64,000 nucleotides of DNA from Lineus longissimus (lineage: Eukaryota > Nemertea > Pilidiophora > Heteronemertea > Lineidae), in NCBI RefSeq assembly GCF_910592395.1, contig NC_088308.1:23265501-23329500 (forward strand), written 5' to 3'. Shown here piece by piece: positions 1-64,000 of the stretch. Position 1 is the stretch's first letter; the number at the start of each line of letters is the position of its first letter. Under the pieces are notes generated by a model. It had not been told where the DNA came from and did no database searches. It was given only the letters and a program-made list of their open reading frames with translations. The position numbers and the translations under genes were made by a program.

Positions 1-1215
1 TCAATTCGGGGCTGTCGCTAAAACATGTTGTTCACATGACAAATATAAAGTCCAATGAAAGGATTTAGCTGTTGCCGACGAAGGAGAGGCACAACAGGAA
101 ATGAAGAACGCGTGAGTACGTAGGAGTTTCGATTCTCCCGATTCTTTCCGACGAAGCAGGGGAAGATGTCCTTCATCTATGTGCCTCTCTTCATCTCAGA
201 TTTAAGGAACGGGTTCTTCTTAGGTGTAAGGAACGGGTTCTTCTCGGCTGAAAGGTATAAATGACGTTGTCAAATTACAAGGGACGCTGCTTTACAAAGT
301 TTCAACGAGGGTGCGTTACAATGTACAAGGCTACGGGAATATATAGGAAATGAGCTTCGAATATACAACGCTGGTGCATACTTGCAGTCAGATGAGGACT
401 TGCTTTACCTTGAGTCAGTAAAGTATGCTCAATCTTCACAAGTTTTACGCTTTTCTGTGACAACGACAATCGTATACATCTACATGTATTGGCATATCTG
501 TAGTTTTCAAAAGGCTACAAATGTACACTTCTTTGTATTTGGTTCGTCGTTCACTTCAGTTGTTTCCGATGGTTGTGCGCAGCGCCCACACCTTATCTAT
601 TTTTAAAACGCCCTCTTGTTTACAACGCCTTACCTTTGCACGCCTTTTGGTAGACAGTGCATATCGGACAGGGGGCGAGCTCTGGACCAGTTTTTGCGCC
701 TGGGATCCTGTACACTTTACAGGCGAGGCATATGTTTGCTTGGGAGATGAACGTTGCTGTATTGCAACGCGAACACTTCAAGCACGCGCTGGCACATGCC
801 TCGCCAGTCGTAATTTTAGTCTTCAAGATACATTTGTTAAACATGGCGTTCGACTTCATCTTTTCTGTAGTGTTCATCTTATACCCGGTGGAGCACACTA
901 AAAGAGAGAAACTGAACTATTATGATGCATACCGGTTCCTTTACAAATCGTATCGACGTACACTTTACATAATATAGGACAGGGTCACATCCTCAAACTA
1001 GTTACTGGTTGAAATCAAGCCAATGCACCTCGCACATTAATAAGAGTTACTTTAAGCACACAGTCAAGTCCCCAGAGAAGACTGAAGGAAAGTTGAACAA
1101 TGCGAGACACACCTTGGAGAATAGCGGCCGATCTCCCTGTCACCGCTTCTTGTTCCATCAATCCTGTTCGAAGATTTTCAAAGAGCCTTTTTGCCAACCC
1201 CGAGAGCCTTTTGCA

Positions 1216-1246
<31 letters not shown>

Positions 1247-1729
1247 CAAAAATCTAACTACTGGCCTGCCTTACTGCGCAAGTTCTTTCTTGGATTCCAT
1301 GCATGTCTCGTCTTTTGTCCTGTATCAATGGAGAGGTATGAATTAGATGCAACAGTTGAATCGAGCCCGTCTCCGATAGTTCGTTCGGTCATGTACGTCG
1401 CCATATAGTTCATCCACTCAAACAGGGAAATTCACCAAACCTGGCGAGTTTCGAAAGGTACGGATGGAACGATAAATTTTGTCGAAATCCTACAAACATT
1501 TCGTTCTCACAAATGCAGGCATCTCCCTCTGGGATAATTGAGATTTGATGTTAATAATACTTTCAATTTCTTTTCATTATTATTGGAAAATATGTTACAT
1601 TTCTTCAAAATAGGAATTTAAATGCTTCGGACTTGCCAAAATTTGGTGATGAACACGTTTAAAAAAGATATCCCACCTCTCCCGGTTCAAGAACTTAATA
1701 AAGATGACGAAATGACGATTAAACATCGT
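1..1729. other. No gene recognised
   Basis: Short ORFs of 60-126 codons overlap on both strands between 382 and 1408, none with a recognisable domain, signal peptide or splice structure. One minus-strand ORF (620-898) is Cys-rich, with a CxxCxxC-like spacing, but it is overlapped by two plus-strand ORFs of similar size. Apart from the poly-C/(AC)n tract nothing stands out. Confidence 0.5.
1216..1247. repeat. Poly-C tract followed by (AC)n
   Basis: Seventeen consecutive C followed by about seven AC units. Simple-sequence repeat in DNA where no gene is recognised. Confidence 0.95.
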
Positions 1730-1863
1730 TCACTTAGTCCACGATATTCCATGTTCCAAGATGAACGAACCAGAGGATGCAGTAGAAAGCTTACCATAAC
1801 TACCCTTAGTTGAAGCTCCGCCGTAGGCGCTCTTCGTTCCATAGTTACTCGACGAACGATATC
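1730..1863 (-). other. Alternative terminal exon of the Gly/Ser/Tyr-rich secreted protein gene
   Basis: A strong acceptor (tttctaatcag) lies just upstream of 1863. In phase 1 the exon reads SNYGTKSAYGG and STKGSYG, the same repeat style as exon 2 of the gene. A GTAAGC donor occurs at 1794, so it may be an internal exon 1795-1863 (phase 1 to phase 1). If the donor is not used, the frame runs on to a TGA at 1730-1732. It lies downstream of the stop-containing exon 2192-2286, so it would be reached only by skipping that exon. Confidence 0.5.
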
Positions 1864-4800
1864 CTGATTAGAAAATACAAAATTGTAATACAGGACGAGC
1901 AAATAGCGAAATACATGTATTTAACTATCAAATCCAATAGTCACCTTACATGTATACATGCAATGGGTTTGGGGAAATCGTAAGACCACAATTTTAATCA
2001 ACTTGTCGTTTTTTGAGAGAAAAGTGTCTACTTTTAGGACTATTAGACCTGACACGACGCATCAAGTCCGGCTCACAAACTGCTGAATCTATAGCACCAC
2101 GGACCTAATATAAGTACATGTATAATACTCCGTGGTGGAACTCTGAATTCATGTTAGACTCGACATATTTTTATTGGACCACCAATTCAATTTAGACACC
2201 AGTGCCTTGGACACCACAACCGGAACGGTTTGACCCACCTCCGTCACTGTTTCTGTTGTAGCTTGAAGACTGAGAGCCGTATGCACCTAGAAACACAAAA
2301 TTATTCTATTGAGGCATAATTGACGAATTCATGCACAATCTTCACATAAAATGTGGGCGGTCCCCAAACTATGCCCTCGCTTTTGAATGGATGTCACATT
2401 ACCCATGCTTCACCATACGAATAATCTAGTGAAACTGACACGATGGAATGGATGTCACATTACCCATGCTTTACCATACAAATAATCTAGTGAAACTGAC
2501 ACGATGGAATGGATGTCACATTACCCATGCTTTACCATACGAATAATCTAGTGAAACTGACACGATGGAATGGATGTCAATTTACCCATGCTTTACCGTA
2601 CGAATAATCTAGTGAAACTGACCCGATTGTAATGAATGGATGTCACATTACCCATGCTTTACCATACAAATAATCTAGTGAAACTGACACGATGGAATGG
2701 ATGTCACATTACCATATACTTTTGTTAATAGGAAAACTGACACGGACCGCAGTTTAATCACTGAAAGTTTTCAATGACATCATTTAAAAATCCCTTTGAA
2801 AAACGAGGGTGTGATAGAAATGCGCAATGTTCGTGCTGTGCCCTTCGTGACTGTATGTACTTGATGTACTTGAAAACTGATCACCTTGGCTGTTGCTGGT
2901 TCCACCTTCTTGACTCCGCTGACTCGCTTTATGAAACAATAAAACCAAAATATTAGAAGACTAAGTTTACTAAGTTGACCTAGTCAAATTAGTGCAGAAT
3001 ACATGTATGCCTCCGTTTAAGAGCCTTGATACATGTACATGTGCCCTTGATAAATATGCCGCATTGCACAAATGAGCGTGGTCGACCCCTCGTTTCATCG
3101 ACCACAGCAGACTCCAGGGAGCATACAATGACTATCCCTGATCAGATGTTTTTGAGTCGATAATGTACCAGAACATGTGCCTGGGCTTACCATGTAGAAT
3201 TCGTGGACACTCCCTTTCCAACCGATTATACTTCGCTGGGACACGTTTTCTTTGGGCTCTCGCTTTTGCTGTAAAAGTATATGCAGTGATAGAACAGTGA
3301 GAAAGAAGTCGCCGTTTCATATTCTGCCTAACAAGAATCAGTGACAGAGGCCAACGAAACCCAGGATTCAAATTTGTAGAATATAGGCACTGGCGAAGGA
3401 TCCCAGGGCAAATGATCGACTTACATGTATTGGCTGCAAATATGCCACGAAGTTGAGGAAACATGACACAATCCGACCGAGATGGCTCATTTCAAGCTAC
3501 GTATAAAGCCAGAAATTACCGCCAAAGATCAAACGTTAATAAAGCTACATGTCGTACAAAGCCACGTTATACATGTATACATGTACTTTGAAAATATATA
3601 ACGTGAAGTGCCGTTAGCTTTGAGATAACTTCTTGTTTTAATAGCATAATTGTGTAACTGAGGTATTAGGGCACATCGTTTCTTATGATGGTTACCAATT
3701 ATTTTGCACGTCACCCGATTACCTGCAATGATAAATATTAGCACCTTTAGCTTTGGACACTATACGCATATCCTTTTCTTCTTGGGTTAAAGAAAAAAGA
3801 CTACTGGTAGGAGCAATAATCCTTTTTTGCAGGGGCTATAAAATCAAGTCCTTATAAGTCTATTGTAACGGTGATATAGAGCATCCTCATCAAGCTTCAA
3901 CTCAGTACCTATTGCGGGATTCTGTAAATTGTTAACGTTCCACAAATATCTCGATAGTAATCGGCAATGCACCATATGCGAACTACTAACAAATGTTCGA
4001 GTCAACAATATAGTCTTGTAGGTGTGCATCTACATCTTCATTCCAGTAAAATGGTGAAAGACTCGCCGAGCGAAAGGATACTTACGCTCATTGAACAGTT
4101 TCTTGCACATTGGAATGATCTGTCTATCCTCTTCGGTTAAGGGAATGTGCTGTTGGTAATTCCTTTCTGCAGTGTTTTAAGATATATAATGGTTCACCAT
4201 GAGTTTGGTCGAAAATGAATAAAGACTACTCTCGGCTTTTTCATTCATGGTATGAGTATTCCCAGAAAAATTTTAAGCTTTAAAAAACATTTAACGATTT
4301 TTTGAGCCAACACAGATATGCACCCCGTGGATATTTTTCAGCGAAGTAAAAAACCATAAAGAGGTTTTTCATTTCACGGAAAACCTCTGCGGGGCGCATA
4401 TTTTTGTTGGCCGTAAGAGCTCAAAACCTTTATTTTTCAGAGTGTACATGTACTGCATCAGGGAGTGATCAACGACGCAAAACACCGATAGCTCGGCATG
4501 AAGTTTGCAGGTTAAAACACATTTCGTGTTCCACTTTTTTAGTGCAACAAATACAAAATCTAGAAGACTTTTCTTGAAAATCTGGCAATTTTACTGTCAA
4601 AATATTCTAAAGGTGGCGCTGTCCAACACAGTATATAAGAATTCACTTACGCAACTTCAAGCAGCTTCGAACTGTGAAAATAAAATTGATGTGACATTAC
4701 ACACTTTGATTTTCCTTTGAATGTTATTTTAGATCGATTTATGAATTAACATCCCCATCGATGTGTCGAAAAGGCGATTTCAGGCCATATTAACCTGCCA

Positions 4801-7430
4801 AGGGTGAACAACAGTTTTATCTGCATCCTGTGATACTCCATCCTGAACTTCAGGCCAACACTCGGCACTAACGACCGAGCTTATCCACCTTAACGTGCGA
4901 GGGGGTGTACGACTGACTCTGGCTTTTCGAGGATGGTGATACTCAACTTACCTTGTTCTCGCGTAAACTTTCCTCCTTGTGTAGGCCTATGATGTCCGTG
5001 TCCGTGTCTATGCCTAGACAACATCGATTGTACTGAAAACAAATTACAAAAATGAGAAGGCGTACCGTAAGTGAAATACTAGTTAGAATTAGAATAAATT
5101 AAGATGCCGAACAACTCATCAGCCCATAACTCGCTTTGACCTCAGAGTAACCAACCCAAAGCCTTTAGGTTAGTTACTCTAAGCTTTGACTGTGACCATA
5201 AACCAAATAACTGCGTCTCATAGAGCACTTGTTGAGTCAAGCATGGTGAAATAAACTACCTACCTTTTGTTACGATATCTCGGCATTTTGGCTTCAACTT
5301 CAGGTCAAGGTCTGCTATCGTTTGCCCACTTTCGAGCTTCTTTGCTGGAAGGCAAGAAAAACTGGCACATTTACACGTACATGTAGTTACTGTATAGTTG
5401 GGTTTATTTCGGTGTTTGGTCTTGATACGTACATGTAGTCTACCAAATTTAGCAGCGGCATACTACAGCTGGAAAAATTAATTCTGATATCAAGGTAATG
5501 CTGTGAGTGGTAAAGCCAATTTAGTAAATCATTCCACGATGTATAGGTCTATCATACTTACCTATATTCTTGCATCGTTCATCTGTTAATAAGAGAAATA
5601 TTTTAGCCAGACGTTCTAGAGACATGTTCTCATGATTATTGTGTTTGATGAAGACATGAAGTGTAAACAACAAACGCCCCACAGCAAAATGCTTCTTGCA
5701 GAAGACACATAATACTCAAGAAATATCGAATATGGAATGGGTAAATATTTCTGATATTTTGATTCTTTTTCTGCTCAAAATGAAGAGACATCATCATGTC
5801 CGAAATAACATGTAGGTCTTTTTTTCACTTTTTTTCCTTTAAATATACTACATGATCATGTCGTTTCCAGAGATAGCGCTGTATTGAATCAGATAAAAAA
5901 AGTGCATTTCTGACTTACAATCTACAAGTAACAACATATTTGCACATTGTGAACCGCTAAGGGTAGCTTCTTCTTCGTCAGTCAGGGAACCATAACTCAT
6001 CTTCTTCACTGAAAGCAATGTTATAATAGGATCAATAATAATGTCCCATGCAGGTATCTCAGCCGGCCAGTACATCTGCCCAAAAGTGCCGACAACCTTT
6101 TCCGTGCATCACACCGACGACCCCGCAATCAGACCGACCGACCCAACTGAAAATCAGTCATGTCAGTTGAGTTAAAACACTGGCAATTTTCAAATGTAGC
6201 TCTTTTGCTTATTTTAATCTTTACTTTCCTTCAGTGACAATTGAACGGCGGCGCATTCTGAGAAACAGCGTGCTCATCTCATGCATTAAGGCATTTCTTA
6301 CTATATGAATACGAGTATATAAATGCTTACGTCGCAGTGCGTGGCATTTCTTGGCAGCTGAAATTGAACAAAAAAATAAAATAAAATAATAATAATATTT
6401 ATTAAATTAGAGTGCTACAATAACGAATAAAATCACCATTAAAAAAAACTATCATCATTTCCTACCAACATCAGACGTTTTCACAAGATTTAAGAAAAAA
6501 GGAGTTTCATCCGGCATTTCCTGGGTATTTGGTCTGGCTCTTTGTAAATTTCTTGTGATTCTAGTCCAACAAAATGGCTCGCAAGACTGAGTAAATAACA
6601 TAAGTAAAGTTACTGTCAAAACCAAGAGAGGGGTTGCGAAAGCATCTCTTGTCTTTATACCTAAAGTCATCGAAAGGAAAAACCGAAACCAGACCAGTGA
6701 ACACGAGTTGTGACTAGCGAATGTGAAAATACATCGAGGAACAATAAAAATATGTCCTTTACCTGCAACAATGGCATTTCTGTTGACCCGGTGATGGTGC
6801 CTGCGTGTGGACCCGCTGCTTCCGTGCCCGTTGTTTCCGTAGCTACTCCCACTGCTGCCGTACGCACTGCGGCTGTTGGTGCTGCCGTACGCACCATTGC
6901 TCTGGCTGCCGCCGTACGCACTACTGCCCTGGCTGTTCCCGTAAGCCTTGTTTCCATAGCCACCTCCGCCGTAAAAGGCTTCAGTGTACATCACTGTCAA
7001 CAGATCATGAAAATATGAGAAAAACTGCATGTGTTTGCTTGCGTTAATCCACTCGGCAGGCTTCTCGTGTCTTAATTTATGCTCGGAAATGGTCACGATT
7101 CGACCCACCACTTGAGTATACAACAATATTCTTGCTATAAAAAAGGCATTTCAAATCTTGACCGGGCAGGCTACATGTAGCTGTTGATGCTCAATGGACC
7201 ACAGTGCCGTTGTAATTTTGGTTTCGAACCTCAGGCGGATGATGTTGCAAGGACGTCGGGCATGATTTTTACATCATTTCATTATCATTTTTCGTGTCAT
7301 TTCGTCAGTTAATGTTTCCAGCGAAATCTTTTGACGTTGAAAGATATTCATGTTAAACTGGTGATACTTCAGATGCGTTGTACAAACCTGAAACTGCGGC
7401 GACAATCAGAAAAATCAAGCTTCTCATCAT
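1730..7430 (-). CDS. Secreted Gly/Ser/Tyr-rich, His-rich protein with repeated Cys helical motif (unrecognised family), multi-exon
   Basis: I do not recognise a family. Exons read on the minus strand, every internal junction in phase 1: 7388-7430, 6763-6993, 6331-6357, 5919-6008, 5562-5582, 5264-5344, 4952-5032, 4086-4166, 3191-3268, 2885-2926, and a terminal exon 2192-2286 with a stop. They sum to 870 nt (289 aa). The first exon is a hydrophobic signal peptide (MMRSLIFLIVAAVS). Exon 2 has repeated AYG/YGG units and then a HHH cluster. Exons 3-10 give an acidic or basic helical region with six Cys in the pattern C-x-x-aliphatic, and a duplicated LT-(D/E)-E-E motif. Exon 7 is His/Gly-rich. The end is again Gly/Ser/Tyr-rich. 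A second possible terminal exon is 1730-1863; a doubtful extra exon is 3745-3780. The composition resembles adhesive, silk or matrix proteins, which is inference. The first eight exons are the most secure. Confidence 0.68.
2170..2175 (-). promoter_or_regulatory. Polyadenylation signal AATAAA
   Basis: AATAAA on the minus strand, 16 bases past the stop codon of the terminal exon 2192-2286. It supports that exon as a genuine 3' end. Confidence 0.5.
2385..2713. repeat. Minisatellite, 61-bp unit, about 5.4 copies
   Basis: Units begin with gaatggatgtcacattaccc and are spaced 61 bp apart, with a few substitutions (cacc/tacc, cga/caa). It sits in the last intron of the minus-strand Gly/Ser/Tyr-rich gene, between exons 2885-2926 and 2192-2286. 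Confidence 0.93.
4304..4421. repeat. Nested foldback (inverted repeat)
   Basis: Outer arms 4306-4326 and 4390-4410 pair over 21 bases with three mismatches. An inner pair (agaggtttt at 4360-4368 with aaaacctct at 4380-4388) is nested inside. Lies in the intron between exons 4086-4166 and 4952-5032 of the minus-strand gene. It looks like a short foldback or MITE remnant; I see no flanking target-site duplication. Confidence 0.6.
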
Positions 7431-8028
7431 TGGCTTGTTTCTTGAAGAATGGAAGATCTCAACGCGTGGTCCACTCAATATAACATTTCATTCGTTGATT
7501 CGGTAACAATAAACTTTAATGGCTTTTACAGGAATGGCTAAAGGTGCAGTACGTTGCTAATTGGAAACTAGAGACTAAAAGTTTTCCAATTTGCCTCTGA
7601 CACAATATGCGATGATGTACGTATCAAAGTATGCATTCAGATCGAGTAACTAGCTTCCCATGGTCCATATTACCCCACACTGCCCGACTAGTACAATTGT
7701 GAAAGTGCCATAAGGAATAAAGTAACACGTGGCATCATGCTTGAAGGTCGCTCCGCTTCATGTATTACATTTCAGTCGAGTGAGTGGTTGGCCAGGTGGC
7801 TTGTTGCCTGAGGTACTTGATTTTTTTCGCGTAAATCAAGTCTTAAAGATAATTTTGTACCATCCTGTAAGAGTAACCTCTCTCATCAAGGGTTATGGAC
7901 ACAACAAAGGCTGATGCCTAATACGAAATGATTTTCCAAATATCTGCTTGGCAAGGTCGGTTCTTGATTTGAAGTTCAAATCAGTCGCAGTTACAAGTTG
8001 ACGCTAAAAGTTCCATGAAATAAACACC
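7431..8028. other. Intergenic spacer between two minus-strand genes
   Basis: Lies between the start codon of the Gly/Ser/Tyr-rich gene and the 3' end of the GT31 gene, so it must hold the first gene's 5' UTR and promoter. I see no convincing TATA box and no ORF with recognisable content. Confidence 0.5.
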
Positions 8029-8034
8029 TTTATT
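8029..8034 (-). promoter_or_regulatory. Polyadenylation signal AATAAA
   Basis: AATAAA on the minus strand, 87 bases 3' of the GT31 stop codon. Position fits the 3' end of that transcript. Confidence 0.6.
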
Positions 8035-8120
8035 TAATAAAACATTTGCTGCATAAAAAATTTGGTAAAACTACGTGTATACAGATTGTCATACCAAAAA
8101 CGGAAGACCGAGAAAAAAGT

Positions 8121-9194
8121 CTAGATCATCCTCGACCTCCACCAGACGTCTCTGAGTTCATTTCCATCGCTGTAACCATGCGAGGCAATCATGCGGCGAT
8201 TGTACATCGGGTAAACTTTAGAAAGAAAGTAGAACTCGCTATGGTGCACTGGTGTCACTAGTAATTTCCAAGCAACTATCCCGAGGAAGACATCATCAAA
8301 CCGCAGGTATTTTGTGTATCGAAAACCAATGTCAAAATCGACGGCCACGTCCATTGACACTACGTAGGCGCCTGCAGTTGGGTATGAAGGGTAGAAGAAA
8401 AATGGATACTCCTCACGGGAAATGTACCATTTACTGTACGGGTTTCTTTTTGGCAAGGAGGTTGTGAACACATACCCTGCTAGGAACCTTTTCTTGTCTC
8501 CAATACTTAATAAATATTCTACGAGACTTTGTATAGACACGTAGTAATCGTCGTCCACAAAAAAGATGAATTTGGCATTTCTGCAATGAATGGTGGCCCA
8601 CCTAAACCCCATCATTGTTTTCAAAGTATTATTGAAGTACTGATCATGAAAGTCATCTTGCAGTAGATCACCGTATAGTTGGTTTTCTGCAATAACTTTA
8701 TTCTGTAGGTGCTTTCCGTCTAAAGGTCGGACTCCAAGGAGAAAGACGCTGCGGAGTTCTCTTCCCTGTACCACACCTCGCCCACCCCATGTTTCCCGAA
8801 TAGCCATCCTGTTTTCGAAATGTTCTATGGAAGACTTGATCACCGCCAACAAAAACACGTCTTCGTTTTCGTCGTCATGACACCTTTCACTGTTTTCTAT
8901 GACATGGGAGAAAGAGTATGCATTGATCGGTTTTACATCGATCTCTCTATGTTGTTTCACTGCTTTAACGACACTAACCAAATCGATGTTCAGGGGGTAT
9001 TTGAATTGGCTGAACGATGTCCCCATTAGAATATCAAATACTCCAAAATGGATTAGCAACAATATTCCAAGCGTAGTTACAATGAGTGCACGGTACACTT
9101 TCTGTCTGCTTCTGGGCCGTAGCTCAATGCATATGTGTGTTCTCCTAGTGCATCGGTGACAGTACCGCTTGATGAGTCTTGCAATGCAAATCAT
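8121..9194 (-). CDS. Beta-1,3-galactosyl/N-acetylglucosaminyltransferase, GT31 family
   Basis: Transfers a sugar from a UDP-sugar in beta-1,3 linkage to glycoprotein or glycolipid glycans in the Golgi lumen. 357 aa with the coding sequence in one exon, the usual length for this family. Layout: a basic cytoplasmic tail, a signal anchor at about 36-56, a stem, then the Galactosyl_T domain from about 113. Visible motifs: RMAIRETWG (129-137), the metal/UDP-binding FVDDDYYV with DDD at 214-216, YPSYPTAGAYV (268-278) and FDDVFLG (299-305), where the usual first E of EDV is D. A splice acceptor (ttctttgcag) lies just 5' of the ATG, so a 5' UTR exon upstream is likely. Substrate specificity cannot be read from the sequence. 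Family call strong, exact enzyme unknown. Confidence 0.9.
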   Translation of the reverse strand: MICIARLIKRYCHRCTRRTHICIELRPRSRQKVYRALIVTTLGILLLIHFGVFDILMGTSFSQFKYPLNIDLVSVVKAVKQHREIDVKPINAYSFSHVIENSERCHDDENEDVFLLAVIKSSIEHFENRMAIRETWGGRGVVQGRELRSVFLLGVRPLDGKHLQNKVIAENQLYGDLLQDDFHDQYFNNTLKTMMGFRWATIHCRNAKFIFFVDDDYYVSIQSLVEYLLSIGDKKRFLAGYVFTTSLPKRNPYSKWYISREEYPFFFYPSYPTAGAYVVSMDVAVDFDIGFRYTKYLRFDDVFLGIVAWKLLVTPVHHSEFYFLSKVYPMYNRRMIASHGYSDGNELRDVWWRSRMI

Positions 9195-11976
9195 TTTATT
9201 TGGTATCCTGCAAAGAATGAGAATGATTTACTTTAATAACCTAGTTTATTGCTAATTTTTTCAGAAAGTACATGTACAATATTTTATCATTGACTACAGG
9301 TCAGCCTATAGCGATGCGCATAGGCGTACCAGGCAGGGTTTCTAGTACACTCCGGATGCAGTGGATCGGCCTCGTCCCTCACCCTAACCCATAAGGTGAT
9401 CCAATTAGGATGACGTAATGGACTGCCCCATGAGTCCAGATGGAGGATCACACACCACGGGTCTTCACGGTAAAATTCGGAAGATATATCTTTTCCTGGT
9501 CAATTTTAAAGATTTTTCCTGGAAGGGGATCGCCACTCCACAGCACCCTAAAAATATGGCTCCGCCTTTGAATACCCTCTATGGATGCAGCAGCGTTTTT
9601 TTTTTGCTGAGCATTGCACAGTATGGCAACGTGCACACTGCAGTCGATCGGTGTAGGCATATGCATGCTAAGAGACAGTTCGGGATATCTCAGTAGACCT
9701 GTATCCCGACGAGATTTTTCAAGAGATGGAGGGAGCATACAGATTGTACTGGTACTCCTAGACAACTTACCTTTATGTCATATATGATGGCCGTCTAGAT
9801 CCCTTAAGGATAGTGGACATAAATTCGTTTAAACTGACCCAGGAGGAAAACACCAATGCAGCACATTCAATATCAAGCAGCTCCGTTATATGATCGACCA
9901 ATGATATACACAGGCCCACATGATCAATATTCTTTTGTTATGATGGTACAGAATGCAAACACATGCTTTGAATACGGGCAGTTAGCTGAGCTGTAGGACA
10001 TGACGGCTTATTTGTCATTTGCCGATGATATACGTATACCAATTCTACACCATGCTATAAAATGAGGCAAATACCTAGGTTTTGGCGCAAGAAAGACGAA
10101 TGGCGATGACTGAAAGAAGAAAAGCGCTTTAAAACTATTAAGCAACATGAGATGTTGCATTTAATTATCGCACCGCGTTTCTCCTTGCTCGATCATTCTG
10201 AACCAGCTATGAATAATGAGACCAGTTTTGCGTTGCATGTATAGACGGCGATATCTGTTTAGTTTGTCGGTCATGATATTGTTATTTCACTAAGAAATTT
10301 GTTTAAAACATTTAACTACAATTCTTTAATTCAAGCTCATGCATTTATAGTGATGATGATTGATGCTGAGTATCGTTTAGCTAGGTCTATAGCCTACAGT
10401 AGATAAATATTACAATGTTCAATTATCACAAGGCGAACAGCCACAGAACTTTTACGATACATCTCAAATCCCAAATTCACGGATCACAGCTTGTGGAGTA
10501 GATGGTAGGCACTTCCCTGTGATTACTCTCGGGTCAAAGCTGTAACATAAGATCTGACGTTCCCGGTTCCTTCATGTCCGGGGGTAAAAGTTTGGACTTT
10601 ATCACTCTAATCCCCTACGAACACCTCAAAGAATATGAGAAATGGCCGGAAAGTTTCAAAAACGCTTCTGATCATTCTCATTCGCGTCGAAACGGGCACT
10701 ATTATCTGAGAAATCAACTCCAAATATAGTCTTTTGTGTCTACCCAAAAGTCTAAAGTGATATTATCCACGACTTCTAACTTTGATTTGTGGTCAGATTG
10801 TGTTTAATAGGGGCGGAGCACGTGTGCTTATCTGCAAACATTTCCTTGAAAAGCGTCAATTACTATGCATTGTGCTCGTTGTGAAATAATAAGCTCGAAC
10901 AGTGTAAACACTCAGGCCTACCGGAATAGTATACGGACTTGACTTGCACAGGCCTAGCATAAGTCTCTGATGGGTATAAGACCACTGTTTTGTACATTTT
11001 TACCCCGGAATTTTATCAGCTCCGGAGCATGGTTCATTCATTCTGACACACCCTTTGTATGACGCAGTGTCAATTATACATTGTGACCTAGAAGGATGGC
11101 CTCGTGAAAATAGCTTATTTCTGCTGCTGTAATTGCATGGTGAGTGTATTATATTCAGAATCTTTAGATGATATTTTCAGCGCCTCATCACCAGCATTCT
11201 CCAAAATTCATAAGATCACAACATTCGTAGTAACTCCAGTCTTTAATGTTTCTTTCAGTTGATGTGGTCATTGAGGCATTTCCTTATGCATATGCTACGA
11301 TAATCATAAACATTTTCATATATGATATGCCCAACTAAGGTCAAACAACGATATACTTATAAGCCCTATATACAGCTCGGCACATAAGTCATCAAAAGTG
11401 AAATAACTGTCTTGTCTTTTGTTGAAGACGGAAGTCTTTTGTTGAAGACGGAAACGGGACTGTTTTGATAGCTTGTCAAATACAAGAGGAATACAATAAC
11501 GGAACAATTTAGAGACCGGGCAGTGCCTGCGGAAAATGAAAATGCCAGTGTCCTCAAGACCAGTGCCGACACTCAACTCCCATTCATGCTCATGAAGTGG
11601 CCAGTGCCCGATTCCTTCCTCAAGCACGCCGCTCATTGGTCGCCCGTGCGCCGTCGTTGACACTTGGCTCATCGAGCACCTAGCTGCAGTCAGACGCACT
11701 GCTCCGTGGCGGCTGAACCTGTGATATATGTATTCAAACGTGCTGTTATACACAGACCCACCTGGTAATTCCGATATTCACCCTGCAATCATGGTATCGC
11801 ATGGACGCAGTACGTGCTGATTGCCTTTACCCATCTTTACTGGAATACAGCGTCCCACCAGGAAAATGCAAAGTCTTTAGTGCCGAGTTGGAAATTGTTC
11901 GCAAGAGTTTCTAATTTTCTCATTGGAAGGCCAAGGCTTCTTCGTACAGTAGTCCTGTCGATTCAAGACTACCACA
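9195..11976. other. Divergent intergenic region between GT31 and tolloid
   Basis: Upstream regulatory DNA for two divergently transcribed genes. It contains short ORFs only; the longest (minus, 11316-11753, 145 codons) has no domain. A 20-base direct duplication ending in ttgaagacggaa occurs at about 11412-11451. A CCAAT-type box (minus orientation, near 11632) and GC-richer sequence at 11560-11720 make this a plausible tolloid promoter area, but no start site can be fixed. Confidence 0.45.
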
Positions 11977-14900
11977 ATGGCTGGGAGATGCAAAACGATG
12001 AGTGTAATAGAATCAAAATTAATAGCTCACAACACACTGCGGAGTCTGGTGTTATTTTGTGTTATATTCTCAGCAAATTGTGGACCACCAGAGACCTTCA
12101 CGTATGATGGGCAAGTCCAAGATGGACACCCGTTAAAAACATCCACAGATCTCTTCATGGACCCCTGCAAAGCTGGTAAGTCCCTTTTTACTCGATTTTT
12201 ACTGTAAACTAGACTACAGAGTACATGTGCCCTTTTTTAAATCTTGGTTGGAGTATTCTTTTTCTGCTTTAAAGTAGGCCAGGGTACTCCCTTTTCACTT
12301 TCAACGACTCCTTTTCTTCTTCAAACTGAGCTCGAGATTCTTTTTTTGCTTTCAACTAGGCCAGAGTAAAATGTCCTGCATTTACTCGACAAGGCATGTC
12401 ATCCTGGCGGCGCTTTACAACTACTTGTACTGAATAATTCAATGACCGCTTTTTCAGTTCAAGTTAAGTGGCAGAAATACAATTCCCTAAGTGTCCATCC
12501 ATCCATCCATCCACGAGTCTGTAGCCGACTTCCATGAGTTTACAATACATTCTCAGTCCAGGAACATCGTCAGCCTAAATGATCTCTCCCAATCTACATA
12601 TTGGTACCCATACATTCTCAGTCCAGGAACATCGTCAGCCAAAATGATCTCTCCCAATCTACATACTGGGTACCCATACATTCTCAGTCCAGGCCCATCG
12701 TCAGCCAAAATGATCTCTCCCAATCTACATTATTGGTACCCATACATTCTCAGTCCAGGAACATCGTCAGCCAAAATGATCTCTCCCAATCTACATACTG
12801 GTACCCATACATTCTCAGTCCAGGCACATCGTCAGCCAAAATGATCTCTCCCAATCTACATACTGGTACCCATACATTCTCAGTCCAGGCACATCGTTAG
12901 CCGAAATGATCTCTCCCAATCTACATACTGGTACCCATACATTCTCAGTCCAGGCCCATCGTCATTCAAAATGATCTCTCCCAATCTACATACTGGTACC
13001 CATACATTCTCAGTCCAGGCCCATCGTCATTCAAAATGATCTCTCCCAATCTACATACTGGTACCCATACATTCTCAGTCCAGGCACATCGTTATTCAAA
13101 ATGATCTCTCCCAATCTACATACTGGTACCCATACATTTTCAGTCAAGGCACATCGTCATTCAAAATGATCTACATATTGGTACCCGTTAAAATGGCGGC
13201 AAGGTTGACAAGAACCATTAGTTTAAAGTGCTTTACTTCAACCAAATCATTGTCAACAAGCTTGTTGTACATCTCCCGTACTCTAGCTAACCAACGCTTG
13301 TGATTGAGTCGATACCGATTACACATCTGTATTTGTAATGCAGTTCCCATTCCTTCGTTGGGTGCTGATTACCTTGCCCAAACTGATGAACTAAAGTTTG
13401 GTTATAGCGGACTCGTTTAAAGTCGTCCGCTGGCTATGTCTACCAATCACGTTGTTTATCTTCTGTGATTGAAAAGAAACTGCCGATCCAACGAAGATAC
13501 AGAACGTTTTTAGGGGAAAATGATAACCTTGTGAAAAGGTATATTGTGTTCGTAAACTCGAGCTTCACAATAAAAAAACGATTATTTGTGAAAGATAACG
13601 AGTTAAATGAACCATATAAAAACGAATATTGTCGCTTTTTATAATACATCGATTCATCACTGGGCTCAGCAAGATGTCAAGCTGTCTTGATATTTATGTT
13701 TCAAACCCTTCACATCTCTTCTGTTCTTTTTCATCTTCTGCGTTTGATGATTGGGTAGACTCTACCACATATTGGCACAGACATAACCCACATAATTTTT
13801 CATTCTCTAAAATGGCAATGGCCCTGACTGCATGCATCACGTCATCAAATCAACTTCGTCAATAAAATGCACTCCGTTGAGTCTCATATCTGTCTGCAAC
13901 AGCCTGACCTAAAGAATGCATAAAAAGCAGGTAAGGTCAGTGGCACAGTTTTTTTCTCATATGATATCTTCCAAAGCATCTTGTTTGATCATTCAAGATC
14001 AGTATCAAATGTTATGTTGATAATAATTTTTGTGATACAATTATGCGTGGGGTTGCTCTTAAACCTCAGAGTCACAATTTTTACCTCAAAGCCTCCACTA
14101 TTAATTCACTACCAATGAGAAATTTGCTCGTGTCGTCCTTCGTGCATCGGCTTTGAACATCAATCCTGCCATGCAGTCCGTCTTTCACCCTTTAATTATT
14201 AAAGCTGCCCATCAGGAGCCATTATAACACCTTGCGTTAGTTAGCCCTTCACCTGAAGTGGATGATGAGACCACTCGTCACTCGATAGCCAGCTGAGGGA
14301 CGTATTATTTTCTCTCTACACTCACCTTTTGACCGCCAATTCATACACACAATAAACTAAGAGCACCAGTGCGGGGCTGAGAGGTGCAGCCTCCCCCACT
14401 CCAGGGAGCAAATTCTCCAGACACGCTCCCTAACCTATTGCAGGTGCTTTCAGTTCTGAAGTAGCTCGATTGGTAACCTCAAGCAATTATTGAAGACGTT
14501 ATCTCAAGCAGTGATCGAAGCCGACGTAGATTCTGTCCCCAGCCAGTCGAGATCGTCCTCACATGATTGGTTCCCACCCAGAAGTTCTGTCAACATCCTC
14601 ATAGCTTCAAAGACTACGCCTACGCCCAGTTTACGTGCGGGAAGAACCCCGAAGCAGACTCTTCACCCACGTCAACCTTGAAGTCACCATTACCGTGATC
14701 ACAGGCATACTCACTTTGTTTAGTCTGTACTTTTTTGTAATTCAGATATGTTCTGTCATGTCTGATTTAATAGTGATGAACTTTACCATCACGGCAGTTA
14801 TTCTATGCATGTATACGCCTCCAGATGATAACCATTCGGGTTATCGATGAAGTGAATTAGAGATCAGTTTGGTGGCTAGCTCTCTGGGAGGTAGGCAGAG

Positions 14901-17900
14901 ACGTCCACCTAGTCTATTACACTTGTTATTCTATCATCGTTTTCTCTTCTCGTTTGGTTAGTTGGATGGAATCAGTGCCAAGTTGATGACTTGCACATGC
15001 TTTTATTTTCAGAGTGTACATTAAGATGTGTGTACATTATAATGTTGGGGAGGATGGGTAAATCTGCTACATGTGTATAACACAAAGGTATTCTGTGCGG
15101 CGGTAGGCACAAAGAAGAAGAAAGAAAGAAGAAGAAATTAACTCAAGAATCATACCATTGTCAGATTTTGCTAAGAATTATGGGATCTTGAACAGGTTTC
15201 TCTCAACAAGAATCTGACGTTGCTCATCCTTCACAGTAAGTGTGCAGGCACTTTTATAGTACTCTTCGTTTTTTAAATCCATACATGTACGTTCATAGGG
15301 CATCATAAAATGCGATCCTCTGTGTGTACTGAATAGTACAATCAGCTTTGTTTATCAATGCTTTCTCAACCATCCTTCAAAGGTGATTCGACATCACTCA
15401 AACCTCCTTCTAATAACCATAATGCTCGCTGACAGCAACTATGCACTCATTATTAACGGTATCTCTGTGCAGGAACCAAGGTGCATTTAACCAACCACAA
15501 TACCAGCTTTAACTACGTGACTAGTACCTCAAGCACGATCATCATGATATCAAACGTAGTCAAGAAGGTCCTCTTACACCATGTTATGGACAAGTTTCTC
15601 GTCTTCCTTACACGATATAGTGTCGGCATGTAGTCTACCATCTCTTATGACAACGACTGAGGCACTACTCATCAGCCTACTTGAGTGGTTTTATCTTGAG
15701 ATGGCAAGTAAGGGTTCGCTGCAGGCTGCTTGAGTGACTTGTGGGATACACGGGACTGCCAGCACCATAGGACGGGAAAGCATCGACCAAAACCAATGTT
15801 GAAAATTCACGATATTCGTCGGGGTTGCTAATTCAATAGAGGGACGGGTACAAGACCGGGTTGTGAGAGGACGAAACACTAACCATGGCTATGCCCTTTT
15901 CCAGAACATGTTTAGCAGCACATAGGCAAATGTTCGACTCGACAAGAACCCCTCTATACACTTGACATCGATGTGAATTGTTTTTATTTGATGAGTTATT
16001 GTGTCTGAAGAGAAACATCGATCGTTGCTGATGATGCTGATGATGGACATACCCAGTTGGTGCTGAGCTACCTACTAGGAAGGAAGGAAGGTCTTGTTCC
16101 CTAGCAAATATCACACGAAATCATGCCTTGCGTATTCTTGATTTGGTCACAGGAACTGCAGGTGTCTTGGTTCTTTAAAGCGTCAACCATAGAAAACACG
16201 TCAAGGAGCACTTATGCATATACTTGTCTATCTGACGGGTGTATGTGAAGTAGTTGAGTGTTGACATCAGGTGCGGGACTTCCTAAAAACGACCAACTAT
16301 AGTCTTGCTGTGCTCTTATCTACAATTGCTTTTTGAAGCCCAATGTTCTGGGAAACTAAAGTAGAAGAACAAGTAAGTCGAGCATTTCGTTAAAGAAACG
16401 AACATTGACTATATGACATTTGGTATGTATGTACTGGCAATACTTGGACTTGCTGACAAAGGGGTCCATCAAACACGGAAAGGTTTCCACTGAGTCGTGA
16501 TCCGTTGACTGTGATGTGACCCTGGATATGAATCTGTAACATATGGTCACAATAATTACACCATAAAACTTAAAGTTACTCAGCGAGCAATAAAGAAGTC
16601 ATTAGAGATCGTGCCTTGCGGAAGTGTACCTTAGGGTGTCCCTTTGTCCTATTGCTGTTCAAGGTGCAAATTGTCACCTTTGGACTGAACATCGCGCACG
16701 AGAGCTACAATAAAATGCTGTTAAAGGTCACGATACTTGATTCCCTGCACTTCGTATGAGACCCCCGAGGATGATATGATATGGACACTACGGAAGGCGT
16801 GTTCGACTTAGTCCAGGTATCAACAAACGTCCTTAGGGACTAAGATGACAGCCCAATAGTTTAACCGTAGAGCGAACCACAGTAAAGGTCATCCAAAAAC
16901 GCAAAACTACCAAGGTTGTACCACGGTAATGGACTTCAGTTGCCGTCAATTCAACATGCCACTGCAACAGGAGCCAAAGCTATGTTTGCCACGAGTGCGA
17001 GTTTAAAATACTTAGGCTACATGCTTACCGATATGATAAGGACCGAATTTAAATTTGTTGATCCTTAATCAAACAGGAACATGCTTGTGCTGCGTGTCCT
17101 CTTCTCTTACAAGAAAAGCAAAGGTTCAACACGACCTTTACGTCTTAAGACTCTAGTGAGATGTATTCTTGGTTTAATTAGTTTGAAGGTTCGCTGATAC
17201 CCGATCATAGAAAATAAAGCAGTGAACCTGGTAAAACTGTCATCATTACGTTCGGATGAGGGAACCTTTTTAAACAGAACCTTAATATGAATTAAAAGCG
17301 ATAAATTCCGACCCGGGTGAAAGAGCGCTTTGTGGTCATCTAATAGAACTGCGCTGCATATGCCGCCGAATGAACTTTAGTTATTTGACGTCCCGTATCA
17401 TTTGCATTGGATATAACCCTGAAGCGTGTCATTTTGTGGCCATGTTAGTGATCTGCTAATTTCCTGGGGCGGTGCGATCCTTTCCAACTGAGTGCCACAG
17501 TAGGATATCAAAGATGACAGGGTCTAGACTGGATTCGTCAAAGCCTTTGTCCATCTTAAACTCATTCAATTGTCATGCTAAATATAAACGAGGGAAGGCA
17601 ATCTACTAGCTTAATGGTCACCAATCAGGTCTTCAAAGGAGACAAACTGCTTAATAACAGACCAGCGGCTAAAATGACCATCTCTGGTCAATAATATGTT
17701 ATCGCGGTCACTTTTAGGACTTCGAGAGAACCTTCTTAATGGTGATACAATGTCCTATTATTGGATTGTGCCAAGGAAGTTAAAAGCTAAAAGCTGCGAC
17801 ATGAGTTATTCTCTTTGTGCTAAGTGTTAGTGTGATCATCTCTATTTGAGATGGGTAGAGATAACAGGGTAGTGGCATTAAACCTTTCACGGGTGTTTAA

Positions 17901-20900
17901 GCATGAACATCATTTGTCAGTTGTTACTGGACCGTGTGCGATGTGAGGGGTAACCTACAATTATCTTTCAAATGGCCATCAGCAATAAACCGTGTCTAAA
18001 CGGATTTTGACTGCGGCCATGGAATTGCATTTTGTTAAAAACCGTTTAACGATGTGTTTCATCTGTATGTGACCAACAGACAAACAATCAATACGATTTT
18101 GTCATACCTATCTATTGCCCAGGCATAGTCAAATCTGTCATAGTCCGATCATATCTCCTCTCACGAATTGACCCGTATTTCATTGCCGCCCGTCCTTACC
18201 AATGCTTTGCACTGAATGACTTGACACGTATTTCATCGTCGTCAGTCCTTACCAATGCTTTGCACCGAATGACTTGACACGTATTTCATTGCCGCCCGTC
18301 CTTACCAATGCTTTGCACTGAATGACTTGACACGTATTTCATCGTCGTCAGTCCTTACCAATGCTTTGCACCGAATGACTTGACACGTGTTTCATCGTCG
18401 CCCGTCCTTACCTTTCCAATGCTTTCCGCTGAATGACTCGACACGTATTTCATCGTCGTCCGTTCTTGAAACGTATTTATTCGTCGTCCGTTCTTACCAA
18501 TGCTTTAAACTGAATAACTTGACGTGTATTTCATCGTCGTCAGTCCTTACCAATGCTTTGCACTGAATGACTTGAAACGTATTTCTTCGTCGTCCGTCCT
18601 CACCAATGCTTTGCACTGAATGACTTGACGTGTATTTCATCGTCGTCATTTTCACCAGTGCTTTTGACCTGATGAATTTATATTTCTCTTGAAAGAGTTA
18701 ATGATAATTTCATTCCGTCAATAATGACATACATGCATACTCAGTAAAAAAATAACAGTGGTAAGGCCCATTGTAGGTCAGGAATGTAAATAGTACCTGT
18801 ATGTGTCAGTGGAAACGTGTCTTGAAAGGCTTTCTGTGTTTGTCCCAGTCTACATCAGTGTCAAGAGGCAGAACCTGATGCTCAAGACTAGAACAGTAAA
18901 CATAACTAATTGTGTCGACAAATAAAACGTCTCTTAACGAAAAGCGACAGTCAAGGGAGAAGATTTGGTCCTCTCAGGCACGATCACCATGTCACCTTGA
19001 AGTGTAACCTGTACGTAACTGAACCCGTTGGTTAGAACACGAACCAGATCTACCATCTTTTGATTTTTATACACTTTGAGGTCCCCTATCCCCATAATAG
19101 CAACAGATTGTCTTTTCAGGTTTCAATCAAATTAAATTTGCTATCTTATCTTAATACCACTGTATCTTCTTTTTCTTTTCAGATGGATATTTAGGTGATA
19201 TAGCTTTAAGTAAAAGTGAATACGAAACAGCCTCCGCGTTGCGGGAGGAATTAGACTCTAATGATGCCAAATTGGCTAAAAAACCTAATGAATTTATAGA
19301 AGTAACTACTCAAACAAATTCTGATTCATTATATGAATTGCCAAAAATATCTGTGAATAAAGACTTTGCGCGCAATTTTGAAGAAAAACGTCGACAACGA
19401 AAGAAGGATCGCAGACGGCGGAGAAGGTAGGATTGCCTTGCAATATTTCTTTAGCTTTCAGTTTATAGATTTAATTCAGCTTGCAAAGTTGGCATCTTAC
19501 ATCTGGCAGCTTTATCCCATGAAGGATGCAGTGTGTTAGTTTTCACGCTTTTTTCTGGTTACGGGCCTCAAACGACTCTCCGAAATCTTCTTGTGTTGCT
19601 CACTGGTGAACAATCACTCCTTTTTCAACAGATTCCGGAAATTCTATTGAGACCTGTAACCCGGCCCGTTACAGGGACACAACTCATAACTTTTTTACTG
19701 ATACCAAAAACTATCAGTTCGTTGCTGAGAAGCACTATACTGGTAACCAGTAAATGACTGAGAAATTGGTGAATATCACCACAATGTAATACACCTGAAA
19801 AACGTTAAAACCTTTCTTTGGAGGTAATTCCAGTTAGAGTTGCGTACGTTTAATACAGAAGACTGTTTCAGCAGCACTTCCAACATCATGTTACTCATTA
19901 GTCGGTGGCAAAAATCCAAATGATATCACCCCACACTATCGCCTGGTGGCAAATTAGCAAGAACTTTGCCATGTACTTAGACTAAGATACATTCGTACTA
20001 TCTGGCCCGATGGGTAGCATTCCCTAATTAAACTCAATGATACATCGCTAGAAGAGCACAATCAAGTGAGCTAGTGATTCCCGATGGTTGGGAGAAGGCA
20101 CTGTTTAAGCAGTATCTTTCGATTGTATGAAGTAACGGAAATTGACTCTTTATTTGTGTAATCAGACAGTTCGAAGTAAGAATAAACTGTTTTGAGAATA
20201 TCACGATGTGACGACTGCTTATCTGAATTAGATGAGTCTTCTTGAATTATTATAAAAAGCAACATACAAGGAAAACACTCTGCCTCAAGTACCCAGCGTA
20301 AAGGCTGATAGGCCAACTCTCAATTTATATTGGCCTACTTTACCAGGAACTGCGAATCAGATCGTTACTAGAAGAAGCTTATGATGCTGTTTCACCTGGG
20401 ATCTCTATATCGATGCACAAGTTACATCGAAATTGCGTAAACCTCGTTTGTAACTACGTATACATAGCATTTAACAGGAATCTGATTCATAGGAGCAGGT
20501 TCTTCAGCAGTAGTGTTACGTAGAAAATAGTTCTGGTCGGAAAGAAATCAGTATGCGGTGAAGGTTGTCCAATGATAGATATCTGTCCGATAATAGGTTG
20601 TCTGATGTAAAACAGGCAAAAATGACCAGTTCATCCTCGGTTTCAATTCATGTTACCAGATTTGCGAGTCGTGCAATTAATGCAATGCGATATTCTTACT
20701 AGAATAACACTTTAATTACAATGACATCCTTTATTTTCGGAAAATCAGAACATGGTGATTTTCGTAAGGTTGAAAAGAACTTAGTGGCTCTCATACGGGT
20801 CCCGTTTTCTTGCATCGAATAGATCAGTAACTTCAACGATACTAAATCATGATTCAATTGATAAATTTCTATGATTCAGCATCCTAACTTGCAAGGTTTC

Positions 20901-23900
20901 AGTGACTTGGCCCTTTATTTCATTACTAGTTGTACAAAGCATTCTGTCTTTGATGACTGAACTTCTGACCTGTCAAACCACAAAGTAGATCCATAGAAAC
21001 CTCGTCTTGTCTTTGCCCTAACGATGCTAGGTTTCCTAGAATAGGCAGGTTTTGGCATCCCTACAATCCGCAATCATTTCTAATTGTTTTCATTGACAAA
21101 AATAGAAGTATTTATTTTGCAGAAAACAGCGTCGACGAAATCATCGGCTGGACAGACGACGCCGGATACGGGGCAGAAGATCAGTTGATGACAACTTAAT
21201 CGATGCTGATTTCCAGACGGGTACTTTAGAGGATATCTCAGATTTTGAAGAAATAAACAAAGCCGAATTCGATAATGATGATGTTGTTGATGACAGTGGT
21301 GGAGAAGGTGCTGATTCTGACGTCATTGGTCACGTGAGACTCAAACGTGCTGCGACCGCCAGGTCTGAGCGGCTTTGGGATCATGCAGTCATACCCTATG
21401 AAATCGAAGCTAACTTTAGTGGTGAGTTACAGTAGAATAGCCCTTGAATTGAATAGAAATATACACGTAGGGCTGTTTTATGTGGCATGGAATGATGTAT
21501 TCATGAGGCAACTCCTGATGCAAATAAACCTGTTACTCCTGATGAAATCTATCAGAAACCGTATCCATGATATCGATTTAATTTGAAGTACATGTATCAA
21601 TAAGCAAGGAGGACGTCCCTGAGCCATAGCAAGCCCTTCCATACACAATATTCTTCTGATTACGTTTGCCTGGGATAGTTTTGTGAGCTCTACTAACGTT
21701 CGATGTTGCATGAAATCAACGTCGTGTCCGCTTTAGACGTTCTACGATGAGTTTGGGCTACTTGATATTTTGTTACTCCAGGAGAACTACTGGTGCAAGC
21801 TTGTTCTTTCTTTACAGGAGCTCACAAAGCATTGTTCAAACAGGCCATGAGACATTGGGAGAACTTCACGTGTGCTGTATTTGTAGAGAGGAGTCCAGAT
21901 GATTATAATTACATCATATTCACTGAGCGAGCATGTGGGTAGGTACCAAAACCAGTCAAATCTATTTTCTAAGCTTCTACCCTTATAGACATATCATTTT
22001 CGGAACCTTGACTGCCAGTTCAAGCCTGATATTTTGATCCGCAGTCTTGTATTGTTGTACTTATCTGTCTAGTCAGCCCCGGTTGTAACCTGACAAGAGC
22101 TCAGGGTCGTCAGACTTATGACCCCTGTGATCCCCGCTTTATACAAGCTCCTCTGGATCCCTTTGTAACTAGTATAGCGACAGCTAACACCGTTCTTCTG
22201 CCACGTGACACCCATGTTGAGAGATATATAAGTAAATCCCATAGCGAAGCCTTCGAGGTTGTGTCTCTTGAAGACAGGCCGGCTTATCTCTTTATAACGA
22301 ACAGTAATACAGCTCCTGGTACAGGGACACTTTTCTACTCCAGGCATTCAACTCTCGTATGTTATGATATCAAAAATAAAGTTTATTTTCAGTCGGCTAA
22401 TGTTCATCGTTCAGGTTCATTTTTAAACTCCGTATAAAAATGTTCATCGTATCAAATCCAATATGCTTACAGTTTTCTCCTGAACCACGTTCTAATTTCC
22501 AGATTGTTGGCTGGTATGGCTCTCTGAGAACATTCATATACCTCAGCATATATGGTGAACGTATAATGCCATTATCGTACATGAAGTGTCCCATACGCAA
22601 TTCAGTATACAAGACTCACTTTCTGTGTGCAAGCAAAGATCTTTATGTGTGGAAGCAAAGATAAAAGAGACATGAGATCTAAAGATAAACCTCAGAATGA
22701 ATCAGCCGATGATCTGTTCTCCCCCGGGAGATCCGGAAACAATGCGCGATCGATGCCGGGATCATCAACCCCGATGGGTTTGAACTCATCAACTCCGTGT
22801 CGTTTGTCACCGCGAGACACCGCTGTGGTTAATGGCAGCGTCCATGACACCTCATGCTGTAATATGGCTTTGCTAATCATTTAACCCATCTCATTAAAAC
22901 GACTTGAGTATACCCATTGTAATAAAAGTGAGGACGACGACGACGATCGCATACGTTGGTTCACAGATGGTCTAGGTCCGGGGATCAGGCTTTGCGGATC
23001 CACTACAGCTTCGGTCCTCAACGTCCCAAGTCATACGTTAACAGTTGAAGCCCTGCTTGATCCTATGGCAGATGATCTGCCTCAACTGATAAGATCAATT
23101 ACTCACATATGCTGTTACAATCTTTCACAGAGGTTGAGAAAGTTTCGATAAGTTATGAATATAAGCTGGCAACGAAAGGTTCCCGAGCGGACCTACTATT
23201 TCTATTATTACTGTATTTGGTGCTGGGTTAGATAGTACTCTTTTATTTAGAGTTAAGTGTTATTTCGACATTAATTAGGTTCATTTGTCTTGATGCATTT
23301 GCCTACACTCTGATTCAGATAGACCTACTGTATATAGGCTAGTCTGTATGCAGCATTTGTGCACTGTTAATTCTTTGGTTAATGGAATTTAATCACTGAA
23401 CTAACGTGACCCCTGTGGGTGTTTATTTCCTTTTTCATATTTCATGTGCAATCTTTCTCATCAGTTTAAATTGAATCTAACGAGGCCGTTAATTAACTCG
23501 ATTGTTTCTGGAGTTAGATTTCCTTTCTTATTCTATTTGTTCTCTTTGAGTTAAGGCGTGAAAAATTGCTCGCGTTGCTCTGTAAACGGTGAAGTCGACA
23601 TGCTTTAGGGTCATTTCTGGCGCCTACATACAATGCATCAGCAGCTAATGTTACAATTTTGCACTTCTGAACGTAATGAGATTTAGCCTGTGGGCATGTC
23701 TAGTCCAGCATCTGATACTGACATGTGAGCATGAAGTACCATTATGATTAGCATGAGATGGCATACCAATTTTAATAGTATCATGGCAGCATCGTATGCT
23801 TACTTTCAAAATGAACTTCTAAGCATGGTGGATATTTTCTTCGGCGGTTTGGAATTTACGGTGCCATTGATGGCGTCGAAATTGCAGGTTTGATACTCTC

Positions 23901-26900
23901 CTCCTTCCGTGTCTCATTAAAATCAGGAAGCCTGAAATCAAATTTATAATACTCTTTTGAAAGAACACCAATTAGCTTTTTAATCGTCCCAGATATTTCG
24001 GCGTCAAAATTATAAGTTTTGAACTGCACCCATTTCTTAGAATTTCCGGTGCATTGTATAATCGTTCAGGCACTCCGTCGCTCTTTTCATGTTGTTTTCT
24101 TCCGATAGAACATCTTGAAATTCAGGCCATTTTCATTCATATTCCTGAATTAAAAAATAACGCTTGGTATACGAGGACAAGAGGACACTCTGGCTTAGGA
24201 TGATGATAATGATGCGGATGATGATGTTGATGATGATGATGTTGTTTTGGTGCTATCATGCTTATCTTCGTCTTTCATGTTGTCGATATCATGTTTATTC
24301 AGTATTGCCCTTATGACGTCGCAAGTTTCCGTACATCTATGAAATCCCACAAAAAAAATATGATGGCGACTCAGATGATAAGCTGCCTTCAACCTTATCA
24401 TTCGTTCCGCTCATCCACACATACAGTATTCTACTAGGAGTATAACAGTATTATCTCTGAAAATATGATTTCACTTTGAAGTTCAAATACTCCCCTGTAA
24501 CTGGGGTTTCCTCTTCCATCATTGTCAAGAACAATACATCGCCACTTGGGAACTTTACTTGATGAATTGGTCTAGCTATAGTACACTACCTTTCATTGCA
24601 ACTATAATTGCATTGTAGCTAATTTGGTAATATTCTCCAACCGTGATCTCCATAACAATGCTGCCGCGATCGTGACGTTTCGATAGCCACCCACTATAAT
24701 TAAGTCACAGATTCATTGCCAGTAGTATTTAGATTATTTGATGAAATTGTCGCCGATCTTTGCAAAGTGTATTAATAAATTGATTTCATTCTCTCTGCCT
24801 CTAAATCGATCGATGGGAACGCGTTTGGCACAAACAGAGTTTTCATTGAACTGCTGCTGGTATTGTCCGTCACTTTTGTACACGTCGAGTAGAATGATAA
24901 TATTCAAAAGCCAAACAGCAGTGCACGTTGTTGTGACCCAAATATTATTTTTTCTTCAAAACTAACAACCAATTAAATGACTGTAAAACCATTCTAACCA
25001 TTAAGTTGAGAAAAAGGAGACACTTCTTGTTTTTTAAGGGACGAGGTGCTCAGGAGACAAGTGCACGTATTAGGAAATTCTTGATGGAACTCCGGGTAGA
25101 ATCAGTCACCATCACTGATCTGTGATGAAGTAGTAGAACCGAGTGGGCATTCTTGGTCAGTCCTAAAATATACAGTGTAAGCCTATAGGTGTACATGTAC
25201 ATGTACATTACAATTCCAAATAAAAAAAGATGTGATTTTGACCCTTTCTTACAGATGTTGTTCATTCGTTGGCAAACGAGGCAACGGTCCACAAGCCATC
25301 TCGTTAGGGAAGAACTGCGACAAGTTTGGTATTGTGGTGCACGAGCTCGGTCACGTGATAGGGTTTTGGCACGAGCACACGCGGCCTGACCGGGACGAGA
25401 ACGTCGATATCATCGACAAAAACATCATGACTGGTGAGTAAAGGACCTTTTACCGATCTTTCGTTTGCTCATGTAAATGCTTTGAACAGACATGACTGAC
25501 ACTTTCCCCTCAACAACACTCCTTTTTCATAATAGTCGTTAACAGCCCTATAGCAGAAGAAGACAAATATTCATTAGTTATTATAGTAGACGGTTGAGAA
25601 GTTTCCTTTCTTTTAATGTCTGGTCTTTTTTGCGCAACATAATTCGTATTGGAAATGATAAAAATAATGAGGTTATTGTATAAGGTCACGTATTTATGGT
25701 AATTAGCAAGGAACCGCTGCTTCGCTGCGGTCTATAAAACACGAGCCCAGTATCATAAAACCTTGATGCCACCTCAGTGGTCATAACTTGAAATGAACAC
25801 CATCCCGGAACAAGCATAGCCAGAAGTTTTAACTATGAGTGCAAGTAAAGTTTTATCAAACCGGTGTAGAAGTTTAAAATGTCCTAGGATAAAATTTCCG
25901 GGAACAAAGGATTCTATTATGCGCTTCAATCTCTGAGCTATTGACTGTCAGGGTCTCTATAGAACCATATTGCAGAATACAATAGGGCCGGACACTTTTT
26001 CCAGGGGGGACACCTTTTTACTTTTACACCGGCCTCGTTCGGTATGACTGACTCAATATTATGACAACACTCACGCTAGTATTTTCAGTCGCTTTCTAAA
26101 GAAACACGAATTTCTTTCAAGAAAAAATTGACATTACTTTTCACAGCTAAAGCAAGTTGCCAGGTGCAAGAATCAAAGTGTTCGTGGTGAACACCACTAA
26201 GGAAAGCAGACTTTTAGTTCACTACATGGTGGTTTGGCAAACTTGTGTGTTTGTGTGTAGGCCTACCTACGAAGGTGATCTGGTATACCTGGCCACCTTA
26301 AGATGACGTTAACCAAAGAAGAATGTTACAAATGTTGGCCATTTAGCCATAGCATAAGTTGAAAGAATAGCGGAGATGTTGTTAAACAAGTTGTAGCTTC
26401 AAACCGAGGCAACCTTTGCTACACTTTTGATTGCGGTATATCAGGTGTTCCTTGCTGATGGTTAGGTTCCTAATCCTTGTAGGTCATCTTTTACCATGAA
26501 CGTATATGTCAACACAAAAAAAACCTTGACAGTATAACTGTAGCCTTACCGAACCCGTGAGGCTCACCCATTTAGATATTGAGTACTTTCTTAGCACTTC
26601 CAACCCAAGTCACGTCTTCAACGTTCCTCAAGCTGATGATTCTCGCAGATGTCTTCATGGGAACCTTGTCGAAATGACGCAGTCAGATCGCCTCGACAGC
26701 GTGCCACCTTTATATCAAGTCCAAACATTGAGATGATTAAGGAGTCTCAATGAAAAAAGGCGTCTCGTCGTCTGTAGCATCTCTCCAGAATCAACCAAAC
26801 TTATCAGGCACCCTCTTTTATCGGCTTGGGAATAATAGAATTACTCCAGTTAGGGTACTTGCCGCATGGCTTGAGCCTAACTCTCACAGAGTTCCATGGT

Positions 26901-29900
26901 TTGATCAACGGAACCGATCAATCGCGAAATCAAGTTAACGCTTACAATAAATATCTGTGTCTTGGCCAATATTGAACCCCAGCCTTTTCATTCTTTGATG
27001 TGGGTTAGATCTGATAGGTTCGGCGCGGCTAGGTAAACTGTTTGTGGGGCTTTCTTACCGGTTTATGCAGAATTCATCAACTTACCAAGTAGAGATGTGA
27101 TGATACCAAATCGTCAACCGTCTTACTATCGGAGCATATCTAATTCAATCGGACTAGCTAGTTTTGCGTTCGCTCCAAAAGCTGTACTTCAGCTCCGCAA
27201 TTATAGCTGACGGGTTGCAACATCAGATCTGGCAGAACCAAATTGTTGACCTAGTCTCACAGGAAAGTCTATTTCCTCTGCTTAATTAGCATGGAGGTTC
27301 ATGGACAATGGCTGCCATTCACAATGTTAGCGAGACAAAGATTTAGATTTTACCGTAGTCGGCTGATGATGTTTTGATTTACATTTAAGTTCTTCCCTCA
27401 AATCGAGTTCATGGTATGGAAGGCGGTTTTATTTGCATTTAGTTCTGCAGCAGTGACAATGAGCCAGTCTCTTGTGCTGCTCGAGTTATCAGTGGTCTGG
27501 TCAGGTCATATCTCATTCCACATGTCCATTGTCTTCGATCATAGACACCAACAGCCATCAGGCAAATGACATACATGTAGGCATATTATAAGCGGTAGAT
27601 TTATAGGCTTGGAAGTCATCATCCTATCGACGCTTTCCGACTGCCTCTGAGTATGACGTCTGCCAACACCCCGTTAAAGAAACACTCAGCATCCAGTGAA
27701 TAACAAAGCTAATGGACCTTTCCTTTCCCCAAAAGACGCTAAGTGACCTTCCTCAATTGCGATGGGTCAATGGAAGGAAATAGACGACATTTTTTATGAG
27801 TGGAATAACATGCTTTTGACTTCTTGTCGGATGTCGATGCCATCAATGCTGTGTTGTTTTGCCATCTTTTGATTTGGACTGGCCACCGCAAAGTAATCTT
27901 TATCAGCTCTCGCGTTTTTGGTTAAGACTAGCGTACCCACCTTTGTCCCTTTTCTTTTGCGTCAGATTGCTTTTTTATGCATTTGTGATTCTGCGCATGA
28001 AAATATCGCCACGCCATTCTTGGATAGGTCTGAATGAACTTGTTCCATCCGAAAATAAAAGAACACTATATTGTTGCAAAATAAATATTGCCAGCTTGCA
28101 TGTTCGTTCTTGTCTATTTTAAACAATTTGAATGAACACAATGTGACATTTTGTCAGCTTCAAAGATACAACTTTTAAAAACAGTTTTCCTGCCAGCGTA
28201 GCCGATCAAACACTGTTCGTTTGAACATACTACCTTGCCCTTGGGAATTCTCCTGTTACTTATTGTATAATCCCGAGGTACGCATTTCAAACATTCCCCA
28301 GTGAGTCTGGGTATTAGTTTCCCAATATCCCAGGATTCAGAAACAATAAGTGGTCATTAAAACAGCAGTCTAGCGCTTCCAACAGTTTGGGGATAATATT
28401 TTATGTCCAAGTTCACATTTGTTTCAGTTGTAGCTCTGTAGCATTGCTTTTTGATGGCCTTGCACTCGGTTGACTCAACTATGGAATGTAGATAGGTCTA
28501 CTCAAGAAACGTACGTGTGGTCCGAAGCCAATATTTAGGAGTTGCACTCAGACCTCATTGATAGATATACATTTATATCATCTCTGTTGTCAACAAATAC
28601 GATGTACCGTATCGACAAATGTACGAAGGAATGTACTATCAAGGCAAACACCTCACAGTGCCAACATTCTATGCCGTAATCCCACCTTAACAAAGGAAGA
28701 GGGGGCTGGGTAGTTGCAACTTTAAATATATATGGTGACAATTTAGTTGAAAATGCTATCCTAATAGTTTTATTCAGGTCGCATAGGAGTGGAGGAATGG
28801 TGCTCTTTGAAGTAATAATAACAACGTGGTATCTTTATTCATCATTATCAATTGGAGGCAATTTGGCCACCCTGTCATACATGGTGAGTCACAGTGCCAA
28901 AGGCAGGATGAGACTGTTGATAGTGACAAGGTAGATGCTTCAGAATCTCCAGTGTTGAGGGAGAAGAAGCCGGATCCACTCGAAGAAGGAAAGTGTCCAA
29001 TTAAAAAAATGTTACATCGCGTGAGTCAATCGATTCATTATTGCCTATCGTGTCATCAATGCAAAATTGCGATCAAGGTGCTGGTAGAACTTTAACGCAA
29101 TTTGTCTCTAGCTTATAATCGACTACAGACTACCCCTTGTTCGTAACGAAGAAATTGATTACCAAAGGGATTCTTCGAAAAGCCAAAAAGACAGAAGCCC
29201 AACAACAGGTTTCAGGAAAACTGAAGTGCTTCCGGGTACAGCGAACTTGAAGGTAGCGGCATGACTGAAGGAAAGCAGTCTATGGCAGTTTCCAAAGATT
29301 ATTTTGATGTTAAAGTACATTCCAGTTATATGCAATGACCTCCTCCAGAAAATCAACATAGAAAATAGGTGTTGACATTGCAAGGAATTCGATATATTTA
29401 TCGGGTCCTTAACATTAACTTATTAAGTTAACCTAAACTGATACTAAAGTGCACGTCCGAGTCAGACATCATGTCGACCGAAGGATGTTTGAGGATTCTA
29501 TAAGCAACATAGGCTACTGAAAGTACGTCATATTGGCTAGAAAGTGCCCATTAAAAAAACTTCCTGGGATATTAAATGAGGAATGTTAGTTTAAAGGCCT
29601 AGGACTAACTGCATACTACAACGTCAGCCCATTATTTACACAGTCTTTTACTTGAATCTCACAATTATGTTTTCTTGCGCCATAAGTCTCTTAAACTTCG
29701 AAAAGTCAGTTGACATTGGCATCACTAATTTTGATTGGCAACTGTCAATCACTAGAAAACCGAGAGATTCCTTGTTCTATGTCAATAGGAAATGCTATAG
29801 CTGACATAAAATCTCCTTAAACAGACTAAAGGTCAATATTGTTTTCAGGTCTATCACCTTGGTTCGCTCCTGGAATGTCCAAAAAGGTTGTTTTGGTAGC

Positions 29901-32900
29901 GGAATACATTTAAGTTGGTGTCCATGTGACCATATCATACGTCGAACTAAATATTTACGATCATTTTGTTTTAAATTGATGACGTCGTCAGTTCGACTCG
30001 TAAACAAAAGCTGTTGTCAGTCATTGTTTTTGATCAAACCATTTCCTACTTTTAATACAATCCCGTATAAAGATTTTTAGAAGCGTCTTGATCACTGCGC
30101 CATGACCTCCTTAGAGACATCACCACCCCCAGATATGTTCACACCACAATCTGTCTGCCTGATACAAACACGTCTCTACTCTGAACCTACATATGTCTGA
30201 TTAAGATACAAATCAACAAAATCACATCAACTTTGGCTGATGGGATAATTCGATAGACTGGTCCTCACGAGATAATCCAATCCGGGTAGATTTAGCCACT
30301 TGTACATGCCGCTATTCTTGCATGGTAGCTTTCCATGAATGAGAAGCTGGTGATGAAAGGGTACTTGTTATTAGGGTGCACTTGGTGTTATAAAAGGATG
30401 AGAGACTGTCTGGCCATATTGTCCTCTTCATGCTCATATAGCTGTCAATTGAACTACTTCCCTTTGCTCAGGACGAGCTTTACAGATGCTCAGCCTCTAC
30501 GTTAGAGCCCCTGGGTTAGGGCTCAGTGACTATTCACCTTAATAAGAATATGCACAAGATAATGACTCACTCAGTGACACGTTTGGGGAGGAATTTTGTC
30601 CCTGGCGTTTTTTATTGTCAGACGACCTATTGACATGACATGACACTGAAATTTCGTCAAAAGTTCTTGATGGGAACTTGCTGATGTTACAGTTTGTTAC
30701 ATGATTGATTGTATTTTCCGGTAGAATTTTTTTTCCATAAATCTTCACACCAAATCCGGCGACAATGACCATGATGAGCAGTCAATGTCTCAACTGTTGT
30801 TATGATTGATTCTTAATTGAGTTGTATCGTTGCAGGCCAAGAATATAATTTCAACAAGTTGACAGCTGCTGATGTGAATTCTTTAGGGGAACCCTACGAT
30901 TATGCTTCCATTATGCACTACGCGAGGAATACCTTCTCCAGGGGGACATACGTGGATACCATCTTGCCCAAACTCAAACCGCACATGTCGAAACGACCGG
31001 AGATAGGGCAACGTATCAAGTTGAGTCCCGGAGATATAGCACAGGCAAATAAGCTGTATTCATGTCCAAGTAAGTTCCTTATGCCTAAAAAGATGTTTCG
31101 TTGTCAAGACAGCCAAAGATTTGCTGAAATTATTCGTATTGACAAATTGTATTTTTACCCGTATGCTCTGGTGATGGAAAACCTGAACTGTTAATAGCCA
31201 TCGAGGTAGACCGTTCTTGCACGACAGAGCTCAGTCAAGGGCTGCCCGCCAGGTTATCCAGGGCAAGACCATTCCATCTTCTTGATCGACCGCCCTGCCA
31301 AGATCCGATTGAATTCCTTCCATACGGACACATAATCGTATACCGAAGCAAGTGAAGGAAAATTGCAATTTTGTCTGAATCAATTAGGCTGCTCTAGACC
31401 CCATCAGCATCTCTCCTCATTTAAATGACAAATGAAACACTTTGATAGGTTCAGTTTATGATGTGTTATAAATCACGGATAACAATCGTCCCTGCCGTCT
31501 GACGGATGGCCACCATAGAAATGGTTGCTGGCCTTGGTGTGAAATGCTCCTACCGCACCCGATCAATCTCTATCGTGCCAGCTATCAGAGGTGAACAACC
31601 ACGAGTGCGCCTTAACAAGTAGAAACCTCGAAGCTCGTCCCATTTAATATCCTGTATATCTAGATTGTGCATTGCCTGTATGCTTTCTACCTGGATACGA
31701 GGTTCCCTTGCTATCCCGTTTTGATCTAGGGTCGCGTAGATCCGAAAGAATTATGTGATTAAGATGATTGGGAAAACGCGTTAGCAACCAGAAAAAGAAA
31801 GTTTCGGATAACTTTTTTTCTGAGCGGGATATCATTATTCGGAGTGCGTTGAACCAACACTTTTTTTGTGTAATTCATATCAGCTTTTGGTTTGGTAGAC
31901 GGCAAAAATAGAATACTTGTACTTTTTATCCAAAGCGCTGAGAAAGAGTATTGGGTCAAGGCCCAGCGCATAGGGACAAACGTCGATTGAGTTGCTCACT
32001 AATGATGAAAGCACTAATGAGAGTGAGTTTTCGCACAGCCCCAAAACGCCAACGCCATTGCCTATTCCATTGTTAGTCACCGTGATCGGGATGTCAAACA
32101 ACGGGTAAATGCTAGGCATTTGCGTTTGCGTTTCAGGGACTTAGCGAAAACACCCTATTGGTTTACGTGTCTGCCAATCTTATTCACTGGACAATTGCAT
32201 TATTGCATTGGTTTGGGGTGAACTATATATCATATTTCCATGTATCGCTGGTACTCGACTGCACGACATCATACCTCATATCGTTCAGGCACTACCATAT
32301 CTTCCTTTTTCTTGGTGTTATGATTAATGTTTCATAAATCTGACCATGGCCTGTAACAACCAAACAACTCAACAGCAGGGTAAACGATCTGCTATGAGCA
32401 TTTGATGTCATATAAACATGGAGATGTTAAAATAATTCTTAATGGGAAATTAATTCCTAGCCCTCTCAGTCTGATCCTCTGAAAGGATATGTTGAACTAA
32501 AAGCATGGAGATCAATCAGCCTGATTCTTTATCTAAAGCCATTAAAGAAATCGGATAGACGTGAACTCTTCCCTAGAGCTTTTTATATCTGCTCAAAGAC
32601 CGATCGAGACGAAGTACAAAATATATGGGATGCTAGCTAATCTTTTATAAACCTTCTTGACCTTTTCCATTATGAATTTCAGACCCAATACCTGCGGTCT
32701 TTAAAACTCCTCTTATCCAAGCATATCATCAGAAGCTTTTTATATCATTATCAGAATTTTTCCACTTTATATTCTATTATCAGAAACAAAATATAGAGAT
32801 GAACGTGGTAGACTGTTTGGCAACTAAAGTCATTACTCAGCTTCTTTTTGCCCACTTTTCAATTTAATGGCCAATTGCCCGCCAATATCAAGAAACCATC

Positions 32901-35900
32901 TTCACCCTGGTCCATTGCCAGAGATATTAGGTTTATCAAGGGAAGGAGTAGTGTGCATTTCAAGCAGCCTGTTTGAGTTTTACCTGTTTTGACACCATGT
33001 CAGATACAGGAATTTACATATTTGCATGACTGATCACTGTCTTGTCCTCAGGTAAAGATACTGTAACCTTAAAATTGTATGGACCAAACAGAAGTTCAAC
33101 ACCATAAAATCCATTGGCATGATTGTTTGGTGAGAGGTTTCTTTGATATCATCTTGACCCTCAATGTATTGCATTGCTCAGCTTCCAGACAACGCGGGGC
33201 GGGGCTACGGAGGCAATACCGATTGAAGTTCAGTTTGCTTTGATATGTGACGGCCCAATACTATAAGGAGGTAAAAAAACGTATTACTTGGGAAGGCGTT
33301 GTTTCTATTGTGTTACGATGGGAAACAATACCTTTACCCACCGTGACAATGAGAGGGCACTTATTGCTGCCATCAGTGTTTGCTCGAACTGACGGGGCAT
33401 CAATTTTGTTACAGGATGCGGCCGAACTTTCCAGGACTCAACAGCCACATTCTCATCTCCCAAGTCCGACCCCTCGAGAAGCCAGACTTGCCAGTGGAGG
33501 ATTTCAGCTACCCATGGCGAGAAGATGGTCCTCAACATCACCATGATAGACATTCCTGAGTCCCCTGACTGTCACTCGGATTATCTGGAGATCAGGGATG
33601 GGCATTGGTTGAAATCACCGTTACTTGGTAAGAAGGTTCACTGTGTAAACTCTGCACTGGTCAATTCTTTTATAAACAGCCAAAAAAAGGAAAGGAGGCT
33701 ATTTGATTATCAGCCAAGTTTCAGGCCCGTAGGCCTCCTGTTAGATACTAGTATTCTGTCCAAGCTTTCGACAATATCCGATAAATACATAGCCATTGGC
33801 CTAAGATCCGACCCACTTGGCTTCTTCCTGATTCTTTATGGGTACAAATTTTTCATCATTCGTATTTTACGACTGCCTCTTTTTTGTTTCAAAATAGGTC
33901 GATTTTGCGGCAACGGGAAGTTACCGGGGACCCTGATATCGAGTGACAGCAGAATGTGGATAGAGTACCACAGAGAGAAGGGCAGCCTGGGCTCAGGCTT
34001 TACAGCAAGTTACGAAGGTGAGGGCTGTGATTCCTGTCAAAGTCAAAAATCCTGATAAGATTTTTATAAGTTAAGATTCTTAGCTAAGAACTTATTCTGT
34101 TTATTATCAGATTCTTGTAAGATTCTGAATATTTACACGATCTTAACTCAAAATCTTAGAAGTTGCTGCTCAGAATCTGACAATCTTGTAAGCTTTTGAT
34201 TCCCGATCTTTAGGCAGAATCTTAAAACAATCTTGAAAAAGCTGTTGGATGGCTCATCTCTCGGGAAACAAGAGAGTCAGTGACATTCTGTTCTGTTCCG
34301 GAATGAATAACGGCGGGGTTTCACCAGCATTCTATTGATCCACATATCGTCTGATGGGGTGCATGATGCAAACTATGAGAAAATTGAGGAATGGAACAGC
34401 CTAATAAATGTAAAGCATTCCTTTCAACCGATCTTTTGAGTCGGTTACCAAAAAGAAATGTCAAAGATGTGATTCCTGACATGATTTTCTCGACTTGGTG
34501 ATATCATTACCGCTTGACGTAATGTTTTGCATGTGATCGACGTCTGTTAACAGCATGTATAACTTGATATCTAAAGAAAAAGCTGTAAGGAATGCTTTAA
34601 AAGACAAAAAAAGTTTTGTGTCAGTACTTGGTATAATTCAATTTGACACGATATTATGGTTCGTTTGCATTTCTGTGTCATATCATGGTAATCGAGTCAC
34701 CTTAGCTACAATAGAAAAAGACTTTCGTCGGTTTCCAGTTGGTGTTTAATAGACATAGACTTTATCCTGTACACATTGGAATTATTGACGAAAGTTATCC
34801 TAATTTGAAAGCACGTCAACAGTTGGGTGTGATATCTCGGCAAAAACAACGACTCTTTGCCGATTCCTGTGTGTATGTGTGTCATCGTTTTGAAGTAGCT
34901 GTGTCCCCCTGGAAAATTGTCCGGCCATATTGTATTCTGACGGATTTGGTATATGGTTTTAAAGAGACCATGACCTAGAGAAAAAAGCTTACAATAGAAT
35001 ACTGTTCCCCGGACATTCTATATTAGGACCCTTTGAAACTGATAGTTTTTCCACAATGAACTTGTTTATTTTGTAAAGTGCGACAGCTTAGAGGGGTCGG
35101 GGAAAGACTAAATGACGACCTCATATCTTAGTTACCATCTCATCTCTTGTCCCTCCTCAGCTAAGATTTTCAGAATTCGTACTCGATTACCGGAATACGA
35201 AAGGTTGCCAGTATGTATGATTTTGCTCATTGGTTCCCTGATATCATATTGCAAGCCAACAAATGAAAAAAAAAACATATAGGAAAGGAGTAATAGCTAT
35301 GTCATGCAATTTGCAGCTGTTTGCGGTGGGGAAATCATAAAGGAAGAAGGTCAGCTTACAAGTCCCAACTACCCCGACTATTACAAGCCCAGCAAGGAAT
35401 GCATCTGGAAGATCACAGTCCAGGAGGGTTACTCTGTCGCACTCAGGATCCAGTCACTCGAGGTTAGTTTGGTTGTGCTCCATATTCTGCGAATGTCCTA
35501 ATTCGCGGCTGTAATTGATTACTTTAGCGTCTCTTGCGGGGTTATTTCGTCCCAACAACTTAGTTCTTCATTTGATGAAGTCGATGATGAGTAGTGGTCA
35601 TCTTCTTGATTAGTTATAGGACGCAGTTACCCTCTTGAAAACCATAAACCAGAGATTTTGACCAGAAATTGTCAAAACCATGTAGCCATGCATTTGTGTA
35701 TCATCACGACAGTGACTGCATGTACATACTCATTGTTGGACTGAAACATATCATTTCTTCTTGGGAGACATTAAGGGTAAGCGAAAGACACTCGGGAAGA
35801 AAAGTAGTGTAACTCAGTTGAGCCATTTACTATATGTTTACGAAATCCTCATTGTTCTTACAGTCTCTCAGGTTTTCTCAGTTGATCCTGACTCCTTCTT

Positions 35901-38900
35901 CGGTCGTCTTGTTGCCTTGTACCGACAATTTTGGTGATTTGATCCTGTGTGACTAATTCTATTGATCATTGACGTTCCTCTGCCAGGAGGTATAGATTAT
36001 CGGCAGTAACTCAGTTACCTAATTTGATTGAATACTGCTGATGAAGTGCATTCACTGCCCAATATGTTTGTGAGAATCAATACTGCAAACTCGGCTCTGT
36101 TCTGTCAGGTGGCATTAAATAAAGGAAATAAGGAAACTTGCATCCTTCTCAAATACGTAACGAAAACCAATAAACGAAGGTGGAGTCTGGACTTTGAAAG
36201 GGACTTGTTGACCCCTGTCCAGCAGATTTGGTGATGACGTGGAGTTCTTCCGACCTTCCAACGGATGAGACATGGCCCGCATATATATGTTATGCTTTCA
36301 GATTGGATTTTTTCATCAGTTCAAAATTCTGATGCATTTTCAAAGTCCAAAAATGATGATGTCTCTTCATTTTGAGCAGAAAAAAAAATCAAATGAAAAA
36401 TCCAGTGGTCGTGGTGTAGGTACCGGGGTGGTCGTGTTACCGGGGGCCTTGTTATGGTAATTGGAGAGGAAACCATACGGGACCAGCGATTCTTGGTCGT
36501 CAGAGCGGGGTGGTCGCCTACCGGGGTTCCACTGTACTTGAATACATACAAGTCACTGGTACTGCCTTCCGTGGAGATAGGTCACACTAGCATTTCCCGA
36601 GGGCAACATGTAAACCATCCGTTGAACCTGGCCAGACCATTTCTCAGAATAATTACAATGCAGAAAGCTGCGAAAACATGTTAAGTAAGACGTATTTGCC
36701 AGCTGCTTTATCTTTCAACAGGCTCGTTCATTTCATTAGCCGATTGGCACGAACGATGCCTAGACAAGATAGCGAAGATGTTGATGAGTGAAATACCTGT
36801 CTGTGGTTATGTAATCTGATCGATACTACAAGCTCGTAACAAATTGCTCAAGGTTTTCAACAGACCACTTGCGGAAGTAGCTGGTTAGATGATTGGCACC
36901 GTACCTGTATAAGTGGTGTATACCGTACGTTACTACGTTCTATCAGGTATTTTGAAAAAATACCATTTCATAATCATCAAGAAGAACAGCTCAGGAGAAA
37001 TATCGCAGACCAATCGACCTTGACAATAAACCTCGTCCGCTGACTGTGTGATTCCGAACTTCTGTGTCTTTCTTCCTTCCGATTAAGAACTTCTTTGTCT
37101 TTCTCCCTTCAGATTAAAAAGTTCTTTGTCTTTCTCCCTTCAGATTAAGAAGTTCTTTGTCTTTCTCCCTTCAGATTAAGAAGTTCTTTGTCTTTCTTCC
37201 TTCCGATTAAGAACTTCTTTGTCTTTCTCCCTTCAGATTAAGAAGTTCTTTGTCTTTCTCCCTTCAGATTGAGGAGTTCCCTGTCTTTCTTCCTTAAGAT
37301 TAAGAGGTTCTTTGACTTTCTTCCTTCCGATTAAGAAGTTCTTTGTCTTTCTTCCTTCCGATTAAGAACTTCTGTGTCTTTCTTCCTTCCGATTAAGAAC
37401 TTCTTTGTCTTTCTCCCTTCAGATTAAAAAGTTCTTTGTCTTTCTCCCTTCAGATTAAGAAGTTCTTTGTCTTTCTCCCTTCAGATTAAGAAGTTCTTTG
37501 TCTTTCTTCCTTCCGATTAAGAACTTCTTTGTCTTTCTCCCTTCAGATTAAGAAGTTCTTTGTCTTTCTCCCTTCAGATTGAGGAGTTCCCTGTCTTTCT
37601 TCCTTAAGATTAAGAGGTTCTTTGACTTTCTTCCTTCCGATTAAGAAGTTCTTTGTCTTTCTTCCTTCCGATTAAGAAGTTCTTTGTCTTTCTTCCTTCC
37701 GATTAAGAACTTCTTTGTCTTTCTCCCTTCAGATTAAGAAGTTCTTTGTCTTTCTCCCTTCAGATTAAGAAGTTCTTTGTCTTTCTTCCTTCCGATTAAG
37801 AACTTCTTTGTCTTTCTCCCTTCAGATTAAGAAGTTCTTTGTCTTTCTTCCTTCAGATTGAGGAGTTCCCTGTCTTTCTTCCTTAAGATTAAGAGGTTCT
37901 TTGACTTTCTCCCTTCAGATTAAGAACTTCTTTTTCTTTCTCCCTTCAGATTGAGAACCATGATAACTGCGTGTATGATTACCTGGAGGTCCGTGACGGT
38001 CACTCTGACGACTCCGCACTCATTGGTCGGTTCTGTGGCTATAAGATGCCCGACGACATCAAGTCAACGTCAAATAAACTCTACGTCAAGTTCGTGTCGG
38101 ATGGATCAGTACAGAAGGCTGGCTTTGTTGCTCAGTTCATCAAAGGTATGCGGAGACCAAGACTTGTTTCCCCGGAAGCTTGACTTCCTTGGAATTTTCG
38201 ATGTCGCATATACGAGACTTTGTTTTTTTGGCTTACGATAACTTTCTCGTTAGCTAAATGCCAATCTGACAAAGCTTTTTTAATGCCCCATGAGTCAAGT
38301 TTTTTGCTAGCTCTTCTAAGTGAGGTTGCTCAAAAATCTTTGCTCTGTCCGAAACAATGTACTAAGATGTGCGGCGTTCAGAAATCTCAGCTCTGTGATA
38401 CTGCTAGTTTGATGCGACAGCTTTTTTGGAAATTGACTTTCTTCTACAAAAGCTCCTCGGACTTCTTTCAGAATATGATGAGTGTTTGACCGATGACCAC
38501 GGTTGTGAGCATGACTGCGTGAACACACTGGGAGGATACCGCTGTGAGTGCAAGATTGGGTACGAGCTGCACCCCGATGGCAAGAAATGTGAAGGTAAGG
38601 ATGATGAGCGGTGAGATTCTTTACTGTGACCACTGTTCCGTCACTTCATACGTACTTCTTTGGAAATCGTGATAAACAGTCAGTACGCGATTCACAAGGA
38701 TTGCTGTATATACTCATGGAAACTACTGTCGTTAGAACACTATATTCTGTACATCTACCGTATCTAACGCTATCTACGTTTGAGTCACAGAGACGTACAA
38801 AATATTTCAATTTGCTTGTTTTTATTTTCGTAGATGCTTGTGGAGGTTACATCGACGCTACCAATGGATCCCTCCAGACACCATCCTACCCCGATCTGTA

Positions 38901-41900
38901 CCCAAGCAATAAGAATTGTGTGTGGCAGATTGTCGCACCAAAACTCTACAGGATTATACTCAACTTTACACATTTTGATCTCGAGGGAAATAATGTAAGA
39001 ATAGACAGAAATAAATGAAAAACGGTATGCACTGGAATGAAACCCGTACGCAACAGCAATCAACGATTTTTGTTTAATCCGGTGTCGGGAAGGCCATTTG
39101 ATGGCAGTGTATACAATGCATGAGGGGACAATCTGAAACAGTCAGTGGGGAAACCAAACTATGGCAATATCTGCCTGAACTCACCACGTACGGCCTACAG
39201 GCTGCCAGGGCAGCTGGTTTCTTTCATCATCCTATGTATATAGAGCTTGGCGAGGCCGAATCCGTTAAGTGAGGTGTGTTTTATAAGGATTGTCATCATC
39301 ATCATGTGATGAAGTCTATTGATTTATATATTGATTTCCTCAAAATCCCATTTGATATGTAATGGGTTTTTGATGTATATATTCCTTTTGACGTTTCAGC
39401 ATGATTGTGAATATGACTCGGTTGAGATCAGAAGTGGCCTGGGGACAGAAGCGACCCAGCATGGCACTTACTGCGGCTCGACCATCCCGAATCCCATCAC
39501 ATCTGAGGGCAGCTCTCTCAGAATCGAATTCAACTCGGACAATTCCGTGCAGAAGACAGGCTTCCATGCCGTGTTCCTGACCGGTAAGATTTCGCAGATG
39601 GCGTGCTTTCTGTACCGCTTTGTGTTGGATTTACAAACGGACTTCGGCGGCTGTCAGGTCGCTTTGATAGTCATACAGTTTATGCATAATGACAAAAAGG
39701 CATTTGAAAATCTACTGCCATCTTTACAGAAAGTAGATAACCATATCTTCGTCAAACTTAAATTCCAACTATCGCCATATTTGATCGGTTAAACAGACTT
39801 GTACATTAAAAAAGGTATGACACTCCTATCCATGCCCCTAAGACGAAAGCAAACTCAACGTTCTCTTTTGAATAAGATTGTATTACAAAGAAATACCACG
39901 CAAAGGACGAGCGTAGTGAACTTTAATTTCAGACATATCACAAATTCCTCCTGAGGAGATTTTCATGGAGCCTCTTGTAATTAGAGTTCTCCGCTGAGAC
40001 AAAGGCCATGGTAATAGGATAGGACTATATACGTCTGTCATCCCTGCAGCATACTGAGGGTGTTATAGTCAATGGTATCAGTGTCGAGGAGTACAAGTCA
40101 GTCGAAAACAGTCAACCAAACTATTAAATCTTTGATGTTTCGATAGTGACGTCTTGAATTTATTGCAACTTTCCGATAAATAGTCGGAGAAAGATTGTTT
40201 AGTTGATATTGGTTTCATTGCGAACTACTGGTATTCGCCGGTGAAAGACAATTTGATAGGTTAAATGAAAGTCCGCCGGCCTATTCTTAATTTCATGACT
40301 GTCCTCTCATCTTGATCAATCTCGGGCTACATTATATGGATTTTGGTCTACCGTTACAGACAAAGATGAGTGTGCCACGGACAATGGTGGGTGTCAACAC
40401 ATCTGCAAGAATATGATTGGGAGCTATGAGTGTGCCTGTCACAATGGTTACACCCTCCACCTCAACAAACACGACTGCAAGGAGGGAGGTTGTCAGCATC
40501 GCATCACCAGCTCTCAGGGTGAAATCACTAGCCCTAACTGGCCCGATAACTACCCCAGCAGGAAAGACTGTGTCTGGTCGTTCACTGCCGCTGATGGACA
40601 TAGAATAAAATTGGTAAGCTACAGAAACCTAATTCTTCCTCGTCTTTTCGTGTAATTTTGCAATTCATCACATGAAACCAAAGAAAGCTTTGCGTCGTTC
40701 GCTGTGAAGAACCAGCCTTTGTAATTTCATTTCCTAATTTGTAGATATTCAATGACTTTCAACTAGAACCTCATCAGGAATGCAACTACGATCACATCGA
40801 GTTGTTTGATGGTCTAAACGGGAAGTCCCGGAGTCTGGGCAGTTACTGTGGCAGTAAGGTACCAGACCCTATCACCGCCAGCGGGAACGAAATGTATATG
40901 GTATTCTACTCAGATGCATCAGTTCAGAGGAAGGGATTCCACGCTACTCACACAACTGGTACGTCTCACTGATCATTCCACCATTCCTCAGGCAGTTCAG
41001 TCACTTTTGGTAAATGTAGGTGGAGAAAAAAACTCAATGAATCCTCTCTGGCGATATTACTTGGAAGCTGAAAATAGCCACCGATGACCCAAGAGGCGTT
41101 CACATATCTGATTTGGTTGTTTAATTATTTCAGTTTGTGGTGGCCGTCTCGTAGCTTCGTCGTCAGTCAAGGAGCTCTTTTCGCACGCGAAATATGGCGA
41201 CCAGAGTTATGAAAACAAGCAAGATTGTGATTGGGTGATAGAGGCTCCAGGGGAGTTTACCATTCGCTTTAAATTCTTGACGTTTGAGGTGGAGGATGAA
41301 GTGGATTGTGGGTAAGATTCCATCCGATTCGACTGACTTGGAACAAAGCAAAGAAGCTTCTTCTCAAGTGTCTTGGAATAATTATGCGGACGTCGTCAGA
41401 CAAAAAGTGGGCTTGAAAGGACCATTGCCTGGTATCTCTAGCAGCAGCTGTTTCTTTTCCAATAAACTGCTGGTAATAGCAACAAGGTAGCCTCAGCGGA
41501 TGCACATTAACCTACAAATCATTGATCAGTTGGCTTTCCTGGTGCAAGGTGACAAGTAATTGCGAGATTTTGTGACAATTTCAAATTGTCCTCTTACAAA
41601 TTTCACTGATGTACAAAGAGCCCAATGGTATGCATCGAAAACGACATATCTTCGACCAGTTGTTGTTGACAACGACAACTGAGGCTTTTGAGTAAGTCGC
41701 GTGGAGGGTCTGACATGTAGGTCGTCTGGTATGCAGTAGTTTGTACTTCATATCAGTAATGATGCTAATTGTTCTGATTGAATTTTTTAATTAAATCTTG
41801 TAGGTATGATTATGTAGATGTGTATGATGGAGAGACAGATCATTCTAGGCTTATCAATAGATACTGTGGATCGAAGGTAAGATTGGAATCATTTTTACTG

Positions 41901-42243
41901 TTAAGAAAGCATGGGTGGATGTAATGAAACACCGTTAGCTGATAGGCGAGGCATCTCTACTTGATAGCCTAAGGTATTGACTGAACTCCGTATAGTCTGG
42001 AGGTACATGTACTCAAGATTTTCGCCCCACCCCGATCCTTCACGTTTTATGCTTCCATTACAGCCACCTCCAGAAATCACCTCAAGCGGGTCCAGCCTTC
42101 TGGTGCGGTTCAAATCAGACGACACGATCGGTTGGAAAGGATTTTCTGCGGCTTATGTCTTGTCTAACTCAGGTCATCTGTCAAAGAACTCCATGGACAC
42201 AATAGGGTCAGCCATAATCGTGACTGAGCCCCGAGACACCTAA
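11977..42243 (+). CDS. tll: Tolloid/BMP1-type astacin metalloprotease, complete, 18 exons
   Basis: Secreted zinc endopeptidase; family members cleave chordin, procollagens and TGF-beta-family proforms. Exons: 11977-12175, 19183-19426, 21123-21421, 21818-21938, 25255-25433, 30836-31069, 33415-33627, 33898-34017, 35317-35462, 37950-38145, 38472-38594, 38834-38994, 39400-39583, 40360-40613, 40745-40958, 41134-41311, 41804-41876, 42064-42243. Sum 3318 nt, 1105 aa, all phases compatible. Signal peptide about 20-35; prodomain to the furin-type site RLKR (220-223); astacin domain 224-425 with [13 protein letters not shown] (zinc ligands H317, H321, H327; base E318), CGCCS loop 287-291 and Met-turn SIMHY (M374, Y376). 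Then CUB1 427-537, CUB2 539-650, EGF1 651-691, CUB3 693-806, EGF2 807-847, CUB4 850-962, CUB5 963-1075 and a short tail: the full tolloid layout. The prodomain is unusually long and Arg-rich. Start chosen for a good Kozak context (accacaATGg). Confidence 0.95.
12543..13187. repeat. Minisatellite, about 65-bp unit, about 10 copies (tolloid intron 1)
   Basis: Units carry tacccatacattctcagtcc followed by catcgtcagcc and atgatctctcccaatctac. Measured spacing is 65-66 bp with indels of one base. The ORFs it creates in two frames are artefacts of the repeat. Confidence 0.95.
18164..18670. repeat. Minisatellite, 53-bp unit, about 9 copies (tolloid intron 1)
   Basis: Units contain cgtatttcatcgtcgtc, ccttaccaatgctttgcac and gaatgacttgacac. 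Adjacent early units are exactly 53 bp apart; later ones show small deletions and alternating cgccc/cgtca variants, suggesting a two-unit higher-order repeat at the start. Confidence 0.93.
21939..25254 (+). other. Tolloid intron 4
   Basis: Splits the astacin domain between the CG and CC of the CGCCS loop. It contains a (GAT)n-rich simple repeat at about 24198-24245 and short ORFs without domains. No nested gene recognised. Confidence 0.6.
24198..24245. repeat. Imperfect (GAT)n microsatellite
   Basis: Repeated gatgat with occasional aat, gcg and gtt interruptions, inside tolloid intron 4. Confidence 0.85.
25434..30835 (+). other. Tolloid intron 5 (5.4 kb)
   Basis: Lies between the zinc-site exon and the Met-turn exon, phase 1. 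AT-rich, with short ORFs on both strands (for example 27859-28122 and 28826-29095) that carry no recognisable domain. I see no repeat array and no nested gene. Confidence 0.55.
31070..33414 (+). other. Tolloid intron 6
   Basis: Separates the end of the protease domain from CUB1. Nothing recognised beyond short domain-free ORFs. Confidence 0.55.
34018..35316 (+). other. Tolloid intron 8, with an AAGATTCTTA-rich segment
   Basis: The first 230 bases after the donor are dense in aatctt/aagatt words in both orientations, including a perfect 14-bp palindrome ttcttagctaagaa near 34078-34091. The rest is AT-rich without a recognised gene. Confidence 0.55.
35463..37949 (+). other. Tolloid intron 9
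   Basis: Phase-0 intron within CUB2. The left part (35463-37055) is ordinary AT-rich DNA with no gene recognised; the right 894 bp is the 31-bp repeat array. Confidence 0.7.
37056..37954. repeat. Exact 31-bp tandem array, 29 units, ending across the tolloid exon 10 acceptor
   Basis: Twenty-nine units of 31 bp give 899 bp with no indels. Each unit is ttctttgtctttc + tcccttcag (or ttccttccg) + attaagaa. Sixteen units, including the last, carry a pyrimidine tract followed by CAG, like a 3' splice site; ten carry CCG in its place; three carry AAG. Units 1-10 and 11-20 have the same variant order, so there is a 310-bp higher-order repeat, with a partial third copy. The last unit is the authentic acceptor of tolloid exon 10 (37950), whose first codons ATT GAG AAC are the repeat's own attgagaac. 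Confidence 0.96.
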
Positions 42244-44192
42244 GGTGCTGTTAGTGACATCGTGATGGACACTTTTGGGGCGTCAGTTGATGCAGGATAT
42301 TTGGTAATGGATTGATTTTGAGTGTCTATTGCTCCTTTAATTGTGAAGGTGTCGTCACTAAGGCCAATGTTGGAATCGTAGGACCAATGTTACGTTCTGC
42401 AAATGAAATGGACGATAAGCCCGTTATTACATCAAAATATGGGACAACCTTTTCGTTGGAGATTTGCTCTTTAATGACTTTCGGAGTTTTATTCGGTGGG
42501 TGAACGACTGCCAGTTACTGTACAAGTACTCTCATTACTCAGTCATTCTGTAGGTGACGGAATTAATTGCAATTCTGGCTGTTTCACATGTGCAGTGGAT
42601 AGAATAGACTAGGATGAAGCTTTGCACATCAATGTTGGCAGGAGACTTTTTAGTGAGACTGGAATCTGCTCTTCAATTATATCTGTTTGTAAATATTATT
42701 CAATGTGAAACAATAATTTGGCCTGTCATCAGGTTGTGCCTGGACCAGGAGTTTTAAAAAATGCACATTTATAGACGGATTTAGAAGTCAATGCACACGT
42801 CCTTTTTGGACTGCCAAAGTTAATTAAAATATATTGTATATCCATAAGAAAAAAAATCGTCAAAGGGCTCGGATGAAGAAAAATATATTTACTCAATTTG
42901 CATATCTCTAACATCGAGATTGCGCTGGATCCCAAAACTAGATCTTGGAAGAAATCGGCTGAGATTTTGCACAGTGGCCCACTAAAAGGATGTGGACATT
43001 TACTTCTGAAGCCATCTATGAATATCTGTACAGAAGGCAAAAGTATAAATATTTTACATTCTCCTTGACGTGGTAGTTGGAAACAGTGTCTGTGTTATAT
43101 ATAGTTTTAATGTCTCAAGAGGTCCCTGGTACAAATGTAGATTGGGCCTAAAAAATACCTAACCGTAAATTTTAACATGTAACACAGTAGTCAACGGGTC
43201 GGTAGCTAGCAGGTCCTCATATCATATCATATTAAAAGTGGCCGAGTTGAAACTTTAACTCCGTAATGTGGATGTTTCAGTATAGTAAAAGAGTTTTATC
43301 CATTTATCAACAATTCACACCGACGGACACGCACATAATGCCGTTACTAGGACGATATGCTAGGGTTTTACCAGTATTACATATGTATTTCATCAATGTG
43401 TTTACCGAATTATCATATCAAATGTAATGGTATATTAATGTTTTATTGTCAGATTACAATGTAGTAGAAAAACAAGTAAAAGTATTTACCAGTAATCTGT
43501 GACCACAGTGTTACAAATCAAACTATGTGTTCTATATCTCCGTCTATAATGATGTGTTTATAGTGAACTGGACAACTGACTTTCTTATCCCTGTCTGGTA
43601 AGGGCATGCCATTCCGTTTAGGGGATCACTAAGTTTCATTGACGTACTGAATCTTCGTGAAAAAGAATTGCCCTGGAATGGTGCTTGGCAACTACTGGTG
43701 ACTGGTAAGTGCTACCCCTCTTGCAGTGCTACTGCAGGTCACTTATACCGCAGAAGATCCAATCCCAAGACAGATCAAATAAGGTATGTGAATGTTACGC
43801 AGTGTGTATACATGTAGGTGGCGGAGCAGTCATGAATATGGCTAATGTCGATGACGATAAGAATTTTTGCTAGATCGGGCTTCCATCTTGACCCATCAGA
43901 GAGATAAATCACAGGCAATGTTACCCAGATTATTCCAGCATTCTCCATAGCAGAGGTAATACTTTGTCAGGTTCGATGTTTACAGCTTCTCGGGTTTCAG
44001 GTGAAGATGACGTCAAATGGTAGGCCAAATACTCTGCTTTGGCTAAACCGCCAATCACTTCAATGAATACTTCCAGTTTTTCTAACCTCAAAACGATGAT
44101 TTGAAACAAACTGACAGGTAAAAGAAATAACACAAACTATTATGAGAGGAATGAGAAAATCTTAAGATTTCTTCCTGAAGCTGAAATAACAT
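42244..44192. other. Convergent intergenic region (tolloid 3' end / trypsin 3' end)
   Basis: Must hold the 3' UTRs of the plus-strand tolloid and minus-strand trypsin genes. No canonical AATAAA was found close to the tolloid stop. AT-rich, with no recognisable coding sequence. Confidence 0.5.
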
Positions 44193-46801
44193 TTAATAAT
44201 TCTGCATGACGTAGTTGATCCAATCGACTTGGCCAGTGACACGAGTGTAGACACCGGGGGACCTCGCCTTGGCGCATCCTATTCCCCAACTTGTAACACC
44301 TGTAAGTGGAAAATGATATGTGAACGACAGAAAAACTTTGGTTCATGTTTCCTTATCTCAGTGTCTCCACACAAGGAACAACTGAAAAGAACATGACTTC
44401 CCAATAGGGGAACACTCCAAGACTTTACATCGGTAAAAATGAAGTAATGTACTATGAAAGTGCGAAGGAAATTACGATGCAGCTTGTCAGATTTTGCTCC
44501 ATCCTGGTAATAAACAGCTCCACATACAGACCCACAGCGGTCATATAACCAGAGTGAAAGGCCCTGAACTTGGTTGACCATGGCCCTTGCTTTGCATTTT
44601 TGTAGCGAAATATAGATTGCTATCTGGTAACGTCGATGGCTTACCTGCCAGGTACCATCTTCCGCTAACTGATGTGACTAAAGGACCACCGCTGTCTCCC
44701 TATAATAGCATGAGGAAGGATTTGTAGAGGTATGAGGTGGGGGAAAATCTAAATTTAATCCAAAGACATCGAATAATAAAATAGATAAAATTTCACCGAT
44801 CACAAGCAGTAAAAGTTGTCGAAACGTAGGTCCTTCTAAAGTCTGCAGTTGGTTTTCGAGATTGTGTGGAACTCTAGGTTGGTAAATAGGATCCGGTCTT
44901 ACTTCAAATCAAAGCAAATCTGCCGAATTTGCTGTACGCAAATTGTTTGAAGATCATTATATATCTTTTCGACTACTGGCATCGTGATTCCGAGAAGACT
45001 GAAAATTGCTTGAAAATTCACCTTTTTATGAAAAGGAAATGACAATTGCTCAATGTTCATTCTGGAGTGGGGCCAACATTTGACTATTTGCTGATGTCAA
45101 TACAGTTTTGAGCATCAAGAAGAGTCACTTGCCTGGCATGAGTCCATACCGCCATTGCTATATCCGGCACAGATCATGTAGCTGGAGGAGTAGTCACTGC
45201 CGTAGTAACGGGACGAGCCGCATGTTGAGGAAGAGATGATGGGGACAGCCACCTGCTGGAGAGTGGTACTGGCGGCCTTCTCGACCCTCTTTAAACCTAC
45301 ATATTGTACAATAGTATGGTTAAGTCTGAGAAGCTGACTGAGAATTGTTCTAAACTATTGGCCTACATGTGAGCAGAATGCTTCCTTCTGCCGTATTCTC
45401 CCAAAAGAACTCGAATGTTGCTGAACCAGTTGCCATATACAGTTACAGTGTGAATGGTATATACTCATCATTAAAAGCCCAGATGCCCTCTTCAAATATA
45501 TACATGTTGGCTAGACATCCCAAGACTGGTGAACTTACCCTGTGCACTAGTTTCACCCCATCCCGTGGCATAGCATGTCCTGCCGGTGCCGAAGTACTGG
45601 GTCTTGGATGGAAGGCACACTGCACTTACAGCACTGTTGAAGGTCGCCTTGGTGGACAGCTTGATCAAGGCAATGTCATTATGCATTGTGTTGGAGTTGT
45701 AGCTACCATGCGTGTATATTGCGGCTACACGAAGATTCTGCTGTGTAGCTTCGGACCTTGTCAGTTTATGCTTTCCCGCATAGACCAACCAGCTGCTGGT
45801 TGAGCCACCGCTGAAAGATTGAAGCAGTATTGAATGGCTAGCTATCATTGTGGACATGCACGCTGCAATCATACATTATACAGCCAGGAAGACAGTACTG
45901 ACAGTCCAATGACCATATTCTTTGTTATTTAGGGTGGGCAAGTGTATATTTTAATGCCACCGGTGTATAGCCGATGGAAAACGCGCCCGATTGGTACTGA
46001 AACACCCTGTATAACAAAGAATGTGACCAATTCACTCCCTCTTCGCCCTTGGTATATAGTTTGTACGTTTGCACGCCGTGTATAGGTGAAGATTTGCAAT
46101 GCAACAAAAACCGCGCACTGCCCCAAAAGAAAACCGACTAGCCTTTGTCGAGCGTTACTTACGCAAAGCAATGGGCAGCAGTCACTACCCATTCTTCATC
46201 GATGAGGGAGCCGCCGCATACCTGCTGACCATTGTAATACAGGGCAACCTAAAAAGACACACCATTTTATTGCTTTCATTGATGACCGTAGGCGGGTGCA
46301 AAGATATGCAACAGCAAGGAAGCAGAGAATTGGCATGGATGACATACCATCATCATAACGATTCATCGTCGGATCGGAGATACTCCTAAAACAAGCCATT
46401 GTAATTTGCGATATCTTCATTTTTTCGTTTTGGTACAAATTTAGCTGGTCATCCCCGGAGTCATCTAACCGCATTTCCAAAGTGAAGGCATTCTAAACCC
46501 TATAACGGTGTTTTCATTTGCCGCGTCAACGCGAGCATCACATTATCTTACCTGCCATGGCCAACTGTTTGGGTTAGCCTCTTTCCCTCCAACGATACGG
46601 GTGACGGAAAGATCGGGCGCATAGGTAGGTAGGCCACACCCTAAAAATTACAAGATAGGCACAGAAATATAAGGACCAGGGTCAAACAGAATGCACCAAA
46701 ACTGGCAAATAATTAATATAAAAAATTGGCGCCACGTATAGTTGTATACCATTTGCGATGGCAGCCAAACAGGCCAGCGTGATTGCTGTAGTCCAAGCCA
46801 T
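44193..46801 (-). CDS. Secreted trypsin-like serine protease (S1 family), 7 exons
   Basis: Cleaves proteins after Lys/Arg; probably digestive or extracellular. Exons on the minus strand: 46750-46801, 46552-46640, 46163-46248, 45539-45810, 45133-45296, 44645-44699, 44193-44299. Sum 825 nt, 274 aa. Signal peptide in residues 1-17 ([17 protein letters not shown]). Activation site R32 followed by IVGG. Catalytic triad H73 (TAAHC), D121 (HNDIALIKL) and S224 (GDSGGP). D218, six residues before the serine, matches trypsin Asp189, and the Gly at the 216 and 226 positions (SWGIGC, SPGVY) fit a trypsin pocket. Length is normal for a trypsin with no extra domains. The intron before the GDSGGP exon has a GC donor (CAG|GCAAGT); all others are GT-AG. 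No transmembrane segment after the signal peptide. Confidence 0.93.
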
Positions 46802-47679
46802 TTTTGAAGTCCGTGTCAGGCATGAATTTGAAGTCACCGTTGCTTTTAATGAATGCTAATCTAATCGGTTCCATACCTATGATCCGATAACGATATATTC
46901 AGGTGTTACGGTCCCAGCGCACCCCAAACCTGAAATGACCGTTGAACGTGACGAAGTATAGTGCTACCCCATTACGACGAAGTGCAAGACTGTTCACGCA
47001 ATCGCCGTTCAATATATACCTGTATATCAGTGAAATTTTGCCCCAATATCAATTGAGCACATCAGAATTGCTTGAATATTAACCCTGGAAGCTTCAAGGT
47101 GATCTTTGAGAGCCAAACGAACTTTGCTAGTCTCCGACGACTACTAAAAGTTCATCGGATGACCATCCGAGACTTCGTTGATCTGTTCGCCTCCGCCATC
47201 TTCTTTTCTCATCATTTGTACCTCTAGTCAAGCTTTCCGATCGCCGCCCTGACCATTTTACCATTCTAGATGCTCATGAGCATATCGACGGTTGCTCAAG
47301 TATCCCCACGCCATCATGAGGAAATCAGGGGTTAATGTTCGCTTCTCCGGCCCTGACATTGACCCCTGATTTCTTCAGGATGCCTCACGCAGGTGCAGGA
47401 ATAAATCCGTAGTCTCAGCAAGCATATATTTATCTAGGATTCATATTACTGACATTCATTACAGGAGAGCCCAGCTACTATATGTTTGACAGTATATTCT
47501 AAGTATACTATCCAACGTTCCAGCTGCATGGCGATGGCCAAATCAGTGCACCAGCTGCTGGACAGGCTGCGGCTAATTGCCGGCAATCAAATGAGACTGA
47601 TGTATACGCACAAGGTCCATAATATTATGGTTTTACCAGTGCAGCCTGCATATCTCTTCAAAGTAAAGCTGTTCCAAAC
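46802..47679. other. Divergent intergenic region (trypsin / LicD-like)
   Basis: Short head-to-head spacer between two divergently transcribed genes, so promoters of both probably lie here. It contains a hairpin at 47311-47383 and small ORFs of no recognised content. The 5' UTR of the LicD-like gene probably covers its right end. Confidence 0.5.
47311..47383. repeat. Long imperfect hairpin (miRNA-precursor-like)
   Basis: Left arm 47311-47338 (core gaaatcaggggttaatgt) pairs with right arm 47356-47383 (core acattgacccctgatttc) around a 17-nt loop. Most departures would be G:U pairs in RNA. About 73 nt overall, the size of an animal pre-miRNA. Expression and processing cannot be judged from sequence. 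Confidence 0.6.
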
Positions 47680-48868
47680 ATGGTAGCATTTGAATCTTAT
47701 TCCTATTCTGGTAAGTTATACACCCTTTTTTATATATCTTATATCCGAAGAGACAATTCGTCGTAATCTACAGGCAATTCTCGTACGAGTTTTGACCGTC
47801 AAATTTCAAAATCCGTGAGGCTTAGCTAAAAATATTGGTTGCCAATTCAATGTTACTGCCTCAAATTCAATTATGAACGCTTTCAGAGAAACAATACATA
47901 TCTAAAATGGATTCCCTCAAGTGAGTGAGATCGGTGCCAGGCAATAGTCATTATTTTACTACAATCCTCATTTTTCAGGAAGGTATGGCCAGAAGAGGTG
48001 GGTTGGAAGACGAATCTACGTTACGCTTGCTTTAGTCAGTTTCATCACAGTCATGACATATTTATGTCACCTTCGGCGTAAAGTGGAAGGACGGCTCTTT
48101 TTCAAACATCGGGGTCAAGTAGAAAGTGACATTTCAATACTAGTTTACAAGAAGCCATTCTGTTATCCATCGCACAGTCTGATGAGCAGTGACGTGTGTG
48201 CATTAATACACCAGTTCATAAATGCTGATGATTTTCGACTTCTGATGGATATCTTCGATAATTTTAAAGAAATGGCTGAAGTGAAAGGCTGGCAGTATTT
48301 CATCTTCATGGGAACCCTCCTGGGCTCTTGGCGTCATCACGGCCAAATCAAGTGGGACGCAGATATTGACGTATTTCTCAACATTTCCGTCCGCGATGAC
48401 GTCATTAACACTTTAAGTGCCCTACCAGGGTATAATGTAGTGCAAAGGGAGTCTGTTAAGATGTTGAAAATGCAATCGGATTCGTCTTACCAGGAAGTTG
48501 TAGACAATGTTATGGGAACATGGTGGTGGCCTGCCATGGATATATTCTTTTATGAAGAAAACGCAACACATGTTTTTGACGCTGATCCAAAGCGGCGTTG
48601 GGGTTTGTTGCAACCAAAAACTGCAGTTTTTCCACTTCGGATGAGACCTTTTGAAAAACATAGCGTCCCCGTACCTAACAAACCAGAGATGTGCCTTGAA
48701 CGAATGTATGGCAGCGGTTACATGGATGACTGTGTGGGCCTGAAGATATCCGTCAAATGTGAGGCTTTACGGGATATCACGCCGCTTGTTGATAGAAAAC
48801 AACGCGGGCAGTTTCCAGTAGAGACTTTGAGGATAGGCGACATTATTATTCAACAAGTAAAAATTTAA
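47680..48868 (+). CDS. LicD/fukutin-like type II membrane phospho-sugar or phosphocholine transferase
   Basis: The LicD family (bacterial phosphocholine transfer; animal fukutin and FKRP, ribitol-phosphate transfer) belongs to the nucleotidyltransferase fold and acts in the Golgi lumen in animals. Two exons: 47680-47710 (MVAFESYSYS) and 47979-48868, phase 1, 306 aa. A signal anchor spans about 23-40 (IYVTLALVSFITVMTYL) after a short basic tail, giving type II topology. The catalytic block reads YFIFMGTLLGSWRHHGQIKW then DADID at 137-141, the conserved metal-binding acidic motif. A distal CLERMYG motif near 229-235 fits the family's C-terminal region. Domain order and length suit the many small LicD paralogues of invertebrates rather than true FKRP. 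Exon 1 is chosen because its phase and donor (GTAAGT) fit. Substrate unknown. Confidence 0.85.
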
Positions 48869-49294
48869 AAGTAGCAATTCTTTATTTATCATCACGGATC
48901 TAAAGACCTCGATATATACTTGCATGTATTACGTCGATACTGACCCAAAATTGATACTTGGAATACGTTAGCAAACAATCTTCTTTATTTTATTTTATAT
49001 TGTAGATTTCCGACTTGCAAAATTCATGAGCAGAAATTCTACCCCTTAACAGCAGCATCTACATCAAAGCAATCAGAAAATATCGTGAATATATGTATGA
49101 TTGTCAGCGGGACCCCGACCCGGCATCCCGTAGGCTATTGGCGAAAGAGCATGCTCACAGCCACAAGAATCACCTTTTTGTTCATGACAGTTGATACACA
49201 ACATACATATTTTTCGCCATTTGACAGATCTAGATCTGCTGTTGGTGACGACCAAGATAAATTTCATAGCGTTTGCACCGGCCTACTAAGTCTC
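48869..49294. other. Convergent spacer with P450 polyadenylation signals
   Basis: Lies between the stop codons of the plus-strand LicD-like gene and the minus-strand P450. AATAAA on the minus strand occurs at 48984-48989, overlapped by a second at 48989-48994, and again at about 48881-48886; these suit the P450 3' end. No AATAAA was seen on the plus strand for the LicD-like gene. Confidence 0.5.
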
Positions 49295-52200
49295 TTATGA
49301 AGTCGCTCTCGGTGTCGCGATTATCTTGAAGTCGACCGGCATGTTGACGACCCCCTCACCAGGCATGGCAAGGTCGGCGAAGTTTTTCGATGGGACCTCA
49401 TTCTCTGGGAAGCTGAAGGTGAATTGTTGAAGCAAGTTTGCGAGGAAGAGGAATATAACTTGTCTCGCCAACGGCTCTCCCATGCAGCTTCGTTTCCCTG
49501 CAAGAAAGTTGAAGTGTAAATGTCATGCAGTTCGAAAAGCAGTTATTTGATGCCGTATACTTCCGCCAACTATTGCAGAAAACGCCAGCCTGGAGAGCTA
49601 GTTATGATTACCATGACCATTTAGTTGTTTTCGCGGCTTCGTTGTTGCTCATGCCACATTGATGCACAGATCATCTACTGCAACTTCTCATCAATACTTG
49701 TACAGTAGTGTATAGAAGAACAATCATAGAAGAATACCAATTTTAAGGAGATACGCTGTCCTATAACTCACCAATGGCAAAACCTGCCCATCCCTTATTC
49801 TTACTGTCGCATGTTCCATCTTTCAGCATGAATCGCTCAGGGTTGAAGTCATCAGGATTCTCAAACACCTCGGGGTCCTTGTGCATGTTATCCCAGTTGG
49901 CAAAGTAGGCAGTATCTTTTGGGATCATGTAACCTAAGATTTCAACATCTTCTTTCGTTTTTAAGAGAAGTGACGTAGGAACAGGGGTCGTGATCCGAAT
50001 CGTCTCCATAAACGTAGCTTCTAAAAACTGTAAATCTTTCTTATCGCTCTGCAGCGGTCGGCGCCCTCCTATAGCATCTTCGATTTCATGTTGAGCCTTT
50101 GCTTGGAACTCTGGGTAATGTGCCATGAAGTAGATCCACCAACGAATGGTCCCAACTATCGTGTCCGTCCCGTCCCCCCAGAATGACATGATGAAGTTGA
50201 GGATTTCATCATTGTCCTGCTTGTTTAGGATGCAAATGTCGACAAAGCAGCACGGATTGTCCGGATCAAATTCAGCTCGGCGTTCTTCTATCGAGGCGGT
50301 GAACCACTTGAGCATCCGTCTGACTGCTGGGACGCTTTTCGCGACGCACTTCCGAGGAAAGAAGCGTAAGATTGGGATGACATCAGCTTCACAGACTGGC
50401 CTTAACTCGGCAAACCATATTTCCGTGTCATCCAAGACCTGGTTGAATCCTTTATCATTCGGCTTGTACCTGCGACCTTAGGAAGCAAAATCAAGTGTAA
50501 ATTATTCAATTATTTTCCAAAACAAAGCAATATCATAATATGGTGGTTCATGGAGAGTCGTCTTCAAGAGGCTTGTTTTGCAAACCATACGAACGACAAG
50601 TCGACCTACAAAGTATCCGGTGAAGAGATGTTGATCCGCTAAAGAAAGACGCGGTTGCAGAGACTTTTCTTTCCCGTTCTTGTTGAGACGGGGGTATCAC
50701 TTACCGAAGAGGACAGACGGAAGTGCTTGTGCCCCATAAATCCATAATTCATCTCTAAAGAAAAATGGCATGCCCTTGTGGCTGTTGAACGCCGCAGCAG
50801 TTGAGTCTATCAACCCTTCTATGTTTTCTTGAAAGCCTGGCAGACCGTATCCAAACTTTTTCAAGTTCGCCATGCCGAATTTCCTTCTGGCTTTGAACTT
50901 AACAGTGAAGTCATCTTTAAACAGGTTCTCTGAAATTGGTATACCTGTCTGAAAATTCTATTCCGTTATAGTTTGGGCTGGAACAAAAAGGTCTATCATC
51001 AGGCGTTGTCATGCAGATAGACTTGTTTTGGGTTATATATAATACAACTAGCACTCTAAGACACCGAGTGCTACCACGCTCGAGGCAATGTTAAAAAGGA
51101 CCAAGTTTAATTGGCCGATCCATCTATTAACATGGTCCACATCTGGCAATAACATTAAGAAGAGGAAACCCAGTCCGTAAGGTCTGCGAAGGCCCTGTTA
51201 ATTGAGCACAACCCGATTTTTTCAGATTTGGTTTACCCTGTACCTGGGTTAAGTTCAAAAAGATCAAAACCATGAGAGTATGGCCTTCCTGCCCAAGCAT
51301 TCGGGTTCTTGTAGAAAGCTTCCTGCATTGACTTCGTTCCGTTGAGAATTACCAATGGGCTGAAAAGTAGAATAAGCTATTTTGTTATATTTTCATTAGG
51401 AAAATTGAAAAACACCAACATATTCGACAACAGCGGGTAATAGCGAATTCAGATGCTTTTTGACGACATGCGGCACACTATGCACAAATAACGTGCTGAA
51501 AACTGGATCAATTCCAACTTAAATTGATTTTGAAGTGATAACCTTGCAGATATCAGCTCAGTGTTACCAAAGTTATGTGACGATATATATAATTGGCATT
51601 TGGATTAATAATGGCATGGCCTTTATGATATACGGCCGGGGCCTTATTACCGCTCTCCTGTGACCCGATCATGGACTGATTGTCATCGTTGACCTTGATC
51701 ATTGATCACATCTTCCGGATCTCTTTATATATATGTTTATTTCGTACATCAAAAAGGTACATATTTTACAGTGACATGGTGTGCAAAGTGCTGGGTGCAG
51801 TGGTTACAAGTGATTACTAGTCTATTTCGATATCAATTACATAATATTACAACGGGTGCCAACATGTGTTACATTACACATAAATATTGTATTATTTCCT
51901 CCCTTTCAATGGTTGTCAGTATGTCAACTGCATGTCTCCTTAATTTTATTAACTCTCTTATTTGCACTGCAACCTGTCTTTCTCTTTCTGTGGCCTGTAG
52001 GAAATGTTAATCACTCATTAAACCAAGTGAATTTCTGTACACCCCAATAGAACCTTCTTTATCGAAGCCGTATTTGTGACTGATGTGCTTCAGACTATTT
52101 CCCAAGCCACTGTTGCTGCCCAGTTTAAGTAGGGTAACACTCATTTGGACGTATTCATTTGACAAGGAACTCTGACACTTACTTGTTAAAAAGATAGACC

Positions 52201-52418
52201 GTGAATATATCGCCATATTTCTCGCCGATCTTCGTAAAGTCCAGGTGCCAATCATGGGACAACCACGGCCAATAGCCAAGGTAGGGCAACCCCCAAGGAC
52301 CCGGGGGAAGACGGGTGGAGAAGTTCTTTGATAGGACGTAGCCAATGAGTACGGTGACTACCGCAGTGAGGATGACTGTTAGACCCAGGGATAGGTCAAA
52401 GTCACTTACAGCCAACAT
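49295..52418 (-). CDS. Cytochrome P450, microsomal, CYP2-clan-like, 5 exons
   Basis: Haem-thiolate monooxygenase anchored in the ER membrane. Exons on the minus strand: 52183-52418, 51244-51359, 50705-50944, 49772-50476, 49295-49497. Sum 1500 nt, 499 aa, the normal length. N-terminal membrane anchor about 9-30, then the Pro-rich hinge PPGPWGLP (38-45). I-helix FWGDGTDTI (296-304), K-helix ETIR (355-358), PERF (410-413), haem loop FAIGKRSCMG with the cysteine ligand C437. The last intron splits the haem loop between I and G in phase 1. Oddities: D299 where the I-helix normally has A or G before GTDT, and no Trp at the expected C-helix WxxxR position. The exon 2/3 junction was chosen to keep the frame (NPG|IPISE). 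Substrate cannot be inferred. Confidence 0.92.
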
Positions 52419-54032
52419 GGCGCTGCTGAAGGAGAGGATGAAGTGGTTACAAAAAATGACACGAACTCTTCTCACATCCCATTCCTCAGTGTCCCCAGGT
52501 CGACACAGCAAGGGCTGTCACCTGAAGGAAGAATTAAACTCGTAGGTCTTGTCAGCAGCTCATTCAAAATAGTGAACGACAGGGCATTCCCCTTTTTAAA
52601 AATAATTGAGTTGAGAGCATGTCAGCTATAAGCTCATTATTTGCTCTTTAGGCATGTAAGTCCACTGTCCCTTGTTCGTCTAAGAAGATTTCCTTCTTCT
52701 CCATACAAGTCACCTACCGCTTGTTCATCAAAGAAACTCTTGCTTCGCACTAGCCCTAATTTGCTGCAACTTTCTACTGCTGTTCCAAATCTCTCCGCGA
52801 TGGAAAACAATGTTTGAGGCTAATCGAAACGCTCACAAAATCCAGAGAAAATCATGGAAGCATAACTGAAATATGAATTTGAAATGATATGCCTTGAAGG
52901 CGCCGTCCTATAAAGGTATCAAAGGCTTGAGATTTACACCACCAAAACTAAATGGGTCGAATTAGATCAGTCCGAAGATTTTCAGTTTGTATGTACATAA
53001 TACGCAAATAGCAATGAAACACATTAGCGAACCATATGTCATATATACTTGGTAGTAGGCCTCGGCCTGTAAGTAAGAGAAGAATTACCTCCTGACGATG
53101 ACGTTGACAATGACGATAATGATGGCGACGGCGATGACGATGCCGTGGTCATTTTATTTAGTCCAGCTGCTAAGCTTAGAATTGTGCATTTTAATGGGGA
53201 AAGTATGAAATTTGGTAGGATGGTAAAACAGCCCCTAGGGGTCATTTATCGATTAAGACCCTAATTTTTTACGCCCCCAGGCGGTCGCCATCTTGGAATC
53301 CAATATGGCCGCCATTTTTGGCCCGTTTCCTGCAATATCTCGGAATCTATTTCACGTACGGGTATAATTTTGACGGCTTACCCTAGGTATGACGAATTCA
53401 ACGGAACCAATGGAAATGCCGTAATATGGCCGCCATACTGGATTCCAAGATGGCCGCCACCATGAGGGCCTATAATTATTTGTCACCCCATATATACATA
53501 CTGGTTATCGATGGAGACATGAAATTTGGCATATAGGTAACTGGACCCCTAATTGTCACTAATCGATTAAGACCCCAACGTGAAACGCCCCCTAGTGGCA
53601 GCCATCTTGAATTTCAAAATGGCCGCCATATTTTGGGCTTTCTCTCTGAATATCTCTGACACTATTGCAGGTAGAGGTATAATTTCAAGTCATACCCTAG
53701 GTTTTCAGGTATGACGAATCGCATGGAACCAACGAAAATTTCATAAAATGGCCACCATATTGGATTTCAAGATGGCCGCTATACGGTTGGTTCAGAGAGG
53801 GTGACACTGTTTTCATTGTACATAATCCCCCAGAAAGTTCCGATAGTTTGTCAGAAACTAACAATCAGAAACTAATGATCAGAACATATCGACATGACCA
53901 TGCGTTGCAACGTTCACTGTAATCATAATTGATTTTTTTCTTACATGAGGGATACATCTAGCTCCTGCAGCGGGTACTTTGGATATTTCACAACGCTTCT
54001 GCCCAGTTAGAATTATTCGTTTTCATATCTAG
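52419..54032. other. Spacer between P450 and the VWC gene
   Basis: Must hold the P450 promoter and any 5' exons of the VWC gene. No signal-peptide exon could be recognised. It contains a GAC/GAT-rich stretch near 53090-53145 and the roughly 310-bp repeated element. Confidence 0.5.
53195..53800. repeat. Two diverged tandem copies of a roughly 310-bp element with YY1-like and CTCF-like motifs
   Basis: Copy 1 about 53195-53475 and copy 2 about 53500-53790 share gggaaa/gagac-atgaaatttgg, atcgattaagaccc, cgccccc, gccatcttg, atggccgccat, accctaggt, ggtatgacgaat and ggaacca. Each contains several aagatggccgc or gccgccat words in both orientations (YY1-type). Copy 2 has cgccccctagtggcag at 53585-53600, close to the CTCF core; copy 1 has a weaker form. 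Confidence 0.75.
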
Positions 54033-55501
54033 ATTGCGTGACCGACAATCTCATCTATAAGAATGACTCAACCTGGCATCAAGTGGTTGAAGGTGTAGGC
54101 AAGCTACCGTGCGTCACCTGCTCGTGTCTGGTAAGTTGTGATGTCCTCCAATGATGAACGAGGTTGCTCGACAGGTCTGTCCTTCTAAATACTTGTTCAC
54201 GGTGCACCATTTTGACCAACGATCGAAATGACGGACTGATGATGAAAATCTGAAACGTTTTGCCAACTGAACTTCTCACATTCATAGAAAATACCCTTCT
54301 CATCACGGTGAGAAGCAATCAAGTGTTCTTGATTCTCCTTGAAGACTTTGATAACCTTTAATAGAGCTAGGAAGATACGTCATTTTCTTGATAGGATCAT
54401 TACTAAGTCCATGTCATCATTTCCAGAATGGAGAGATTTCTTGCAAGAAGATAACATGTCTCTCGGACACCAGTCTCGGATGTGACAATCCTGATCAACT
54501 GCAGAAAGAAACATGCTGCAAGACATGTCTTACAGATGGGCACAATCATGTAAAAGTAACAATCCACCGGTGTCCACGCATTGTCACAATCAGTGTCACA
54601 TTCAGAGTGTCACATTCGGACGATAATTCGTCACCTTCCATTCATTCGATGTTACAGCCAGTGTTTTGAACAGAGGTAGTTGGCTCTGGATCAGGACTTC
54701 AGCCGCCTGTGCGTGCCATATTTTGACATGTACTATAGACGAGCACATACAACTTCTTGCTATCGACATTTAGAAGTTCAGCGAAGATTGAACCAGCATC
54801 TCGTTCAAGAAGAGAGACCGATAGCCTGCCATTTTTCATTACAGCTTCCAATGCGACAACGCTCAGCGGCCGCCCTGAGAATGATCCCAGCATCTTGGTG
54901 CCGACGGACTCGAGCAAGCGGCCAGTCGGGACCAACAACCGCATCCTCCCCGGGACTCCTTCACCAACGACCCCGGGCATGGCCTGCCTGCCAAAGGGCA
55001 CAGATACATTTCTCCATCAGTGGCAGAACAAGACGTCTGTGGTAATCGTATTTGAGTTCAAGATTACGGCGACGGTGTTTAGATATGTCATCAGAAGTAA
55101 GTTTTGGATCCTAAATTTACTTTTTCAATTTTCATGCATGGTCTCTGCCAGTGGGAGACTGCATGCGTCTCTGGTTCGCACTTGAAGCAAAGTACACTAC
55201 ATGTACAATGCACATGTGCAGCACAAAGGACAAAACGCTAATGATCTGCTCTTTCACACTATTTTGAGAATTGGGGACCTGTGTGGACAGACAGTAGCAT
55301 CAAATACTTTCTCTACGTATCGGTCGTAGGAGCTTCCTAAACCAAACCGACTTCATATATTGATATACTGACTCCTCATGGAAATGTTTTGTTTCACAGA
55401 CCGGGTGATGGAAATCAACTCTTTGTGCCTCTCAAAAGATAAGCTGGACAAACTGCTGAGCGGACGGAGGGAAGCGACAATGGTGGGGGCGACTACGATC
55501 C
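54033..55501 (+). CDS. Chordin-like VWC-domain protein, partial (four exons; ends not found)
   Basis: VWC proteins of the chordin/chordin-like group are extracellular BMP-binding modulators. Exons: 54033-54130 (phase 1 in), 54427-54549 (phase 0), 54739-55096 (phase 0) and 55400-55501 (phase 1), all with GT-AG borders and one open frame. Exons 1-2 encode a full VWC module: CVTDNLIYKNDSTWH, then CVTCSC, CKKITC, C and the closing CCKTC. Exon 3 begins TSTYNFLLSTFRSSAK; its end (CLPKGTD, TSVVIVFEFKI) and exon 4 (LSGRREATMVGATTI) fit loosely the conserved C-terminal region after the last VWC of chordin-like proteins. Missing: a signal peptide, any earlier VWC modules, and the exon after 55501. It may be a divergent gene with unrecognised ends, or a remnant. 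The VWC call is firm, the chordin-like assignment moderate. Confidence 0.7.
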
Positions 55502-58500
55502 GTAAGTAACATGCCATGCTTTTATACGAAAGACTCGGAAAAGCTGATGCTGAAGCTAACTCAAATGAGTGAATGGAGGAGACTGGTGAGAGTCTACCGA
55601 ATATTGGGGACAAATAGAGACTGCAGTCACCCTGTGGGAGAGGTCGGGTTTACAGGATGTCATCAGCTGGTTGGTCACTGTCACTAGTGTCGCTGGTTGT
55701 GACAGTTAAAAGCATTTGAGAAGACGGGCTAGATTTGTGTACATTCCCTCCTGCGGTGTCTCAAAAAAAAGTACCCAACACGCCACAGGGGCGCTGCTGT
55801 TGCCCATTGGTTTTTGAAAGGCGTTATCACCCGGGAAAGACGTACCAAACTTTGTCCTGACTTAGGAATAGACCCTTCTGACGTTAGTACAAAGAACAAC
55901 ACTGATCGTGAAACTATCATTCTATATTTGATATGTTTAGGACAAATTTAGATATTCAACGTCCTGATACATTGGTCAAATATCATGAAAAGGTTTTACA
56001 AAAAGATATTCCAACAACAATCTGTGCGTGGGCACCACATGTGGGAACAGGTGGCGCTACAGTTAGGTAGGATTTCTATTCCAGTGGAGTAGTAGGAAAT
56101 GTCCCTCCGGCAACAAGTCCTTCCCTGTTGGTTGGTGTACATCAACACCCAAGAGATTAATGCGCATAATATATTCATCAGCCCCAGAACACTGTATCTT
56201 AGGGTATTTAAAACTGTTACATGTACACACATTCATCCTGGATTGTCCCTACTCTTTTGCGAAAACTACCTACGGAACACTCTATCCTTGTTCATTTCTG
56301 TTACATCTATACATCCTGATTTATAAGCACTCTAGGTCCAGAGTTACTGTTCGTCATCATGGAGGACTAGTCACGATGCCGGTAGAAGTAGAACAGGTGG
56401 CTTGTATACATCGATGGGAGGATGCCGGGTTCAGCCGCGGGAAGGGAGTCGGTCCATCCCTCTGAAGATGAGAGAAAATATATCGATATAAGGGTTTATA
56501 TGGAGTGTTAGTTCAAAACTTATTCTAGCGCAACTGGGAGCAGACTTGCAGATTTGGGAGAATAGAAACAATTATTCAATCGTCATTTGTATTTGGTATG
56601 CCCCAACGATCAGTTTCCCCATCTAATATGTGAATTTGTTCTGCAGTACGTTCTTTGCGTGGCCCAATGATTGTACACGGATTGCATTTATTAGCCTGAT
56701 GAGTCTATCGAACAGACCATCCCTAGACACCCGTGTTTCTCATTTGGCTAGCTGTTTCTTTTGCTTGCACGGCGAAATACCATTAACTGCATCAGGGGGG
56801 ACTTTTTCTCATTCTAGCAGAAGTTGTATTCTATGTACGGATTCTATCTATTCCTACCGGTTTGAGCTGCTGGCCTAGGACTGCTGGGCACTGCCACTGG
56901 ACTGCTGGGCACTGCCACGGAAGACTGACAACCATTCGTCCTCTCACATCTCGTGGATCGGACTCATCCTTGGACCAAGCCTCTGAAATTATGAGACAGA
57001 TCAAGGTTAAGGTTGGTTTCAGGGTCATGTTTATAAAATTCAAGATTTCCTTACCATACTTTCCAACAAGGCCAAAGTTTCAGTTAGCCAATCACAATCC
57101 AAGTTTGAATAGAATTACTGAATCTACTTCCTTGGCAATAACATGCTGACCGCTTTTGGTATGCTACGCTTGGAAACAATAGACTAGAATGATCGCCAAC
57201 CGCCTCAAAGTATGTTGGATCAAACATCCCACAGGCATGGGTCACCCAGTAAAAAGTATCATCATAGTTACATTTGATATTGTTTGAATGATTAACTCAC
57301 TGTATTCAACCTGCGTTCATTTCGCAGTTAAGAAGTCTCTCCAACAGCCACAAGTATCTCTTCGAAAACATCACAGTAACACGTTTGACCCAGGGAATCT
57401 GTCAGCTGGCTGACGAGTAGGTTGGGAATTGTGTATGATCAGCTCTCTCAAAGACACCCGAGACAGGGATTAAAATCTCGTGTTTATAAGTTACCATTGT
57501 ATGCCTTAGAGGGGGCGGAATTGTACTGTTTAGACAAGAAGTCTCTCCAACAGCCTCAATGAATATTGGATCAACGGCACACAGGGCCTCCCAGAGATAC
57601 CGTCAATGACGAAATATGACTGGGCCTTCTGTAAGATTAGTTTCTCCGCCAAACACGGGACTGAAGGATTAAAATCTTGTGTTTATAGGCTAACAAATGC
57701 AAACACTTTCAATGAACCCCCTACAAGAGACGAGTGGCTCTTCGTCTCCCCGACTTTGACACCCTACTACGAACATATCAATAGATTAGCCAGCGGTCCT
57801 TGGTGTCGCCGCGTGGGTTACGTCCAGTGAAATTGTTTGCAATTGTCAAGGAACCACGATCTGACATCCATAACCAGCGTATTCCCTATTCATGCCAGTT
57901 ACAGTCGGGTGCTACACCACAGTCGGGATAGTGGAGCCAAATGAATGACTGTTTAAATTTAAAGCATTTTTGAAAAATCATATGACATTGTTTGGAAGTC
58001 AAAAGCCTTCCAGTCATGCACATAAGTCCTGCCTTACCTTAAATCTGCGACTGAAATTTCCAACTGCGCAGTTCATTCTCGGCTCGACTGCATGACTTTT
58101 ACAGCAATAAAGACCTGTTGAAACCAATTCAAACAATTATCAATCATAGATACTGGGCCCTACCTTCTGCTGCAGCTCTTTTAACTTGATTTCCGAAATG
58201 TTGAAGGAAATTTTACCTTTGTAATCGGAAAAAGTTTGCCAGCGATGTTCTGCGCAGTTCACTCACACACCAACTGACCTGCGTTCAAATCAACCGAGAC
58301 CGATCATGACCAAAGACAATATATTTGACGTTACACCATCCGGGCATTCCTCTACCCCGCGAAAGGCAGGCCGGCGGCTCAGCGTCAACTTGTATTGTTA
58401 TGTCATTAGACCAATTGGATAGTATTGTCAAAGGTGGGTCTGGGCTATTGCATAACATGCACATGAACGGAGCTATATGGCCATAGAAATATATACAAGC

Positions 58501-59869
58501 CAGGTACGCAAGCCTCACGAAGAGCTGCGAAGGGCAAAGTTTTCAAAAATTTAGCCGATTCCTCCTACAACATAGGACAAAAGATGATTTACGAGTGTCG
58601 CATTAATGAATTAGCTTAGGACTAGATTACTCCATAGATCCTTGCACTTCGTATTTCGTCAGTCGTATAGGTGCTGAAACCTGCATATTGTCAAAATCAC
58701 ACACACTGACTTGAACTGACAATGACGTACATTGTGTATTTACCATTTCGGCCAAGGCCGTACGGTGTAGAGGAGGAAACCGTACTCATAGAAAACGTGC
58801 CCAGTCCTATTGTATTCTGACAGATTATGATATGGTTCTATCTGTGGAGGCCATTCCCGCCAGAGCTATGAGAATCCTTCGCTCCCCGGACATTCTATCC
58901 AGGGACATTTTAAACTTCTACACCGTCACCGCAAGAAGTGTCTGTTGCACACCAGAAACAACCAACTCGGAATTCAGCTCTTGGATGTTTATTTCATTAG
59001 AGGAACTACATGATATTTACAGCATGCATAGTCAAGGTCAAAGTGACTGACAGCCTCTATGTAGTTGTAGATGGCGTAAGTGGAAATAGTTGAGATTGTC
59101 TGATGCAGCTCAGAACCGCCCGCTCAAAGGAGTAGGTGGCTAATCAACAGCGTTCCATACTGTCAGCTGCCCAGTCACCACCTTCCACAACACAGTCATA
59201 GTTTCATCACCAAATTCTACTCATGAAACAGGAGAAGAACAAATACATTGAACGGATACCGCTTACTAATGTACAGCAACTGACAACACAGTGATGAAGT
59301 CAGCAGGAGTTCTTGCTACCCTTCTAACAAATCTACTATTAAACTAAATACAAACATAGGCAGTGGAATATAGCTCTACAGCTCACCAAATATTATATGA
59401 CGAATACATGTATATCATATGATTTACAAATTTTCCAAAGGAAAAACAAACCGGTGTTGTGATAAAATCATTTATACGGAATGATGTTGTTGCAGTGCGG
59501 CTCAGATGAATGACATCCCATTAAATGGTCGAGACGGCTCTTAATCCAGTTTACAGTAAGACCTGTCTAGATCCCGCAGATAGATATACTGCATCTGCTG
59601 CTCTCCCAAACTTGTGGTGCAGGTGCTATACATTCGTGATGTCTGAAGTGGCCTATTCGATGGCGGAATAACACATTTAAATAATTTTTCGTTCGAGACA
59701 CACCACCCGAAGGGCAACGTCACAACCAGGGACACTTTTTTCAGTGTGACGGACGTTCTGTAGATGGCGCTGAGCCCTCAAAGTTTAAACCTTGCCCTCC
59801 AAAGTATTGTAGTGCATTGTTGTGCACGTTTATATACACACAAGTGCTTGAAGCCAAGGTTCCGATAAA
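55502..59869. other. Long region without a recognised gene
   Basis: May include 3' exons of the VWC gene, but no continuation was recognisable. A diverged direct repeat about 207 bp apart (gaagtctctccaacagcc at 57333 and 57540; ggattaaaatct(c/t)gtgtttata at 57461 and 57667) marks an old duplication. ORFs are short (100 codons or fewer) and domain-free. Confidence 0.5.
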
Positions 59870-62800
59870 AGACATGGCCGCCTGATTTTCTCGATTTTTG
59901 GTCTTTTGTCTTTGAAAATCAATGAACTAAGAAGAACTGTAGACATTTGTTGGTAAGTGAGGTGTTTCCCGTACTCGTTTACACTTAGTGATCCATCATG
60001 ACACTGAGGTTACATGTAGTTCCTGCAATAGACTGCCATAAGTGATAATTTAGTAATTTTTATTTTCTGAAAAAAATATGCGTTCACTGTTGTGTGCTTA
60101 CCATGCACGCTACATGGTGTACATCATGCTTGCCATGGATTACTATACGCTTTTGTTGATGAGGACCATCCTGACAGTGCATGCATTCATTTTCTTAGTC
60201 TTCTATCCTCATCCAGGTGATACCAACTTGCTCCTTTTGCATGCATCAATAGCCCTACCCTAACCCTGGCTAGTCATTTAATGTAAAATTACCCCAGTCC
60301 CCAGATTGCAGAAAACACTCAAATCATTTCTTTTTTTCAGTGTTTGTAAAGTTCACATCATTAGAGATAACCATGTCATCATTTGGAGGTGGAGCTAAAA
60401 ACCCACCGTGGGCAAGAAATGTTTCTGGTAAGTTGAACATGGACAAACATACTGAAATATGGGCTTGTTTATCCACCCCCATGTGCCGGCATACATGCAT
60501 CAGTAACATTAACAAATGTATGATCCGATGATAACAAAAATCATCTTTTCTCCGCTAGATATGTGTAATATTAGTACTAAGTACTAGATGGATCTAAAAG
60601 TCCAAGGTAGTTCTCCTTAGTTAGCAGTTTTTGTAAAATGATATGTCGCTTTCTTTTCAGTCCCCACAGCTGGTGCCCAGGGGCTTGGTGCAACCAGCCT
60701 CGCTGGACAAGTGAGCAACCAGGTGTTGGCCCAGCCTGGTGTTGTTGCTTCTCCTGCAGTGTATAGCTTAGGGAATACACAGGCTCTTCAGCAGACATAT
60801 GCACCACAGCCCACACAGCAAATGGGTGCTGTTGGACTTGGTCAGGTCCCGGTCACTGTAAGTTTACATGTATAAAACAGCTTGAGCTTATGACAACATA
60901 ACCAAGATTATTTAAGAAATCCAATATTTATAATGTATGTGAACTCTGAATTAGATTTTTTTCTTCATTCAGATAATGTCATGATCATTTAAATCCTTTG
61001 GGCATTTGCTGAAGGTCGCATGCTTTTCCCAATAGCTTTACTTCATGTTCAGTTACGTTGATGGTGAACTCTTCGATTGACATCATTTCAGACTGTTACA
61101 CCAGCTGTAGCTTTGCCAAATCCAGGCATAGCTATCCCAACCACATTGGCTACAAGTCAGGTGGCGACAGTCAGTTATCCCACGCCTCGTCTTGCTCAAG
61201 CTCAGACGAAGCAACGCGTGTTCACAGGCGTCGTTACCAAACTACATGACACTTTTGGATTTGTGGATGAAGACGTGTTTTTCCAGCTTTCGTAAGTAAT
61301 GAGTTCCAATTCATGATAAGTGTGGTGGTGTACAGCTTTCTCAATTGGCGAATGCCTCTTTAGATATGACTCTTACATTTATGATATTGACGCAGTCTGT
61401 ATTCCTGCATTCTTGCATTTCAGATGTGTCAAGGGGAGCCAACCTAAAGTTGGGGATCGGGTGCTGGTGGAAGCAACATACAATGCTAACATGCCATTCA
61501 AGTGGAATGCCTCTAGAATACAACTTTTGCCAAATCAGGTAGGAACACTTCAAACTCAACCAAGTTAGCAACTTGTTATCTTTGTGGACTCTGGCAAGGT
61601 TTTGGTATCAGTGAACGTCTTGTCTGTGCTTCTCAAGCGTTTTGTAATGGTCCAGTGCAGTTTTGTCTTGGTCACAAGCCCTCACCCTACCCCATCTGAA
61701 TTGGGATTACCATCCTTTCTTTTCTAGAATCCAGGGATGGGGTCTGGCTATGGAATGAAGCCTTCCCCAATGCCTCCGAGAGAGAGCTTTGGCAATTCAT
61801 TGAACCCGAATCAATATGGAGGACCACCACCTCAAGTCCCACCACTTATGTCACAGACTCCACAGCCAGGACCTGGTAAGTTGAGCATGTTGGTATGCAC
61901 TGGCACTGGCACCAATGGTATTGTGTCCCGCGCGAGTCCAATTAAAACTTTTTTGAGTGTTTGAAACATGTTACTTACATACATGTATTTCTTTTTAGTT
62001 TTTATTTACCACCGCTGCAAGATTTGATCACTACTCCTTCCAGGTTTCCGAGGAAATTATCATGGCGATGGTAGTGGAATGCAGCGACCAGACCGTGGAA
62101 ATAATCGTGAGAGAGGTCCAGGACCTGGGCGTTACGAGCGAGATCGTGATCGACATCATGACAGACCACCACGTCCACCACGCCAGACCTCGGGAGGGCC
62201 ACCGCCTCAACCAGAACGTGAGCGAGAAAGAGAGCGTGAACGAGAGCGTGAACGTGAGCGAGATCGTGAACGTGAGCGTGAAAAGGAGAGACGATCACCA
62301 AGGAAGCGTTCCAGGTCTCCTAGTCTGAGGTCAAGGTCACCACGCCCCCGCAGTCCAGCGCGGTCAAGGAGAACAAGAATTGCACCAAGATATATGGTCC
62401 AAATCCCAAAGATTACTCTTGATACGTAAGTAGAAATTTTATCTTGGAAGGTCATTGGTTTTGTAGCGCACCAACATTGCTGGTCCCCTCATCCCTGTTG
62501 GAAGGGGCATATCCACTCAAAGTATTGTACATGCACTTCATGCTGGCCTGAGATTATTGATAAACTTTATATGGGTTTTCCTTTTCAGTCAAATTATGAA
62601 AACTGGTGCAACTAAAACTGAAATTTCCATTTTGTACATCAGCAGTTGTGCATTCTAAAGTTGTCTGCTCGGTCTTATTTTCCTTTCTAAAGTGATGTTA
62701 AAACTCTGCATCCTTGGTTTGTCTTTAATCCTTTTCAACATTCTCATTTCAGTTCTGTGGCTAGTGTAATCTCTTTGAAATCACGCTACCAAAATATGTA

Positions 62801-63509
62801 CATTCCCAGCGACTTTTTCAATGCCTCCTTCACATGGACGGATGCGTTCCCCCTGCACAGGTCATTCAATCTGAACAACTCCTGTGGCTTCCATGTCATG
62901 CATAAAGAGGTTACTCCATTGGAGCCAAATAATGCTGTCCTTGAGCCAAATGATGCAGATCATTTATTTAGTGCTAAGGTAAGCTATATATTGATAGTAC
63001 CTCGACCTAAAGAACAAATGTAGAAGTTCCCAGAGTGGTTGATCTGTTGAGCTGCCTTCTATGCTGAGTTTGGACCAAACTTGACGACAAGCTGGGTCTC
63101 TTGGTGGAGAGGTTTTCCCTCATTTTAGGCCTTCCCATTCAATTAAATTGCAGTGTGTTCAGCAAGGTCGTTTGATGCTGCGTTGTGGTGATTGTTCTTT
63201 TCCATAATCCCTTTCATTTCTCTTGCAGGTGATGTTGCTCACGTTGCCAAGTCTTCAAGATATGTACCACAAATCCTGCGCCCTGACAGAAGACACCGCA
63301 GAGGCCCGGGAATCATTCCAACATCCGACTCGTCTGGTCCAATTCCTTATTGGCTTGAAGGGAAAGGGCGAGCCAATGGCCATTGGGGGCCCATGGTCAC
63401 CAACATTAGACGGTGCCAACCCGAAGGAAGACCCTCGAGTATTGATTAACACAGCTATAAGGACGACCAAGGCTTTGACTGGTGTAGACCTGAGCCACTG
63501 CACACAATG
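59870..63509 (+). CDS. ccar1: Cell division cycle and apoptosis regulator 1 (CCAR1), N-terminal part, runs off window
   Basis: Nuclear coactivator/RNA-processing scaffold, here its first 535 codons. Probable non-coding exon ending 59952 (GTAAGT donor; its 5' limit, about 59870, is a guess), then 60341-60427 (ATG at 60373), 60661-60857, 61092-61291, 61424-61538, 61728-61875, 62044-62425, 62753-62978 and 63229-63509. Phases agree throughout. The start MSSFGGGAKNPPWAR is typical of the family. A Gln/Ala/Pro-rich segment leads to the S1-like domain (about 125-185: QRVFTGVVTKLHDTFGFVDE, DVFFQLS, VGDRVLVEATYN). Residues 239-365 hold an Arg/Glu-repeat and RS-rich stretch. From about 366 comes the DBC1-type region (YIPSDFF, DADHLFSAKVML, SLQDMYHKSCAL, IGGPWSPTLDG). 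The last exon ends TQW, phase 2, with a GTGGGT donor. LAIKA/SAP and EF-hand regions would lie beyond the window. Confidence 0.95.
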
Positions 63510-64000
63510 GTGGGTACAGAAATAAAAAAGAGTGGACTTCAGAAAAAGCCTTTTAAAAGGAAACATCATAGAAATTAATTAGGGGTAGAATTAAATATAT
63601 TCATTTGGTAACTTTTTCCTTTCAAACGTTAATCTATGAATATTTGACGTTGTAATTGAAACTTGTTGCAAATTGAGCATGCCTATTGTGGTTGGGTGAT
63701 GAATTAAGTAGCAGCCTAACAGAATCTTTACTTCAGGGATCACCAATCTAGTCATTTTAATTGCGGATATTGATAGCGTGCCCTTCCATCAAAATTTGAC
63801 TTCGTTTTGTCAGATGCACTTCTATTAATACGTACTCGTGCAATGCAAGAAAGAAATGACTAAATGACTTTGAAATTTTCAGGTTCTGGCTAAACCATGC
63901 TCTACTCCGTTATGCTTTTGGTTCTTAACTTAAAGAAATGCAATAGCGCTACCCTCCTGCTCTTGAAAATAATTTTTCAGTGGAGAATTTTTTGCTGTCT
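63510..64000 (+). other. CCAR1 intron (start)
   Basis: No sequence matching the expected next CCAR1 residues (a Tyr-Arg-Phe-type continuation after TQW) is visible. A pyrimidine-rich acceptor-like ttttcag occurs at 63974-63980, but the following 20 bases do not translate like the family. The next exon is therefore probably outside the window. Confidence 0.5.

Follow-up and report, generated by a model that had tools for sequence, protein, structure and literature searches.

Minisatellites at splice junctions

The closest described systems are the 'mirages' of amphioxus (lancelet), minisatellites that lie over intron/exon boundaries in Adh3, BflGb6, BflGb9 and the troponin C gene, with similar boundary repeats in PGBD5. 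In the available parts of these reports, an AG/GT signal is carried by many, not all, of the units, the repeats appear to be without effect on regular splicing, and the units at the edges of the BflGb6 cluster escape homogenisation (PMC3087553, PMC3902484). It has also been suggested there that new introns can arise through boundary duplications (PMC3087553). Internal tandem repeats whose units average about 30 bp, and which in some cases lie at exon-intron boundaries, are also described for human segmental-duplication genes in the accessible part of that study (PMC2812944).

An array of 29 units was found over an intron/exon boundary of a tolloid gene in the nemertean Lineus longissimus. As in the amphioxus mirages, the splice signal is present in many but not all copies (18 of 28, plus the true site). 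The host is a nemertean protostome rather than a cephalochordate, and the array differs further in copy number (29, where the two haplotypes of BflGb6 have 6 and 3), in unit length (31 bp, against 150-160 bp in BflGb6, 157 bp in BflGb9 and 10-72 bp in Adh3, as given in the available parts of the amphioxus reports) and in having a 10-unit higher-order repeat. The human repeats, as far as the available text describes them, have about 4 units and are linked to a changed gene structure or to new introns, whereas the Lineus gene model is unchanged (PMC2812944). Exons with a distant branch point (PMC1431707, available part) resemble the tolloid site in that the issue is the choice among AGs downstream of the branch point; they have a long AG-free stretch upstream, whereas AGs are plentiful at the tolloid site and its AG-exclusion zone is 23 nt, too short for this class of exons.

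A boundary-spanning array in a nemertean or any other protostome was not found in the open-access literature searched. In the available part of the report on earthworm metallothionein, the repeats lie inside the first intron and none is seen to span a boundary (PMC12783039); a paper on the human dopamine transporter, from its available part, is not relevant as a parallel (PMC2883569). Within the open-access literature searched, the tolloid array is a large minisatellite of the mirage type from a phylum not represented before, and it is probably tolerated rather than functional. What is new here is the protostome host, which extends boundary-spanning minisatellites beyond the cephalochordates, and a copy number above that of the amphioxus globin case. 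The array is also a natural assay for an old question, how the splicing machinery settles on a single 3' splice site where many are nearly alike.

The tolloid gene and its exons

The window (the whole 64,000-nucleotide stretch analysed, positions 23265501-23329500) belongs to chromosome 1 of L. longissimus (contig 1; assembly of 391 Mb in 30 contigs). The available part of the genome report on this bootlace worm gives 391 Mb, 32 scaffolds and a chromosome 1 of 29.45 Mb (PMC8593623). Coordinates below are those of the window, and all features of the tolloid gene are on the + strand. Its exons were placed by tblastn with human BMP1 as the query; joined, and with consistent phases, they yield a protein of 913 residues with astacin, CUB and EGF parts. 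The NCBI 'tolloid-like protein 1 [Lineus longissimus]' (P0001, 1105 aa) matches it with 100% identity at 100% query coverage, which bears out the gene identity proposed in the first-pass annotation. Among the best 120 of 1364 matches, the second-best is a protein of Tubulanus polymorphus (75% identity).

The first half of CUB2 is encoded by the exon upstream of the array (35317-35462), which ends in phase 0 and is followed by a GTTAGT donor. The second half (IENHDNC...) is encoded by the exon on the array side (37950-38145; 196 nt; donor GTATGC), which opens with ATT GAG AAC after the phase 0 end of the preceding exon. The corresponding residues, IEN, form part of a segment conserved across 10 aligned tolloids; E and N are identical in all 10 and I in 9. 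Since the exon start is conserved in tolloids, the exon edge was the source from which the array units were copied. No residues are added across the array junction in the NCBI tolloid protein and the 9 other aligned tolloids.

Structure of the array

TRF reported a repeat at 37056-37957 with a period of 31, 29.1 copies, 0% indels and a score of 1384, and together with the unit table this defines a 31-bp tandem array of 29 head-to-tail units over the intron/exon boundary. Each unit combines the last bases of the intron, with their pyrimidine tract and AG, and about 9 exon-derived bases. The earlier claim that the array includes the acceptor, and that the acceptor itself was amplified, is thereby confirmed. 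In register with the acceptor, where the leftmost unit is cut by the array edge, a typical unit reads ATTAAGAA, pyrimidine tract, and then CAG, CCG or AAG, with ATTGAGGA, ATTAAGAG or ATTAAAAA in place of ATTAAGAA in some units. The 29 endings are CAG in 16 (the true acceptor included), CCG in 10 and AAG in 3, in agreement with the 29 units and 16 CAGs counted in the first-pass annotation; leaving the true site aside, 18 of the 28 copies end in AG (15 CAG, 3 AAG) and 10 in CCG.

The unit spans the boundary, as in the amphioxus mirages, and has the length and head-to-tail order of a minisatellite. A dispersed repeat or mobile element would have copies elsewhere in the genome; in a genome pattern search with up to 3 mismatches, of which the counts are lower bounds, all 26 matches to the unit fell within the array (0 of 26 outside), and a DNA (BLAST) search with the unit pointed to one genomic place.

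The array is further organised in blocks. Block 1 (37056-37365) and block 2 (37366-37675), each of 310 bp and 10 units, are identical; units 28-20 recur as units 18-10, and the exact repeat measures 313 bp at an offset of 310. A third, diverged block of about 9 units, one short of the others when matched by eye, adjoins the exon (37676-37949). Unit types J, K and L are seen once each, in this exon-side block, in the one haplotype represented. The exact 313-bp internal repeat implies recent growth of the array. A repeat of this type is also a structure open to misassembly, and the array could in principle be an assembly artefact or a collapsed or expanded repeat; we give this almost no credence, as the array is only 0.9 kb long and the genome, according to the available part of its report, was assembled with Hifiasm from HiFi libraries at 79-fold PacBio long-read depth (PMC8593623). 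From the published depth and assembler an artefact is unlikely, even though the two haplotypes might yet have different copy numbers.

The endings of the units follow a linked variant in the tract. All 15 CTCCC units, the true site included, end in CAG, and the CTTCC units end in CCG (10), AAG (3) or CAG (1). Because the loss of CAG is linked to the CTTCC variant, one or two founder changes, multiplied as blocks were duplicated, can account for the 13 lost CAGs, and repeated silencing need not be invoked. The suggestion that the CCG variants reflect a partial silencing of decoys is not supported, since these units have one linked variant in common. Both variants are indeed present, as had been noted, but their order follows the 10-unit higher-order repeat and is not a strict CAG/CCG alternation. 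On this higher-order structure the text of the first-pass annotation was silent, as it was on the 21-base tract of the true site alone and on the amphioxus precedent.

At the left edge of the array, GATTCCGAAC (37050-37059) matches GATTGAGAAC at the exon start (37949-37958) in 8 of 10 positions, with a spacing of 899 bp, or 29 x 31. This pair is a possible seed of the first duplication: as an imperfect direct repeat (GATTCCGAAC in the intron, GATTGAGAAC as CAG plus exon start) in the 31-bp register it flanks the tract, and a single slippage or unequal exchange at that repeat probably duplicated the tract, the AG and 9 exon bases. Later exchange would then have multiplied the units and, recently, copied a block of 10, the event suggested by the observed 313-bp repeat. 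At the junction of exon-derived bases and tract the units also form a near-palindrome, AAGAA-N-TTCTT, which may aid repeat expansion, although this role is a guess.

Reading frame and strength of the decoys

Of the AGs between 35501 and 37949, the true one (37948-37949) is the sole AG from which the exon can be entered in frame and without a stop. From each of the 18 AG decoys a stop is reached, at codon 12 in 15 of them (12 of the 15 CAG and all 3 AAG decoys) and at codon 10 in the other 3 CAG decoys. The earlier statement that any upstream CAG leads to a stop at codon 12 therefore holds for 12 of the 15 and is off by two codons for the rest, and its corollary, that use of a decoy would truncate the protein in CUB2, stands for all 18. 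The stop follows from the exon's own CAGATTGA in combination with a unit length of 31 = 3n+1, and is no sign of design. If spliced, the AG decoys would give exons of 227-1033 nt, compared to 196 nt for the true site.

Acceptor scoring, which had been proposed in the first-pass annotation, was done with a weight matrix derived from the other 14 acceptors of the tolloid gene. The true site scores 10.6, the best in the array; the CAG decoys score 9.5 (13 units), 9.1 (1) and 8.2 (1), and the AAG decoys 1.4. The 14 other acceptors, scored leave-one-out, range from -3.7 to 12.2, so that the true site lies above 12 of them, 14 of the 15 CAG decoys above 10, and the nearest CAG decoy (k=1, unit K, 37888-37918, CAG ending at 37918, 12-base tract, score 8.2) above 8. 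A larger matrix of 49 sites, set aside for the 14-site version because 35 of the 49 had been chosen by the matrix itself, gave 15.7 for the true site (equal to or above all 49) and 13.8-14.6 for the CAG decoys, the median of which is equal to or above 92% of the 49.

The true site stands out by its longest unbroken pyrimidine tract, 21 bases, compared to 12-13 in the AG decoys and 3-10 in the 14 other tolloid acceptors; no other unit of the array has a tract of this length. The last unit (37919-37949, CAG|ATT) is taken, from frame and protein, as the working 3' splice site, and from frame, homology and the NCBI gene model we infer that this last acceptor is the one in use. The preceding exon would be expected to join the last array copy, which adjoins the exon, gives the shortest exon and has the sole 21-base tract, and any leak into a decoy would meet a stop within 12 codons, after which the transcript would be expected to decay.

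Such decay could also be put to use. In a splicing rheostat, the decoy-spliced fraction lost to nonsense-mediated decay would set the tolloid dose, with array length as the tuner. The stops met from all 18 AG decoys, the strength of the CAG decoys (14 of 15 above 10 of the 14 other tolloid acceptors, the fifteenth above 8) and the exons of 227-413 nt that the nearest of them would give are in line with this. On the other hand, a stop is bound to arise once these first exon bases are repeated with a period of 31 bp, the recent duplication of a block is unlike a conserved tuning device, and the available parts of the amphioxus reports describe mirages without disturbance of splicing (PMC3087553, PMC3902484). 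In addition, a single L. longissimus entry is found among the best 120 of 1364 protein matches, although these entries are clusters that may fold in near-identical isoforms. We consider a rheostat unlikely, and it is quite improbable that a length-variable array of near-full-strength decoys tunes the dose of this BMP-pathway protease by unproductive splicing; if it did, tolloid activity, and through it dorsal-ventral signalling, would depend on the minisatellite copy number of each worm.

The tracts themselves bring 64 TCTT (UCUU) sites into the array, which might collect polypyrimidine-tract-binding protein and so control inclusion of the exon, as an intronic silencer or sponge. However, these UCUU motifs are part of the amplified tract itself, all 10 aligned tolloids have the residues that the exon encodes, and skipping its 196 nt would be expected to break the frame; such a role is very unlikely.

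Of the options left open in the first-pass annotation, a tolerated accident is the best fit, given the amphioxus precedent and the tract and score of the true site. The array is probably a boundary-born minisatellite, comparable to the amphioxus mirages and without a function of its own, in which the exon-proximal acceptor would win over the decoys. It does count against this reading that the CAG decoys are strong and lie ahead of the true AG in a strict first-AG search, and that the true site has no YTNAY branch motif in its AG-exclusion zone plus 15 nt.

Branch points, RNA structure and choice of acceptor

A branch-point-like CTGAC (37040-37044) lies just 5' of the array, with its A (37043) 906 nt from the true AG, and is possibly the ancestral branch point. 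Closer to the exon, a TTGAC in the last-but-one unit, unit K, has its A at 37904, 45 nt from the true AG, with two AGs in between, that of a CAG after 14 nt and that of an AAG after 20 nt, and a candidate branch site TTAAG (37920-37924) lies 26 nt 5' of the true AG. In the search for the first AG beyond the branch point, any AG less than 12-15 nt away is bypassed, according to the available part of the study (PMC1431707). A strict search of this kind from CTGAC or TTGAC would reach decoys ahead of the true AG. Because decoys intervene after both, the working branch point would be expected nearer, e.g. TTAAG at 26 nt. That sequence, or a close form of it (TTAAA, TTGAG), recurs in other units, so the branch-point sequence alone cannot explain the choice of site.

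In the AG-exclusion zone plus 15 nt, YTNAY is absent at 17 of the 18 AG decoys, at the true site and at 4 of the 14 other tolloid acceptors. A starvation of the decoys for branch points was considered and rejected. At 10-60 nt only the true site and decoy k=1 have the motif among the 19 AG-ending sites. At 14-60 nt it precedes 11 of 14 acceptors in tolloid and 30 of 35 in the cubilin-like gene, but 62% of random positions have it as well, which makes the case weak; the two AGs that follow TTGAC (A 37904) at 14 and 20 nt weaken it further.

Hairpins formed by the self-complementary AAGAA-N-TTCTT cores could alternatively hide the decoys and expose the true AG. Indeed, the region 37030-37990 folds with an MFE of -243.2, whereas 20 dinucleotide shuffles average -193.4 (z -7.96), and when the 28 units were set against 60 column-permuted, repeat-preserving arrays, 1 of 60 was as stable (z -2.84); the unusually good folding of the array RNA is due to the nearly self-complementary core in each unit. 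The true AG, however, is itself paired with a probability of 0.79, 0.71, 0.95 and 0.93 in four settings, in which 1, 3, 11 and 4 of the 15 CAG decoys, respectively, are no more paired than it is. As pairing fails to separate true from decoy AGs, sequestration by RNA structure was rejected, and we regard it as highly improbable.

Tract length and adjacency to the exon are what we would see as the remaining differences between the true site and the decoys. With so few visible differences (a tract of 21 versus 12-13 bases, and exon adjacency), the weight of each is measurable.

Other arrays in the region and genome

In 264 kb (the window and 200 kb downstream) together with 28 kb from a cubilin-like gene, 13 arrays longer than 150 bp were counted; this total includes the tolloid array and treats the two adjacent 53-bp stretches at 18168-18648 as a single array. 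None could be placed over a junction among the 7 of the 12 others that were read by eye, a count that gives no rate, as most of the 264 kb is without an exon map. Within the window, a 65-bp x 9.6 minisatellite with 95% copy match lies at 12545-13172, its edges without an exon by eye, and a nested 53-bp/106-bp minisatellite lies at 18168-18648, upstream of a tolloid prodomain exon.

The cubilin-like gene (- strand) contains several arrays. A 96-bp x 4.9 array of 98% alike units (L023 8285-8750, G000:C13:1772285-1772750) begins 15 nt after the donor GTAAGTGATTTTCTT, near the boundary and not over it, and has an acceptor-like TTTTGTACCCAG in all 5 units. In an intron of the same gene, a 22-bp x 21 array (L022 5345-5810, G000:C13:1759345-1759810) ends about 67 nt before a predicted acceptor. 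Finally, two arrays with 15-16-bp units (L023 999-1204 and 1671-1884, G000:C13:1764999-1765204 and 1765671-1765884) have a similar unit in opposite orientation, with about 470 bp between them.
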